From Fidelibacterota bacterium (GTDB taxonomy: Bacteria > Fidelibacterota > Marinisomatia > SCGC-AAA003-L08 > TS1B11), in the NCBI GenBank assembly GCA_020354025.1, contig CP070638.1, positions 3,071,110-3,129,883 of the forward strand: DNA of 58,774 nt, given 5' to 3'. The stretch's first letter is position 1. The number at the start of each line of letters is the position of its first letter. The position numbers and the translations under genes are program-made. The notes below the pieces were generated by a model, which was not told where the DNA came from, did no database searches, and was given only the letters and a program-made list of their open reading frames with translations. This document shows, piece after piece, positions 1 through 58,774 of this stretch.

Positions 1-918
1 AACCATAAAGTAAAGATTTCCACTTGACGGATAGCGCGTGGTACCGGCGGCATTGGTTGCCTCCACATACCAGTAATTGGTGCCGTTGTCGGTCATTTGA
101 CCGCTTGCGTAAGGTATTGTCACTTCCAGGTAATCGCCGCTGACGGTGGCGGCAGCCGAATAGGATATACCACTGTCATCATCGTAGTAAATGGTCCCAC
201 TGGTAGCCCCTGGTGCCATCACCCGCAGCAGCTGCCCCGAGGCCCCAGGCGTCACCGTAGCCCCATCAGCAGGTTCGGGATTTGAAACAACCGGAGCTGC
301 TACAGTAGTTACTGTAAAAGTAAGGTGTCCACTCGATGGATAGCGCGTTGTGCCGGCGGCATTGGTTGCCTCCACATACCAGTAATTGGTGCCGTTGTCG
401 GTCATTTGACCGCTTGCGTAAGGTATTGTTACTTCCAGGTAGTCGCCGCTGACGGTAGCGGCGACCGAATAGTCTATTATACCGCTGTCATCGTCGTAGT
501 AGAAAGTTCCACTAGTAGCCCCGGGTGCCGTAACCCGCAGCAGTTGCCCCGAGGCTCCAGGCGCTACAGTAGCTCCATCCGCGGGATCGGGATTTGAAAC
601 GATTGGAGCTGCTACAGTAGTTACTGTAAAAGTAAGGTTTCCGCTGGAAGGATAGCGCGTGGTGCCGGCGGCATTAGTTGCCTCCACATACCAGTAATTG
701 GTGCCGTTGTCGGTTATCTGACCGCTTGCGTAAGGTATAGTCGCTTCCAGGTAGTCCCCGTTGATAGTGGCGGCAACCGAATATGAAATACTACTGTCAT
801 CATCATAGTAAATGGTTCCACTAGTTGCCCCTGGTGCAGTGACCCGCAGCAGCTGCCCCGAGGCGCCAGGCGCCACCGTAGCCCCATCAGCGGGATCAGG
901 ATTTGAAACCACAACGGG
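1..918 (-). repeat. Three tandem ~309-312 bp intragenic repeats
   Basis: The segment beginning with the GTACCGGCGG or GTGCCGGCGG motif recurs at 41, 350 and 662, giving periods of 309 and 312 bp. A stretch of about 70 bases is identical between copies one and two (52-125 versus 361-434), including silent positions. The single-codon length difference is an extra residue in the middle copy. This points to recent duplication or gene-conversion homogenisation within the lipoprotein gene. Confidence 0.9.
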
Positions 919-2421
919 ACTGGCAATCATAAAGTAATCACTATAGTCATAATGACTGGCGTCATAGTAGACCCGCACCCGGTAGTCCGTCCCCTGCGTC
1001 TGATTAGAAGGGACGTCCCAGAGAGTATAACTGCCATCATTGCCGGTTGATGACGCGATGGCGGCTACACTGCTGCTGCCCTTATACAAACTGATCTGAA
1101 CGTACCCACCCAGATTACCGGTATCCCAGCTGATGGTCACATTCTGCTGCCCCTGAGCCCAAACGGTGGAACTGGTCGGTTCGGTGACCACAATACTGCC
1201 AGCAATCGTAAAGTAATCACTATAGTCATAATGATCGGTGTCATAATAGATCCGCACCCGGTAGTCCGTCCCTTGCGTCTGATTTGAGGGCACGTCCCAA
1301 GTAGTGTAACTGCCATCGTTGGTGGTGGAGGACGCGATGGTGGCTACACTGCTGCTGCCCTTATACAACCTGATCTGCACGCTCCCGCCCAGATTACCGG
1401 TATCCCAGCTGATGGTCACATTCTGTTGCCCCTGGCTCCAAACGGTGGAACTGGCCGGTTCGGTGACCGCAATGTTGCCAACAATCGCGAAGTAATCACT
1501 ATAATCATAATTATCTGCGTTATAATAGACCCGCACCCGGTAGTCTGTCCCTGGCGTCTGACTAGCGGGCACATCCCAGGTAGCATAGGTGCCATCATTG
1601 CTGGTGGATGACGTGATGGTGGCTACACTGGTGCTGCCCTTATACAACCTGATCTGCACGTACCCGCCTATATTACCGGTATTCCAGCTGATGGTTACAT
1701 TCTGTTGCCCCTGGGTCCAGACGGTGGAACTGGTCGGCGTGGTCACCACAATGGGCTCACGTATGATAACTGTCTTCAAACCCGACCAGCTGGAGACCAC
1801 ACTTGTATCAGTCCCGCACCGGGCTTGGGCTCTTATGTAATAATTTCTAACTGCGCTCCAGGTATGGGAGGCGCTGTTAGAGGGAGACCAACTGGAATAG
1901 GTGCCATCATCCCAGTCGAAGCGATATTCGAGATTGTGTCCAATACTACTGCTGGCGCCACTGGTTGAATAAGTATATGATACGCCAATATTCCCGCTGC
2001 CGGGGCCGATGGGCGCGGATGGCGTGCTGACCGTTTCTTTCACGATGCGAACCAGGTGTTCCGCCTGGGCGTGATTCCCGGCTTTGTCGTAGGCGATAGC
2101 CTTAAGAGCTTTTGTACCTGAGCTTTGCCCGGAAATATCCATGGTTGCTTTATATGGTGTATCAGTGAATTCATGAATTGAAACATTATCCAAGTACACT
2201 TCGACCTTGGTAACTCCCTGGTTATCGGTGGCTTCAATCTCACAGGAAAGCATGCCGATACAGGAGGCATTATCCTCTGGCGAAATGATCTCGATCTCCG
2301 GCGGGAAAATGTCGAATAATTCGCAGCTCAGCAGGACGAAAGTAACCGGGATCAGGAGCGGGAGCTTTCTTAATATTCTAAAACGATATGCGGATCTGAA
2401 AAGGACCACCCTATTATCCAT
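1..2421 (-). CDS. Secreted lipoprotein with Ig-like, KNH-type and tandem repeat domains (C-terminus cut by window edge)
   Basis: The frame is open for 807 codons from the ATG at 2421 to base 1, so the C-terminus lies outside the window. AAGGA sits just upstream of the ATG. The N-terminus (about residues 20-33) is a lipoprotein signal ending LLSC (Cys33). Residues 39-128 look like a bacterial Ig domain and about 130-225 resemble FN3. Residues 226-504 are three 93-residue units of the Ser-Thr-rich Kre9/KNH type (STVWxQGQQNVTISW, then TDYRVR). From about 505 onward come near-identical units of 103-104 residues beginning SNPDPADGATV. The architecture implies an extracellular adhesive or structural surface protein, with any functional module beyond the edge. 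No catalytic motif is seen. Function beyond a surface scaffold is unknown. Confidence 0.85.
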   Translation of the reverse strand, partial: MDNRVVLFRSAYRFRILRKLPLLIPVTFVLLSCELFDIFPPEIEIISPEDNASCIGMLSCEIEATDNQGVTKVEVYLDNVSIHEFTDTPYKATMDISGQSSGTKALKAIAYDKAGNHAQAEHLVRIVKETVSTPSAPIGPGSGNIGVSYTYSTSGASSSIGHNLEYRFDWDDGTYSSWSPSNSASHTWSAVRNYYIRAQARCGTDTSVVSSWSGLKTVIIREPIVVTTPTSSTVWTQGQQNVTISWNTGNIGGYVQIRLYKGSTSVATITSSTSNDGTYATWDVPASQTPGTDYRVRVYYNADNYDYSDYFAIVGNIAVTEPASSTVWSQGQQNVTISWDTGNLGGSVQIRLYKGSSSVATIASSTTNDGSYTTWDVPSNQTQGTDYRVRIYYDTDHYDYSDYFTIAGSIVVTEPTSSTVWAQGQQNVTISWDTGNLGGYVQISLYKGSSSVAAIASSTGNDGSYTLWDVPSNQTQGTDYRVRVYYDASHYDYSDYFMIASPVVVSNPDPADGATVAPGASGQLLRVTAPGATSGTIYYDDDSSISYSVAATINGDYLEATIPYASGQITDNGTNYWYVEATNAAGTTRYPSSGNLTFTVTTVAAPIVSNPDPADGATVAPGASGQLLRVTAPGATSGTFYYDDDSGIIDYSVAATVSGDYLEVTIPYASGQMTDNGTNYWYVEATNAAGTTRYPSSGHLTFTVTTVAAPVVSNPEPADGATVTPGASGQLLRVMAPGATSGTIYYDDDSGISYSAAATVSGDYLEVTIPYASGQMTDNGTNYWYVEATNAAGTTRYPSSGNLYFMV
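919..1755 (-). repeat. Three tandem 279 bp repeats encoding KNH-like domains
   Basis: The AAGTAATCACTAT block recurs at about 931, 1210 and 1489, an exact period of 279 bp (93 codons). Each unit encodes a domain with TVWxQGQQNVTISW at its start and TDYRVRxYY near its end, matching the Kre9/KNH-type beta-sandwich. The copies differ by more substitutions than the 103-residue units downstream, so they are probably an older duplication. Confidence 0.88.
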
Positions 2422-2546
2422 TATCCTTAGGTGAGATTGGATGGAGTTATGCCGGGCATATCACTAAACCTGTAAAATTAGATCAGCATCACCGCGAGGG
2501 CAAGGAATATGGGTCACATACTACCACATATCCCAGCCCCCTATCC

Positions 2547-5500
2547 TCAAGGAAAGGAGGAGTTACGGAGTAACGGTAGTGAGGTTAAAATCAGCTCCTC
2601 GATCCTGACATTGCGGTAATCAACCCGCGTGCTGTGGTTCTGCAGGCCGATGTATCCCCGGCGGCGTTTCAGGCCGGGGTGGCTTTTCTCCAGGTACATG
2701 TAGTCGATCAGGTTGGCGTCGACTATTTGTTTATCGTTGAGGGTGATCTGCACCTGTGGCCCCCGGCAGATGATGACCATGCGCTGCCAGCGGCCGGCCC
2801 TCCGGCTGGCCCGGCTGGATGGGGCCTGGACGCCGTAGATGCTGCCCGTATACTGCCACGGTTTCAGGTCAGCATATTTATCGGCGTAGTCGTCCAGGAC
2901 CTGGATCTCCAGGCCCGCGTAGGCCGGGTCACCCTCGTGGGGGGCGCGCAGGAATACACCGCTGTTGCCGCCGGCCGGCAGCCGGAACTCAAGGTCGAGG
3001 GTGAAGTCGGCGTACTCCTCGGTCGTAGAGAGCCACCCGCCGCCTTCCCCTTCGGTGTAGAGGATGCCGTCGGCCACCTGCCAGGCCCCCTCCACCCCGC
3101 CGACCTGCTGCCAGCCAGCAAGGTCCCGGCCATTGAATAGCCGTCGGGTAGCCAGCGGTCTAGGCCGGGGGATTTCCCGGATGAAGATATTGCGCAGGGA
3201 GAGGGAGGTATCACGGGCATTGAGCCCGATGGGGCCGGTGGCGTCAGTCGGACCGCCCAGCCGCGCTCCATTCACCACCAGAATATCATTGAGGTACACG
3301 GTCACGGTCTGCCCGACCACGTTGATGCGAAAAGTGTTCCATTCCCCGACGGGATTATCGGCCCGTACCAGGGGCTTGACTACGCCCCTCGGGCTGCCTG
3401 AGATACCGCCGGAACCCCCGGGATATTCGTCTGCGTCCCGGATCTGCACCTCAGGTCCGCCGCGCAGAAGGATGCCACTCTGACCACCCGGACCGATCCT
3501 CCAATCAACCAGCAGTTCGAAGTCACCATAGTCCTCTGCGGTTACCAATCCGACGCCGAGGCTGTCAGCGAAGAGCTCTCCTTCCACCACCTGCCAACAG
3601 GCGTTCAGCAGGGAATCGGATACCGTACCATCAAGCGATCCTTTCCATCCGGTCAGGTCGAGGCTGTTGAACAGGGGGATGAAACCTTCCGGGATCCACC
3701 TGTATCCCGACTCGGCAGCGATTTCAGTAAGATAACGTTGAATCTGTGCTCCTACCTCCGGATTGACCAGGGTGCCGATAAGCCCCATAGCTACCTCAGG
3801 TCCGCTGAGGCCCTGGGCGATATTCACGACAGCAAAGGCCGCCTCGGTCTGCAAGTCTTCATCGTTCAGGTAAGTGCTCATCAGTTTAAGGGACTCGGCA
3901 GCCGGCACCTTGCCCAGCCCGGAGAATACCAGCTGCTTGTCCTCCGGGCGGCTGACAGCCGCCAGAGCGTCCTGCAGGTAGCGGATTTTCCTCCCGGGTG
4001 GCAGATCGGCGGTATCGATAATGGCAACGTAGCCGCGAAGGGCCAGGACCTGGTGGGTCAGGTTATCAGACTCTTGGATAATAGCCAGCAGGTCATCGGC
4101 AGCGCTGACGTCAGGCCAGTCGGCCAGGGCGCGGATGGCTGCATCCTTAAGGGCCGGATCATCGCTGCGGGTGGCCTTCCGGATTGTCTCCAGCGCCCGG
4201 TCTCCCCCGATACGTCCCAGGACGCGGAGCAGGTGTCCCCGCTGTTTCTGCCTAGCTTTGTTCAGGAAAGTCAGGACATGGTCGGCGCGGCGCTCCGGAT
4301 CGGGGATCCTTCCGGCTACCAGAATAGCCGCCCGCTGAGCCACCGCCCGCTCGCGGTCACTGCGAGCCTCAATCACGAGGTCCAGCAGCCGGGGCATATC
4401 GTCTTCCCCGCCGAGGTGTCCCAGAGCATCGACGGCTGCCAACCGGACACTCTCATCCCGTGCCCCGGTGTATCCATAGACGGTTTCCAGCTGGTCTTCG
4501 CTGCCCACCTCTCCCAGGACCTCCAGAAAGATAATCCGGACGGCGGTGGGTGCTCCAGAGAGGGCCCGCGTCACAGCGGTGATGGTAGTCCGGCCAGGCA
4601 ACCGCAGGAGGGCTTCCTTCAGGGCAGTTGCCTCAGCGGGTTGATCGGCGGTCTGTAAGGCCTTGACAAAATCGTCGGCGGCAGCATCGCCCGCAAGTCG
4701 ATCCAGGGCTGGGATAGCTGCCAGACGGACACCAGGATCAGCATCCTCCAAGGCCTTTCGCACAGCCCTCAAGGCCTCGGAATCGTTCCGACGGCCCAGC
4801 ATAGTCACGATCTTCGCCCGTTTTTCCGGGGTGGCTTGCTCCAGCCTGGCGATCCATTGCCCGGTGGCCCTCCGTCCGGGAATGTGGTCGGCCAGGGCCA
4901 GGGCCACACCCTGCAGCTGGACATCTCCGGTGTCCGCGGCGTTCAGCAGATCATCCAAGGCTTCATCACCCAAGATGGATACCAGCGTGGTCAATGCGGC
5001 CGCGCTGGCATTATGCTCCACCGGGCGGGACAGCAGTTCACGGCATATCGTCGCGCCCTGGGCATCATGCCCCTCTTCGGCCAACCGCTGGGCAAAGAGG
5101 ACATAGTTAGAGACCGCCTGTGCTCCCTTAAAAGCAGTGTCTATCCGGGCTGCCTCAGCCAGTACGTCAGCAGCCGCAGGATCGCCGATATTGGCCAGAG
5201 CCCAAAGCGCCACCTGCCGCGTATCAGGGTCATCGGCGGCGGCATGCCCGAGGAGAGTCTCGACAGCCGCCTGGCTACGCAATTGGCCCAGGGCCTGGAT
5301 CAGGACAATCCGGCCTGATCCCCCCACTTCCGGGAGAGCTTCTAAAAAGGCTCTCTCAGCCTCGGGTGAGCCAATCGTCACCAGGGCCTGGGCGGCCGGA
5401 TCGCATAGCCGCTCTTCGGAAAGATAGCGACTGAGAGGCACCACCGCCTCATCCTTGCCAGCCAGTTGCAGCTGCCTGATCAGAAAGGAGGCCACCTCCA

Positions 5501-5870
5501 CATCTTCTGCCGATCTTAAGGCGTCGACAAACGCCCCGGTGACCATTTTCCGCTCGGACTCAGCACCGGGCCGGGTGACGTATTTAGCCAAGCCGCTCAA
5601 GGCCAGCCGCTCCCGGGTATCATCACCGCTGCCCGGCGGAACCAGCCGATCGCATATCCTGCGGATATTGCGCGGACCAAGCCGGACCAGCGCGGCGAAT
5701 ACCTGCTCACCCCGCTCCATGCTGCGGGCCGGCATTCGGGCCAGCACATCCTCGATATTAGCGATGGAGGAATCACCGTAATAAGGTTTACCACCGGAAT
5801 CCCTGTCGGAGCAGGCGGTGAAAAGCGCGATTGAAAGGAAAGGAATGATCAATGCCGATTGACGAATCAT
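2547..5870 (-). CDS. HEAT-repeat lipoprotein with two C-terminal DUF1080 (3-keto-disaccharide hydrolase-type) domains
   Basis: The protein is 1107 residues from the ATG at 5870, chosen because it gives a lipoprotein signal (LFTAC) and avoids overlap with the upstream gene; the frame stays open to 6092. Residues about 35-700 are HEAT/PBS-lyase-type helical repeats, rich in motifs such as VRLAAVDALG. Two DUF1080 domains follow, starting LFNSLDLTGW (about 732) and LFNGRDLAGW (about 911). DUF1080 proteins are lectin-like beta-sandwiches, some of which cleave 3-keto-glycosides. The neighbour 67 bp upstream is an exported Gfo/Idh/MocA oxidoreductase, the usual partner that makes the 3-keto group. 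A surface or periplasmic 3-keto-glycoside role is therefore plausible but inferred. The HEAT array may be a binding scaffold. Confidence 0.88.
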   Translation of the reverse strand: MIRQSALIIPFLSIALFTACSDRDSGGKPYYGDSSIANIEDVLARMPARSMERGEQVFAALVRLGPRNIRRICDRLVPPGSGDDTRERLALSGLAKYVTRPGAESERKMVTGAFVDALRSAEDVEVASFLIRQLQLAGKDEAVVPLSRYLSEERLCDPAAQALVTIGSPEAERAFLEALPEVGGSGRIVLIQALGQLRSQAAVETLLGHAAADDPDTRQVALWALANIGDPAAADVLAEAARIDTAFKGAQAVSNYVLFAQRLAEEGHDAQGATICRELLSRPVEHNASAAALTTLVSILGDEALDDLLNAADTGDVQLQGVALALADHIPGRRATGQWIARLEQATPEKRAKIVTMLGRRNDSEALRAVRKALEDADPGVRLAAIPALDRLAGDAAADDFVKALQTADQPAEATALKEALLRLPGRTTITAVTRALSGAPTAVRIIFLEVLGEVGSEDQLETVYGYTGARDESVRLAAVDALGHLGGEDDMPRLLDLVIEARSDRERAVAQRAAILVAGRIPDPERRADHVLTFLNKARQKQRGHLLRVLGRIGGDRALETIRKATRSDDPALKDAAIRALADWPDVSAADDLLAIIQESDNLTHQVLALRGYVAIIDTADLPPGRKIRYLQDALAAVSRPEDKQLVFSGLGKVPAAESLKLMSTYLNDEDLQTEAAFAVVNIAQGLSGPEVAMGLIGTLVNPEVGAQIQRYLTEIAAESGYRWIPEGFIPLFNSLDLTGWKGSLDGTVSDSLLNACWQVVEGELFADSLGVGLVTAEDYGDFELLVDWRIGPGGQSGILLRGGPEVQIRDADEYPGGSGGISGSPRGVVKPLVRADNPVGEWNTFRINVVGQTVTVYLNDILVVNGARLGGPTDATGPIGLNARDTSLSLRNIFIREIPRPRPLATRRLFNGRDLAGWQQVGGVEGAWQVADGILYTEGEGGGWLSTTEEYADFTLDLEFRLPAGGNSGVFLRAPHEGDPAYAGLEIQVLDDYADKYADLKPWQYTGSIYGVQAPSSRASRRAGRWQRMVIICRGPQVQITLNDKQIVDANLIDYMYLEKSHPGLKRRRGYIGLQNHSTRVDYRNVRIEELILTSLPLLRNSSFP

Positions 5871-5937
5871 GATACGGTTCCACAGATTATTATTACGCAC
5901 GAGCTTCGCGAAAACACAGCAATTGGCCACGACTGGC

Positions 5938-7212
5938 TCACAGATGCCAGGGAGCCCGCATGGGCTGGTTGATAAGGCGGTTGGCCTCGTCGTCATCAAT
6001 GAACCTTTGGGCCACGGGATCAAACCGCAGTCCCCGGCCCAGGCGCACGGCAATCTTACCCAGATTGACCAGGGTACAGGACCGATGACCATTGGCCTCG
6101 TTCAGGGCGAACTTCTGCCGGTTTCTGACGGCCTCGGCAAATTCGGTCACCTGCGGTTCGGGATCCGGAAGCCGGGCCAGTTTCCGGGGGAGGTCGGGGA
6201 TATCCGACTCCAGTCCCGGATAGAGCCTGCCTTCCGGCCCCTCGATATAGGGGGGATTAGGCTCCACGTTCTCGCCATCGAGAATGATCTCGCAACCGTC
6301 AGCGTAACGCAGGCTGATCCGCCGCCAGGAACCTACAGCATCAGGATGAGCCTGGGGCGCATCCACGTCGATCTCGACGGGACTGGTATCATCCTTGCCA
6401 AGGATGTACTGGACCGGGTCCAGGTAGTGCTGACCCATATCGCCGAGGCCGCCACCATCATAGTCCCAATAGCCGCGGAAGGTGAGGTGGGTCCGGTGAG
6501 GATGATAGGGCTTGTAGGGAGCCGGCCCCAGCCACATATCATAGTCCAACTCGCTGGGGATCCACTGCGGGACCAGGTCGGTCTTGCCGCTCCAGTCGAA
6601 TTTCCAGTTGAAGCCGGTGTTCCCATTGACGGTCACCTTCAACGGCCAACCCAGCATGCCGCTATCGACAATTTTTTTTATCGGCTTGACAGGCGTTCCA
6701 AACCTGTAGAAATCATCACGGAACCGGAACCAGGTGTTGATGCGGAAAATCCGGCCATTTTTCTGTACCGCCTCCACCACTTTCTGCCCTTCACCAATGG
6801 TGCGGGTCATCGGTTTCTCGCACCAGATATCCTTACCGGCCTCGGCGGCGACGACGGACATCAGAGCATGCCACTGAGGGGGCGTGACGATGTGGACGAT
6901 ATCGATATCTCGCCGCTCCAGAACCTCCCGGAAGTCCCGATAGCCGGTAACCCCCGCCCCACCCAGGAACAGGGCTGTTTCCAGGTGCTTCTCGTCCACG
7001 TCACAGACAGCCACAAGCCGGGCGCCGGGGTAGTACAGGTGCCCCCGCCCCATGCCTCCCACGCCGATGACGGCCTTGGTCAGCTCATCGCTGGGGGGCA
7101 GGTATCCCGGCCCGCCCAAAATCCGGCGCGGTACGATGGTGAAGGTCCCCACCGCAAACAAGGCCCCTTTCAGAAACTTCCGACGACTGATAGTCCGCTT
7201 TCCAGCCATCAT
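5938..7212 (-). CDS. Tat-exported Gfo/Idh/MocA-family oxidoreductase
   Basis: The protein has 424 residues. The N-terminus has a twin-arginine signal (SRRKFLK, residues 9-15) followed by a hydrophobic segment. The Rossmann motif is GVGGMGRGH (50-58), with DVD at the end of the second strand (71-73), which suggests NAD(P). The family catalytic EKP is at 132-134 and a DMGQHYLD segment supplies the active-site Asp/His. Known members oxidise or isomerise sugars and cyclitols, and exported ones act on glycosides with a pre-bound cofactor. Two adjacent ATGs (7212 and 7209) follow AGAGGGAGA and either could be used. It probably forms an operon with the HEAT/DUF1080 gene downstream. The exact substrate cannot be told from sequence. 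Confidence 0.92.
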   Translation of the reverse strand: MMAGKRTISRRKFLKGALFAVGTFTIVPRRILGGPGYLPPSDELTKAVIGVGGMGRGHLYYPGARLVAVCDVDEKHLETALFLGGAGVTGYRDFREVLERRDIDIVHIVTPPQWHALMSVVAAEAGKDIWCEKPMTRTIGEGQKVVEAVQKNGRIFRINTWFRFRDDFYRFGTPVKPIKKIVDSGMLGWPLKVTVNGNTGFNWKFDWSGKTDLVPQWIPSELDYDMWLGPAPYKPYHPHRTHLTFRGYWDYDGGGLGDMGQHYLDPVQYILGKDDTSPVEIDVDAPQAHPDAVGSWRRISLRYADGCEIILDGENVEPNPPYIEGPEGRLYPGLESDIPDLPRKLARLPDPEPQVTEFAEAVRNRQKFALNEANGHRSCTLVNLGKIAVRLGRGLRFDPVAQRFIDDDEANRLINQPMRAPWHL

Positions 7213-7456
7213 TCTCCCTCTGTTATGTCTTTACCAGTTTGATGAAATCCCTGAACAGCAGATTTAACAGCACCGTGACCGGGCCGGCGAAAACTTACAT
7301 TCTTCAGTGCCTGCAATGAACGGCCAAATTTAATACGCGCGAGCGACGAAAGTCCCTGAAGGGATTCCGTCTAAGGTTATGAGACCATTTGTCGAGGGCT
7401 TAAACAGCCCAGAGCTAACGGCGGGATTCCAGCGATAAAGAGCCTTATTAGCTGGC

Positions 7457-8752
7457 CTACAGCCCGCCCGGAGTATAAGGTGAGGTCAGAAGTTTCTCAA
7501 AAGCGTTCCAACGCCTGGCGGGACTATCCCCCGACTGACGATCCAGCCAGGCCTCGACCAGGTCCTGCCCCAGACTGTAGTTGATGATGTAGCTCCGATA
7601 AGTACGGAAGAAAGCGACGGACTGACGGGCGCGGGAATCGGTATAGAGGCTGTATTTCATAAGCCAGGCAATGGTCTCGTCTTCGGACATGGCTCCGTCA
7701 AGCAAGGCCCGCGCGGCATCCACCCGGGCGTACCGCAGTTTGCGTCTTATTTCCTGCACTCTCAGATAATCAGCTGCCAGAGAGGGATCCAGTCCCGCGA
7801 GGGGATAAAGGACCTCCTGCTCGTACTTCGAACGTGCGTCAGAGGGGAATACGAGGTCAATTCCGGCGTTGGCGGTACCTTCGGCAATCAGGCTTTGGGG
7901 GGAATAGAGTGGATAGACACAATATTCCACCCAACCACGCTTGGAATACAGCTCGGATTCAAACAATGAGTGGTACACATGGTGTCCCGGGTAACCTTCA
8001 TGACAGGCCAGGTCAAGGACTCGGTCGATGCGGGAAGGTTGGTCGGTATTGATCTGAATGAGGCTAATGGAGTTACCCTTATACCAGTTGTACCCGCTCC
8101 AAGGTTTATCGGTGACAAACTCAAGTTCGAAGGTTTCCCCTGCGGGTAAACGCAGGTATTTCCCGGTGCGATTGCGGGAATCGGCAACGACGCTGTCCAG
8201 AACTTCCGGCAACCTTTCTGGCGGTATCTCGAATTGTGTCTGATAAGCGCGGTAGCGGTCCGGAATAGTGCCGGAGCCGGGCAGCAGATTATCCAGCTCC
8301 TCCAGCACGGAGTCATAATAAGCGGCAGAGTGCCTGGGAGCCGTCGCGCCATACAATCCCTGACTTTCCTGATCGAAAGAAGCCGATTTACCCGAAAGCA
8401 GCTCAGCTCTGAACCGGACGGCCTGGATCTGCCCATTCAGGTAGGTGTGTCGCAGTTGAGAGAGCTCGTCCTTATCAGGTGTTATCCGGGAAAGCAGCAG
8501 CAGCAGCGAGTCAGCTTCCTGGAGTGCATCTTCCAGCAACCAGGGGCTTTCTTCAACCTCAGTCCGCCATTCTGCTGGCCCGTAGTAGGCGTCAACGTAG
8601 CCTGGATCGTGATGCTCCATGGCCAGCACCAGCTTTGCATAGCGCTGCGCCAGCTCGTTGGTTTTCAGTTCAACCTCGGAGGGTGTACCAGCGTCTCTAC
8701 AGCCGCCGGCAAGTAGAACCAGGCATAGCAGAAACATACCAGAACGTATCAT
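7457..8752 (-). CDS. DUF885-like metallopeptidase-fold lipoprotein
   Basis: The protein has 431 residues. It begins with a lipoprotein signal ending LAGGC (Cys18), so it should be anchored in the envelope facing the periplasm. The diagnostic element is HEGYPGHH (residues 251-258), the HExxxHH zinc-binding helix of DUF885-type proteins, followed by an AEGTANAG segment that can give the third ligand. The N-terminal half is helical, with no other recognisable motif. Family members are mostly uncharacterised putative zinc peptidases. It is flanked by same-strand genes more than 200 bp away on both sides, so it is probably transcribed alone. Its start follows AAGGGG at a normal distance. Confidence 0.8.
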   Translation of the reverse strand: MIRSGMFLLCLVLLAGGCRDAGTPSEVELKTNELAQRYAKLVLAMEHHDPGYVDAYYGPAEWRTEVEESPWLLEDALQEADSLLLLLSRITPDKDELSQLRHTYLNGQIQAVRFRAELLSGKSASFDQESQGLYGATAPRHSAAYYDSVLEELDNLLPGSGTIPDRYRAYQTQFEIPPERLPEVLDSVVADSRNRTGKYLRLPAGETFELEFVTDKPWSGYNWYKGNSISLIQINTDQPSRIDRVLDLACHEGYPGHHVYHSLFESELYSKRGWVEYCVYPLYSPQSLIAEGTANAGIDLVFPSDARSKYEQEVLYPLAGLDPSLAADYLRVQEIRRKLRYARVDAARALLDGAMSEDETIAWLMKYSLYTDSRARQSVAFFRTYRSYIINYSLGQDLVEAWLDRQSGDSPARRWNAFEKLLTSPYTPGGL

Positions 8753-8977
8753 GTCAAGTCCCCTTCACATTATTGGGAGGAATAATACTGTTGGAGAAGG
8801 CCGGGCAAGGTATAGGTCCATTCAATTCAGGCGGGAATCTGAACCGGGCTAAATGAACATTGGGATTTCGATTCACTCAGGAATACCCGGGGGGTGACCT
8901 GCCACGTTAGCGGCGGGACTCAGTTCGGTGAAGAAGGCAGATAGTTTGGATGGAGGATCAGGCATTATCCACCCCGC

Positions 8978-10747
8978 CTATTGAATCCTCTGGCCGTATT
9001 GATCGAATACTTCCGTCAGCCCTAGTTTCTGCATTAGGGCCTTGAACCGGGGCTCGGCGCGGAGAAAGTCGTATTCCGGTCCGGTTTTGATTGGGTGCAT
9101 AGTCCGAGAACGCTCCTGGTAGGCTTTCTCTAACCTATTAAGAGCTTCTTCCTTATCGCCCAGTAGTGAGTAGATAGCCATGGAGCCCAACGTAATTCCC
9201 CGTTGCTCCCCAGCAACCTTCAGGCTATCAAAATACGGGAGGGCTTCAGTTTTCCAGCCCATAGCATAATTGGCAAGCATGATACCCCAACGAAGTCCCA
9301 GATTTTCAAATTCTTCAAGAGCCTTCGCATACATCGATTTATAGTAGTATGCCCTCGCCAAAAAAAAGCGCGTAACTGATTGGTGGGAGTCCAGTTCAAG
9401 GACCCTCGTATATTGTTCGATGGCCTTATCAAACTGACGGCTGAGCAGGTGCACAGTTCCGATGCCGAAGTCGGCCTGAAGGGATAGTGGATCGAGTTCC
9501 TTGGCCCGCTGCGCTTCGACAAGGGCCTCTTCGAACCGACCCAACCGGCCCAGGAACAGGCCATACTCAAAGTGGGCATGCACATGATTAGGATCCAGCT
9601 CGATGGCCCGTTGGAAGGCCCGCTCCGCCCCCGTCCAATCCCATTCGTACATGTACTTGTAGAGCGCCAGGTAGACATGAGTATCAGAGAGGCTGTCATC
9701 CAGCTCCAAGGCCCTTTCAATAGCATTTCTCGCTTTTATTCGCGCTTCCCGCCTGGATATAACACCAAAACCATCCAGCATTAAATATCCGTGACTCAAC
9801 AACGCATAGGCCCGGGCAAAAGTGGGGTTGATGGCAACCGCCTGTTCCAGGTAGTCCACCGATTTCAGAGTGCCTTCGCGTGTCTCCCTTGTCCGTAAAT
9901 GCCACCCTCGGAGGTAGAGATCATAGGCCTCGGGGTTCACCTGGGGGGCGCTGGCCAGGTCCGCTTCCTCCTCGGGCTTCAGGGCCAGCCCGATCTCCTT
10001 AGCTATAGCCCCGGCAACGGTCTTCTGCAGGGGCAGGATGTTAGTCAGATCCCCCTCATAGTTGTTGGTCCACAGGTGCTCATCGGAAGCGCCGTGGATC
10101 AGCTGGGCCGTGATGCGCACCCGGTTCCCAGCCTTAAGGACCGAACCCTCCACCAGGGCATCCACGTTTAGCTGCCGGGCAATTTCCGGGGAAAGGATGT
10201 CCTTATCCTTGAAATACATGGCCGAGTTGCGGGATATGACCTTCAGGGCACTGATGCGGGAGAGCTCCGTAATGATAGCGTCGTGCATCCCCTCAACAAA
10301 ATATTCCTGTTCCGGGTCGCCCATCTGGTTATCCAACGGAAGTACGGCGATAGAAGCGATAGGGGCACCATCCAATGAGGGTTCCCTGAGCAGCGCCCAA
10401 GCCGCCACGATGATGGCCAGTGCGGCAATGACGGCCAGGGTTTTGTTACCGACGAGGGGATGCGGGGCCTTGGTTGCAGTGACTTCCCGTTTAGGCTTGG
10501 TGCGAACGATGCCCTTATCGGTGATATCAAACGCCCAGGCCAAGCCGACGGCGATGGGGAAGCCGATGGCCAGCAGGACGATGATGGTGGTGCCGACCCA
10601 CTCGGGAATGTGGAGGTAATCGAAGGCACCATCGATGATCTGGATAATGATGAAGGCCACGCAAGCGTACACCGCGGCCACCCGGAAGACGCGGCGGTGC
10701 TTGAGCTCGGAAATAAAAGCGGCTAGCCTAGAAGGAGGATCACTCAT
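8978..10747 (-). CDS. Membrane protein with TolB-like domain and TPR repeats
   Basis: The protein has 589 residues. A short cytoplasmic N-terminus is followed by hydrophobic helices at about 21-40 and 50-72 and a third near 100-118. Next comes a TolB-N/FlgO-like segment beginning SIAVLPLDN (about 133) with the EYFVEGMHDAI and VDALVEGSVL motifs, and then about seven TPR units to the C-terminus (for example RAFQRAIELDPNH). This architecture is common in adenylate-cyclase-like or winged-helix TPR regulators, but the DNA-binding or cyclase effector at the N-terminus is absent here. It probably acts as a periplasmic protein-interaction scaffold. AGGG precedes the ATG at 10747. Confidence 0.82.
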   Translation of the reverse strand: MSDPPSRLAAFISELKHRRVFRVAAVYACVAFIIIQIIDGAFDYLHIPEWVGTTIIVLLAIGFPIAVGLAWAFDITDKGIVRTKPKREVTATKAPHPLVGNKTLAVIAALAIIVAAWALLREPSLDGAPIASIAVLPLDNQMGDPEQEYFVEGMHDAIITELSRISALKVISRNSAMYFKDKDILSPEIARQLNVDALVEGSVLKAGNRVRITAQLIHGASDEHLWTNNYEGDLTNILPLQKTVAGAIAKEIGLALKPEEEADLASAPQVNPEAYDLYLRGWHLRTRETREGTLKSVDYLEQAVAINPTFARAYALLSHGYLMLDGFGVISRREARIKARNAIERALELDDSLSDTHVYLALYKYMYEWDWTGAERAFQRAIELDPNHVHAHFEYGLFLGRLGRFEEALVEAQRAKELDPLSLQADFGIGTVHLLSRQFDKAIEQYTRVLELDSHQSVTRFFLARAYYYKSMYAKALEEFENLGLRWGIMLANYAMGWKTEALPYFDSLKVAGEQRGITLGSMAIYSLLGDKEEALNRLEKAYQERSRTMHPIKTGPEYDFLRAEPRFKALMQKLGLTEVFDQYGQRIQ

Positions 10748-10844
10748 AGTCAGGCCCTATTTGATAAACGTCCTGTATAATATTCAATATCAATATGGAG
10801 CTAAATAAAAGCTAATGCAAGCGATTTAGATAGACTTTGAATTA

Positions 10845-10876
10845 ACTGATCCCACGGTCCAGACAGTGGGATCAGT
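10845..10876 (-). terminator. Hairpin downstream of the deacetylase-like gene
   Basis: An 11-bp perfect inverted repeat (ACTGATCCCAC with GTGGGATCAGT, 10-base loop) begins 15 bases after the stop codon at 10892. On the minus strand it is followed by TTAATTC, which is only weakly T-rich. Intrinsic termination is likely but not certain. Confidence 0.5.
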
Positions 10877-10891
10877 GAGGCAGCGCTCTGA

Positions 10892-12259
10892 TCATATTTC
10901 CAGTCTTGAGCTCCCTTTAGGCAGGTCAAAGCAAACCATTAAGCCCTCAGGGCGCTGATACCAGGTCCCCACTTCCAGCCGATCAGGTCCCGTAGCCTTC
11001 TTCAGAGCGACCGATTTGCCGCTGACGGTCAAGCGCGGGACGAGTTCAGCGCTAGTCGTAACGTCCACGGTAAAGCACTCTGCCGCGAACGGGGCCGAAA
11101 ACATCACTGTATTGCCCTTCCTCTCGATGCGTGTCAGTTCCCTGGCCGCCCAGTACCGGGCAATTTCGCTGAGCTTCATCCAGACCAGATTATTGTAGCG
11201 GGCATGGACGCGGCGGACAACCTCCTTGAAAATGTTGAAGCCCAGCTTATCGCCGTTGTAATAGATACCGGGCCAGTGACAGACCATGATGGCCGGTTCG
11301 CCGCTGTCTATTACCTGAACCATACGCCCGCTCTGCAGATCTTCAGTGATGAAACGGTCCACCGAGCCGGGAGTGAGGCCGTCCCAGCCGCCGAACCAGT
11401 CGCCCGTGCAGCCGATGATCGACACCACGCATCTGGGGTTCGGCCCATCGAGGCCGGCGGCCTCATAGACCTGCGGGGCGACACTCTGCTCGGGATCGGT
11501 GAAAAGATCCCGGAAGTAGTGGGGCACCTCGGTGCCATATACGTCGCGGACGGCTTCGAGGGTACCGCGGGCGAGGTTCTCACGGTTGCGGCTGCCAAAG
11601 CCGCCGGGAGTGGTGATCCCCTCACAGGGCAATCCGACATTCTTAAGTACGCGCAGGGCATAGGCCATATACTCGGCCAGCTCGTCAGCACTCCTGGTCT
11701 GGCTCCATTCCCAGTTCTCCATGTAATCCGGCGAGGCCTGGGGGTAGGGCCGACCGGTCTGGATGTCGATGACCCGAGTGTGACTGATCATCTCAGGATG
11801 GATATCCCAATCGGGGGTCATGAATTCGCGTACCAGATTCAGGCTCTCATCGAGCTCCTGTTTGGACCAGCCCGGCAGGAAGCGGTCCAGCCAGCCCACG
11901 CAGGCCGGATAGGGAACAATGCTGTACTTGCCCTTGACGCCGTTGTCCCGGCACCACTGGCCAAAGTCGCGGACGAAGGAATCGGGGATCTCCCGAGGGA
12001 GGGTCCGCCACGGTTGCGGGTAGCGGTCCGGGAAGGTGTCATGGAATTGCGGGATGCCAAAGTGGGCCATATTCACCAGGCACGTTGAGTCGTCGATGAT
12101 GAAGCTGATCGGTACCCGGTTCCGTGGATTGAGAATCCGGACACTACCCTCCCGCTGGGGACGTTCCCCCGTTTGTAGCACACCGGGCACGGTGAGAGCG
12201 GCTGCACCGGCGGCCATGGTTTTCAGAAAATCTCGACGGGTGTAATCCGTTGAACTCAT
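10892..12259 (-). CDS. Tat-exported polysaccharide-deacetylase-like protein
   Basis: The protein has 455 residues. A twin-arginine signal (TRRDFLK, residues 7-13) precedes a hydrophobic stretch ending near residue 30. The mature part starts with SFIIDDS, whose Asp56-Asp57 pair fits motif 1 of the NodB/polysaccharide deacetylase fold. A DIHPEMISH segment (152-160) may supply the metal-binding histidines. Family enzymes remove N- or O-acetyl groups from glycans, though divergent members such as this one can be inactive or have other substrates. It is divergent from the tetR gene with a 175-bp shared region. AGGGGGA precedes the ATG. The family assignment is good at fold level and weak at substrate level. 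Confidence 0.75.
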   Translation of the reverse strand: MSSTDYTRRDFLKTMAAGAAALTVPGVLQTGERPQREGSVRILNPRNRVPISFIIDDSTCLVNMAHFGIPQFHDTFPDRYPQPWRTLPREIPDSFVRDFGQWCRDNGVKGKYSIVPYPACVGWLDRFLPGWSKQELDESLNLVREFMTPDWDIHPEMISHTRVIDIQTGRPYPQASPDYMENWEWSQTRSADELAEYMAYALRVLKNVGLPCEGITTPGGFGSRNRENLARGTLEAVRDVYGTEVPHYFRDLFTDPEQSVAPQVYEAAGLDGPNPRCVVSIIGCTGDWFGGWDGLTPGSVDRFITEDLQSGRMVQVIDSGEPAIMVCHWPGIYYNGDKLGFNIFKEVVRRVHARYNNLVWMKLSEIARYWAARELTRIERKGNTVMFSAPFAAECFTVDVTTSAELVPRLTVSGKSVALKKATGPDRLEVGTWYQRPEGLMVCFDLPKGSSRLEI

Positions 12260-12382
12260 AACTTTTCCCCCTGGACTATTTCCGGCGAACTCACCACCTC
12301 TGGTTTGATATTAGCTACATGGATACCTAAACAGGGACTTTACCCTATTAAATAATACCTCTTGCTGGAACCGGAGCCAATA

Positions 12383-12407
12383 ATTAAAATCAAACGCCTG
12401 TTTTAAT
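12383..12407. promoter_or_regulatory. Candidate TetR operator
   Basis: ATTAAAA and TTTTAAT form a perfect 7-bp inverted repeat with an 11-base spacer, 28 bp upstream of the tetR start and inside the divergent promoter region. TTTTAAT recurs once more just downstream, at 12414-12420. The size and position fit an autoregulatory TetR site, but AT-rich repeats arise easily by chance. Confidence 0.33.
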
Positions 12408-12434
12408 CATATGTTTTAATTTTAGGAATTCAGC

Positions 12435-13031
12435 ATGAGTATTGAAGAACTGCCCATCCGAGAAAAAATCATTCTGGCGGCGATCGATTGCATCGAACAG
12501 GCCGGCATCCAGGCCGTGACGGTTCGAAGTATTGCAGAACGGGCTGGTGTAAATATTGCCGCAATTAACTATTACTTCGGATCAAAAAGGGAACTCGTCA
12601 ATGAGGTACTCAAGTCTACAACCGAAGAATTCGTCGGGTTGTGGCAGGAAGCACTGGAGTCAAAGGATGAACCCCGTGAACGGTTAAAGAAATTCTGTAT
12701 CACCTGTATTGATGGGGCTTTCAGGTATCCGGGGATGACGAAGGCTCATATCTACGGTCCACTCATCCTGAATGATTCTCAGGGCTACTTTGTAAAGCGA
12801 TTCAATGATCTTCTAGGGAACATCGCTAAAGAGATGAAAGTTCAGGCAAGGGATGAACAGGAAAACGATCTGAAGATGAGGCTGATTCAGATGATATCGG
12901 CGGTCTTTTTACCTTCACTTGTGCCTGAAATGTTCCGTGATTTTACAGGATTCAGTCTCTCAGACGCCGGGACGAGGGAGGTATATGTTGATTTCCTGAT
13001 TGATCGTTACTTTGTGCCCGAGATACAATGA
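12435..13031 (+). CDS. TetR/AcrR-family transcriptional regulator
   Basis: The protein has 198 residues. The N-terminal helix-turn-helix is typical of TetR (TVRSIAERAGVNIAAINYYF, about residues 33-52, followed by GSKREL). The C-terminal region is the variable ligand-binding and dimerisation part, with no recognisable ligand motif. It is the first gene of a same-strand run with a TolC-like channel and two RND pumps, so it most likely represses this export operon and is relieved by a pump substrate. It may also control the divergent deacetylase-like gene. AGGA lies 7 bases before the ATG. Confidence 0.9.
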   Translation: MSIEELPIREKIILAAIDCIEQAGIQAVTVRSIAERAGVNIAAINYYFGSKRELVNEVLKSTTEEFVGLWQEALESKDEPRERLKKFCITCIDGAFRYPGMTKAHIYGPLILNDSQGYFVKRFNDLLGNIAKEMKVQARDEQENDLKMRLIQMISAVFLPSLVPEMFRDFTGFSLSDAGTREVYVDFLIDRYFVPEIQ

Positions 13032-13133
13032 AAACTTCCCCTTTCACCTTTAAACAGCGACAAGCTGCCCGATGGTGGGCAACGCTGAAAACTCATACGT
13101 CCAACAGATCAACACTGGAAGGAATCTGAGGTC

Positions 13134-14591
13134 ATGTTCACATTTAAGTCATATTTTCAAATCGCAACCATTATCTTAGGTATGCATGTTTGGTGTATCG
13201 CCCAGACCATAACTCTGGACGGTTTCCTTGATCTGGTTCAAACGAACCACCCGCTTTTTGAAAAGGAAGCGCTGGCTACTCAGATCGAGAAGCAGAGCAG
13301 GGACGCCTTTCTCGGCGGCCAGGACTGGCGAATTGCTTCCTCTCCATCATTTATCCATCAGAAGCCAATAGCTACCAATGCCTTCATGCCCAAGAGTCTA
13401 GAGCAGCTGTCTGCCGGGGCTTCGGTCGAGAAAGCAATCTGGAAAACAGGGGGGCGCCTTTCCATGTCATGGTCATCAGACTTCACTGATCAGGACATCC
13501 AGGATATCGTCATCCCCGGGCTGATAACCATCCCCGCCGGCCCACCCAAATTCTATCAGAATAATATCCTGCTCGCCTACACTCAACCCCTCTTCCAAAA
13601 CTTCCGTGGTGAACTCGACCGGCTGGGGTACGAGATCGGTCAGTACGCTGTTGATATGGCCAGCGTGCAGGCCCAGGAGAACCAGGAAGAATTCCTCCTC
13701 GATATGGCAACTCGTTTCATCGATTGGACTCTGCTCACTGAGCAGAAAATCATCGCTGAGGAACGGCTGGACCTGACTGAACAGCAACTCGAGCAGGCTG
13801 AGCGAAAACGAGCAGCGAATCTGATTGACGAGGTGGATGTTCTGCGATCTGAAGACGCCGTGCGTATCGCCGAGCAGAGTGTCGTGTTGATGGAAGCCCA
13901 ATGCCAAGCCAAGCAGGCCGAACTGGCAGTGCTTTCACGCTCAGATGCTATCTATGCACTTGATCCCGAATTCAACCTGTACGAACGGCTTGATTCCCTC
14001 GCGCTTCAAAGTGCCGCTGAGCGCCTGCGCCAACAATCGCGACTCCTGAAATTGTTGGCCCTTCGCCGTCAACAAATGGAGCGGCAGCAGGACGGCCTCC
14101 AGGAAGCTACCAAACCGCAGCTCCATCTCCGCGCCCAACTGGCTGCCAGGAGTGGCGACAGCGAGTTCGGTAATTCACTGGGATTTGATAAAAGTGACGC
14201 AGGCATTTCCCTTCAATTCAGCTACCCCCTGGGAAACAGGTCAGCTATCGCTGAAGCTAAAAGGAACCGAATGCAAATTCATCGTCATGACCTGGAAGTG
14301 GACGAAATATTTTTAAGCCTGGAAGCAGCGCTGCATAATCTCATCTTGCAGGTAAAGGGAATGGACAAAGTACTGACACTGAACGAAAAGCAGATCGAAA
14401 GCGCCCGCAAGCGGACTCAGGAAGAACTCAAACTGTATAATCAGGGACGCGGTGATCTGACCTTCGTAATCCAAAGCCAGGATAACGAAGAGCACGCCCG
14501 GCTTACATATGCTCAGAATGCCGCCACCTACCAGGGACTGAATCTCAGACTGGAAGCGCTTCTCGACGAGCTGCTGTTAAACACTGATTAG
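13134..14591 (+). CDS. TolC-family outer membrane efflux channel
   Basis: The protein has 485 residues with a signal peptide (cleavage likely after about residue 24, CIAQ/T). The sequence has the two-fold long-helix organisation of TolC/OEP proteins: Gln/Glu/Ala-rich amphipathic helices around residues 170-270 and 380-480, separated by beta-strand segments. Such proteins form trimeric channels that carry RND pump substrates across the outer membrane. It lies 28 bp upstream of the first RND gene and is surely co-transcribed. GAGG precedes the ATG. No substrate can be assigned. Confidence 0.88.
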   Translation: MFTFKSYFQIATIILGMHVWCIAQTITLDGFLDLVQTNHPLFEKEALATQIEKQSRDAFLGGQDWRIASSPSFIHQKPIATNAFMPKSLEQLSAGASVEKAIWKTGGRLSMSWSSDFTDQDIQDIVIPGLITIPAGPPKFYQNNILLAYTQPLFQNFRGELDRLGYEIGQYAVDMASVQAQENQEEFLLDMATRFIDWTLLTEQKIIAEERLDLTEQQLEQAERKRAANLIDEVDVLRSEDAVRIAEQSVVLMEAQCQAKQAELAVLSRSDAIYALDPEFNLYERLDSLALQSAAERLRQQSRLLKLLALRRQQMERQQDGLQEATKPQLHLRAQLAARSGDSEFGNSLGFDKSDAGISLQFSYPLGNRSAIAEAKRNRMQIHRHDLEVDEIFLSLEAALHNLILQVKGMDKVLTLNEKQIESARKRTQEELKLYNQGRGDLTFVIQSQDNEEHARLTYAQNAATYQGLNLRLEALLDELLLNTD

Positions 14592-14619
14592 AATAATCTG
14601 GAAAGCTGTGAGCTAGAAA

Positions 14620-17600
14620 ATGAAATCATTCATCCGTTTTTTTGCCGAACGCCATCTGCTGGCGAATCTACTGACTCTCGCCATTATCCTCCTCGGGCTG
14701 AGATCGCTAATGACTATCAAGCGGGACTTCTTTCCCAACATTGACCTTGACCAACTGGTGGTAACCACGCGCTTTCCGGGTGCCTCACCGGAAGACGTTG
14801 AGCTGAACTTAACCAATAAACTTGAGGATGGCCTGAAAGGCGTCGATGGCCTGGACGAGATGACTTCCTTTTCCATGGAGAACATTTCGGTTATCAACAT
14901 CTCACTCGATCCGGATGCGAAAGACCCCGATAAAATAAAGAGGGATATCCAGGATGCTGTTGGACGAGTGACCAATCTCCCGGCAGAGGTAACCGAGGCT
15001 CCATCCATCCTCGAAATCAAGACTGAGAACATGGAAATCATCCGTGTCGGCCTGACCGGCAAGGTTCCCTATGTGTTGCTGCGACGAGTGGCTAAATACT
15101 TTGAGAAGGGGCTTAAGGATATCGATGGAGTCTCCAGGATTGAGAAGGTCGGCTTCCTGGCCCGCGAGGTCAAAGTCGAGGTATCCAACGATGCGGTGGA
15201 AGAGTATCAGATCCCGATGCACGATCTAGTTACTGCGATCCAACTGCGCAATATCAGGGCAACGGGTGGTTCCTTCGAGTCCTATACCAGCGATAAGAGT
15301 ATCGTCACCCTGGCACAGTTCCAGTCCATCGGGGAAATCGGGGATGTCATCGTCCGGTCGGCGTTCGAGGGGCCCCGTGTTCGGATCAGTGACCTGGCCA
15401 AGATCACAAATGATTTTGAGCCCGAGAAGACCCGCTTTCGCATGAATGGCGAAGCCGTGATTGCTTTTATCGCATTTAAACAAAGCAACGCTGATCTTAT
15501 CCGGGTAGTGGATAGCATCAAGGAGTATGTCGAGGAGCAGAAGAAGTTGATGCCGCCCGACGTGGAAATTATGTACTCAGCTGACCAGTCCCGCTTTTTA
15601 CGGGACCGACTGGGGATTCTATCGACTAACGGGCTGATCGGCTTAGGATTGGTAATAACCGTCTTGTTCATATTCCTGAACTTCAGAACGGCTTTCTGGG
15701 TAGCTATGGGCATTCCTCTTTCCATACTGGGTGTCCTAGCAATCGCCCCCCTCATGGACGTCCACATTGATATTCTGACGCTCACAGCGATGATCCTGGT
15801 GATCGGACTGATTGTCGACGACGCGATAGTGATAGCTGAGAATATTTACAATCGCAGAGAGTTAGGTGAAGCGCCCCTGGAGGCGGCCGTGAACGGTACC
15901 TCACGGGTGCTCCGGCCTGTTTTCGCCACTATCCTTACTTCCATCCTGGCGTTCAGTCCCTTTTTCTTCATGACCGGCCTGATGGGCAAGTTTGTCTTCG
16001 TCATCCCGCTGGTCATCGTAATGGCACTCTCCGTTTCGTTCAGCGAGGCGCTAATCATCCTTCCCGCCCACATTACCGCAGGGAGAAGGAACCGACTGAA
16101 ATCCGTAATAGGCAAGCAGTCAGGAGAGGAAAAAGCACTACAGTCCAGCCCTGGACAGTTGAGGCAAACATGGTTCACTCCGGTAAAAGACAGATTCCAG
16201 CGTTTTATTGTCTACGTTTTGCGCCTCCGGTATGCAGTCATCATCATGTTTATCGGACTCCTGGCGGGAACAGCGATATACGCGTCGCACTACATCCAGT
16301 TCATCCTATTCCCGGGTGACACAGCAGATGAATTCTTTATCGCCCTCGAACTACCGCCGGGATCATCCCTGGATGCCACCACGGATAAAATCAAGGAGAT
16401 CGAGGAATTAATCCTCGGCCTCCCTGAAGATGAGTTGGAATCATTCTGGATGCTCGTCGGCAGCCAGGGGGGTGCGGCAGGATTAGTCCCCGGGGAGAGT
16501 GAGAACTGGGCTATCGGCTCGATTACCCTCACGCCTTTCTCCGGCCGGGAACGGTCCGCTGATGAAATCATTGCCGGTATCCGAGAGCACACCGGCGCCA
16601 TGGAGGACATCGATGCCCTTCGTTTCATCGTTGCGGCCGGAGGCCCACCGGTCGGCAGGCCAATCTCTCTGCGTGTCGTCGGCGATGATGACAAGCTCAG
16701 AACCTCCCTGGCCGATTCCGTTGTAGCCTTCCTCTCAAACCTAGGAAGCATCACGGATATTGACCGGGACGACAAACTAGGGAAAGAGCAAGTCGAGATC
16801 GATATCAACCATGACCAACTATCCCAACTGGGTCTGACCGTGGCCGATGTAGCCCAGAGCGTACGTCTGGCATACGATGGGCAGCTCGTGAGCATGATGC
16901 GCTATGGTGATGAAGATATGTATATCCGGGTCATCCTCGAGGAGAGCGTGCGTAAAAATCCGGGTTATCTAGGGAAGTTGAAAATCCCGAATCGCCAGGG
17001 ACGGCTTATACCGTTGGAGGATGTTGCTAAGTTCCATGTTGGTCCGGGGCCCTCCAGCTTTTTCCACTATGAAGGAGAGCGAGCAGTCACCATAACCGCT
17101 GACCTTGCTGAGGGCAGCACCCTTACCCCTCTGGAAGCTACAACTGCCGTCATCGACAACTTCGACATAGACACCTATTGGCCGGGCACAAGGTTCGTCA
17201 TGGGTGGCGAAGCGCAGGAAACGACCGAGTCCATGAAAAGTCTGGTTATGTCGATGTTGATGGCTGGCGTCGGGATCTATCTGGTCCTTATACTACTCTT
17301 CAATTCGGTTACCCAGCCATTCCTGGTGATGTTCGCGATTCCATTTGGGCTCATCGGGGTCATCGGCGCCTTTGCATTGCACAACGAACCCTTAGGATTC
17401 ATAGCAATGACCGGGGTCATCGGCATGATGGGTGTCGTGGTCAATGACTCGTTGATCCTTATCAACTTCATTAATGTGCACCGTGCAGAGTCACCAGACA
17501 AGAAATTCATCCGGATCGTCGCTGAGGGAACGGCATCGCGGTTACGACCAATACTCCTTACTTCGATCACCACTGTGACAGGGCTTCTACCCACGGCATA

Positions 17601-17814
17601 CGGTTTCGGTGGTTACGATCCCTTTATTGCACCCATGGCCCTAGCCCTGGGCTATGGTATTCTGTTCGCCACACCCCTGACACTCCTGTTGATACCTTCG
17701 CTTGTAATGTTCCAACATGATATCGGCAAACTGATACGGCGGATTCCCAGGTTCAGGAAGTTTTACTTTATCCCCCCGGCAACATCGGAAGTACTTGAAG
17801 ACTCGACGGAGTAA
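14620..17814 (+). CDS. RND-family efflux pump inner-membrane subunit, first of two
   Basis: The protein has 1064 residues, the normal length for an HAE-type RND permease. It has TM1 near residue 15-30, a large periplasmic loop, TM2-6 from about residue 335, a second loop and TM8-12 at the C-terminus. The TM4 proton-relay pair is present (VDDAIV, Asp400-Asp401). The position equivalent to AcrB Lys940 is Asn942 in GVVVNDS, a variant seen in one large RND subgroup. It follows the TolC-like gene and precedes a second RND gene by 54 bp. No periplasmic adaptor is encoded between them. The substrate is unknown. Confidence 0.93.
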   Translation: MKSFIRFFAERHLLANLLTLAIILLGLRSLMTIKRDFFPNIDLDQLVVTTRFPGASPEDVELNLTNKLEDGLKGVDGLDEMTSFSMENISVINISLDPDAKDPDKIKRDIQDAVGRVTNLPAEVTEAPSILEIKTENMEIIRVGLTGKVPYVLLRRVAKYFEKGLKDIDGVSRIEKVGFLAREVKVEVSNDAVEEYQIPMHDLVTAIQLRNIRATGGSFESYTSDKSIVTLAQFQSIGEIGDVIVRSAFEGPRVRISDLAKITNDFEPEKTRFRMNGEAVIAFIAFKQSNADLIRVVDSIKEYVEEQKKLMPPDVEIMYSADQSRFLRDRLGILSTNGLIGLGLVITVLFIFLNFRTAFWVAMGIPLSILGVLAIAPLMDVHIDILTLTAMILVIGLIVDDAIVIAENIYNRRELGEAPLEAAVNGTSRVLRPVFATILTSILAFSPFFFMTGLMGKFVFVIPLVIVMALSVSFSEALIILPAHITAGRRNRLKSVIGKQSGEEKALQSSPGQLRQTWFTPVKDRFQRFIVYVLRLRYAVIIMFIGLLAGTAIYASHYIQFILFPGDTADEFFIALELPPGSSLDATTDKIKEIEELILGLPEDELESFWMLVGSQGGAAGLVPGESENWAIGSITLTPFSGRERSADEIIAGIREHTGAMEDIDALRFIVAAGGPPVGRPISLRVVGDDDKLRTSLADSVVAFLSNLGSITDIDRDDKLGKEQVEIDINHDQLSQLGLTVADVAQSVRLAYDGQLVSMMRYGDEDMYIRVILEESVRKNPGYLGKLKIPNRQGRLIPLEDVAKFHVGPGPSSFFHYEGERAVTITADLAEGSTLTPLEATTAVIDNFDIDTYWPGTRFVMGGEAQETTESMKSLVMSMLMAGVGIYLVLILLFNSVTQPFLVMFAIPFGLIGVIGAFALHNEPLGFIAMTGVIGMMGVVVNDSLILINFINVHRAESPDKKFIRIVAEGTASRLRPILLTSITTVTGLLPTAYGFGGYDPFIAPMALALGYGILFATPLTLLLIPSLVMFQHDIGKLIRRIPRFRKFYFIPPATSEVLEDSTE

Positions 17815-17868
17815 GATTCGCCACTGCCCGGTTGCACTGCGGCAGACCACGAGATCGGAGAGACACTT

Positions 17869-20800
17869 ATGAGATCACTCTTCCGCTTCTTCGCTGAACG
17901 CCATCTGCTAGCGTATCTCATTACCGTAATGATCATCATCTTAGGGCTAAACACTTTATTAGGGATAAAGCGCAGTATCTGGCCAGAGGCGGACTTCGGT
18001 GTTATGAGCGTGGTTACCCGCTATCCCGGCGCCTCACCGGAAGATGTGGAGCTAAACGTCACTAATAAGATCGAGCGGGAGCTGAAAACCATTATCGGCA
18101 TCGATCGAATGACATCGATCTCGATGGAAAATGTCTCGGTTGTTGAGGTGAATATCGATCCCGATGCGGATGACCAGGAGAAGATCAAAGCTGACGTTCA
18201 GGAGGCGATCGGCCGCGTTACTGACCTACCGCCGGAGGTGACCGAATCACCACAAGTAACGGAAATAACATCTTCCCGGGTCGATGCGATCGAGGTCGGA
18301 CTGACCGGAAATCTCCCCTACCGCGAACTTCGTGAGCTGGCCCGACTGTTCGAGAAAAAGCTGCTGGACGTTCCCGGTGTCGCAGAATTGGACCGATTCG
18401 GATATCGCGCCCGTGAGATCCGGGTGGAAGTCTCACCTGAAGCGATGGCGCAGTACCAGCTTCCGCTGTGGGAGATCATCGCCGCTATACAGGAACGCAA
18501 CATAAGGGCCACCACTGGCTCTTTCGAATCCTACACAACCGAACAGGACCTGGTTACACTGGCCCAGTTCCGCAGTCCGCTGGAAGTAGGCGATGTGATC
18601 GTTCGCTCCACCTTTGAAGGGGCTTTGATAAAAGTCAAAGACCTTGCCATCATCAGGGACGACTTTGAGGATGAGCGGGTCCTTTCGCGGATGAATGGAA
18701 AGCCGGCTGTCTCCTTTCTGGTTTATCCCAGCGAATACGCAGATGTGATCCGGACCTGTGATGCCATCAAGGAACTTATCTACCGAGAGAGAACGAATCT
18801 CCCGGAGGGCGTTGAGCTGCAGTACGTCAATGACGAGTCGCGTTATGTTCGGGACAGTTTCAGCGTCGTATTGACGAATGGCCTGATAGGTCTTGCCCTG
18901 ATCCTCGTTATCCTACCCATTTTCCTAAATTTCCGTACTGCCTTCTGGGTAGCGATGGGAATCCCGGTGGCTTTGCTGGGCACTATCTTCCTCCTGCCCT
19001 TGTTTGGGATTTATCTGGATACCATTGGCCTGACCGGCATGATACTGGTCATTGGTATCATAGTGGATGACGCCATCATCATCGCCGAGAACATCATCCG
19101 CCGCAGGGAGGAGGGTGATAAACCACTGGACGCGGCGGTGGAAGGAATCAGGGAGGTTTTCCGTCCTGTATTGACGACCGTACTAACAACCATTATTGTG
19201 TTCGCTCCCACTTTTTTCATCCCCGGCGTTTTCGGGAAGATGATCGTCCCGGTACCACTAGCCATCACCCTGGCCCTGTTTATATCTATGGGCGAGGTCA
19301 CTGTAGCGCTTCCGGCGCACCTGCTGCCGGGACTGCGCACCGGCGCATTGAAGTTCAGCGGCCGCATGTGGTTCCGAAGACTCAGTGATAGTTACCGGGG
19401 TGTTATTCTTCATATCCTCAAGTTCAGGTATGTATTGATTCTACTGTTCGTAATCCTGCTGACCGGTTCCTTCTGGTATGCCACCAGACACCTGAAATTC
19501 ATCCTATTTCCCACCGGGACATCCGAACACGTTTTTATCGGCTACGATCTAACTGCTGGAACACCCCTGCATGTGACCTCGGACAGGATGAAAGAGGTCG
19601 AAGCCCTGCTGTTAACCCTGCCTGAAGAGGAACTAGCCTCCTTCACAACCAGGATTGGCTTCAATCCGTTCATCAACGCCGAAAACGAAAACTATGCCTC
19701 CATTTCACTGAACCTCACACCCTACACCGAAAGGTCTCGAACGACCGATGAGATTGTGGCGGATCTACGAAGAAAGACTGATCGGCTACAAGGTGATGGG
19801 AGAATAATCTACACCATTGTGGGCACATCGCCTCCCGTGGGCATGCCTATCAGCCTACGCGTCGCCGGCTCTGACGATTCTTTGAGAACCCGGCTGGCCG
19901 ATTCAGTAGAAGTCTTTCTGGGAAGTATTGGAGGTATAAAAGATATCACCCGGGATGACAAAGGCGGCAAGAACCAGACTGAAATTAAGATCAACTACGA
20001 TCGGCTTTCGCAGCTAGGACTAACCGTGGCCGATTTAGCCCGGAATGTTCGCATCGCTTACGATGGCGAGGTGGTTACCAGTATCCGCTACGGCGATGAA
20101 GACGTTGCATTCAAGGTGATGATTCAGGAGCAGGCTCGCAGGCAGCTGAGCGATCTGCGCGGACTCCTCATTCCAAACCGTGAGGGGCGCCTGATTCCGC
20201 TCCGGGAAGTGGCCTGGCTGGCGACCGGTCCCGGCCCGTCTGATTTTCGCCATTTCGATGGAGAACGGGCGATAACCATTGAGGCTGACCTCGATCGGGA
20301 CGTTACAACGCCGCTGGAAGTGACCGATATGGTTTTCGAGCACTTCAACGTAGAGCGGGACTGGCCGGGGATGCGCCTGGCCCTCGGAGGTGAATTGTTC
20401 GCCACCGAGGAATCTATGGCGGGTATCAGCCGCTCGTTCATCATAGCCGTTATCGGGATCTACTTCCTGCTGGTCCTGCTATTCAACTCGCTGACTCAGC
20501 CATTGCTGGTGATGCTGGCTATTCCATTCGGTATAATGGGAGTCATCATCGCCTTTGCATTACACGGTGAGCCGTTCAGCTTCATGGCGTTGATGGGTAT
20601 CATCGGCCTGTGCGGCGTGGTAATCAACGATTCGCTGGTCCTGGTCAACCATATAAATGACCTGCGGTTCCGGCGACCAGATGGGACGACCTTGGATATC
20701 GTAGCGGAAGGGACCGCCAATCGTCTGAGGGCTATCATCTTGACAACCCTTACAACGGTGGTCGCCCTCCTGCCACTGGCATATGGACTGGGTGGGACCG

Positions 20801-20940
20801 CCCCATTCGTGGCGCCCATCGCATTGGCGCTTGGGTGGGGGCTAGTATTCGCTACACCGATTACCTTAGTGCTGGTGCCCTGTCTGTATATGACCGGGCT
20901 GGATATACATCGACTACTTGGCGCAAGAAAGCCCCAGTAA
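17869..20940 (+). CDS. RND-family efflux pump inner-membrane subunit, second of two
   Basis: The protein has 1023 residues and is clearly paralogous to the preceding gene: both begin with RFFAERHLLA, share the SPEDVEL segment, and align along the whole length. Asp400-Asp401 (VDDAII) and Asn920 (GVVINDS) match the relay positions of its partner. The pair could assemble as a heterotrimer like MdtB/MdtC or as two separate pumps; sequence alone does not decide. GGAGAG precedes the ATG. No clear terminator is seen directly after the stop. Confidence 0.93.
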   Translation: MRSLFRFFAERHLLAYLITVMIIILGLNTLLGIKRSIWPEADFGVMSVVTRYPGASPEDVELNVTNKIERELKTIIGIDRMTSISMENVSVVEVNIDPDADDQEKIKADVQEAIGRVTDLPPEVTESPQVTEITSSRVDAIEVGLTGNLPYRELRELARLFEKKLLDVPGVAELDRFGYRAREIRVEVSPEAMAQYQLPLWEIIAAIQERNIRATTGSFESYTTEQDLVTLAQFRSPLEVGDVIVRSTFEGALIKVKDLAIIRDDFEDERVLSRMNGKPAVSFLVYPSEYADVIRTCDAIKELIYRERTNLPEGVELQYVNDESRYVRDSFSVVLTNGLIGLALILVILPIFLNFRTAFWVAMGIPVALLGTIFLLPLFGIYLDTIGLTGMILVIGIIVDDAIIIAENIIRRREEGDKPLDAAVEGIREVFRPVLTTVLTTIIVFAPTFFIPGVFGKMIVPVPLAITLALFISMGEVTVALPAHLLPGLRTGALKFSGRMWFRRLSDSYRGVILHILKFRYVLILLFVILLTGSFWYATRHLKFILFPTGTSEHVFIGYDLTAGTPLHVTSDRMKEVEALLLTLPEEELASFTTRIGFNPFINAENENYASISLNLTPYTERSRTTDEIVADLRRKTDRLQGDGRIIYTIVGTSPPVGMPISLRVAGSDDSLRTRLADSVEVFLGSIGGIKDITRDDKGGKNQTEIKINYDRLSQLGLTVADLARNVRIAYDGEVVTSIRYGDEDVAFKVMIQEQARRQLSDLRGLLIPNREGRLIPLREVAWLATGPGPSDFRHFDGERAITIEADLDRDVTTPLEVTDMVFEHFNVERDWPGMRLALGGELFATEESMAGISRSFIIAVIGIYFLLVLLFNSLTQPLLVMLAIPFGIMGVIIAFALHGEPFSFMALMGIIGLCGVVINDSLVLVNHINDLRFRRPDGTTLDIVAEGTANRLRAIILTTLTTVVALLPLAYGLGGTAPFVAPIALALGWGLVFATPITLVLVPCLYMTGLDIHRLLGARKPQ

Positions 20941-21466
20941 TTAAACGAATGAGATAATTGCCTAGCTATTATTAAAGGAAGTATATACCATGTGGGTAAT
21001 GCATCCATAAAATATTGCATTGCTATATATGGAGAACACGATATAGCATTCTCGTGAGCGGGCGCGCTCGGACGGCTACATAATTGCACACCCCCCGCCC
21101 ACCCTGTACGCAATCCAATTCTGAACCTAATGCTTTTTAAAGTTTTGCCCGCCCGAGATTGGCAACACAAAGAGATCGGTAAAGGGGCGAAGCGCATGCA
21201 AAGTCCCGGTGACTGAGCTGGCACTAAGGAACCTTGCAGCCAAAAAGAAGTCTAAATAGTAAGGACCCAAACCTGAGTGTTTTATATGAGTTCGTTGGGC
21301 GGAGAAGATGGAAATCATTCGAGCCGTCAACACGCACTAAATTTTCAATTATGTCTGGCTTTCATTTATATTTATTCATAAGGTCTACTTCGGAGCCGGA
21401 TATTATTATGCAGCAGGTCCATCCGGAATTATTATTTAGAATTATCATTTACAGTTAGTGGAGCTA
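20941..21466. other. Intergenic region between RND2 and the HD-GYP gene
   Basis: About 525 bases without a convincing gene. It holds a short ATG-led reading frame after AAAGGA (20991) that stops after six codons, and a small GAGCG/CGCTC hairpin near 21056-21069. I see no defined promoter or terminator. Confidence 0.5.
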
Positions 21467-23563
21467 ATGCTCAAAAGAGTAAAAGTAAAAGACTTAAAGG
21501 TGGGGATGTACGTTGACCTGAGTGGATCCTGGCTCCGACATTCCTTCTTAAAGCAAAAATTCAAGATCACCTCCCAAAAACAAATTGAGAAAATCATCGC
21601 TGACGGTATCAAGGAAGTCAAAGTTGATATTTCGAAAAGCGATGTCATCGGTGAATCTTCTCCTACTAAAGAAGTTGAAGAGGGAAGAGATCAGATCTCT
21701 AGTCCGGCAAAGCCGGAGACCCCAGCATCTGTACAAAAGGCTGGTGAAACCGATGCGGCCATCCCGGAAGACATTGATGCGGAGGAGAAAGAACCTGCCC
21801 CGGACATAGTTGCCATTGAGGAAGAGGAATCTGTTCCAGAAGTCCCTCCAGGAGATACGGTGACTATGGATGAAGAGGACGCAGAGGGGGAACCAAGTCC
21901 AGAAATCGTTGCCCTCGATGAAGAGGAATCCAGCCCAGAAGTCCCGCCTGACGATACAATGAGTATTGAAGAGGAGGGTACAGAGAGGGAGTCAAGCCTG
22001 GATGCAGATACAATCGAGGAAGAGGAATCCGATCCCGAGAGTCCCATAATAGATACGATTAAAATTGAAAGCGAGGAATCCGGTCCGGAAGGTCCCGTAA
22101 TAGATACCATTAACATTGAAAGCAAGGAAACCGGTCCGGAAGGCCCCGTTATCGATACCATTATAATTGAAAGCAAGGAAACCGGTCCGGAGGGCCCCGT
22201 TATCGATACCGTGACGATCGAAGGCAAGGATATGGAGTGGGAACCAGGTCCGGACACTGTTACCGTCGAGGAGAAGGAATCCGGGCCCGAGGGTCCCGGA
22301 ATAGATACCGTGAAGGCTAAAGGTAAAGATGTGGAGTGGGAACCAGGTCCGGACACCGTCACCGTTGAGGAGAAGGAATCCGGGCCCGAGGGTCCCGGAA
22401 TAGATACCGTGAAGGTTAAAGGTAAAGATGTGGAGTGGGAACAAGGTCCGGATATCGTTGCCGCCAAGGAGAAAGAATCCGGATCCGAGGGTCCCGGAAT
22501 AGGTACCGTGAAGGTTAAAGGTAAAGATGTGGAGTGGGGACCAGGTCCGGATATCGTTGCCGCCGAGGAGAACGAATCCGGACCCGAGGGTCCCGTAATA
22601 GATACCGTGAAGGTTGAAGGCAAAGATGTTGAGTGGAAGCCTGGTCCGGATGTGGTGACCGTCAAGGAGAAAGAATCCGGTCCTGATGGTCCCGTAATAG
22701 ATACTGTGAAAATTGAGCCCGGTAGTACGGAGAGCGGATCCGGGATCGCTGATGTCGGGGTAGAGTCGAAAGAGCCCGATGTAGTAGAGGCCTCACCAGC
22801 TAAGGATCTCAACCCGTTGGCCTCACTTACAGTTGATCTACGCAAAATTATTAAGGACGCTGATGCATCACCCTCGGTGAGAGCAAACGCTTTCTACTCG
22901 ATTGCCAAAAAGATGATGAACCAGACCTTAGCTCATCCCAACGCCGATAATATAATCCATGCGAAGGAAATTGTCGGTGACATTGCTGAGGTCATCCTGG
23001 ACGATGATAGCACTGCAAATTGTTTCACCCAGATCGTTTCCCACAATCCCACCTGCTATATCCATTCCGTGAACGTAGGAGTACTCGGTCTCCTGTTGGC
23101 AAAAGCCGAATTTAATAACTCCCCGGATCATGATTGGCGTGAACTGGGCGTGGGTTTCTTTCTCCATGATCTGGGGTGGTGCAAACTCCCTACTTCCCTT
23201 TTTAATAAGTCCAAGCGATTGACTAAGAAAGAGTGGGAAATGATACGGATGCATCCATTTCATGGTGAAAAGATCCTATACGATGCGAACCAGCTGACCG
23301 AAGAGTGCGCTAATATCATCCTTCAGCATCACGAACGGGACGACGGCAGCGGTTTTCCTTTCGGATTGAGCGGTCCCCGGATCCATGTCTATGCGAGGAT
23401 TTGCAGCATTGCTGATATCTTTGATACCACGATCTCAAGGCAGGCTCGCCACCTGCACAAGCCAAAGAAGCCTACATTCAAAGCTCTCCAGGCTATGAAA
23501 GAGGAAATGATGGGAGAATTCAGCCAAGAATTGTTCCGTAAGTTCGTTCATTTATTCGAATAG
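21467..23563 (+). CDS. HD-GYP-type phosphohydrolase with long repetitive acidic linker
   Basis: The protein has 698 residues from the ATG at 21467, chosen because GGAG (21460-21463) is correctly placed; a GTG at 21458 overlaps that site. Residues 1-60 match the DUF3391-like N-terminus of HD-GYP proteins (VKVKDLKVGMYVDL). Residues about 105-415 are a Glu/Pro/Gly-rich tandem repeat. The C-terminus has the HD pair His567-Asp568 (HDLG) and the HHExxDGxG signature at 621-630, with FP in place of the usual YP. The known reaction is c-di-GMP hydrolysis, but changes around the motif (HDLGWCK rather than HDIGK) make activity uncertain. No signal peptide or membrane helix is seen. Confidence 0.88.
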   Translation: MLKRVKVKDLKVGMYVDLSGSWLRHSFLKQKFKITSQKQIEKIIADGIKEVKVDISKSDVIGESSPTKEVEEGRDQISSPAKPETPASVQKAGETDAAIPEDIDAEEKEPAPDIVAIEEEESVPEVPPGDTVTMDEEDAEGEPSPEIVALDEEESSPEVPPDDTMSIEEEGTERESSLDADTIEEEESDPESPIIDTIKIESEESGPEGPVIDTINIESKETGPEGPVIDTIIIESKETGPEGPVIDTVTIEGKDMEWEPGPDTVTVEEKESGPEGPGIDTVKAKGKDVEWEPGPDTVTVEEKESGPEGPGIDTVKVKGKDVEWEQGPDIVAAKEKESGSEGPGIGTVKVKGKDVEWGPGPDIVAAEENESGPEGPVIDTVKVEGKDVEWKPGPDVVTVKEKESGPDGPVIDTVKIEPGSTESGSGIADVGVESKEPDVVEASPAKDLNPLASLTVDLRKIIKDADASPSVRANAFYSIAKKMMNQTLAHPNADNIIHAKEIVGDIAEVILDDDSTANCFTQIVSHNPTCYIHSVNVGVLGLLLAKAEFNNSPDHDWRELGVGFFLHDLGWCKLPTSLFNKSKRLTKKEWEMIRMHPFHGEKILYDANQLTEECANIILQHHERDDGSGFPFGLSGPRIHVYARICSIADIFDTTISRQARHLHKPKKPTFKALQAMKEEMMGEFSQELFRKFVHLFE
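21785..22715 (+). repeat. Intragenic minisatellite: 99-bp units with interspersed 51-bp half units
   Basis: The linker of the HD-GYP gene is built from 33-residue units. Five well-conserved copies (about 22219-22710) carry EWxxGPD, then SGPEGP and DTVK. An example of the 99-bp period is the AAGGAATCCGGGCCCGAGGG block at 22273 and again at 22372. Before them come three 17-residue (51-bp) half units of the type ESKETGPEGPVIDTI, and before those two degenerate 33-residue units. Every copy keeps the reading frame. Confidence 0.9.
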
Positions 23564-23782
23564 CGTTCGTTGAATATTATGCTGGAGTTCACCTGCTTGC
23601 CCACCTTGAAAGGCCTGCTCTGTGATAAGTCATATGTCCTCAGCGTCATAGAATCTGCTAATCCCATGAATTGAGCTATAGGGAAAAGCAAGTGGTGGTA
23701 AATATTCTTTCGCAGAGTATAATAAAATGGCGTGGCCTTATTATCCTGTTTCTTTTGCCCACGGGGCGTAAGCCACAACTGC

Positions 23783-23806
23783 ACTGGCGCAAGATCAAGC
23801 GCCAGT
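23783..23806. other. Hairpin upstream of the nitrilase gene
   Basis: ACTGGCGC and GCGCCAGT form a perfect 8-bp stem with an 8-base loop, 54 bases before the nitrilase start. No T-run follows on the plus strand. It could be a weak terminator for the HD-GYP transcript or part of a leader RNA. Confidence 0.35.
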
Positions 23807-23860
23807 TGTAGACCTGGAATTAACAACTATTTCCTCTAACAATACCATTGGAGGTTCGTC

Positions 23861-24907
23861 ATGAAGGATAAAAAAGACCTTACCCGCAGGGATTTCTTAA
23901 AAAGATCGGCTACCGTAGGCTTGGGTATCGCAGGAACATCAGGATTGGCTGTGGCTTCCCATGGAAAGACGAAGCCAATCGCGAGAAGCGACCGACTGCC
24001 TAGGGAGGTTTGGATCGCCAGTGTATCACTGGAAGGGCTCGAAGCAAGAACACCAGAGGAAATGATCGATAGAATATTGATAAGAATGGAGAAAACTGCT
24101 GCATATCAACCCGATATTATCTGCCTGCCGGAAATAGTCCCATTTATGAAACTCTCGAAAAGACCCCCTTTGTCAGAGTGCGCTGAAGTTCCCCCCGGTC
24201 CCATAACTACACGGTTTACAGATTATGCAAAAAAGCACCATTGTTACGTTGTCTGTCCTACCTACACAAAGGAAAGGGACCGCTTTTATAATTCAGCAGT
24301 GATTATCAATCGGGACGGCATCGTGATGGGAGAATCACGCAAAATTCGCCCAACGGTAACGGAAATGGAGCGCGGTATAATTCCCGGACCCCTGAAACCC
24401 CCGGTCTTCAAGACCGATTTTGGCAGAATTGGCGTTCAGATATGCTTCGATGTGAACTGGCGTGGAGGGTGGCAATATCTCCAACAATCGGGGGCTGAGA
24501 TCATCTTCTGGCCTTCCGCGTTCGGTGGGGGTAGAATGCTGAATGCCTATGCTTGGATAAATCAGTGCTATATAGTTACAAGCACAAGGCCTGACCCAAC
24601 CCGAATTATTGACATTACCGGCGATGACCTGGCCACGAGTGGCCGTTTCAAACATTGGGTATGCACATCCATTAACCTGGAAAAGGCGTTTATTCACCTA
24701 TGGCCATACGTACAATCGTTCAATGCGTTACGGGCAAAATATGGACGGCAGTTAGATGTGACTGTATATGGACATGAGGAATGGGCGACGATTGAGAGCC
24801 TCTTGCCTGATCTCAGGGTATCCGATGTCTTGCAGGAATTCGGGATCGCCACCCACAAAGAACACATCAGCCAAGCCCAGAAAATGCAGGAAAAATACTA
24901 CGAATAG
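23861..24907 (+). CDS. Tat-exported carbon-nitrogen hydrolase (nitrilase superfamily)
   Basis: The protein has 348 residues. The N-terminal Tat signal contains TRRDFLKR (residues 8-15) followed by a hydrophobic stretch to about residue 33. The nitrilase-superfamily triad is visible: Glu91 (LPEIV), Lys161 (SRKIRP) and Cys195 (QICFDVNW). These enzymes hydrolyse amides, carbamoyl groups or nitriles through the cysteine. The C-terminal extension after about residue 300 is not conserved in the family as I know it. Most family members are cytoplasmic, so export to the periplasm is notable. It sits alone, convergent with the DUF4091 gene. GGAGG precedes the ATG. The substrate is unknown. Confidence 0.9.
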   Translation: MKDKKDLTRRDFLKRSATVGLGIAGTSGLAVASHGKTKPIARSDRLPREVWIASVSLEGLEARTPEEMIDRILIRMEKTAAYQPDIICLPEIVPFMKLSKRPPLSECAEVPPGPITTRFTDYAKKHHCYVVCPTYTKERDRFYNSAVIINRDGIVMGESRKIRPTVTEMERGIIPGPLKPPVFKTDFGRIGVQICFDVNWRGGWQYLQQSGAEIIFWPSAFGGGRMLNAYAWINQCYIVTSTRPDPTRIIDITGDDLATSGRFKHWVCTSINLEKAFIHLWPYVQSFNALRAKYGRQLDVTVYGHEEWATIESLLPDLRVSDVLQEFGIATHKEHISQAQKMQEKYYE

Positions 24908-25075
24908 CTCTTATGCCCGTACCGGAGTGCTGATAAGCGTGGAAGGACCTATATCACCCTCGTCGACATATATAGAACTACCTAGATCATCACATTCCTA
25001 ACAGGTTTGGCTGGGGAGTCTTTCTTCGATGTGGTGTGTACCTCCCACGATCCTCCCCCCGTGTCTATTGTACTA

Positions 25076-26800
25076 TCACTGATCCCTGCCAAACTCTCTG
25101 AGCACCTCGTTCACCATGGTCCGGGCTTCTCCAACATAGGGATAATGGTGGCAGTCATCCAGGGTTGTCGCAACTGATACGGCCGAATCCAGCCTCTTGA
25201 GCAGGTCTTCCCGTCCGGCTTTTTCCGCCAGTTCCTGTGCAATGCCTAAGGCCTCATAATCCTGAATACCTTGGCGGAACAGTTCCCAGCGCATACCGTC
25301 CAAAGGACCCTCTTCGCCAGGATAGACAAAGTACATATCGCCGGAGTGCCACTTATAATTAGGTTGGGTCCACACATCTTCGGGGAAGGCACTTACTGCC
25401 CAGCGCAGGTAGCCGCTCAGGTTATGCTTCCAGGCCAGCCAGGGCAGGAGGCGTGCCTCCCGCAACTGGGAAAACAGGAAGACATTCGGGTAGTAGGGTT
25501 CGCAAGCCGTGTAGAAGCTGATGTAGCGATCTTCGGCACGCATCTTCCCGATCAACGGGGTGTAGGAGGCTAAAACCTCCTCATCAAACAAATCGTCGAT
25601 ATGCAGGATGACCTCATCGGACCATTTGCGCTCATCACCGGGATACCCTCCGGCTATGGATACCTTGAAGTCCGGCGCTTCATCTATGAGAAAGTCATAG
25701 ATGACCCGCATTTCATCCTTCGGTTTTTCGTCGAAGGCGAGGTATGTCCTGTCAAACCACCCCTTCTCGATCAGGTGCGCTTTGAACACTGGCAGAAAAG
25801 CCGACCAGATCTCGCGCCAGGGAGCGTCGCCCAAGGTGCTGATCACGGTCCGGTAGTGACCACTTTCGGTGTCAAAATACCGGATATCGGCCTTGGTAGT
25901 GATCCAGGGACCTTTCACCATTGAGAAACAATCGATTTTCTCATCCATGGCAGCCGCTATCATCAATTCCACGTATCGATCGAATATAGAGAAATCCCAT
26001 GAGAACTGGTCTGCCCCGCCCAGTTCATATGCACCAGGGTAGTTCCACTCTACCATAGTATGATAGGGGTAGCCGGTCTGACTATCCCAGGGGTCATAGA
26101 CGATGCTGGCGGTAATCACGTCCATGCCATGAGCAACAAAGTTATGCGCATAGTCTTCCAGGAAGGCCCAGTGCTCATCACTCCATACCTCCACCTGATG
26201 AGCCCGGGCGACGCCGCTAGGATCCTGCCAGATATTGAGGTAAAAGCTCCAGTCAGAGGGGTCAGACAGCATACCGGGCAGTACTTCCAGCTGAAGATCG
26301 AATACTTCCTGCTGGCCGGGAGCCGATAATCGCAATTCCCCCCGGTATTGATCAGGCGCAGTCTCCGTGGGTACTTTAATAGTAAGCCATACAGATTGCG
26401 CAATATTAGCTGGAACGTCTAGGGCATCAACTTCCATCAAAGGATCGGCGGTGAGGGTCATAGTCTCATCCACCGGCAGGTATGCGCCATAACGCACCCG
26501 TCCCGCCGGGATGGTACCTCCTGCCGAACCGGTGAGATCGGATAGCTGCCCCGACAGCCCTTTGATATCTGATTTGCCCCTAACGATTACCTGGGCTGAA
26601 AGGACTTCGTTGGCCAAACCCTCCAGCACAATAACTCTATTATCAGGATCGCGGCTGAACGTGCCAGGAAAAGCCCGCAGTTCAATATCCATCTGCCAAG
26701 CCTGAAATAGATCCTTGCCACCATTCAAGAACGATCGATTCCCCTGACAGCCTACGAGAAAGATCAACACGATATAGATGAGATTTTGGAGCTTTGCCAT
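25076..26800 (-). CDS. DUF4091 glycoside-hydrolase-like lipoprotein
   Basis: The protein has 574 residues from the ATG at 26800; an adjacent ATG at 26803 is possible. GGAGGA lies just upstream, whereas the longer open frame to 26896 lacks a signal. The N-terminus is a lipoprotein signal (FLVGC). A beta-sandwich-like region follows to about residue 180, then a TIM-barrel-like part. The C-terminal DUF4091 hallmark is seen in GYLRWAVSAF, a WHSGDMYFVYPG segment and a RWELFRQGIQDYE helix. The family is associated with glycan-degrading loci in Bacteroidetes and candidate phyla, and its chemistry is poorly characterised. It lies next to GH9 and GH38-like genes on the same strand, consistent with joint glycan breakdown. 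Confidence 0.88.
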   Translation of the reverse strand: MAKLQNLIYIVLIFLVGCQGNRSFLNGGKDLFQAWQMDIELRAFPGTFSRDPDNRVIVLEGLANEVLSAQVIVRGKSDIKGLSGQLSDLTGSAGGTIPAGRVRYGAYLPVDETMTLTADPLMEVDALDVPANIAQSVWLTIKVPTETAPDQYRGELRLSAPGQQEVFDLQLEVLPGMLSDPSDWSFYLNIWQDPSGVARAHQVEVWSDEHWAFLEDYAHNFVAHGMDVITASIVYDPWDSQTGYPYHTMVEWNYPGAYELGGADQFSWDFSIFDRYVELMIAAAMDEKIDCFSMVKGPWITTKADIRYFDTESGHYRTVISTLGDAPWREIWSAFLPVFKAHLIEKGWFDRTYLAFDEKPKDEMRVIYDFLIDEAPDFKVSIAGGYPGDERKWSDEVILHIDDLFDEEVLASYTPLIGKMRAEDRYISFYTACEPYYPNVFLFSQLREARLLPWLAWKHNLSGYLRWAVSAFPEDVWTQPNYKWHSGDMYFVYPGEEGPLDGMRWELFRQGIQDYEALGIAQELAEKAGREDLLKRLDSAVSVATTLDDCHHYPYVGEARTMVNEVLREFGRDQ

Positions 26801-27171
26801 CATATCCTCCGTAAATAGCCAAGCTAAATGTTCCGTGGTCCTCTCACAAGATTGATCCAACTGAAGTTTAAACATAGACCCGATATGCAAGCGCATATTT
26901 CAGTACGACCCAGGGGATATCGAAGAGGACTGATTCAACATAGGGGTATCCCACCATCCTCAACAGCCAGCCATTTAGTCAAAACAGTTGGCGATACCGA
27001 TGATAACGGGGTTCCCCGGGTTCAGCCGGATTCAGTCCCGCGGGAAATAATAAAACCCCGGCTGAATGCCGAGGCTTTGTGCTTTTTCTGGTGATCTTCT
27101 TCCAACTTCAGCAGCAACCCCGTATTCTGCGGGACAGAGGCATCTGATGGACTGGCTGCTGAGTAGCCGGC
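26801..27171. other. Intergenic region between GH9 and DUF4091 genes
   Basis: About 370 bases. It contains the intrinsic terminator of the GH9 gene (27052-27078) and the ribosome-binding site of the DUF4091 gene (26805-26810). No other gene is evident. Confidence 0.6.
27052..27078 (-). terminator. Intrinsic terminator of the GH9 gene
   Basis: On the minus strand a GC-rich stem (CCTCGGC with GCCGGGG, 5-base ATTCA loop, one T-G pair) is flanked by AAAG and followed by TTTTATTATTT. It lies about 95 bases after the GH9 stop. This is a canonical Rho-independent terminator. The flanking A-tract makes it potentially bidirectional. Confidence 0.75.
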
Positions 27172-28992
27172 CTACTGTGCCCCAGCAAGGAATGCCATAA
27201 ATACCAGCGCTTCGGCGGTGCCGTCCAGGGTAGGCTCGTTGGTAGAGTAGTCCCCCAGGTCGTCGTGGTACACGGCTAACGCTGACTGGAAGGGAGCGAA
27301 CCTGTCCTCCCGGGTCAGCCGCAGACCCTGGAGCTGGCTGAAGATGGATGTATAGACCGGCCCATCATTCAGGCCACCGGTTATGGACCTGCCGGTAATA
27401 TCCGCGGGTGGGCTATGAGGGTACAAGGGTGTGTTGCCACCTTCCGGCGGGATACCCACGAAGGCACTCACTCCCCAGGGATTGCGGCCCAGGAGCCAGT
27501 CCCGGTTATCAAGCATGAAAGCGTGAAAGCTGCTGTCGCCAGTCATGCGCTCATAAAGGATCAAATGATTAATGAACGCAGCCACCAGGTTGTTGGAGCA
27601 CCAGATAAACGGCACACCGAAATGGTAGGCGTTGTCCTTACCACGTGCCCAGACCTTCTCGATACCCTCCCGGTAATAGGCAGCCAAAGTATCCTGGAAG
27701 GCGGGATCCACCAGAGAGTAAAGAGCATAGTGGCCTATATTCATGAAGGGGTAGTATTCGTAGTGCCTGGCAGTGTCGGCGCCCATCCAGGAGGTGGTGC
27801 CGATCAGGCGGGCATAGGAAACGGCATTATCAAGATAGGCGCTCTCGCCTGTTTGCCTGTACAGCTCGGCAGCACCCCATTCCATGTCGTCAGCCCAGGT
27901 GATCTCGTGGTAGCGATACGGCGCCCGGCAGGGTGTACCTTCCTGGCAGCCGGGCTGAGCTTGCCCCATCCGATAGACTTCGATCCCTGCCTGAAGACAG
28001 CGAGCGGCAAACTCGGGATCGTCCAGGTCTTGCTTCCAGATATCATGAGCCATGCTCATGGCTGCTGCATATCGCCCCGCCAGGTTCGCAATACCGGTGG
28101 ACGTGTTCTGGTGCTCTAAGAGTCCCTGGGGTTGTCCAGTGGCGTAGTACACTACGCGGTAGCTGTTCGGCCCCCACCCGTAGTCGGCGATATCCTCGTG
28201 GGGCAGCTGCCAGCCCACGTGGTCCCGGTCATCGGCTACTTGATGGAATAGCTGGTCAGTTACCGGATGCATCTTCAACATCCACTCCAATCCCCACCGG
28301 GCCTCATCCAGGATATCAGGCACTCCATTGGATCCCGGCTTGCCCCGCTCATCAACCTCATCAGCGAATTTGCCCTTGTTCTCCTGATAGGTGAACAGCA
28401 TACGGCAGACCGAGTTGCCGGAAGTGAGCAGGTAGCGCAGATAGTCCCCGGCATCATGCCAGCCACCCGTCGCATCAATATACGTGCTGTCAGGCATGGG
28501 GCCGTAGACGGTTCGTCCATCCAACTGATGGCAGGTGGTATCCAGGAAGGGGTTGTAGCCACACCGCTGCTGCCGGATATAGGAAAGGAGCACCTCCTGA
28601 ACCCCGTTATATACGTCCTCACCGATATCAAACGGCAGGGAGGAATAATCAGTGTTCGCAATTCGGAGCTGATAGCGTCCCGGTTGATTGAAATTGCTGA
28701 AGTCAAGTCGGTAATGGTATCTAAAATTGCCATATGATCCAATGTTGGTACCCAACTCCCGGGGGCCCGATGCTTCCTCGCCTGAGTTAACGTCTATAAT
28801 GACATACTCGTACTTCCTCAAGTTCTTTTGAGAAAATGCGATGGCGACCTTGCTTTCGCCGGGTTGATAACCTATCTGATTCGCCCGAAGGTAGATGGCT
28901 CGGCGGTTGTCTTTTACTGCCGTGATACTTGGTTGGGTACAAGCTGCACCCATTAACGCCAGTGTGAAAATAATGGTATGGTGTATACGCAT
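27172..28992 (-). CDS. Glycoside hydrolase family 9 lipoprotein (endoglucanase-type)
   Basis: The protein has 606 residues from the ATG at 28992, which gives a lipoprotein signal (MGAAC) and follows GGAGA; the frame stays open to 29058. After the signal comes a cellulase N-terminal Ig-like domain (about 32-115, starting YLRANQIGYQPGE). The GH9 alpha-toroid follows, with GGWHDAGDY holding the catalytic base aspartates and TNEPTLDGTA near the C-terminus holding the likely acid Glu. GH9 enzymes cleave beta-1,4-glucans, and some act on xyloglucan or chitosan-derived oligomers. Lipid anchoring suggests action on oligosaccharides at the cell surface or in the periplasm. It has its own terminator downstream. 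Confidence 0.93.
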   Translation of the reverse strand: MRIHHTIIFTLALMGAACTQPSITAVKDNRRAIYLRANQIGYQPGESKVAIAFSQKNLRKYEYVIIDVNSGEEASGPRELGTNIGSYGNFRYHYRLDFSNFNQPGRYQLRIANTDYSSLPFDIGEDVYNGVQEVLLSYIRQQRCGYNPFLDTTCHQLDGRTVYGPMPDSTYIDATGGWHDAGDYLRYLLTSGNSVCRMLFTYQENKGKFADEVDERGKPGSNGVPDILDEARWGLEWMLKMHPVTDQLFHQVADDRDHVGWQLPHEDIADYGWGPNSYRVVYYATGQPQGLLEHQNTSTGIANLAGRYAAAMSMAHDIWKQDLDDPEFAARCLQAGIEVYRMGQAQPGCQEGTPCRAPYRYHEITWADDMEWGAAELYRQTGESAYLDNAVSYARLIGTTSWMGADTARHYEYYPFMNIGHYALYSLVDPAFQDTLAAYYREGIEKVWARGKDNAYHFGVPFIWCSNNLVAAFINHLILYERMTGDSSFHAFMLDNRDWLLGRNPWGVSAFVGIPPEGGNTPLYPHSPPADITGRSITGGLNDGPVYTSIFSQLQGLRLTREDRFAPFQSALAVYHDDLGDYSTNEPTLDGTAEALVFMAFLAGAQ

Positions 28993-29222
28993 TACGGATC
29001 TCCAGAAAGATTCGAGATGGTCGGGTGAGAAACTAAGAGTGACACATTGCCTTTTCAAGATTTAGTTCACATTTCATCTGAGTCATTCTTACTTAATCAG
29101 TACGGGAGTCACATTCAACAATCCTATTTTCCTGACATACAATAGCCTGTACCCAGCTTCTTTGCATCAGTACATATCTACCCAGGCTTTGGGATTATTT
29201 TCCCGCAGGACTCCCTTTACTA

Positions 29223-31742
29223 TCATTGCTTTTTTTCGATGCGAATCGTACGGATCTGCCAGGGATTGAAAGTAAGCCGCTTTGATATCGGAGCTATTTC
29301 ACCGCCCATTAAATCAATCTCCACGAGTCTGGCATTTTTCATTGTGCATGACACTGACGCTTTCGTTCTTTGGCCTTTGCTCTCATAAATCCGGACACAG
29401 ATCTGTCCATCTTCACCGTAAAGCGCTGACAGCAGGACGTTATCGGGCCCGATATCGAGGATGTCCACCAGAGAGCCGAGTTTCCCATCGCCGGCCTTGC
29501 CGCTGATGTATATTGCAGGGAAATTATATGCCAGCGCCTGCCGGTGCAGGTCCGCTTCCTGCCAGGCTCCGGTGAAAGGACTAAGTGAAAACTCGTACGT
29601 GTATTTACCATTGAGCATCCTGGTACCCCAGATGTAGTACATGGCATAGGCAAGCGGCACGGAAAATCCCCCATCCTCCTCACGAACAGAACCCATGGTG
29701 CCCCGGTTGAAAACAGCTATTCCTGTCCTACTATCAGCGATTGCGGTCCAGTAATTGCCTTCGACATATTGATCTGGAGTTTCAGAAACTGCAAACGGCA
29801 AGTCACGTATCCCGATAGCACTATCATCAACGTTCGGAAAGAGCTTGAACCGGAGCTTATGCTCATGGATAAAAGGAGATACATCCTCTCTTTGATTATC
29901 GCTGAGTCGGCCGATTTTCTGACCGTTATAATTAAATTCAACTCGACAGTCCAGCTGGGGAGTATCACGGCAGAAAGTCACCTCAAATGTATACGGGATG
30001 CCGCCGATAAATCCGTATTCGGTGGCTACTGCCCAAGGAGTATCCGTGTTGGTTTTATGAATAATCCACTTCCCTCGCGACTCGCAGTCAACGCCGTCAA
30101 TCCTACCGGCAAAAAAGGCTGCTCTTTTATCAGTTGCAAGGATAGACTTTCGCGTCCGTTTATGTTTATATGTTATTGATTTGAATCCCCCCTCGGGATC
30201 AAGGGTGACGTCCAGATAGGGGGTGGCTATCTTCAGACTCTCCTCGTCAATTACCACTTCAGCAGCTCGTGAGGGTGATGGTTCCGCTGCTATCAAAGAG
30301 AAAGAGGAAAGACTCAAGGCCGGAAGGTCTGCCTTGAAAGCGATGCTACCATCGAGAATGCTGTCGTCCGAGTAGCGATGTGCGGATAGTACGACTGTAG
30401 GTAAGACCTTTTTTGCATTCAGTACCGCGAACGCTTTGGCATCGCCCTTTTTTAGCGCCAGAAAAGCCAGATCAATAACGATCCACTGCTCGCGACGCCA
30501 GGATAAAGGATTAAACACGGTTACCTGTGCAAATCCTTCGCCTTTCATATGGGCGGCAAAATATCCCAGGGAAGCCTCCTGCACCCTGCGGGAAAAATCA
30601 AGCGAGGTTGGCAGATACTTCCTGGCTTCAGGCAAGAGACCTACGATTTCAACATCATGATGCTGGCCCACCAGCAGGTTCTGCCACGATCGATGCAATT
30701 CGTTTTCCCGGTTGGTTCCGCCGGTCATCAGCTCGAGGGCAGCTAAACGCTCCGCCGCGAGAACCTGTACCGTGGCCTGGCGGCTCATATTCCATATTTC
30801 GTTCCCGCAATATCCCCATGGCATACGAACAGTGAAATCATTCGGCACTGTCACCATGTCTACTGCGGGCTCAGGCATTACTGTCAGGAGTTCATCCAGC
30901 AGGATCCAACTGTACTGTGGATTGGATTCATACTGGCTCACCAGCCCTTCGCGCCGTAGCCCGGAATCATCAGCCCTGGTAGCAAGCAAGGGTTGGATAT
31001 GGGCAAAGCGCTCTCGATACCTCTCCATGGGCTCGTCGCACTCGGGACCGGGATAACGTGTCAGTATCCAGTTATCCACAGTGGTCTTGCCAAATTCAGC
31101 GCCCTCACCATCGTATGTCGGTACCGTTGAGATCCGTGAGCCATCCAGCCCGATCCACCACCCCATAGGTACATTGAAAGTGGGATTATATCCATACATC
31201 ATAAAATGAGTGCGCATGATTGCGCCCTTGAAGGCGAAACCATTGAGAATTTGCGGCATCTGGCTATGCATGGCGTGCTCGCTCATCAAATAAACATAAG
31301 GCCTATCGCCAAAATGTGTGAGGCTAGATTTCAGGGCATATGAGATTTGACGTATATTGGATTCTTCGTTGATGAAGTGCGATAGAGGCTGACCATAAGT
31401 GCACGATCCGATATCGAATCGTCCGTCATACTTGTTCAGATAGTCGCGAATTTCGTTTAAAATCTCCGGTTCATTTTCAGCGAAGTAATCGTAAATATGG
31501 GCTTCATTATCAAGGCCAATCTTAAAACCGGGATAGCGATCCAACCAGTCAGTGGCGTTCCTTAGCCGCTCAAGGAAATGATTACTACCCCACAGTATCA
31601 ATCCGCCATGATCATAAGTCAGCATATAAACACGATCCGGGGATCCTATCTCTGCTCGATTTTGCTTCAGTACTTGACTGTGGCCGATGCTTGTCAATAG
31701 CACGAAAAGACTTATCATGAATTTTTTCGAGGAGCCAGTCAT
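29223..31742 (-). CDS. Divergent GH38-like (alpha-mannosidase-fold) secreted protein
   Basis: The protein has 839 residues with a cleavable signal peptide (SIGHSQ/V). Residues about 40-330 follow the GH38 N-terminal domain: the IYDYFAENEPE, GRFDIGS and SHFINEESNIRQ segments and a YLxxxxxxxxQMPQIL segment align with family motifs without gaps. The C-terminal half resembles the GH38 beta-sandwich (NPLSWRREQWI). However, the metal-binding HTHWDREW-type motif is replaced by a YDHGG segment, and the position of the nucleophile Asp is Ser followed by Glu. It may be a new subfamily with altered chemistry, or a binding protein. AGAGGA is placed 8 bases before the ATG. Upstream of it lies the ABC importer. 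Confidence 0.75.
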   Translation of the reverse strand: MTGSSKKFMISLFVLLTSIGHSQVLKQNRAEIGSPDRVYMLTYDHGGLILWGSNHFLERLRNATDWLDRYPGFKIGLDNEAHIYDYFAENEPEILNEIRDYLNKYDGRFDIGSCTYGQPLSHFINEESNIRQISYALKSSLTHFGDRPYVYLMSEHAMHSQMPQILNGFAFKGAIMRTHFMMYGYNPTFNVPMGWWIGLDGSRISTVPTYDGEGAEFGKTTVDNWILTRYPGPECDEPMERYRERFAHIQPLLATRADDSGLRREGLVSQYESNPQYSWILLDELLTVMPEPAVDMVTVPNDFTVRMPWGYCGNEIWNMSRQATVQVLAAERLAALELMTGGTNRENELHRSWQNLLVGQHHDVEIVGLLPEARKYLPTSLDFSRRVQEASLGYFAAHMKGEGFAQVTVFNPLSWRREQWIVIDLAFLALKKGDAKAFAVLNAKKVLPTVVLSAHRYSDDSILDGSIAFKADLPALSLSSFSLIAAEPSPSRAAEVVIDEESLKIATPYLDVTLDPEGGFKSITYKHKRTRKSILATDKRAAFFAGRIDGVDCESRGKWIIHKTNTDTPWAVATEYGFIGGIPYTFEVTFCRDTPQLDCRVEFNYNGQKIGRLSDNQREDVSPFIHEHKLRFKLFPNVDDSAIGIRDLPFAVSETPDQYVEGNYWTAIADSRTGIAVFNRGTMGSVREEDGGFSVPLAYAMYYIWGTRMLNGKYTYEFSLSPFTGAWQEADLHRQALAYNFPAIYISGKAGDGKLGSLVDILDIGPDNVLLSALYGEDGQICVRIYESKGQRTKASVSCTMKNARLVEIDLMGGEIAPISKRLTFNPWQIRTIRIEKKQ

Positions 31743-32136
31743 CGTTCTATCCTCTCAATCGTGTGTCCTTGCGAAAACCCTTTTTAAAAAGAATCTTAAC
31801 TTGATTGTAGAACATAACCTATTTTGATGTATGGTGTGATATATTTCCATAACAGCTGGCATTGGTAATTACTACCTAGTATGCTTCAGAATATATGATA
31901 CAAGATTCTGCCACCATTTGATTTGCTGCTTTGCATGGATAGTGATCGATCTCAAATGTCAGCATAATATCCGAATTGAATATCAGGGGGCATGTAATAA
32001 TCAAGTGCGAACGTCTTAGATGAGTCGTCAGTTAGACCATGGAAACACGCAATGTCTCTTTTAGTTTTTTCCTTGTATAGCCAAAAGGTTCTAATCTGTT
32101 ACACTAAGGTGAGAGCGTAGTATGTGAGAAGAGACA
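31743..32136. other. Intergenic region between the ABC operon and the GH38-like gene
   Basis: About 390 bases, AT-richer than its surroundings. It should contain the promoter of the GH38-like gene and the end of the ABC transcript. I see a 12-bp palindrome CTTTTTAAAAAG at 31780-31791 but no convincing terminator or promoter boxes, and no gene. Confidence 0.5.
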
Positions 32137-33261
32137 TCAATCCCCATTGGAATTCAGGGAATACCCACTTTCCTCATCAAAAAGAATCGCATTTTCCCAA
32201 TCAACTGAAACTCCTACAGTTTCTCTCGGCTTCAGTCGGAGTTCTGGTTCAGTAAGTATAGTGAGCGGGCAACCTTCAACCTCAACTTCTAAGACACCTT
32301 CCTCCCCCAAAGATTCATAAATCACCACTTTGCCAGAACGTTGCGCAAATTCTTTTTCATGAACCATATGAGTGTGGTGAGGACGGATGCCTAAAACTAG
32401 CTTTTTCTTTTCCCATCCTCTTGCGGATACCATGAGACTTTCCGGCAGCTGAATGTTCAAATCATAATCGAAAGAACTAAAAATATGTGTTCCTTCGGCC
32501 GTTGAGATTGTACCATTGATAAAGTTCATCGGAGGCTCTCCTATAAACCCAGCAACAAACAGATTAATCGGATGTTCGTAGACTTGTGCGGGGGCTCCAA
32601 TTTGTTGGAGGACACCATTATCCATGACTGCTATGCGATCAGCGAGAGCAAGAGCCTCCACCTGGTCATGGGTCACGTAGATCACGGTGCGCTTATTCAG
32701 CTCGTGGATTCGCTTAAGTTCACCGCGTGTACGCAAGCGCAGTTCCGAATCGAGATGGGAGAGTGGTTCATCCATTAGATAAACGTCTGCGTCACGGATA
32801 ATACAGCGGCCCAAGGAAACCCGTTGCTGTTGTCCACCGGATAGTTCTGCAGGTCGCCTGTCTAGGATATCTCCAATATCCAATACATCCACAACCTCTC
32901 GCAGTTTGTTCTGGATTTCAACTTTAGGCATACCACGGGCTTTCAAAGGGAAAACCACATTTTCACGAACGGTAAGGGGTGGGTATAGCGCGTAATTTTC
33001 AAAAGCCATGGCAACGTTCTGATCTGCCGGGGCTAAATCATTGACAAGTGTTTTCCCGATAAAGACTTTGCCAGCGCTAATTTCCTCCAGACCTGCGATC
33101 ATGCGAAGCGTTGAAGTTTTACCGCAGCCGGAAGGTCCCAGAAGCACCATGAATTCGCCGTCGTTACACGTGAATGAGACGTGGTCCACTGCCATGACCT
33201 GGTCATGGATTCTCTCATCCTGATATATTTTGGTTAGGTCCTGGACCGTTATTTCAGCCAT
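32137..33261 (-). CDS. Sugar ABC importer ATPase (UgpC/MalK type), copy A
   Basis: The protein has 374 residues. Motifs in order are Walker A GPSGCGKTS, Q-loop region AFENYALYP, signature LSGGQQQRV, Walker B LMDEPLSHLD and the H-loop in VTHDQ. A MalK-type C-terminal regulatory OB region follows from about residue 240. The conserved Q-loop glutamine is Glu here. Together with the paralogous ATPase 13 bp upstream it would energise the two permeases, probably as a heterodimer. It is the last gene of a five-gene operon. Confidence 0.93.
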   Translation of the reverse strand: MAEITVQDLTKIYQDERIHDQVMAVDHVSFTCNDGEFMVLLGPSGCGKTSTLRMIAGLEEISAGKVFIGKTLVNDLAPADQNVAMAFENYALYPPLTVRENVVFPLKARGMPKVEIQNKLREVVDVLDIGDILDRRPAELSGGQQQRVSLGRCIIRDADVYLMDEPLSHLDSELRLRTRGELKRIHELNKRTVIYVTHDQVEALALADRIAVMDNGVLQQIGAPAQVYEHPINLFVAGFIGEPPMNFINGTISTAEGTHIFSSFDYDLNIQLPESLMVSARGWEKKKLVLGIRPHHTHMVHEKEFAQRSGKVVIYESLGEEGVLEVEVEGCPLTILTEPELRLKPRETVGVSVDWENAILFDEESGYSLNSNGD

Positions 33262-33274
33262 GGTAGAAACGTGG

Positions 33275-34402
33275 TCAGATTGTTATCGATTCTCTATGAG
33301 CTATGCCCCGAGACAGGCTTTTCCCCGTGTGCGCATCAAAAAGTATAATGTCCTTCTCAGAAACCTGGAGTTTCACAGGTTGGCCTATTTCGTAGTTTTG
33401 CTCCTTGGTCAAAGCATTCAGGATCTGGTGCCCGACCTTAACCTGCACTATGCTATTAACTCCCATATATTCACTCACGTAGATCTCGCCAACTATTCCC
33501 TGATCATCCAGATTTCGCGAGAGATATAGATGTTGGGATCGTACTCCAACCAGTACGGTATCATTCCTTGGAGGCAACTCTTCAGCAGATAGCGGACATG
33601 GAACTTGAAAAGCACCGTCCTTCGAGATCACCTTTAGCTCCCCCCCACTCCCATTCTGGATATGACACGTGATCAAATTTATCTTAGGTTGACCTATCAA
33701 AGAGGCAACAAAGGTGTCGGCTGGATTGTAATACACCTCACTTGGAGTGCCAATTTGATGTATGACTCCTTCGTTGAGGATAACCAAGCGACCGGCTAAT
33801 GCAAGCGCTTCCAGATAATCGTGGGTGACATAGATAATGGTCGTGTTAAGTGAGCTCTGGTATTTCTTCAGCTCTCTCCTCATATGATGTCTCAGCTTGG
33901 CATCAAGATGTGAGAGCGGTTCATCCATAAGCAGTATTTCTGCCCTTTTAGCTAACGCTCTCCCCAGAGAGACGCGCTGTTTTTGACCACCCGATAGCTC
34001 CGCGGGTTTACGTGCCAACAGAGACTTCATCTGAAGCATCTCCGCAGTTTCGCGCACCCGTCGGTCAATTTCATCCTGGCTTAAAAGAGCAGCTTTGCTT
34101 CTAAGTGGGAAGGCAATATTATCATATACCGTATAGTGGGGATAAAGAGCGTAGGATTCAAAAACCATTGCGATGTTTCGCTTTTCTGGAGGAATTAGAT
34201 TGATCAGGCGCCCATCTTTATAAATTTCACCCTGGGTAACAGGCTCCAAGCCCGCGATCATTTTCAAGGTTGACGTTTTACCAGCTCCCGAGGGGCCCAA
34301 TATTGCCAATATATCCTTATCCAGAGATTCGAATGAGATTCCGCGAACAGCCTTTACCTTGCCGTAATATTTATGGACATCCTCTAACTGAACCGTAGAC
34401 AT
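33275..34402 (-). CDS. Sugar ABC importer ATPase (UgpC/MalK type), copy B
   Basis: The protein has 375 residues from the ATG at 34402, which leaves a 13-bp gap to the permease and follows GGAAA; the frame stays open to 34453 but would overlap the permease gene. It carries Walker A GPSGAGKTS, signature LSGGQKQRV, Walker B LMDEPLSHLD and an H-loop histidine. The Q-loop has VFESYALYP, so glutamine is again replaced by glutamate. A MalK-like C-terminal domain is present. Two distinct ATPases in one importer are known for some polyol and glycerol systems, but a single homodimeric ATPase is more usual. Confidence 0.93.
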   Translation of the reverse strand: MSTVQLEDVHKYYGKVKAVRGISFESLDKDILAILGPSGAGKTSTLKMIAGLEPVTQGEIYKDGRLINLIPPEKRNIAMVFESYALYPHYTVYDNIAFPLRSKAALLSQDEIDRRVRETAEMLQMKSLLARKPAELSGGQKQRVSLGRALAKRAEILLMDEPLSHLDAKLRHHMRRELKKYQSSLNTTIIYVTHDYLEALALAGRLVILNEGVIHQIGTPSEVYYNPADTFVASLIGQPKINLITCHIQNGSGGELKVISKDGAFQVPCPLSAEELPPRNDTVLVGVRSQHLYLSRNLDDQGIVGEIYVSEYMGVNSIVQVKVGHQILNALTKEQNYEIGQPVKLQVSEKDIILFDAHTGKSLSRGIAHRESITI

Positions 34403-34415
34403 ATATTTCCTATTC

Positions 34416-35282
34416 TCAACCTCGAATAGCCCCCATAGTGAGACCGCGCACAAGGTATTTTTGGATAAATATTGCCAGTATTAGTGGGGGCATAATGGTG
34501 ATCACCGTCGCTGCGGCCATCTGTCCCCACAGGACTGACTCGTACGAAATAAAACCAAGAGTTCCCACCGTTGAAGGGTATGTATCGCTTGATCCTAAAA
34601 TCAATCCGAAAATGAAGTTATTCCATGCGAAAATGAAGGCCAGAACTGCTGTTGACGCTAATCCAGGCTTGACCAGGGGAAGTGCAATTTTAGTGAAGAC
34701 ACCCCACCATGAGTAACCATCCAGCTTGGCAGCCTGCTCAATCTCAACCGAAATGTCTTCAAAGTATCCGCGAATGATCCAGACAATCAAAGGCAGTGTG
34801 ATCAACTGATATACGAATATCAATCCTACGTAGGTGTTATACAGATGGAGTTTCTGATACAGAATATAGATTGGTATAATAACCGCAATTTCCGGAGCAA
34901 AGCGGAAGCTCAAGAATGTAAAAGCGATATCATCTTTGAATCGAAAACGGTAGCGGGCAAGCGCGTATGAGGCCGGTACACCTGCCAGTAGCGAAAGTAC
35001 AACAGCAGAAATGGTGATGATGCAACTGTTCTTAAAATAGAGCAGAAAATCCGTTTGACCGGCTTCATATTGCATACTTTGACCACCGAAAAGGATGGCC
35101 TTATAATTTTCAAGTGAGGGAGTGAAGATAAACTTCGGGACTGGAGAAATGATGTCAATATGACTTTTAAAAGACATCATCACAACCCAGATTAGCGGGA
35201 ATAACGCAAAAACTGCATAACCTGCCAGCGCCAGCCAGATCAGAGTCTGACGCTTAGGAGCGAGATATCTTGAACGCTTCAT
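34416..35282 (-). CDS. Sugar ABC importer permease, MalG type
   Basis: The protein has 288 residues with six predicted membrane helices. The EAA loop that docks the ATPase is visible near residues 184-210 (EQAAKLDGYSWWG, then ALPLVKPG). It is the second permease of the operon, 32 bp downstream of the MalF-type gene. Both belong to the CUT1 class judging by gene set and length. The ATG at 35282 is adopted. Confidence 0.93.
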   Translation of the reverse strand: MKRSRYLAPKRQTLIWLALAGYAVFALFPLIWVVMMSFKSHIDIISPVPKFIFTPSLENYKAILFGGQSMQYEAGQTDFLLYFKNSCIITISAVVLSLLAGVPASYALARYRFRFKDDIAFTFLSFRFAPEIAVIIPIYILYQKLHLYNTYVGLIFVYQLITLPLIVWIIRGYFEDISVEIEQAAKLDGYSWWGVFTKIALPLVKPGLASTAVLAFIFAWNNFIFGLILGSSDTYPSTVGTLGFISYESVLWGQMAAATVITIMPPLILAIFIQKYLVRGLTMGAIRG

Positions 35283-35314
35283 ATTACAGCCGATACTTCA
35301 TTTTGGCCTGAAGC

Positions 35315-36202
35315 CTACCTCTCGATTCCGGTCGCTCTCTGCATGGCTCGGTTCCACCACGAGACCAATATACGACTTACGATGAAAATCACGACCCAGA
35401 TGATGATCATATGAGAAAGGGATTTCCCCATATTGTACCAGCGGAATGCTTCATAATATGCACTTACTTGTATGAGCATCGTGGAGTGAGAGCCTTTCGT
35501 GGTTGCATAGATCAAATCGAACATCTTAAGCGAGTCCATCGTTCTAAACAAAATCGTTAGGATCAAGAACGGTTTCAACATAGGCAGCGTCAAGCGACGA
35601 AAGACGAAAAAGGCGGAAGCACGGTCTACCAGTGCTGACTCATATGGTTCTTTCGGTAAGGACTGTAATCCGGCAAGGAGTATGATAGCACAAAAAGGAG
35701 TGTAGAGCCATACATCGATAAGTACGATGGAAAGCAAAGAGTAGGTGTTAGCCAGCCATGGCACCGGTGCTGCACCAATTAGACCAATGAAGTAGTTCAA
35801 TATTCCATTCTCTGCCATGATCATCTTCCACATCAAAGCAGCGATAACCGGAGGCATCATTAGTGGGATAATGAGTATAAAACGGAAAGATCGGATACCT
35901 CGAATCTCATGGTTCAAGAGCATTGCTACTCCCAATCCCAGCGGTACTTCGATGATGATCGTCAACGCAGCATAAAGGAGCGTAACAGCCAGCGAGTACC
36001 AGAAGTTGATATCCAGAAATGAATCCAGGTAGTTGGAGAGTCCGATGAAATGGCGCGTTGGTGAGACTAGTCGATAATCGGTGAGGCTGTAAATGACTGC
36101 CAGAACAAAAGGATAGAGTATTCCGATGGTCAGAGCCAATGCCGGCAAGATAATAAGGTAGGGGAGATAACGATCCTGCCAGCGTCGCTCACCCTGTTTC
36201 AT
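35315..36202 (-). CDS. Sugar ABC importer permease, MalF type
   Basis: The protein has 295 residues with six predicted membrane helices. The EAA loop reads YESALVDRASAFFVFRRLTL and is followed by PMLKPF. Unlike E. coli MalF it lacks the long periplasmic insertion, as is usual for CUT1 UgpA-like subunits. It starts 17 bp after the binding-protein gene and is in the same operon. Confidence 0.93.
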   Translation of the reverse strand: MKQGERRWQDRYLPYLIILPALALTIGILYPFVLAVIYSLTDYRLVSPTRHFIGLSNYLDSFLDINFWYSLAVTLLYAALTIIIEVPLGLGVAMLLNHEIRGIRSFRFILIIPLMMPPVIAALMWKMIMAENGILNYFIGLIGAAPVPWLANTYSLLSIVLIDVWLYTPFCAIILLAGLQSLPKEPYESALVDRASAFFVFRRLTLPMLKPFLILTILFRTMDSLKMFDLIYATTKGSHSTMLIQVSAYYEAFRWYNMGKSLSHMIIIWVVIFIVSRILVSWWNRAMQRATGIER

Positions 36203-36219
36203 ACAACTGTACCAGCTTT

Positions 36220-37626
36220 TTATTGGGTGAACGATTTCATGCCGGATTTCTCAATGATCCGGTCGATATCAGCTGCGGCTCTATCCAGCGCAACTTGCGC
36301 ATCGGTACCGCTCCAGATTTCCTGTAAAGCACGTGCCCATCGATCCCCAATTGCCGGCACCTCAGATTGCGGAGTAAAACAAACTTGTGCATAATTTTGG
36401 AGGTTGTCTGCCACTACATCGCGATAATTATCCCAATCTTTGGTGATGCTCGCCACTTCCGGATCATCCCAGACAGATTTACGTGATGGATTCCAGTTGC
36501 CCCCGATCGCTGCGGCCGTCAGCTGTTCCTTCGAGGTAGCCCACTGGATGAACAGCCAGCTGGCTAGTTTCTTTCGGCTATATCGATTGATCGCTAAGGC
36601 CCAGGTCCAGATATTTGAGCGAATAGTACTATCCGGTCCGGCAGGGGCAAGGGTATAGCCAACCTTTCCGGCCACTCGTGACTTCTCCGGATTTTCAAAT
36701 CCTACAGCAAAAAAATCGACAGCCAAGTACATGCCGTATTGACCCGATTCAAACTGTTCCTTCGTATCGTACCAGCTATTGCTGGTCCAGGCAAGTGGAC
36801 CACATTCTTTCAGAGTATTAATCCAGATTTCTGTGAACTCCACGGCCTCGGGAGAATTAATGGTGCAGTTCATCTGATCGTCAAAATCGCGACAACCATA
36901 GGAGGCAAAACCAGTCAAAAAGCCCGTTGCTATTGTTGACCAAGTGCCAATTCCCCGGGCAGTAACACCATGAACCTGACGGCCATCAATCTCGCGTGTC
37001 ATTGCTTTGGCGAAACGATAATACTCCTCGTAATTCCTGGGTGGAGTGAGCTGCAATTCTTCAGCCCAATCTTTTCTGAATGCCAGGATATATGTCTCCA
37101 CCTGCACCGGAATAGCCCATTGGCTACCCTTGCCATAATTCTGATGGCCCGGCACTCCATTCCATCGATTGCCCGTAAGTAATGCGGGGAAAAAATCATT
37201 TAAATCATATGCTTCGCTGATCAAAGCAGGATTATTATACATATACTCATCGAGAGGCTCTACCCATCCAGCCCGTACATAAGACCATGCTGTAAATGGG
37301 CCGGTCATGAAAACATCCACAGAGCCAGAAAGGCTGGAGAGTTCGATGATGATCTTTTCTCGATATTCCTCTTCTGATAAAATACTATACTCCACATTGA
37401 TGCCTGTCAAGTCGGTAAATTCGCTTAGTATCGGCAGAATGGACTCGGTAAAGGGATGTTTATTCAAATGTAATTTGATAGTTTGACCACTTGCCCTATC
37501 CCAACGGAACGGATCAGTTATCGATTTCGGATCGAAATCTATTTCACCGCTTTTATTGCCACAACTTGAGAAAAAATATATGAATAATAAAATTGCGAAA
37601 TATCTATACATTCTTAGACGAATCAT
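36220..37626 (-). CDS. Sugar ABC importer extracellular binding lipoprotein
   Basis: The protein has 468 residues. It carries a lipoprotein signal ending FFSSC (Cys22), so it is membrane-anchored. The body is a type-1 extracellular solute-binding protein of the CUT1 kind, with a PFTAWSYVRAGWVEPLD segment, an NRYSRKKLASWLFIQW helix near residue 360 and a typical C-terminal helix. It should capture an oligosaccharide or polyol and deliver it to the two permeases. AGAGG is placed 7 bases before the ATG at 37626, which decides this start over the ATG five codons later. The ligand cannot be predicted. Confidence 0.92.
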   Translation of the reverse strand: MIRLRMYRYFAILLFIYFFSSCGNKSGEIDFDPKSITDPFRWDRASGQTIKLHLNKHPFTESILPILSEFTDLTGINVEYSILSEEEYREKIIIELSSLSGSVDVFMTGPFTAWSYVRAGWVEPLDEYMYNNPALISEAYDLNDFFPALLTGNRWNGVPGHQNYGKGSQWAIPVQVETYILAFRKDWAEELQLTPPRNYEEYYRFAKAMTREIDGRQVHGVTARGIGTWSTIATGFLTGFASYGCRDFDDQMNCTINSPEAVEFTEIWINTLKECGPLAWTSNSWYDTKEQFESGQYGMYLAVDFFAVGFENPEKSRVAGKVGYTLAPAGPDSTIRSNIWTWALAINRYSRKKLASWLFIQWATSKEQLTAAAIGGNWNPSRKSVWDDPEVASITKDWDNYRDVVADNLQNYAQVCFTPQSEVPAIGDRWARALQEIWSGTDAQVALDRAAADIDRIIEKSGMKSFTQ

Positions 37627-38173
37627 TTACTTACCTCTTGATGGACATGACTACGTTTCCGGGACAGGCTACACTTTATTGCACAGGTGGGATTTTTCTC
37701 CTCATCTCCCAGCGTATTTTTAGTCCGTGGCTCCTCATACCGAGCCGGTGGACTCAAGTATGAAAAATCAGAGGATTAAGTTATTTTGCCGACGGGAAGA
37801 AAGCAAAGAGAAATGGCGCTGCCGAGCTACCGGATCGTACAAGTTACGCCTTTTGACACCATCGTCTTCGTCAACCTCATCCCTACCTGTAGCGTTAAAG
37901 CTAGCGGGACTCGCCTATTAGGCTGTTGGAAGCCTCCGCATCTCAGTGTAAAATCAATCCAAGGTTTTACAGGAGCATATGATAAAGACAGATTGTAGTC
38001 TGGCGCCTATGTACATCAAGAGAGATTTTTCTTGATGAAGATTAAATGGGCTGCAATCAGAACCTCCAGCTATAACCGTTCGCAACCAATTATTTTAATA
38101 CTTCATGTGATGCTACGCTAATGAATCGAGAAGAGATTTCCTGAATGTATCATGAATATGAGGAGATGAAGCT
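37627..38173. promoter_or_regulatory. Divergent control region between importer and dehydrogenase operons
   Basis: About 545 bases separate the divergent binding-protein and Zn-dehydrogenase genes. Two perfect inverted repeats lie on the dehydrogenase side: TGTAAAA/TTTTACA with an 11-base spacer (37947-37971), and CATCAAGA/TCTTGATG with an 8-base spacer (38014-38037). Either could be an operator or an RNA hairpin. No regulator gene is adjacent. I find no convincing gene in it. Confidence 0.45.
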
Positions 38174-39193
38174 ATGCGACAAGCTATCATGACTGAGCCA
38201 GGTAAAATTGAGTTCCGGGAGGTCCCCGAACCATTACCGGGTCCTGGTGAGATAATGTTACGGATTCAGCGGATCGGCGTCTGTGGTTCAGACGTCCACG
38301 TGAATCATGGAAAGCATCCCTTCACCTCCTACCCGATAGTCCAGGGACATGAGTTTTCTGCTACCGTGGAAGCCGTTGGTGAGAGAAACACAAATATTCA
38401 GCTGGGGACGAAGTGCACTGCCCGACCACAGATCGTTTGCGGTGAGTGTAGGCCTTGTCTCCGGGGGGATTACAACATCTGTGACGTTCTGAAAGTAGAA
38501 GGATTTCAGGCCCCTGGTTGTGCTCAGGATCTGTTTATTACCACTCTTTCCAAAATCGTACCCTTCGATGATTCCATGAGCTTAGAGCAGGGCGCAATGG
38601 TAGAACCCACAGCGGTGGCAGTACACGCAACTGAACGGGGAGGCGACCTCACCGGCAAGAGCGTGGCCGTACTGGGCGCTGGTCCAATCGGTAACCTCAC
38701 CGCCCAGTTGGCTCGCTGTCGTGGGGCAGAAAAGCTTCTCATCCGTGACTTAAGCGATTTCCGCCTGGAGATCGCACTGCAGTGTGGTATTGCCGAGATC
38801 TCCAATCCTGGAAACGAATCCATGGCAGAAGCGTCAAACCGGATCTTAGGCGATGGGGGTTTTGACATTGCCTTCGAAGCGGCGGGGATGGAAGCTGCCA
38901 TGGATGATGCTATAACCAGTATTCGAAAGGGCGGCACGCTCGTGGTAGTTGGTGTATTTGATGAAAAGCCGCGGGTAGATATGGCCGTCGTCGGTGACCG
39001 CGAGCTCAACCTGATCGGTACGCTGATGTACAAGCACGAAGACTATGAGCAGGCGGTAGAACTCATCGCTTGTGGCGATGTTATTACCGAGCCTCTAGTT
39101 ACCAGACATTTTCCGTTCGAGCAGTACGCCGACGCTTATACCTTCATTGATGAGCAGGGAGACAAGACCATGAAGGTGATGATCGATATGTAA
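38174..39193 (+). CDS. Zinc-dependent medium-chain dehydrogenase (sorbitol/threonine dehydrogenase type)
   Basis: The protein has 339 residues, the normal MDR length. Catalytic zinc ligands are Cys37 (GVCGSD) and His59-Glu60 (GHE). The structural zinc site is intact, with Cys89, 92, 95 and 103. The cofactor motif is GAGPIG, with an Asp at the end of the second strand (IRDLS), which indicates NAD rather than NADP. It is likely to oxidise a polyol or sugar alcohol to a ketose. It heads the four-gene catabolic cluster divergent from the importer, which suits oxidation of an imported polyol. GAGGAG precedes the ATG. Confidence 0.93.
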   Translation: MRQAIMTEPGKIEFREVPEPLPGPGEIMLRIQRIGVCGSDVHVNHGKHPFTSYPIVQGHEFSATVEAVGERNTNIQLGTKCTARPQIVCGECRPCLRGDYNICDVLKVEGFQAPGCAQDLFITTLSKIVPFDDSMSLEQGAMVEPTAVAVHATERGGDLTGKSVAVLGAGPIGNLTAQLARCRGAEKLLIRDLSDFRLEIALQCGIAEISNPGNESMAEASNRILGDGGFDIAFEAAGMEAAMDDAITSIRKGGTLVVVGVFDEKPRVDMAVVGDRELNLIGTLMYKHEDYEQAVELIACGDVITEPLVTRHFPFEQYADAYTFIDEQGDKTMKVMIDM

Positions 39194-39328
39194 CATTTCC
39201 TGAACGGCACCTAGCCAATCCTCCCGAGCACTCTGACCGATATTTCCTGAGAAATCAAGCCGGTAAAATCTGTTGTGAGGGATCAGGGAACATTAAAGAA
39301 CGAAATGTCAACGGAGAAGGAAAATATC

Positions 39329-40534
39329 ATGCATGAATTTAATTACTCCCAACCGACGGAGATCAGGTTTGGATCTGGCAAAATCAACGAAGTTGGTGAA
39401 GCTGTGGCTAGGTACGGGAAGAGGTGTCTATTGGTCACGGTGTCGGTCGAACCGGTCTTTGAGCCTCTCTTTGACAAGATCAAGGCTTCCTTGAAAGCTG
39501 CCGGTGTGGAGGTGGCTCATTTCGACGGTATCATACCTAATCCCACCACCGAGTGTATCACAGCCGGTGCTGCAGCAGTGAAGAACCACGACGCCGATGT
39601 GGTGCTCGGTGTAGGTGGCGGCTCCAGCATGGATTCCGCCAAGGCCATCGCCGTCGAGGCTACTCATACAGGTACCTGCTGGGATTACCTGTACTGTAGT
39701 GAAACCCAACCGACTGAGAAGACATTGCCGGTCATCGCAGTATCGACTACTTCCGGTACCGGCTCTCAAGTCACTCAGGTGGCAGTTGTAACGAATAGTC
39801 GGAAGCGGGATAAATCTGCGATATATAATTCTATCGTTTATCCGAAGGTGGCGATTGTAGATCCCGATTTGATGCTGACGCTACCTGAACATATCACTGC
39901 CTCCACCGGCTTCGACGCCTTCGCCCACGCATTCGAGAGCCTCCTGCATCCGGATGCCTCGCCCTATACCGACATGATGGCGCGAGAGGCTATACATCTT
40001 ATCGTTAGGTATCTGCCCCGCGTGGTGAAGAATGGCTCTGATCGAGAAGGGCGCGCTGCGATGGCATGGGCGGACACGCTGGCTGGTTTGTGTATCGCTA
40101 ATGCCGGTGTAACCCTGCCTCACGGAATCGGCATGGCAATTCCAGGCATGTATCCCCACGTTATGCATGGGGAAGCCCTGGCGCTGAATTATCCAGCTTT
40201 TACACGCTTCACCTTCAAAAACGCTGTCAGCCAATTCGCAGCTGCCAGTCGGCTACTCAATCCGGTTTTGGAGAACAAACCAGATATGGCCGCAGCTGAG
40301 AGCATGTGTGAAGAGGTAGATAAGTTCTTAAAGGAAATCGGGATGTGGTTTGGCCTGGAGGATTTCGATATTCCCAGGGAAGAATTGCGGGAGCTTGCCG
40401 AACAGTCCTTGGTGTTGCCAGACAATGGAAATAATCCGCGGGTCGCTACTGTAGTTGATATGGAAGTGCTGCTGGAGCAATCCTATCCAACCGACCGCTG
40501 TTTCCTGCACGACTGTTCTATGACAAATGAATAG
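39329..40534 (+). CDS. Iron-containing alcohol dehydrogenase (Fe-ADH family)
   Basis: The protein has 401 residues from the ATG at 39329, which follows GGAGAAGGA; a GTG at 39275 and an ATG at 39305 are in frame but give an uncharacteristic N-terminal extension. Family motifs are GGGSSMDSAK for NAD(P) binding, TGFDAFAHA and LPHGIGMAIPGMYPHVMHG for the metal ligands. Members reduce aldehydes or oxidise alcohols such as propanediol, lactaldehyde or butanol. Here it probably handles an aldehyde or polyol intermediate. It is separated from the Zn-dehydrogenase by 135 bp and may share its transcript. Confidence 0.92.
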   Translation: MHEFNYSQPTEIRFGSGKINEVGEAVARYGKRCLLVTVSVEPVFEPLFDKIKASLKAAGVEVAHFDGIIPNPTTECITAGAAAVKNHDADVVLGVGGGSSMDSAKAIAVEATHTGTCWDYLYCSETQPTEKTLPVIAVSTTSGTGSQVTQVAVVTNSRKRDKSAIYNSIVYPKVAIVDPDLMLTLPEHITASTGFDAFAHAFESLLHPDASPYTDMMAREAIHLIVRYLPRVVKNGSDREGRAAMAWADTLAGLCIANAGVTLPHGIGMAIPGMYPHVMHGEALALNYPAFTRFTFKNAVSQFAAASRLLNPVLENKPDMAAAESMCEEVDKFLKEIGMWFGLEDFDIPREELRELAEQSLVLPDNGNNPRVATVVDMEVLLEQSYPTDRCFLHDCSMTNE

Positions 40535-40690
40535 GAGTTGGGATTCCATCCCTTTTACTTGATATTCGGCAACTGTATCCATGTCATTGACATTATTAAG
40601 CCTGACTAGCGATAGTTACTTGGAAGATATCAAGTTGAATCAAGCTAATCCAGTACTTACTATCTTTTCATAATACAAAGGTATATTAAT

Positions 40691-40783
40691 ATGAAATGTC
40701 CTAACTGCTTGACTGCTTTTCATGATAGTCCTGAGTAAATATTCATCAGTCACGACCATGAAGATGGGCGGGCTATCATATAA
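40691..40783 (+). pseudogene. Possible remnant (or leader peptide) of a zinc-ribbon protein
   Basis: An ATG at 40691, 9 bases after AAAGG, opens a 15-codon frame beginning MKCPNCLTAFHD and ending TAA at 40736-40738. The CPxC pair and FHD resemble the first residues of small zinc-ribbon proteins. The same frame past the stop continues IFISHDHEDGRAII to a second stop, which is also reminiscent of such proteins. It may be a decayed gene or a short translated leader for the dehydrogenase gene that starts at 40811. The resemblance is from memory only. Confidence 0.3.
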
Positions 40784-40810
40784 CTCCATTTTAACTCGGG
40801 AGATATTTCA

Positions 40811-42559
40811 TTGCCATCCAGATTCACACTTTATCAATCTGCTAAAGAACCTGTCCCACTAAAAACCTGGGCCTGGAATCTATACGGACCCGGTGTTGAA
40901 AACATTGGCAGAGACGGGAAACCGGAAATTATTGAGATACCGCAATCGAGCGCTGACCAACTTTTAGTCCGCATCGACACAGTCGGATTGTGCTTCTCCG
41001 ATGTGAAATTAATTCAACAGGGAGGCAGCCACCCTAAGCTCTGTAACCGTAATCTGGCTAGAAATCCTACCCGCCTGGGCCATGAAGTCTCGCTTACCGT
41101 GATAAAAGTTGGCAAGAAATTGAAGACGCAATTTTCTCCAGGGCAGCGATACACGATACAACCAGATATCCACCAGCAGGGGAAAAGCACTGCCTACGGA
41201 TATACAATCCCTGGAGGGTTATGCCAATTCCACTTGATCGGTCCAGAGATATTAAGTGCCGATGCCGGGTCCTATCTATTACCTGTTAGTGAGGGACTTA
41301 GCTATGCAGAGGTCGCGCTTACCGAGCCCTGGGCTTGCGTTGAAGCAGCCTACACACAGCGACGCAGGCTGTTGCCGAAAGCTGGTGGGACAATGTGGAT
41401 TCTGGGCAACCCTGATGATGTAACGGATTATATGTTTTCATCCGGGCTCGAAGCCCCCACTACCATTGTTGCTACAGATATCCCCGCATCGTTGATGAAT
41501 CTTATTGTTAAGGAAATTGATGCGGCTAGCGTCAGCTTAATAGAACGTAACGGTCTGACCACGAAGAATTATCCCATCCTTTGTGACGAGTTCACCAACG
41601 GGTTGGGTTTCGATGATATCGTTTTATTGAATCCGCGCTCATCCCGGACGGTGAGCGAAGCCATAAAGCTGACTGCCCGCAGGGGTACATTCAATATTGT
41701 GGGCCATACAGCGCTCGACGGTCCTGTTACTGTGGATGTCGGTCGAATCCATTATGATTATATCGCCTATATTGGCACCCATGGTCCTGATATTGCCGCT
41801 TCGTACGGTGAAACACGCAACCGATGTGAACTACGCGCAGGTGGGACAGCTCTATTTGTTGGAGCAGGCGGGCCGATGGGACAAATGCACGTCCAACGGG
41901 CGATTGAGCTAGCTGACGGCCCCACTCAAATACTGGCCACCGATATCAATCCGATGCGCTTGAAAACGATAGAAGAAAGATTCACTGCATTAGCTGAGGA
42001 AAATGGAAAAAGGTTGGCTGCCTTCAATCCGGAAACAGCAGATGAGACTCTGTATGATTTTGTGATGAGGAGAACGAATTTACATGGGGCAGACGATGTG
42101 ATCGTATCTGTTCCATCAGCAGAATTAATGGCTGAGTCGGCTTGCGTTATGAAGCCTGACGGGATGCTGGTACTCTTCGCTGGTGTACCCAACGGAACGG
42201 TGGCGCCATTGGATATGAGTCCTGTGTATTTACAGAATGCGCAATTTACGGGAACCTCTGGCTCAAAAATAGCCGATCAAGAAAACATTATTCATCAAGC
42301 CTTGAATAGAAGACTCTCACCCATCCGTTCAGTTGCCGCTATTGGAGGACTTGACGCAGCACTAGATGGCATCCATGCCATGATTGAAGGGCGTTTTCCC
42401 GGCAAGATTGTAATCTTCCCTCAGCTTCGAGACTTGCCTCTCATCGGCTTGACCGACCTTAAGGTGAGACTCCCTGATATAGCACCATATCTGGCTCCAG
42501 GGGATGTGTGGACCGCTGATGCCGAGCAGGTGCTGATCGAAAAGTATTGGACACCATGA
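40811..42559 (+). CDS. MDR-type dehydrogenase with two successive Rossmann-like domains (sorbose-phosphate-reductase-like)
   Basis: The protein has 582 residues, much longer than the usual 340-410. The start is TTG at 40811, 8 bases after GGGAG; no ATG lies near. Residues 1-185 form a GroES-like catalytic domain with Cys61, His91-Glu92 and the EPWACVEAA element, but the four-Cys structural zinc loop is absent. Two cofactor-like domains follow: about 190-330 with a degenerate loop (ILGNPDD) and about 342-545 with an intact GAGGPMG (351-357) and Asp378. It overlaps the PfkB gene by four bases (ATGA), so translation is coupled. A ketose-phosphate or polyol-phosphate substrate is a reasonable inference. 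Confidence 0.82.
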   Translation: MPSRFTLYQSAKEPVPLKTWAWNLYGPGVENIGRDGKPEIIEIPQSSADQLLVRIDTVGLCFSDVKLIQQGGSHPKLCNRNLARNPTRLGHEVSLTVIKVGKKLKTQFSPGQRYTIQPDIHQQGKSTAYGYTIPGGLCQFHLIGPEILSADAGSYLLPVSEGLSYAEVALTEPWACVEAAYTQRRRLLPKAGGTMWILGNPDDVTDYMFSSGLEAPTTIVATDIPASLMNLIVKEIDAASVSLIERNGLTTKNYPILCDEFTNGLGFDDIVLLNPRSSRTVSEAIKLTARRGTFNIVGHTALDGPVTVDVGRIHYDYIAYIGTHGPDIAASYGETRNRCELRAGGTALFVGAGGPMGQMHVQRAIELADGPTQILATDINPMRLKTIEERFTALAEENGKRLAAFNPETADETLYDFVMRRTNLHGADDVIVSVPSAELMAESACVMKPDGMLVLFAGVPNGTVAPLDMSPVYLQNAQFTGTSGSKIADQENIIHQALNRRLSPIRSVAAIGGLDAALDGIHAMIEGRFPGKIVIFPQLRDLPLIGLTDLKVRLPDIAPYLAPGDVWTADAEQVLIEKYWTP

Positions 42560-43482
42560 TTTTCACATTGACTCTAAATCCAGCTCTTGATCGTGAGCTG
42601 ACCGTACCTAAACTTGCTTTCGACGAACCGCTACGGGCCATCGACTTCCGCGTTGACTGCGGTGGAAAGGGATTCAACGTATCGCGGGCATTGGTTGCCC
42701 TAGGAGAAAAGAGCATAGCTCTCGGTTTCAGTGGTGGTAAAACGGGAGAGAGGCTTGAAGCCGATCTGGAGTCACTGGGTCTAACGAGAGATATGGTGAG
42801 AGTTGCTGGTGAAACCCGAATCAACGTCAGTATTGTAACCGAAGATCATAAGCATTATCTAAAAGTAAACGAGCCTGGGCCAGCAATTACGCCCGCGGAG
42901 CAAGATACACTATTACAGAAAGTCCGAACCCTTGCAAAGACAGGAGATTGGTGGGTGCTGTCCGGCAGTCTTCCTCCTGGAGTTCCATCCGATTTCTATG
43001 CTACCATAATAAAGGAGGTTCAGTCCGCTGGTGCCAGGGCATTACTTGACACAAGCGGCGACCCCTTGCGGTATGGCTGTGAAGCCATCCCATTCCTGGC
43101 CAAGCCAAATGAGGCTGAAGCTACCGCTCTGACAGGGGTGGAGATCAAGATGATCGATGATGTCCATGAAGCCGCAGCCCGGATACACGCTCTCGGCGTC
43201 GAGATCGTCCTCATCTCCCTGGGGAGTATGGGAGCCCTGCTTTCTGACAGTGAACACACCTGGCTGGCTGAACCACCTTCGATTGTTGAACATAATCCTA
43301 TCGGAGCAGGCGATGCATTGATCGCAGGACTAGTCTGGGGATTATGTCATAATTTATCCTGGCCTTCGGCACTCCGCTGGGGTGTTGCCTGTGGTGCTGC
43401 AGCAGCCAGTCTTGATGGGACCGCAATGGGTTCTCATTCGATGGTAGAGCAATTAGCCCAACGGGTGCAGATTACAGCCTAG
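42556..43482 (+). CDS. PfkB-family sugar kinase (1-phosphofructokinase/tagatose-6-phosphate kinase type)
   Basis: The protein has 308 residues from the ATG at 42556, whose last two bases share the TGA of the preceding gene. The N-terminus has TLTLNPALDRE and the GGKGFNVSRAL substrate-binding motif characteristic of the LacC/FruK subgroup. The C-terminal NPIGAGDALIAG carries the catalytic base Asp253. The family phosphorylates fructose-1-phosphate, tagatose-6-phosphate or related ketose phosphates at the expense of ATP. Coupling to the double-Rossmann dehydrogenase suggests it acts on that enzyme product. No aldolase is present in the window to finish the pathway. Confidence 0.92.
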   Translation: MIFTLTLNPALDRELTVPKLAFDEPLRAIDFRVDCGGKGFNVSRALVALGEKSIALGFSGGKTGERLEADLESLGLTRDMVRVAGETRINVSIVTEDHKHYLKVNEPGPAITPAEQDTLLQKVRTLAKTGDWWVLSGSLPPGVPSDFYATIIKEVQSAGARALLDTSGDPLRYGCEAIPFLAKPNEAEATALTGVEIKMIDDVHEAAARIHALGVEIVLISLGSMGALLSDSEHTWLAEPPSIVEHNPIGAGDALIAGLVWGLCHNLSWPSALRWGVACGAAAASLDGTAMGSHSMVEQLAQRVQITA

Positions 43483-43580
43483 TATAATGCAGAAGCGGTA
43501 TTGCGCGCGTTTTTATAGTACTTCAAGTCCGAAAACCTAGAACCTGATAAGGACATCATTCAGCACCGGGGACTGCTAAA

Positions 43581-44996
43581 TCACGTCACTGCGTGATTGG
43601 CATCACCGAATGGGGTCTCAATAGCAGTTGCCGCTGAAAGCCAATGCAGCCCGTTCTCCCTCATGCTAGGCCTCTCCTCCCAGGTTTCGATTCTCCTTTT
43701 CGCGGCAAGGTTGAGAAGGATAACAGGGTATAAGGTCTGAAACAGCCCACGGAAGCGCAGAGAGGCTAAAGCCCTCTTGGAAATCGCCTTCGTACTGTAG
43801 AAGCGTTCAACGACATAGTCCGTACCCGACTGGAGTTCCTCAGGTGACATCTTCATTGGCTGAAATACGGTATGGTATAGGTCATAGTAGCGCCAGTCCA
43901 TTGTCAGGAGACGACCTTCCCGCTGGATCTGATTAAAGAGGGGCGTCCCCGGGAAGGGAGTAAGGGGTGTAATCTGGGCCAGCTCAATTCGGCTCTCGAT
44001 AAGAAAATCCAGCGTTCGAGAGAAAACCTCAGGTCCGTCTTCATTAAAGCCGAATACTATGCCGGCTTCAACCACGACTCCGGCTTTATGAAGCTTGTCA
44101 ATTGACTCAAAGTACTCTTCAACCCGGCAGAATCGTTTATCCACCTTCTTGAGATTCTCATCGGAAAGTGACTCCAGGCCCACGAATAGCCCTCTGCAGC
44201 CACTTTCAACGGCTGCTTCAAGGAGCTCCGGGTCTTGAGCGATCGTAAGTTCTGCTTGGCTGAACCAGTGCTTGTTCAAGCTTTTGAGCCCCTTGAAGAG
44301 CTGCAAAGCGTAGGTCCGATCCACTACCAGGTTATCGTCGATAAAAATAATAATCTTCCCAGATAGAGCTGTAATCTCTCTGAGGACCTCATCAACAGGA
44401 CGGTGGCGGTAATTTGTTTCGTAGAAGGAGGTGATCGAGCAGAACGTACAGCGATGTGGACACCCCCTGGAAGTCTGAACACTGTTACGGGTAAGATATT
44501 CACGAGGATCCAGCAAGTCGCGCCGCGGAAGCGGAAGACCGGATAGAGAAGCCTGGGGATCACTGCGATAGATACGCTTCAGGCTGCCCTGTTCCAGATC
44601 ATGGAGCATTCGAGGCCAGGACGGTTCAGCATCGCCGATGCACACCGCATCGCAATGCCTGAGTGCCTCTTCAGGGAGGAAGGTCGGGTGATAGCCTCCA
44701 GCAAGAACAGGAATACCACTGCTCCGGAATTGTCGTGCAATCTCATAAGCCCGTGGAGCACCAGCTGTCATGAACGAGAGACCCACACAGGTGGGTCTCG
44801 CAGAAAGGTCGATCGGTTTTACATACTCATCAACGATGCTTACTTCCCAGTCGCTCGGTGTCGCCCCTGCAACCGAGAGTAGGCTGAGACGTGTGTGCCG
44901 GAAGAAACGCGAGACCACCGGCTTCTCACCGGGCTTTACCCTGCAGCTCTCTGGAGCTGTACAGATGAGGAGCAATTCCTTTTTCATCTGACTCAT
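43581..44996 (-). CDS. B12-binding-domain radical SAM protein
   Basis: The protein has 471 residues from the ATG at 44996, preceded by GAAGGA; a longer frame opens at 45065. The first 150 residues form a cobalamin-binding-like Rossmann domain with GGYHPTFLPEEAL, although the DxHxxG base motif is not evident. The radical SAM cluster motif CPHRCTFC is at 179-186. The C-terminal part has the LTPFPGTPLF element typical of the family with DUF4070. Members perform methylations and rearrangements, for example in hopanoid or secondary metabolism. Its neighbours give no pathway clue. It is convergent with the sugar kinase gene. Confidence 0.9.
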   Translation of the reverse strand: MSQMKKELLLICTAPESCRVKPGEKPVVSRFFRHTRLSLLSVAGATPSDWEVSIVDEYVKPIDLSARPTCVGLSFMTAGAPRAYEIARQFRSSGIPVLAGGYHPTFLPEEALRHCDAVCIGDAEPSWPRMLHDLEQGSLKRIYRSDPQASLSGLPLPRRDLLDPREYLTRNSVQTSRGCPHRCTFCSITSFYETNYRHRPVDEVLREITALSGKIIIFIDDNLVVDRTYALQLFKGLKSLNKHWFSQAELTIAQDPELLEAAVESGCRGLFVGLESLSDENLKKVDKRFCRVEEYFESIDKLHKAGVVVEAGIVFGFNEDGPEVFSRTLDFLIESRIELAQITPLTPFPGTPLFNQIQREGRLLTMDWRYYDLYHTVFQPMKMSPEELQSGTDYVVERFYSTKAISKRALASLRFRGLFQTLYPVILLNLAAKRRIETWEERPSMRENGLHWLSAATAIETPFGDANHAVT

Positions 44997-45330
44997 ATTC
45001 CTTCGAGAGGCTTCTCCCACATTGTTATTGAATTCTTCCGATATGAGATTGCTGATCTCCAGCAACCAATATATGCCCTATGTTCTATAACTCCAAGCAG
45101 TGTCCTCTTTACGATTTTCGCGCTTTAGACAAATTAATTAGAATATAATTACCGATAAAAGATATTGGCATCGCGCATTCGAGTTCCACCCGGGGGATAC
45201 CTATTTTAAGGCCTGCGACCACATATTACCTACTCACAGGGGATAATAGCAATATGGACATCCGAATAAAGCTAGGGAGCGTTTGATTTGGCTGCAATCT
45301 ATCTTCTGCTCAAAGTAACGTAAGAGCGTT
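44997..45330. other. Intergenic region upstream of the radical SAM gene
   Basis: About 330 bases, presumably holding the radical SAM promoter. A perfect 6-bp inverted repeat TTGCTG/CAGCAA with a 5-base spacer lies at 45049-45065. No gene is evident. Confidence 0.45.
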
Positions 45331-46410
45331 CTAGGGCTGGACAGGCCTAAACAGGTAGACGGCCCCGGGCTCAGGTATCACCCACTTCGAGTCAGCCGGC
45401 AGGGCATCCACCACACTGGGGATAAACTGTCTGAGTCTCAGTGACGAAAATCTCGTCCACGGAGACTTGAGGGGGGAGCGAAAGAAGTTTTCCCAATGCC
45501 CGAAGATAACGTGGCGGGGCCGGTGATTCCGAAAAAGGGCTTCCGGGTAATCGGGCACTTGATCCCAGGTATCGACACATATGATAGCCAAATCAAGGCG
45601 ATGGGTGTCCTGCGATGCAAAACGCGGCGGGGCCCCCAGCGGGTAGTGGCTGGTTGCATCCTGGTAATGGATACGAAAATCAATCGAGCCGTCCACACCC
45701 AGAAGATCGATGAGGTAGGCGAAGGTTCTACCCTCCCTCCAATACCAGGCGCTCTTTGGAATTTGCTTCAGACCTGGCGGGACCTCTCCTTTCATCATGT
45801 GAATTCCGAGAAAATGAGGACCATGGTCAGATTCAACAGCCATGAAGCGAATTGTGCTATCGGCCACGTAGATCCAATCACCAGGCTGACGGTTCCGGGC
45901 CAGTTCAGCTTCCAGTACCCTCACTTTGCTCTTCAATGAGGGATCTGCTGCTATAACGAGCCGACTCACGGACATACTGCCATAGATAATCGCCTCTCTG
46001 GTATAGTGAGCAGCAATATAGGGCACATCCAGCAGGTGGTCATAGTGCGCATGACCTACCAGAACAGCCGCTATCTTCACTCCGGGTATACGGGGGTGCA
46101 CCCGATTGATAAGGGCGGTGTCCGGTGAGATGTTTCCCAGTCCTACGCGCCATACCCCGGGATTAGAATAAAGAGGTGCGGTAAGCAATCCGTGCCTACC
46201 GCGCTGAATAAGATACCCACCGGTTCCTAAGTATTGTACTTGGATGATATCAGAAGTGGCAAGCTCGGGTAGGGTGAGCGCCTCCACGCCTGGGTGTGGC
46301 CGAATGCTTATCCCCCGTCCTGCGCAGCTTAGACAAACGAGCAGGAACGAGACAAGGCAGATGGTGCGACCGAATAGGGTGATCCAGTCATACCCTCCAC
46401 TTGGTCTCAT
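45331..46410 (-). CDS. Metallo-beta-lactamase-fold lipoprotein (UlaG/NAPE-PLD-like)
   Basis: The protein has 359 residues. The N-terminus holds a hydrophobic segment ending LVCLSC (Cys29), consistent with a lipoprotein signal. The metal-binding motif HAHYDH is at residues 120-125, followed by other expected ligands, including a His in the SDHGPH segment and a C-terminal GHWENFF. The GTGGYLIQ start of the mature domain is typical of UlaG-like hydrolases that cleave phosphoesters or lactones. Envelope location is unusual for this group. There is no strong ribosome-binding site before the ATG at 46410. Confidence 0.82.
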   Translation of the reverse strand: MRPSGGYDWITLFGRTICLVSFLLVCLSCAGRGISIRPHPGVEALTLPELATSDIIQVQYLGTGGYLIQRGRHGLLTAPLYSNPGVWRVGLGNISPDTALINRVHPRIPGVKIAAVLVGHAHYDHLLDVPYIAAHYTREAIIYGSMSVSRLVIAADPSLKSKVRVLEAELARNRQPGDWIYVADSTIRFMAVESDHGPHFLGIHMMKGEVPPGLKQIPKSAWYWREGRTFAYLIDLLGVDGSIDFRIHYQDATSHYPLGAPPRFASQDTHRLDLAIICVDTWDQVPDYPEALFRNHRPRHVIFGHWENFFRSPLKSPWTRFSSLRLRQFIPSVVDALPADSKWVIPEPGAVYLFRPVQP

Positions 46411-46461
46411 AGTCTAAAAATACTGACTATACACATCATCCTTCCAGGCACAGCATCGGAA

Positions 46462-48297
46462 TTAAAATGTAGGCCAGCTAAGCCCGAACCCGTATTCAAA
46501 TAATGGATTATAATCCGGATCGCCTAGATTAATCGGTATTTGGTTCATTGTGCGGGGCCAGGTATGCGACGATTTTCCAGTCGGACTGAAATCTCCAAAA
46601 AGAACATCAGACACACCCTGTCCCTCGGTTCCCGGCAGCCACGCGGCTACTAGGGCATCCCAGTTTTCAATTTCGTCAGCAATGCTCAGGGGTCTTCCGG
46701 AGATCAGGATCACAACCACCGGCATCCCCGCAGCTTTTACATTTCCAATAGCAGCAAGATCTTCCTCAGACAGACTCAGATCAGTTCGGTCGCCATAACC
46801 TTCGGCATATGGGGTTTCACCCACCACAACAATCCCGACATCGGCACCGGCAGCGCCAGAACCATCGAGAGAGTAGGTGACGGATGTCTGGTCAGAGACA
46901 GTCTCCTGGATACCTTCCAGGATGGTCGTGCCTGGGGTAATTGGGCCAGCGCTCCCTTGCCAGATAATGGTCCATCCACCGCATTGGATGCCGATGTCAT
47001 CCGCGCTTTTCCCTGCAACATGAATACGGGCTAAATCCTTGCCCAGGGGCAGCAGGTTATCAGTATTTTTTAACAGAACAACAGACTGGCGCACACATTC
47101 GCGGGCGACCTCCCGGTGCTCAGGCGTACCAATGACACCAGCTGTTTGAGTGATATCCTTATCGAAAAGTCCCATCATGAATTTGATGCGAAGGATCCGG
47201 CGTACGGCATCATCGATTCGCGCCAACGATACGGATCCATTCTGGACGTGGTCCTTCAGGGTACTGATGAAAAGTTTGTATTCAAACGGAACCATGATCA
47301 TGTCCAGACCGGCATTAATGGCTGTTCCGACATCGCTGGCATAATCTCCCGGCAGCTGGTCAATACCGGCCCAGTCGGAAACAAGGAAGCCGTCGAATCC
47401 CAGTTCCTCCTTTAGTACTGTTGTTAGGAGGTAGTCGTCGCCGTGCGTTTTCTGTCCATTCCAGCTACTGAAGCTGGCCATTATAGTGCCCACACCGGCT
47501 TTAATGGCCTCCACATACCCCGCCAGGTGAAGCTCCCGCAGGGACTGCTCATCAAGTTGGATATCTCCCTGATCCACGCCCCCGGTTGTACCACCATCCC
47601 CAACAAAGTGTTTCGCGCAGGCCAAAATGGTGTTATCAGCACTCAGGTCAGTTCCCTGGTAACCCCTTACGGCTGCATACGCCATTTCTTTAACCAGGCC
47701 GGGCGTCTCACCAAATCCTTCATAGGTGCGACCCCACCGCTCATCCCTGGCAACGGCAACACATGGCGAGAAGGTCCAATCTATGCCTGTAGCGGCCACC
47801 TCCCGGGCGGTAACTGCGGCGGCCTCTTCCACCAGATCAGAATTACGCATGCAACCCATGCCAACGTTGTGAGGAAATACAACCGCACCATCGACTTTGT
47901 TATGCCCGTGAACAGCATCAATACCATATATGAGTGGTATTTGCAGCGGTGTTTCCAGTGCGCGGGATTTAAATTCATTCACAACGCTCAGCCACTCAGC
48001 CGGTGTAAGATTAGTTGGTGTCGCTCCTCCGCCATCTAAAACCGCACCGATGAAGTAAGTCTTTATATCATCCAACGTGCTGGGCTGAAACGCTTGCCTC
48101 TCGGGTAATGTCATCTGACCGATTTTTTCTGCCAGGGACATCCGGGATAGAAGGTCCTCCACTCGGTCCTCAATAGGCCGAGCAGGATCGGTATAGATTT
48201 TGTCACCACCGTTTTCCGTCGGGGGTACTGCACAGGTCGAGATCGCAAAGATCATGATAGAGACATATGTGCGTAATTGATAGACTTTGAAAAGCAT
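46462..48297 (-). CDS. Glycoside hydrolase family 3 beta-glucosidase, exported
   Basis: The protein has 611 residues. The ATG at 48297 has the best spacing from GGAAAGG; ATG at 48303 is also possible. A signal with a possible lipobox ends at STC near residue 22. GH3 N-domain motifs are clear: GIDAVHGHN, ERWGRTYEGFGE, KHFVGDGG and SDWAGID with the nucleophile Asp308. The C-terminal domain has VLLKN and ends with the YGFGLSW motif. The sequence is closest to exo-1,3/1,4-beta-glucan glucohydrolases. It could finish breakdown of GH9 products to glucose. Confidence 0.94.
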   Translation of the reverse strand: MLFKVYQLRTYVSIMIFAISTCAVPPTENGGDKIYTDPARPIEDRVEDLLSRMSLAEKIGQMTLPERQAFQPSTLDDIKTYFIGAVLDGGGATPTNLTPAEWLSVVNEFKSRALETPLQIPLIYGIDAVHGHNKVDGAVVFPHNVGMGCMRNSDLVEEAAAVTAREVAATGIDWTFSPCVAVARDERWGRTYEGFGETPGLVKEMAYAAVRGYQGTDLSADNTILACAKHFVGDGGTTGGVDQGDIQLDEQSLRELHLAGYVEAIKAGVGTIMASFSSWNGQKTHGDDYLLTTVLKEELGFDGFLVSDWAGIDQLPGDYASDVGTAINAGLDMIMVPFEYKLFISTLKDHVQNGSVSLARIDDAVRRILRIKFMMGLFDKDITQTAGVIGTPEHREVARECVRQSVVLLKNTDNLLPLGKDLARIHVAGKSADDIGIQCGGWTIIWQGSAGPITPGTTILEGIQETVSDQTSVTYSLDGSGAAGADVGIVVVGETPYAEGYGDRTDLSLSEEDLAAIGNVKAAGMPVVVILISGRPLSIADEIENWDALVAAWLPGTEGQGVSDVLFGDFSPTGKSSHTWPRTMNQIPINLGDPDYNPLFEYGFGLSWPTF

Positions 48298-48729
48298 TGA
48301 CATTTCCTTTCCCTGCTTAATTCGCAAAATACCAACCGTAAGATCAAACCAACAGAAGGATTAGACCATACCTTCTAAAAAGTGAGAGGAGGTAGTCGTG
48401 GGCAAAAATAGAAAACATAGGGGAACACTCCAATAGTTTTTTCCGGTTCTAATTAGCCGCCCCCTCCGCATCACCTCATCGATAACACGACATCCTGTCT
48501 ACCCTGCTGGATGCAGCGGTTATATCGGCTTCCGCTTCCTGCGGGATTCCTTCCTTGGCAACCTCCCACTAAGGTGGCATTTACAGTGACTAATGATCTT
48601 GAGCTAACATTTCTTACGATATCCTCTTTGATTGCCGGATAGAGCCGATTAAGTTATTCTACAAGTATTATCTATCAAGATGCGATAGGGTAAATTGTTG
48701 TTCGTCCCTAGACTAGCGATCCATATTGA
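48298..48729. promoter_or_regulatory. Divergent region between GH3 and the histidine kinase gene
   Basis: About 430 bases that must contain promoters in both directions. I see no sigma-54 element, clear -35/-10 pair or convincing gene. The histidine kinase ATG lacks a recognisable ribosome-binding site. Confidence 0.4.
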
Positions 48730-50136
48730 ATGAAACTCAGGCCTAGAATTCTCTCCCTCGTTATAGGGATACTGATCGTCGCCTTTCTGGCTCTGTCAAT
48801 CCCGCTTTATTGGTACACACGCAGCGCATTGGAAGACGAGTTGGATAAACGACTCATGAGTACGGCTGAAATAGCCGCCAGGAATCTGAACAGGGACCTG
48901 CTACTGAACATCACGAAGGAGCCGGCTTTTTCTACTGTCAGGTTCGCGCTGGAGCAGGAGCTGGCTTCCTTCCTGGTGGAGGGAATTGAAGGACTGGCGA
49001 TTTACTCACAGCGAGGCGAAGAACTGGCAAGGTGGAGTCTGAAGAAATCGGATCACCCGCAGATATCCGTTCTGCTTCAGACCTTTTCTGGAGCTGAAGA
49101 CAGTGCTATTAGTGCCGTGTCTGAGATATACCAATTAGCCAAGGGTGAGTATGTCAAAGCAGCAGCAATATCAATCAATATTGAAAAAAACCTGCCCCCC
49201 ATTCTGGTTGTCTGGGGAGGAGCAGAATTCATGACGATTATCGATCAGATCGTTGGGAGCATTTTCTGGATCGTTCTTATTTCCATCGTGGTTGCTGTTA
49301 GTCTGGCATTTGTCTTTTCGCGGTCGCTCACCCACCCGGTCATGCAACTTTCCGCTTATGCGAGGGCGATAAAGAAAAATATATATTCGGATACGGTGGA
49401 TTTGGAACGAACTGATGAGTTTGGTGATTTGAATCGCTCGCTGGCTGAGATGCACTCGGAGATCAGACAGAATGAGCAGTCAATGAAACAGCTCTTATCG
49501 GGTATCGCTCATGAAATAAAGAATCCCCTTGGCGGAATCGAAATTTACAGTGGGCTGTTGGAGGAGGCACTGGCCAAGGGATTACCCGAAAAAGATTCAG
49601 CCGAACCTCGATCCTACCTTGACAAGGTTACCAAGGAACTCCGCCACTTAAAGCAGATCGTGCTGGAATATCTCGACTATGCCAGGCCGGTGAAGAATCA
49701 TCTGGAGCCGCTGGCCGTGGAAGCCGTTTTCGAAGACATTCACCGGCTCCTCCAATTGGAGATGAGACAGAAGGAGGTGGAGTATAGCTTATCAGGTAAG
49801 GGTATTGTTCTGGGTGATGAATCGAAGCTGAGGCGTGTCTTTTTAAACCTGTTGAAGAACAGCCTCGAGGCAGTTGATCAAAAGGGCACCATCCAGGTCA
49901 GTATTGAAAGCCAGGACAGTCTCGTGAATATCGAAATAGTTGATAATGGCACAGGTATTTCGGAAGAAAACGTTGAGAATATCTTTGATCCATACTTTAC
50001 AACGCAGGACAAGGGCTATGGTCTGGGATTGGCTATCGTGAAGAACATTGTCGATGAAATGAATGGCACGATTCTTGTCCAGAGTGAAGAGGGAAAAGGG
50101 ACCAGATTTACTTTAAGGCTCCCCCGGAAAAAGTAA
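48730..50136 (+). CDS. Membrane sensor histidine kinase
   Basis: The protein has 468 residues. Membrane helix 1 spans about residues 8-28, a periplasmic sensor region of about 140 residues follows, and helix 2 spans about 174-197. A HAMP domain comes next. The dimerisation and phosphoacceptor motif is GIAHEIKNPLGG with His261. The ATPase domain has N-box NLLKNSLEA, G1 VDNGTGI and G2 GYGLGLAIVKN. Its gene ends one base before the response-regulator start, so the two form a pair. The periplasmic domain is not one I recognise, so the signal is unknown. Confidence 0.93.
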   Translation: MKLRPRILSLVIGILIVAFLALSIPLYWYTRSALEDELDKRLMSTAEIAARNLNRDLLLNITKEPAFSTVRFALEQELASFLVEGIEGLAIYSQRGEELARWSLKKSDHPQISVLLQTFSGAEDSAISAVSEIYQLAKGEYVKAAAISINIEKNLPPILVVWGGAEFMTIIDQIVGSIFWIVLISIVVAVSLAFVFSRSLTHPVMQLSAYARAIKKNIYSDTVDLERTDEFGDLNRSLAEMHSEIRQNEQSMKQLLSGIAHEIKNPLGGIEIYSGLLEEALAKGLPEKDSAEPRSYLDKVTKELRHLKQIVLEYLDYARPVKNHLEPLAVEAVFEDIHRLLQLEMRQKEVEYSLSGKGIVLGDESKLRRVFLNLLKNSLEAVDQKGTIQVSIESQDSLVNIEIVDNGTGISEENVENIFDPYFTTQDKGYGLGLAIVKNIVDEMNGTILVQSEEGKGTRFTLRLPRKK

Positions 50137-50137
50137 C

Positions 50138-51508
50138 ATGAAGAAAGTCAACGAAGGCACGATTCTGGTCATTGAAGATGACGCTACCATGAGGGAAGGC
50201 ATCCAGACCGTCCTGAAAAAAGAGGGCTACGATGTGAATTGCGCCGCCGATGGGCTTGAAGGGAGCCGACTTTTCCAGGCCCATCCTCCCAGCCTGGTCA
50301 TTACTGATCTGAAGCTCCCCGGCAAGAGTGGAATGCACCTGCTTCACGAGTTCATGGAGGTCCGTCCGTCTCTGCCGGTCATCCTCATTTCCGCTTATGG
50401 TACCATCGACCTGGCAGTTAATGCCCTGAAATCCGGTGCCAGAGACTTTATTGCCAAGCCGTTTTCCATCGATGAGCTGAAGGCGAAGGTTTCCGAAATC
50501 CTCAAGGATGTACCGGCACCCGAAATCAAGATCGGAGCGATTCCCACCTTCTACGGTATGGTCGGTTCTTCTCCCGAAATGCAGCAGCTGCAAGCACGGA
50601 TAAAACAGGTGGCTAAAGTGGATAGCCCGGTTTTAATCACCGGCGAAAGCGGGACGGGTAAGGAGTTGATCGTCCGTGCAATCCACAGTGAAAGCAGAAG
50701 AAAGGATAAGGTGTTTCTGGCAGTCAATTGTGGTGCCTTCACCGACACCCTTCTTGAAAGCGAACTGTTTGGCCATGAGAAAGGATCATTTACCGGGGCT
50801 GTCAGGCAACATAAAGGTATCTTTGAGCAGGCCGACGGTGGAACGATTCTACTGGATGAGATTGGTGAGATCTCGCCACAACTCCAGGTCAAACTGCTGA
50901 GGGTGCTTCAGCATCAATCTTTCCAGCGTCTGGGGGGAACGGATGTAACCTCGACAGACGTCCGGGTCATCGCCGCCACCAACCGGAACCTGAAGGAAGC
51001 CATAACAGCTAAACAATTTCGTGAGGATCTTTTTTTCCGATTGAATGTACTCCCTATCTATGTTCCCCCTTTGAGAGAACGGAAGTCCGATATTCCCGAC
51101 CTGATTGAGTACGTCATGGGAGTAAAATGTAACAGCCTTAGTATAGACAAACCGAAGGTAAGTGATGAAGCTGTCGAGAAATTGCAACGGTACTCCTGGC
51201 CAGGGAATATCAGAGAGCTGGAAAACCTGCTGGAAAGGGTACTTATCTTTTCGGACAGTGGCATGATTACGGCTGATGATATCTATTTTGACGAAAGCAA
51301 CGAAGAAGTGTCCGAGAGGACTGGCAAACTGTCGGATGTACTGCAAGATACGGAATACAGAATGATCAAGGATGCGTTAAATAAATCGGGCGGTGTCAAA
51401 CAAAGGGCGGCGGAATTATTGGGGATCAAAACAAGCACCCTGTATTATAAAATGGAGAAATACGGCCTTTTCGAAGATCGAAACCAGGACAATGAAATCA
51501 CGCAATAG
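50138..51508 (+). CDS. NtrC-family sigma-54-dependent response regulator
   Basis: The protein has 456 residues. The receiver domain has the acidic pair Asp14-Asp15 and phosphoacceptor Asp57 (ITDLKLPGKSG). The AAA+ domain carries Walker A GESGTGKE, the sigma-54 contact loop GSFTGA (216-221, serine variant of GAFTGA) and the Walker B region GGTILLDEIGE. The Fis-type helix-turn-helix is at the C-terminus (VKQRAAELLGIKTSTLYYKM). It should bind enhancer-like palindromes and activate sigma-54 promoters when phosphorylated by the upstream kinase. A matching site and promoter lie at 53625-53806. Confidence 0.95.
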   Translation: MKKVNEGTILVIEDDATMREGIQTVLKKEGYDVNCAADGLEGSRLFQAHPPSLVITDLKLPGKSGMHLLHEFMEVRPSLPVILISAYGTIDLAVNALKSGARDFIAKPFSIDELKAKVSEILKDVPAPEIKIGAIPTFYGMVGSSPEMQQLQARIKQVAKVDSPVLITGESGTGKELIVRAIHSESRRKDKVFLAVNCGAFTDTLLESELFGHEKGSFTGAVRQHKGIFEQADGGTILLDEIGEISPQLQVKLLRVLQHQSFQRLGGTDVTSTDVRVIAATNRNLKEAITAKQFREDLFFRLNVLPIYVPPLRERKSDIPDLIEYVMGVKCNSLSIDKPKVSDEAVEKLQRYSWPGNIRELENLLERVLIFSDSGMITADDIYFDESNEEVSERTGKLSDVLQDTEYRMIKDALNKSGGVKQRAAELLGIKTSTLYYKMEKYGLFEDRNQDNEITQ

Positions 51509-51532
51509 TTTGCAGAGAAATATCAAGGTGAC

Positions 51533-52516
51533 ATGAAAAAATTCACAAATAAAATGGCAATAATGAAAACCGCATTTGTTTTCACACTTTTCCTCATCCA
51601 GTCTACCCTATGGGGGCAGATACTGGAAGCGCCATGGAGGGATTTTCTATCTGTCGATTCCAGATTAACGGCAGCGAACGAATTGGAGCGGGAATGGCTG
51701 GAGCAGCAGCACGAACTGAGCGAAGAAATTCGCAAACTGCAGCAAAATCAATCCTGGTACAATGGGTGGATCGTAGAGCTAAGAATAGCTCGCAAGAGCA
51801 CACTACAGGTGGAACTGGCCGATTCGCTGCAGCAAATTCGGAAGAGAATTGCTGATTTAGAAGCGCAGCAGAATGAGGCGTTTCTAGCACTAAGGGAGGT
51901 CTATCAGCAAATCCTACTCGAATCTGAATCCGAGGACAGACTATCCCGATCTCAAAAAGAACAAGTGCTAGCTATTGGACGCCAGCTGCTAAGCCAGAGT
52001 AACGTCACGCTCGAGTTGCCCGATTATACGTCTATTCTGAACAGCCCTTATGAAAATGAAGCCATCAAGCACCTGGTCCTGGAAGATCTGCAGGCAGTAC
52101 TTCAGCGTAAACTGGTGCTGATTGATTCACTACTGACAGAGAAAGAAGCAGAGCTGACCCTATTAGATCGCTTAAATGAATTCCACCGTGACCTGAGCTA
52201 TCAGATGAAATCAGACCTTGATCCTGCAACACCTTCAACAGCTGGGATTCAGGAAACGCCCAGTCAGGACGAACCCGAACCTGTCTTTTTTGAAGGTGTA
52301 GAGGCTGAGGGAGTCTCCTATATGGGCGGAAGAAGTTCGAAGGCATCAGTCGGAGATAATCCTACAGCCACCATAAACCAGAGTCCGGTTGTTTCCGGTG
52401 AAACGAATATCTCTTTGAATGTGGAACCAACTAATGAAGTGATCAACCAACTGAAAAACAAACGCCGGCAGTATCAAGACCTTCTCAAACAGATTGAGAC
52501 CCAACTACCGCAATAA
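51533..52516 (+). CDS. Secreted coiled-coil protein of unknown family
   Basis: The protein has 327 residues. A signal peptide is predicted over about residues 11-29 (STLWGQ/I). The mature protein is Gln/Glu-rich with long heptad-like helices at about 45-150 and 180-225, a Pro/Ser/Thr linker around 230-300, and a short C-terminal helix (NQLKNKRRQYQDLLKQIE). I recognise no domain. It starts 24 bp after the response regulator and overlaps the next gene by 23 bases, so it is part of the two-component operon. A periplasmic adaptor or accessory signalling role is a guess from context only. Confidence 0.72.
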   Translation: MKKFTNKMAIMKTAFVFTLFLIQSTLWGQILEAPWRDFLSVDSRLTAANELEREWLEQQHELSEEIRKLQQNQSWYNGWIVELRIARKSTLQVELADSLQQIRKRIADLEAQQNEAFLALREVYQQILLESESEDRLSRSQKEQVLAIGRQLLSQSNVTLELPDYTSILNSPYENEAIKHLVLEDLQAVLQRKLVLIDSLLTEKEAELTLLDRLNEFHRDLSYQMKSDLDPATPSTAGIQETPSQDEPEPVFFEGVEAEGVSYMGGRSSKASVGDNPTATINQSPVVSGETNISLNVEPTNEVINQLKNKRRQYQDLLKQIETQLPQ

Positions 52517-53558
52517 AATCGGACTTAAAACTCTACCGTCACTTTTATTGGTTTTCTTTGGCCAATATTCTACCCTGCAAGCAGTCGACGGTCAACTTCA
52601 ATTTTCCAGCTATTTTGATACCAATGTACGCGAATCTCTTAACGTTCCAGAATCCACATTTGGACTAGCAACGCGCGGGCGTCTGAACCATGATATTTCC
52701 CGCCAACGAACAAATGTCTATGGGGAAATATTAGCTCAAGTAAATCTGGACGCCCATTTTCTGGGAGAGTCAAAACTCATAGTAAATGCTGACCTGGACT
52801 TTCAGTATACTTTAAATAAGTCTATATGCATTTTGGGACAATTGAGTCATTTTCAGAAATCGTTCTACAATCGTACCGGCTCCTACCTCTGGAACGAATA
52901 CAACACCTTTTTACGGTTTTTGCCAACACCCAGATTTTCAGGGTGGTTCGGTTATCGACATCGGAGTAAGTCACTTGAGTCTAAGGATAAATATCGATTC
53001 GGTGAAGATAACTTAGAATTCAAAGGAAGATACAACATCGATCCAAAAATATTCCTTGAAAGCACCATATCTCGCAGCAATATAGACCATATGGATTTTT
53101 CTGCTGTGGAAGTTGCAGATGATACGTCGCTGATCTTCTTGGGATATCCGCAAAAAGACAAGGGGATCAACGGGCTGTTTCACTTGCGATATTGGGGAAA
53201 AGTCATCATTGGAGTGCAGCTGGGGATCGGAGTTGTTGAATCCAACAGCGTCATAGGTGAATTCAGTTTTGTCAATTATCACGCATATCTTTCTGGTCAA
53301 CTGAGCCCAACGATCTTTTACCATGTTGTATTCCGGCGATTGGACAAGGCATATCAATATCCAGCGCTCGAGGGAGAAAGCAAATACAGGGACCCTGAGG
53401 AACCCACTCAAAATTTAACTCATATACGTCTGGAAAAGGTATTAGGTAACAGCTATATCGGCTATGTACAAATGAATTTGTTGCAGAACGAAACCATCTA
53501 TAACCATCAATACTATGATAAGACAATGATCGAGCTAGGCATTAAATATGAACCGTAG
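52494..53558 (+). CDS. Predicted outer-membrane beta-barrel protein of unknown family
   Basis: The protein has 354 residues if it starts at TTG 52494, which overlaps the previous gene by 23 bases; no ATG is available at the N-terminus and no strong ribosome-binding site is seen, so the start is uncertain. Residues 1-30 look like a signal peptide (LLLVFFGQYSTLQA). The remainder alternates polar and aromatic residues in short strands, as in a 12-16-stranded barrel (for example GWFGYRHRSKS, GYVQMNLLQNE), and ends with a strand-like IELGIKYEP. It is the last gene of the two-component operon. The function is unknown. Confidence 0.7.
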   Translation: MRPNYRNKIGLKTLPSLLLVFFGQYSTLQAVDGQLQFSSYFDTNVRESLNVPESTFGLATRGRLNHDISRQRTNVYGEILAQVNLDAHFLGESKLIVNADLDFQYTLNKSICILGQLSHFQKSFYNRTGSYLWNEYNTFLRFLPTPRFSGWFGYRHRSKSLESKDKYRFGEDNLEFKGRYNIDPKIFLESTISRSNIDHMDFSAVEVADDTSLIFLGYPQKDKGINGLFHLRYWGKVIIGVQLGIGVVESNSVIGEFSFVNYHAYLSGQLSPTIFYHVVFRRLDKAYQYPALEGESKYRDPEEPTQNLTHIRLEKVLGNSYIGYVQMNLLQNETIYNHQYYDKTMIELGIKYEP

Positions 53559-53624
53559 TACAAAGCAGTCCAACGGATCGAGCTACGAGCTATTCCATTC
53601 TCTGATCGTTTCCCGTAATTAACC

Positions 53625-53661
53625 ATCAGCTTTCTGATAAAATCCTCAGATTTCTGAGGAT
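53625..53661. promoter_or_regulatory. Pair of palindromes, likely NtrC-type enhancer sites
   Basis: ATCAG-CTTT-CTGAT (53625-53638) and ATCCTCAG-ATTT-CTGAGGAT (53642-53661) share the core TCAGnTTTCTGA. Their centres are exactly 20 bp apart, about two helical turns, and lie about 165-185 bp before the start site predicted from the -24/-12 element. That fits dimer sites for a sigma-54 activator. They lie 67 bp after the barrel gene stop, so they could also be transcript-end hairpins. Confidence 0.5.
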
Positions 53662-53790
53662 GATACCCTGTATCAACGGCTGCCAAACCAAACCGATTTA
53701 GTTTTTTTATCGTTATTTTATCCCTGACTCAACGCTTACTAGCCTTTCCGCATTATTCCCCTCACATTACGCTCCCCCGGCAAATTCCTG

Positions 53791-53806
53791 CGGCATGTCA
53801 TTTGCT
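53791..53806 (+). promoter_or_regulatory. Candidate sigma-54 promoter (-24/-12)
   Basis: The sequence CGGCATGTCATTTGCT matches the consensus TGGCACGnnnnTTGCW at 10 of 12 fixed positions, including the required GG and GC at the correct 10-base separation. The predicted start is near 53817, giving a leader of about 83 bases before the vWA ATG at 53900. An inverted repeat GTCATTT/AAATGAC (53797-53813) overlaps the -12 element. Confidence 0.55.
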
Positions 53807-53899
53807 AAATGACCAGTAGAGGGCCAATATGATCTCTATAAACAGAAAACGCAACCATTGCGAACGGTGCTCTGCTTAATTAGATGAGGAGGAATAACT

Positions 53900-55450
53900 A
53901 TGAAACGTCAGTCTCATAAAACGCTCGCCTACTTCAATTATCTTTTCCTTTTCGTTATTTCCCTGATTCTTGGTGGCTGTGAAACGGATATTTACGATCC
54001 AGTGAACACACCCGAGGAAAAGAGTCGCTACGCGGGCAACGAGATGGCTTTTGCTGATTTTTCTGGGGGTAGTGGTGCATCTGGGTGCAGCGATTGCTAC
54101 CCCGGCACCGAAAAGTTCGGCGAACTTACATACAATGGCTTTGTCTATACCACCGAAGACAATCTCTCCACATTCGGTATTGACGTTGATGCCGGTTCGT
54201 ACACGTTTGGCCGGAAAAAGATTAACGAGGGTCACCTGCCACCAAAAGAGTCCGTGCGAATTGAGGAGTACATTAATTATTTCCGGCAGGACTATGATCC
54301 ACCGATCGATGTGCCATTTTCAGTCATGGTTGATGGTGCGCCTTCACCATTTCGTGGAGACAGTCTGCATGTTCTTCGGATCGGCATTCAGGGTAAAGAA
54401 CTTACAGGCAGTGAGCGAAAATCGTGGAATCTGACATTCCTGATCGATATATCGGGTTCGATGACCACGAGGTTGGACCTGGTCAAGCAAAGTCTTTATA
54501 TCCTGGTGGACAATATGCAGGATGGGGATAAGATCTCGATCTGTACCTACGCGGGGAGTGTGGGCACCGTGCTTACTCCCACGACGTTGGCGGAGAATGA
54601 CAAGGAAGGTATTAAAGGGATCATTTCCGACCTGGTAGCCGGCGGCAGTACGGCCATGGCCTCGGGAATTCAAAACGCGTACGATGTGAATACGTCCGGC
54701 TTGATAGATGGTGGAGTGAATCGCGTCGTAGTCTGCTCCGATGGTGATGCCAATGTCGGTCCAACCAGCCACGAGGATATTCTGGAGTTGATCTCGTCTT
54801 ACGTGGAAAACGGCGTCACCCTCTCCACGCTGGGTTTTGGTCAAGGAAATTACAATGACAACATGATGGAACAACTCGCAGATCGCGGCAACGGCAACTA
54901 CTATTACATCGATTCCTTGGCGGAAGCTGAAAGGCTCTTTGAGGAGGAATTGGTCGCCATGATGGAAGTGATTGCCAAGGATGTGAAGATTCAGGTCGAA
55001 TTTGATCTACGTGAAGTAGTCCGCTATCGCCTCATCGGATATGAAAATCGCGACATTGCCGACGAAGATTTCGATGATGAAACCATAGACGCGGGTGAAA
55101 TCGGAGCCGGGCACCGCGTAACGGCCCTCTATGAGGTCGAGCTATCGGGAAACGGGATCGGGAATCTGGTGACTGTTCACCTGCGGTACAAGCTCCCTAA
55201 CGGAGCGGCCGATATTCCTCTGGAGGTGCCTATTACCGTAGATGCCCTGGCCGACACTTTTACCGAAGGCAGCGAGCGTTTTCAGTTCACCGTGGGCGTC
55301 GCCGAATTCGCCGAAATCCTACGTGAGAGTCCTTACGTCAACACCTTGCTCGAAGATGTAGAAAGTATCGTCGCGGAAGCCGTAGCGGGCGGTGATGATC
55401 GGGATGTAGAATTTCTGGAGCTGGTCAGAAAGGCACAGACAATCGATTAA
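53900..55450 (+). CDS. vWA-domain lipoprotein (YfbK-like)
   Basis: The protein has 516 residues. A lipoprotein signal ends LGGC (Cys27), followed by a Gly/Ser-rich linker. The vWFA N-terminal domain is recognised from NLSTFGIDVDAGSYTF and the RIEEYINYF segment. The vWA domain has the MIDAS DISGSM (Asp183 start) with later Thr and Asp elements (GGSTAM, CSDGDAN). A DUF3520-like C-terminal beta domain follows. vWA proteins of this kind bind ligands through a metal and are of unclear function in bacteria. GAGGAGGAAT precedes the ATG. It is the first gene of the operon downstream of the candidate sigma-54 promoter. Confidence 0.92.
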   Translation: MKRQSHKTLAYFNYLFLFVISLILGGCETDIYDPVNTPEEKSRYAGNEMAFADFSGGSGASGCSDCYPGTEKFGELTYNGFVYTTEDNLSTFGIDVDAGSYTFGRKKINEGHLPPKESVRIEEYINYFRQDYDPPIDVPFSVMVDGAPSPFRGDSLHVLRIGIQGKELTGSERKSWNLTFLIDISGSMTTRLDLVKQSLYILVDNMQDGDKISICTYAGSVGTVLTPTTLAENDKEGIKGIISDLVAGGSTAMASGIQNAYDVNTSGLIDGGVNRVVVCSDGDANVGPTSHEDILELISSYVENGVTLSTLGFGQGNYNDNMMEQLADRGNGNYYYIDSLAEAERLFEEELVAMMEVIAKDVKIQVEFDLREVVRYRLIGYENRDIADEDFDDETIDAGEIGAGHRVTALYEVELSGNGIGNLVTVHLRYKLPNGAADIPLEVPITVDALADTFTEGSERFQFTVGVAEFAEILRESPYVNTLLEDVESIVAEAVAGGDDRDVEFLELVRKAQTID

Positions 55451-55495
55451 GATGCATATAAAACTACCGCAATAAATACGAAAGGAAGTGACCTC

Positions 55496-56773
55496 ATGAA
55501 CAGAAATATTTCCGCTCTTTTTCTACCCATATCGTTGGCGGGCCTGGTGCTCATGCACTGCTCTAATCCCTCGGAGCCGGATGACGTCAATTATAGTGCC
55601 CTACCCCGGCAGCTGACCCCTGAGGAAATCGAGCTGGCGGCCTCGGCTGACCGCTTCGGGCTAAAGCTGTTCCGGGAGGTGGTGCAGCAAGACGCCGACA
55701 AGAACATCTTCGTTTCACCCCTGAGCGTTTCGATGGCCCTGGGGATGACGGCCAACGGTGCCGCCGATTCCACCCTGGCGGCCATGCGAACCACACTGGA
55801 GCTAGCGGACCTGGATGAGGGAGAGAGCAACGTAGCCTACCAGAGTCTGATCGAGCTCCTGACGGGAGCCGATCCCAAGGTGCAGTTCGACATCGCCAAC
55901 TCCATCTGGTATCGGAATATATGGACCTTTAACAACGACTTCCTGCAGCGCTGCCAGGACTACTTCGAAGCAGTGGTGCAGGGGCTGGACTTCAGCGATC
56001 CTGGAGCAGCGGATGTGATTAACGCCTGGGTGAAGGAGAATACACAGGGGAAAATTGAGGAGATTGTGGGCAAGCCCATCGATCCGCTGACCGCGATGTT
56101 CCTTATCAACGCCCTTTACTTCAACGGCACCTGGACCTATGAGTTTGATCCAGTGGATACCGAAGACGATGAGTTCACGCGGATGGATGGATCTAAAGTG
56201 GCGTGCAGGATGATGAGCCAGGAGGCGGACTTGCTTTACCTGGAAACAGGCCAGTTTCAGGCCGTGGACCTGCCTTACGGCGATGGCCTGTTTTCCATGA
56301 CGGTCCTTCTCCCCAAGCCTGAAGTCAACTTAGACGATCTCGTCGCTGACTTAACCCCGGAAAACTGGAGCTTGTGGATCAGCGGGCTGGATTCTCACGC
56401 GGTACAGCTCGAGCTGCCTAAAATCAAGTTATCCTACGATCTCACGATGAATGATGTGCTCATGGCGCTGGGGATGGGTGTTGCCTTTGATCCGGGGCAG
56501 GCCGACTTCACCCGGATGCTGGTTGAAGGGGAGGAGTATCCGGGCAACCTGTATATCTATCAGGTCAAGCACAAGACCTTTGTGCAGGTGGATGAAGAAG
56601 GCACCGAGGCAGCGGCGGTCACAATGGTTGAGATTGGCTTCACCTCCATTGGCCCCAATAGCATTGTTATGCGGGTAGACCGCCCCTTCATCTTCGTCAT
56701 CCGGGAGCGCACCTCGGGAACGCTGCTGTTCATGGGCAAGATCGTCGAGCCGGTGTGGGAAGAGACCAGCTAA
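55496..56773 (+). CDS. Serpin-family protease inhibitor, lipoprotein
   Basis: The protein has 425 residues. The signal ends at Cys22 (LMHC), so the inhibitor is membrane-anchored. The serpin core is complete: NIFVSPLSVSMALGM near the start, the breach and shutter segments (LINALYFNGTW) and the terminal DRPFIFVI strand. The reactive loop has an inhibitory-type hinge, GTEAAAVT starting at Gly369 (P15). Counting from the family register puts P1-P1' at Thr383-Ser384 with Phe at P2, suggesting an elastase-like or similar target. It lies 45 bp after the vWA gene, so it is probably co-expressed with it. Target protease unknown. Confidence 0.95.
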   Translation: MNRNISALFLPISLAGLVLMHCSNPSEPDDVNYSALPRQLTPEEIELAASADRFGLKLFREVVQQDADKNIFVSPLSVSMALGMTANGAADSTLAAMRTTLELADLDEGESNVAYQSLIELLTGADPKVQFDIANSIWYRNIWTFNNDFLQRCQDYFEAVVQGLDFSDPGAADVINAWVKENTQGKIEEIVGKPIDPLTAMFLINALYFNGTWTYEFDPVDTEDDEFTRMDGSKVACRMMSQEADLLYLETGQFQAVDLPYGDGLFSMTVLLPKPEVNLDDLVADLTPENWSLWISGLDSHAVQLELPKIKLSYDLTMNDVLMALGMGVAFDPGQADFTRMLVEGEEYPGNLYIYQVKHKTFVQVDEEGTEAAAVTMVEIGFTSIGPNSIVMRVDRPFIFVIRERTSGTLLFMGKIVEPVWEETS

Positions 56774-56787
56774 GCTTTTTGGGGGTG

Positions 56788-56805
56788 TGCGCTATCTGAA
56801 GCGCA
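56788..56805 (+). other. Short hairpin in serpin-Big_5 spacer
   Basis: TGCGCT/AGCGCA forms a perfect 6-bp stem with a 6-base loop, 14 bases after the serpin stop. No T-run follows, so termination is unlikely; it may stabilise the upstream message. Confidence 0.3.
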
Positions 56806-56894
56806 GTGAACACATACAACCATCGGGAGTAGTATAGTCGAACCGGGGCGGGATGTATCCGGTCTGCTGATCGGCAAGATCGAGGAGGTACTTC

Positions 56895-58310
56895 ATGCAA
56901 GGACCAGGATTTAAACTCATCGGCATCGTTTTCCTAGTTGCTCTGACTCTGACATGTGAGAAAAACATCTACGAAGGGACTAATTTCGAAGGGGATCCCC
57001 TTTCAAATGATCTTTTCCACGGGGATATCGTTGGCACCGTCAAACAGAGCGACAGTGAAGCAAAGGTCTTGGCCAGCCAAATCGCGCCGGTTGACTCAGC
57101 CATAATTGATCCGGTAACCGGCAATTTCGAAATGTATGACCTTCGCATAGGTAACTACGACCTGAGTATCCAGGCAGATAACTATCGCACGTATGTGCAC
57201 AAGAATGTTATGGTTCAGGCGGGCGGCGTCACCTATATGGGCGAGATCGACCTTTCCACGGTGCCCGACCTGGTCGCAGAGCACTATCCCGAGGACATGG
57301 ACGAGATGGTCTACTCGAGCCGGTGGCAGCGGATCAATGTCTCTATACTCTTCACGAGAGAGATGGATCGCGAGAGCGTCGAAGCGGCCTTATCCACCGA
57401 TCCCCCCACCGAAGGGATTTTTTACTGGGGCCAGTATACCCAGGCTCCGGGGCCTAGGTATTATTATGATTACGCTCTAGCTGATTATCAGCAACGTGCG
57501 GCGTTTACCGCAGGGGCCACCATCACCACCTACAGCAAGATAAGCAGCGTGACCTATCAGATAGCCCAGAAGGACTCCTATTCCGATACGACCTACTATG
57601 TCACCTTGAGCACCGAGGCGATGGATACCTCAGGCACTCACCTCCGCTTCCCGCTGGAATTATCCTTCAGCACCGTCCAGTCGTCCATCAGCTATGCAGG
57701 CATCCAGACAAATCCTTTCCATGGCGACGTGGATGTCAGTCCGATGACCAATTCCATTAACGTCACCTTTCCCCGGCGTATGGATGCCCCAACCACCGAA
57801 GCAGTCGTGACTGTAATACCACCGCAACAGTTTTTCTTCCTGTGGCCGGAAAAGAATGTTCTTAAGATTTACACCGGAGAGCCGCTTTATACCGATACCG
57901 CTTACGAGATTACCATCGATGCTACTGCGGAAGACCTCGACGGAGTGCCGCTGGGTGATGATTTCACCTTCTCTTTCAGTACAGCTCCGGTCATGGTTAC
58001 TAGCACATCGCCGCATAATGCCGAGGTATATGTAAGCCCCAGCTCTGTCATTACACTGTGGTTTAATACCTTTATGCTGAAGTCGAGCGTTGAGAGCGCC
58101 TTGTCCTTCAGTCCAGGCGTTCCCGGGTATCTGAGGTGGGGCACCGAGCATCATAGCGACGAGAAAGACGCCCTAACCTTCTGGCCATCAAGCGATCTTC
58201 AGGTCAATACCAGGTATACTGTAACTCTTGGCACTCAGGCGAAAGACTATCATGGAACCAGCCTGAAGGAACCTTACAGCTTCACTTTTGTGACCAGGCC
58301 TGAACTATAG
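56895..58310 (+). CDS. Lipoprotein with carboxypeptidase-regulatory-like and Big_5 Ig-like domains
   Basis: The protein has 471 residues. The signal ends LTLTC (Cys21). Residues about 40-115 form a small beta-sandwich of the carboxypeptidase-regulatory type (GNFEMYDLRIGNYDLSI). Three Big_5-like domains follow, recognised from the MDRESVEAAL, RRMDAPTTEAVV and MLKSSVESAL elements, each followed by a terminal FSFST- or FTFVT-type strand. Such proteins are often surface or periplasmic binding scaffolds. GAGGAGG precedes the ATG. It lies 121 bp after the serpin gene and 39 bp before the outer membrane protein gene. Confidence 0.85.
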   Translation: MQGPGFKLIGIVFLVALTLTCEKNIYEGTNFEGDPLSNDLFHGDIVGTVKQSDSEAKVLASQIAPVDSAIIDPVTGNFEMYDLRIGNYDLSIQADNYRTYVHKNVMVQAGGVTYMGEIDLSTVPDLVAEHYPEDMDEMVYSSRWQRINVSILFTREMDRESVEAALSTDPPTEGIFYWGQYTQAPGPRYYYDYALADYQQRAAFTAGATITTYSKISSVTYQIAQKDSYSDTTYYVTLSTEAMDTSGTHLRFPLELSFSTVQSSISYAGIQTNPFHGDVDVSPMTNSINVTFPRRMDAPTTEAVVTVIPPQQFFFLWPEKNVLKIYTGEPLYTDTAYEITIDATAEDLDGVPLGDDFTFSFSTAPVMVTSTSPHNAEVYVSPSSVITLWFNTFMLKSSVESALSFSPGVPGYLRWGTEHHSDEKDALTFWPSSDLQVNTRYTVTLGTQAKDYHGTSLKEPYSFTFVTRPEL

Positions 58311-58349
58311 TCATGTTTCCGGTAAAAGTATCGCAAAGGAGTCGCAATC

Positions 58350-58774
58350 ATGAAACTCACGAAGTATATAGTATTTATTCCCGTCGTTCTGGCAATGACC
58401 ACCCTATTACCACACCGCGCTAGCGCGACCGATACGCGTGTGGAAACCCTGGGGGCCTCCGGCCTGTTCCTGGAAGACGAAAACAACATCTGGTACTTCC
58501 CAGCAGCGTTACTCCGATATCCCGATCTGATGGTGTTCAGTTTTGGAGGCAGGGTGAACACCCTTACACCCTACTCGGATCTGTATTCGGTCGGGACCCT
58601 CACGTTGCCGCGTCGCATGGCCCTGGGTATAGCGTTCGGTTCGGGGAAAAACACGGTGACCTATGCCCCGCTGGTAGCCCAGGAACGGCTGCACCTTTTC
58701 TGGGGGGTTAATATGGGAAGCCAAAAGCTCGGAGTGCGCTTCAGTCGATTCAGCGCCATGAGTGATGCCATCCC
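58350..58774 (+). CDS. Outer membrane beta-barrel protein, N-terminal part (cut by window edge)
   Basis: The frame is open from the ATG at 58350 to the right edge (about 141 codons), with AAAGGAG upstream. A signal peptide is predicted (to about residue 26, RASA/T). The mature start RVETLGASGLFLEDENNIWYFPA and later GGRVNTLTPYSDLYS resemble a family of outer membrane proteins seen in Marinimicrobia and KSB1-type genomes. It is the fourth gene of the vWA-serpin operon. The C-terminus is missing, so a barrel is inferred from pattern only. Confidence 0.75.
   Translation, partial: MKLTKYIVFIPVVLAMTTLLPHRASATDTRVETLGASGLFLEDENNIWYFPAALLRYPDLMVFSFGGRVNTLTPYSDLYSVGTLTLPRRMALGIAFGSGKNTVTYAPLVAQERLHLFWGVNMGSQKLGVRFSRFSAMSDAI

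Follow-up and report, generated by a model that had tools for sequence, protein, structure and literature searches.

What is the role of two short palindromes that lie side by side between the end of a regulator operon and the start of a gene for a lipoprotein-like protein? We addressed this question in a window of 58,774 nucleotides, the whole stretch of DNA analyzed, in which all features discussed below lie on the plus strand. The predicted tandem operator consists of box 1 (TCAGCTTTCTGA, 53626-53637) and box 2 (TCAGATTTCTGA, 53646-53657), whose cores of 12 bp begin at 53626 and 53646 and have their centres at 53631.5 and 53651.5. The window sequence confirmed the initial sequence-only reading of two palindromes with a common core and centres exactly 20 bp apart. 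Their description as perfect palindromes holds for the arms, namely the 5-bp arms of the box 1 dyad (ATCAG-CTTT-CTGAT, 53625-53638) and the 9-bp arms of the box 2 dyad (ATCCTCAGA-TT-TCTGAGGAT, 53642-53661), but not for the centres CTTT and TT, which are asymmetric. The pair begins 68 bp past the stop codon of the gene at 52494-53558, and box 1 lies 274 bp from the ATG at 53900. As had been supposed, such a pair is unlikely by chance: it occurs once in the real window and never in 60 simulations of the full window under a first-order Markov model. We propose, with a probability of about 0.87, that the pair serves the regulator encoded at 50138-51508 as a tandem upstream activating sequence and drives sigma-54 promoters. 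The computed basis of this prediction comprises motif recurrence, spacing, promoter coupling, linkage and co-occurrence of regulator and motif, and the presence of rpoN.

The genome that contains the window (G000; 3,404,291 bp, one contig) harbored 10 copies of the core, compared with none of the reversed core used as a control. Seven of the 10 belonged to five tandem pairs, all spaced 20 bp start to start, and the search for tandem pairs with up to three mismatches likewise returned five, with none for the reversed pattern. The three unpaired cores compare with about 1.6 single cores expected from base counts. Among 245 genomes of Candidatus Neomarinimicrobiota, 40 contained the pair at up to three mismatches, and the reversed pattern gave four matches in total. 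When the spacer was left free (1-29 bases) in the same 245 genomes, 30 pairs were found, of which 27 had a spacer of 8 bases, and the control gave none; the remaining three (spacers of 5, 3, and 1) were AT-rich and occurred in genomes without any other pair. The spacing of two helical turns is therefore a fixed property of the motif. Families further removed from that of the window carry the core with its asymmetry reversed. The sequence-only reading had called for a genome-wide scan and had named, as outcomes that would speak against it, cores scattered randomly inside genes and a mere transcript-end structure without conservation in relatives. Neither was seen; the pairs recur in G000 and across genomes of the phylum, and they precede sigma-54 promoters.

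A predicted sigma-54 promoter element, CGGCATGTCATTTGCT, was identified at 53791-53806, with GG at 53792-53793 and GC at 53804-53805. Transcription is predicted to start at 53817, 12 bp past the C of the -12 element at 53805, which places the box centres 185.5 and 165.5 bp upstream, as had been read from the sequence (165-185 bp). Enhancer sites typically lie 100-250 bp upstream of sigma-54 promoters, according to PMC6615313, and the element lies within this range downstream of the pair, as expected for an upstream activating sequence. At 23 of the 25 sites in the family of the window (some orthologous to each other), the best GG-N10-TG match within 1 kb fell at +130 to +170, counted from the pair start, with about one expected, and the distance from pair centre to predicted start was 147-177 bp. 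Scoring with an independent consensus, TGGCACG-N4-TTGCW, gave at least 9 of 12 matching positions in the expected stretch at 21 of 51 sites in the phylum, compared with 3, 1, and 2 in control stretches. Additionally, in an alignment of orthologous intergenic regions from six loci, the conserved blocks were the -24/-12 element and both boxes. A scan of the window with the bare sigma-54 consensus was uninformative (125 matches vs. 142 expected), so the promoter assignment rests on conserved position and not on the consensus. The promoter match was weaker in more distant families, with TTGT or TTGA at -12, and one site in G000 (C1:485767) had a weak match of 8/12. A single copy of rpoN was identified in G000 (PF04552 gene at C1:1682437), and no sigma-70 promoter was found within 53300-54100.

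The gene at 50138-51508 encodes a predicted NtrC-type sigma-54 enhancer-binding protein, which Pfam matches, orthologs, and helix comparison point to as the binder of both boxes. Its receiver (PF00072), AAA+ (PF00158), and Fis-type helix-turn-helix (HTH, PF02954) domains all scored above the Pfam cut-offs, and its translation contains the sigma-54 contact loop GSFTGA, the Walker A motif GESGTGKE, and the recognition helix KTSTLYYK within the Fis-type HTH. These domains and motifs, together with the sigma-54 gene in the genome, are those of an NtrC-type enhancer-binding protein. The protein scored below every NCBIfam equivalog cut-off, including those for NtrC (405 bits against 558.6 for ntrC and 320 against 620 for a second NtrC model), AtoC (404 against 714), and ZraR (358 against 760).

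Orthologs of the regulator, defined by about 46% identity or more and at least 415 bits and clearly apart from paralogs (<390 bits), were found in 37 of the 245 genomes. Where at least 2.2 kb of sequence was available (32 loci), the pair lay 2.0-3.1 kb past the regulator stop codon in 24, and in loci inspected gene by gene it directly followed the last operon gene. The pair was present in 29 of the 37 genomes with the regulator and in 11 of the 208 without it (Fisher p ~1e-21, shared ancestry ignored). Eight regulator-bearing genomes thus lacked the pair at up to three mismatches, and 11 pair-bearing genomes lacked a detected ortholog; some of these discordant genomes are incomplete assemblies or three-mismatch chance matches. 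The helix KTSTLYYK was near-constant in orthologs accompanied by the motif, compared with KPGT, KTGA, or KAGT in most of those without it, and this covariation was significant when ancestry was ignored (Fisher p 0.0017). G000 encodes six true enhancer-binding proteins, and the helices of the other five differ from KTSTLYYK. The sequence-only reading had proposed the Fis-type regulator two genes upstream as a cooperative binder. Two further operon genes do separate the regulator gene from the pair, and synteny and the co-occurrence of orthologs support the choice of this protein; cooperative binding is suggested by the invariant spacing of the boxes.

Several orthologs depart from this pattern. 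Those with altered helices (KPGT, KTGA, KAGT, or similar; L224, L226, L227, L229, L232, and L233) mostly lacked the motif. L226 has two related boxes, TCAAAATTTTGA / TCAAATATTTAA, again 20 bp apart, which are possibly a shifted operator. A second regulator ortholog in genome G213 (L221, contig C39) had an unchanged helix and no nearby pair, and it is a possible duplication.

The conserved block begins with a gene for a membrane histidine kinase (HAMP-HisKA-HATPase by Pfam, 48730-50136), the likely partner of the regulator; the same gene also lies upstream of the regulator at L046, L047, L048, L049, and L050. The regulator gene is followed by genes for an exported, helical coiled-coil-like protein (51533-52516), which had no Pfam or NCBIfam match and gave a low-confidence helical model (mean pLDDT 60), and for a predicted 16-strand outer-membrane beta-barrel (52494-53558; AlphaFold model, mean pLDDT 84), the last gene of the operon. 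Foldseek matched the barrel to porins and AlgE at a TM score of about 0.5, which indicates the barrel class only. Both proteins belong to no known family, are conserved across the phylum between regulator and pair, and may be sensor accessories. It is conceivable, if rather doubtful, that the kinase, regulator, coiled coil, and barrel form an envelope-sensing system acting through the TCAGNTTTCTGA enhancer on dispersed genes for secreted proteins, including serpin-type inhibitors, in surface defence. The barrel and the periplasmic coiled coil would then report the state of the surface to the kinase.

The first predicted target in the window is a lipoprotein-like protein with YfbK/VWA domains (53900-55450), and in G003 and G009 the site is likewise followed by an ortholog of its gene. 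The next gene encodes a serpin with an N-terminal export signal (55496-56773), probably a target as well, farther along the same transcription unit, and serpin genes recur in the predicted regulon (L132, L137, L142, L018, and L050). A further probable target is an exported protein with Big_5 domains (56895-58310); in G001, an apparent ortholog stands behind another copy of the site (L131). All three assignments were made with Pfam. The regulator neighbourhood is rearranged in G001, and the pair still precedes zinc-ribbon and Big_5-like targets elsewhere in that genome, indicating that the site belongs with the genes that follow it rather than with the end of the regulator operon. At other sites, the predicted targets include DUF3160 proteins, serpins, a PD40 lipoprotein, small lipoproteins, and proteins whose C-terminal sorting tails are FlgD-like or of the Por type. 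Export signals were assigned to 20 of 24 first targets and to at most 27 of 35 ORFs of the window by a crude rule that many window ORFs pass, so "mainly exported" is used here as a description and no enrichment is claimed.

Other features were observed among the predicted targets. A zinc-ribbon-like exported protein (CxxC...FCVNCGE) recurs at L131, L136, and L145, where its gene stands behind the VWA gene or immediately behind the motif. DUF3160 genes stand directly behind the motif at L128 (G000 C1:1386000-1397500) and L140, and the full-length DUF3160 protein of L128 combines a FlgD-like C-terminal domain with a weak Por-secretion tail, a hint that the phylum may use a type IX-like route of export.

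Taken together, the upstream activating sequence proposed here would operate as follows. A signal would reach the adjacent histidine kinase, which would phosphorylate the regulator. A regulator dimer would then occupy each 12-bp dyad with its pair of Fis-type HTHs. Being two turns apart, both dimers would sit on the same face of the helix and could nucleate an AAA+ oligomer. Through a DNA loop, this oligomer would reach RNA polymerase-sigma-54 at the -24/-12 element, some 165 bp away, and use ATP to drive open-complex formation. The output at the window site would be the unit of VWA-lipoprotein, serpin, and Big_5 genes, and other copies of the site would drive other, mainly exported, proteins. 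Within this scheme we infer binding, cooperativity, phosphorylation by the kinase, looping, the extent of the operon, and sensing through coiled coil and barrel, with the mechanism following what is established for NtrC-type activators (PMC4641369 and PMC6615313).

The position of the pair, just past the stop codon of the last operon gene, could also be that of RNA hairpins ending the regulator transcript, as a terminator or a stabiliser of the 3' end. The strand folds better than its shuffles (z -3.1), a value that carries little weight because any palindrome gives such a fold. The G+C-rich stem with an immediate T-run that marks an intrinsic terminator is absent from the pair; no T-run follows either stem (GATACCC follows the stem), no terminator was called at the site, and the search of Rfam gave no family match at the pair, with only a sub-threshold MicX hit (16.4 vs. 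75 bits). Across 416 dyad cells from 52 distinct sites, 363 matched the consensus, 52 carried one-sided changes, one had unpaired changes on both sides, and no compensatory double change was seen; the choice of sites at up to three mismatches is somewhat biased against double changes, which weakens this test. Moreover, other copies of the pair do not lie at gene ends, the upstream gene diverges at L129, G001 keeps the site with the target genes and away from the regulator, and a fixed distance to a sigma-54 promoter would be unexpected for a terminator. We consider a hairpin role very improbable.

Slightly less improbable, but still quite unlikely, is that the pair is a sigma-54 enhancer for another enhancer-binding protein and that it is linked to the operon of 50138-51508 only by coincidence. 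The presence of six such proteins in G000 and the location of the remaining G000 copies far from the regulator gene are compatible with this possibility; the linkage of regulator and pair is nevertheless kept across families of the phylum, their co-occurrence is specific, and the recognition helix covaries with the motif. Tandem dyads two turns apart are also found with repressors, and binding by the regulator is itself a prediction, so the boxes might be operators of a different dimeric protein, either a repressor or a sigma-70-class activator, overlaying the sigma-54 promoter. This seems extremely improbable, given that a distance of 147-177 bp to the start is typical of enhancers and atypical of promoter-proximal repressor sites, and that the linkage to the regulator would be left unexplained. 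A tandem activating sequence bound by the regulator of 50138-51508 remains the preferred explanation.

Among known systems, the NtrC enhancer of glnA consists of a pair of palindromes, each a dimer site, that share one helical face and lie over 100 bp upstream of the -24/-12 element. The window pair resembles it in its palindromic dimer sites, their helical face, and their distance to the promoter, but has a different half-site and spacing, and the regulator of the window scored below both NtrC cut-offs. AtoSC and atoDAEB of Escherichia coli (PMC3118216) also combine a histidine kinase and a receiver-AAA-Fis-HTH regulator with two adjacent sites of 20 bp in front of a sigma-54 promoter and a target beside the regulator. 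The AtoC sites, which control short-chain fatty acid catabolism, differ from the window pair in being two inverted 20-bp sites of another sequence (PMC3118216), and the score of the window regulator was far from the AtoC cut-off, as given above. The sigma-54 regulons predicted in Clostridiales (PMC6615313) and Desulfovibrio (PMC4641369) rest on similar comparative-genomics evidence and share the arrangement of an enhancer site, a sigma-54 promoter, and a target adjoining the regulator, but belong to other phyla.

The searched text of sigma-54 regulon papers made no mention of the TCAGNTTTCTGA site, and our literature search returned no paper describing the motif, the regulator group, or the regulon, and no worked-out regulation for Neomarinimicrobiota. 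The control mechanism is a textbook one, and the operator sequence, regulator group, and regulon appear to be new. These results provide a predicted regulator, operator, sigma factor, and target list for a widespread phylum known mainly from metagenome assemblies, and the motif is ready for use in annotating Neomarinimicrobiota genomes. Sigma-54 has been proposed to govern mainly the bacterial exterior (PMC3162934), and the predicted regulon fits this proposal in that its targets are mainly exported or surface proteins. The earlier proposal covers polysaccharides, flagella, lipoproteins, and wall precursors (PMC3162934), whereas the targets here are secreted serpin, VWA, DUF3160, and sorting-tail proteins.
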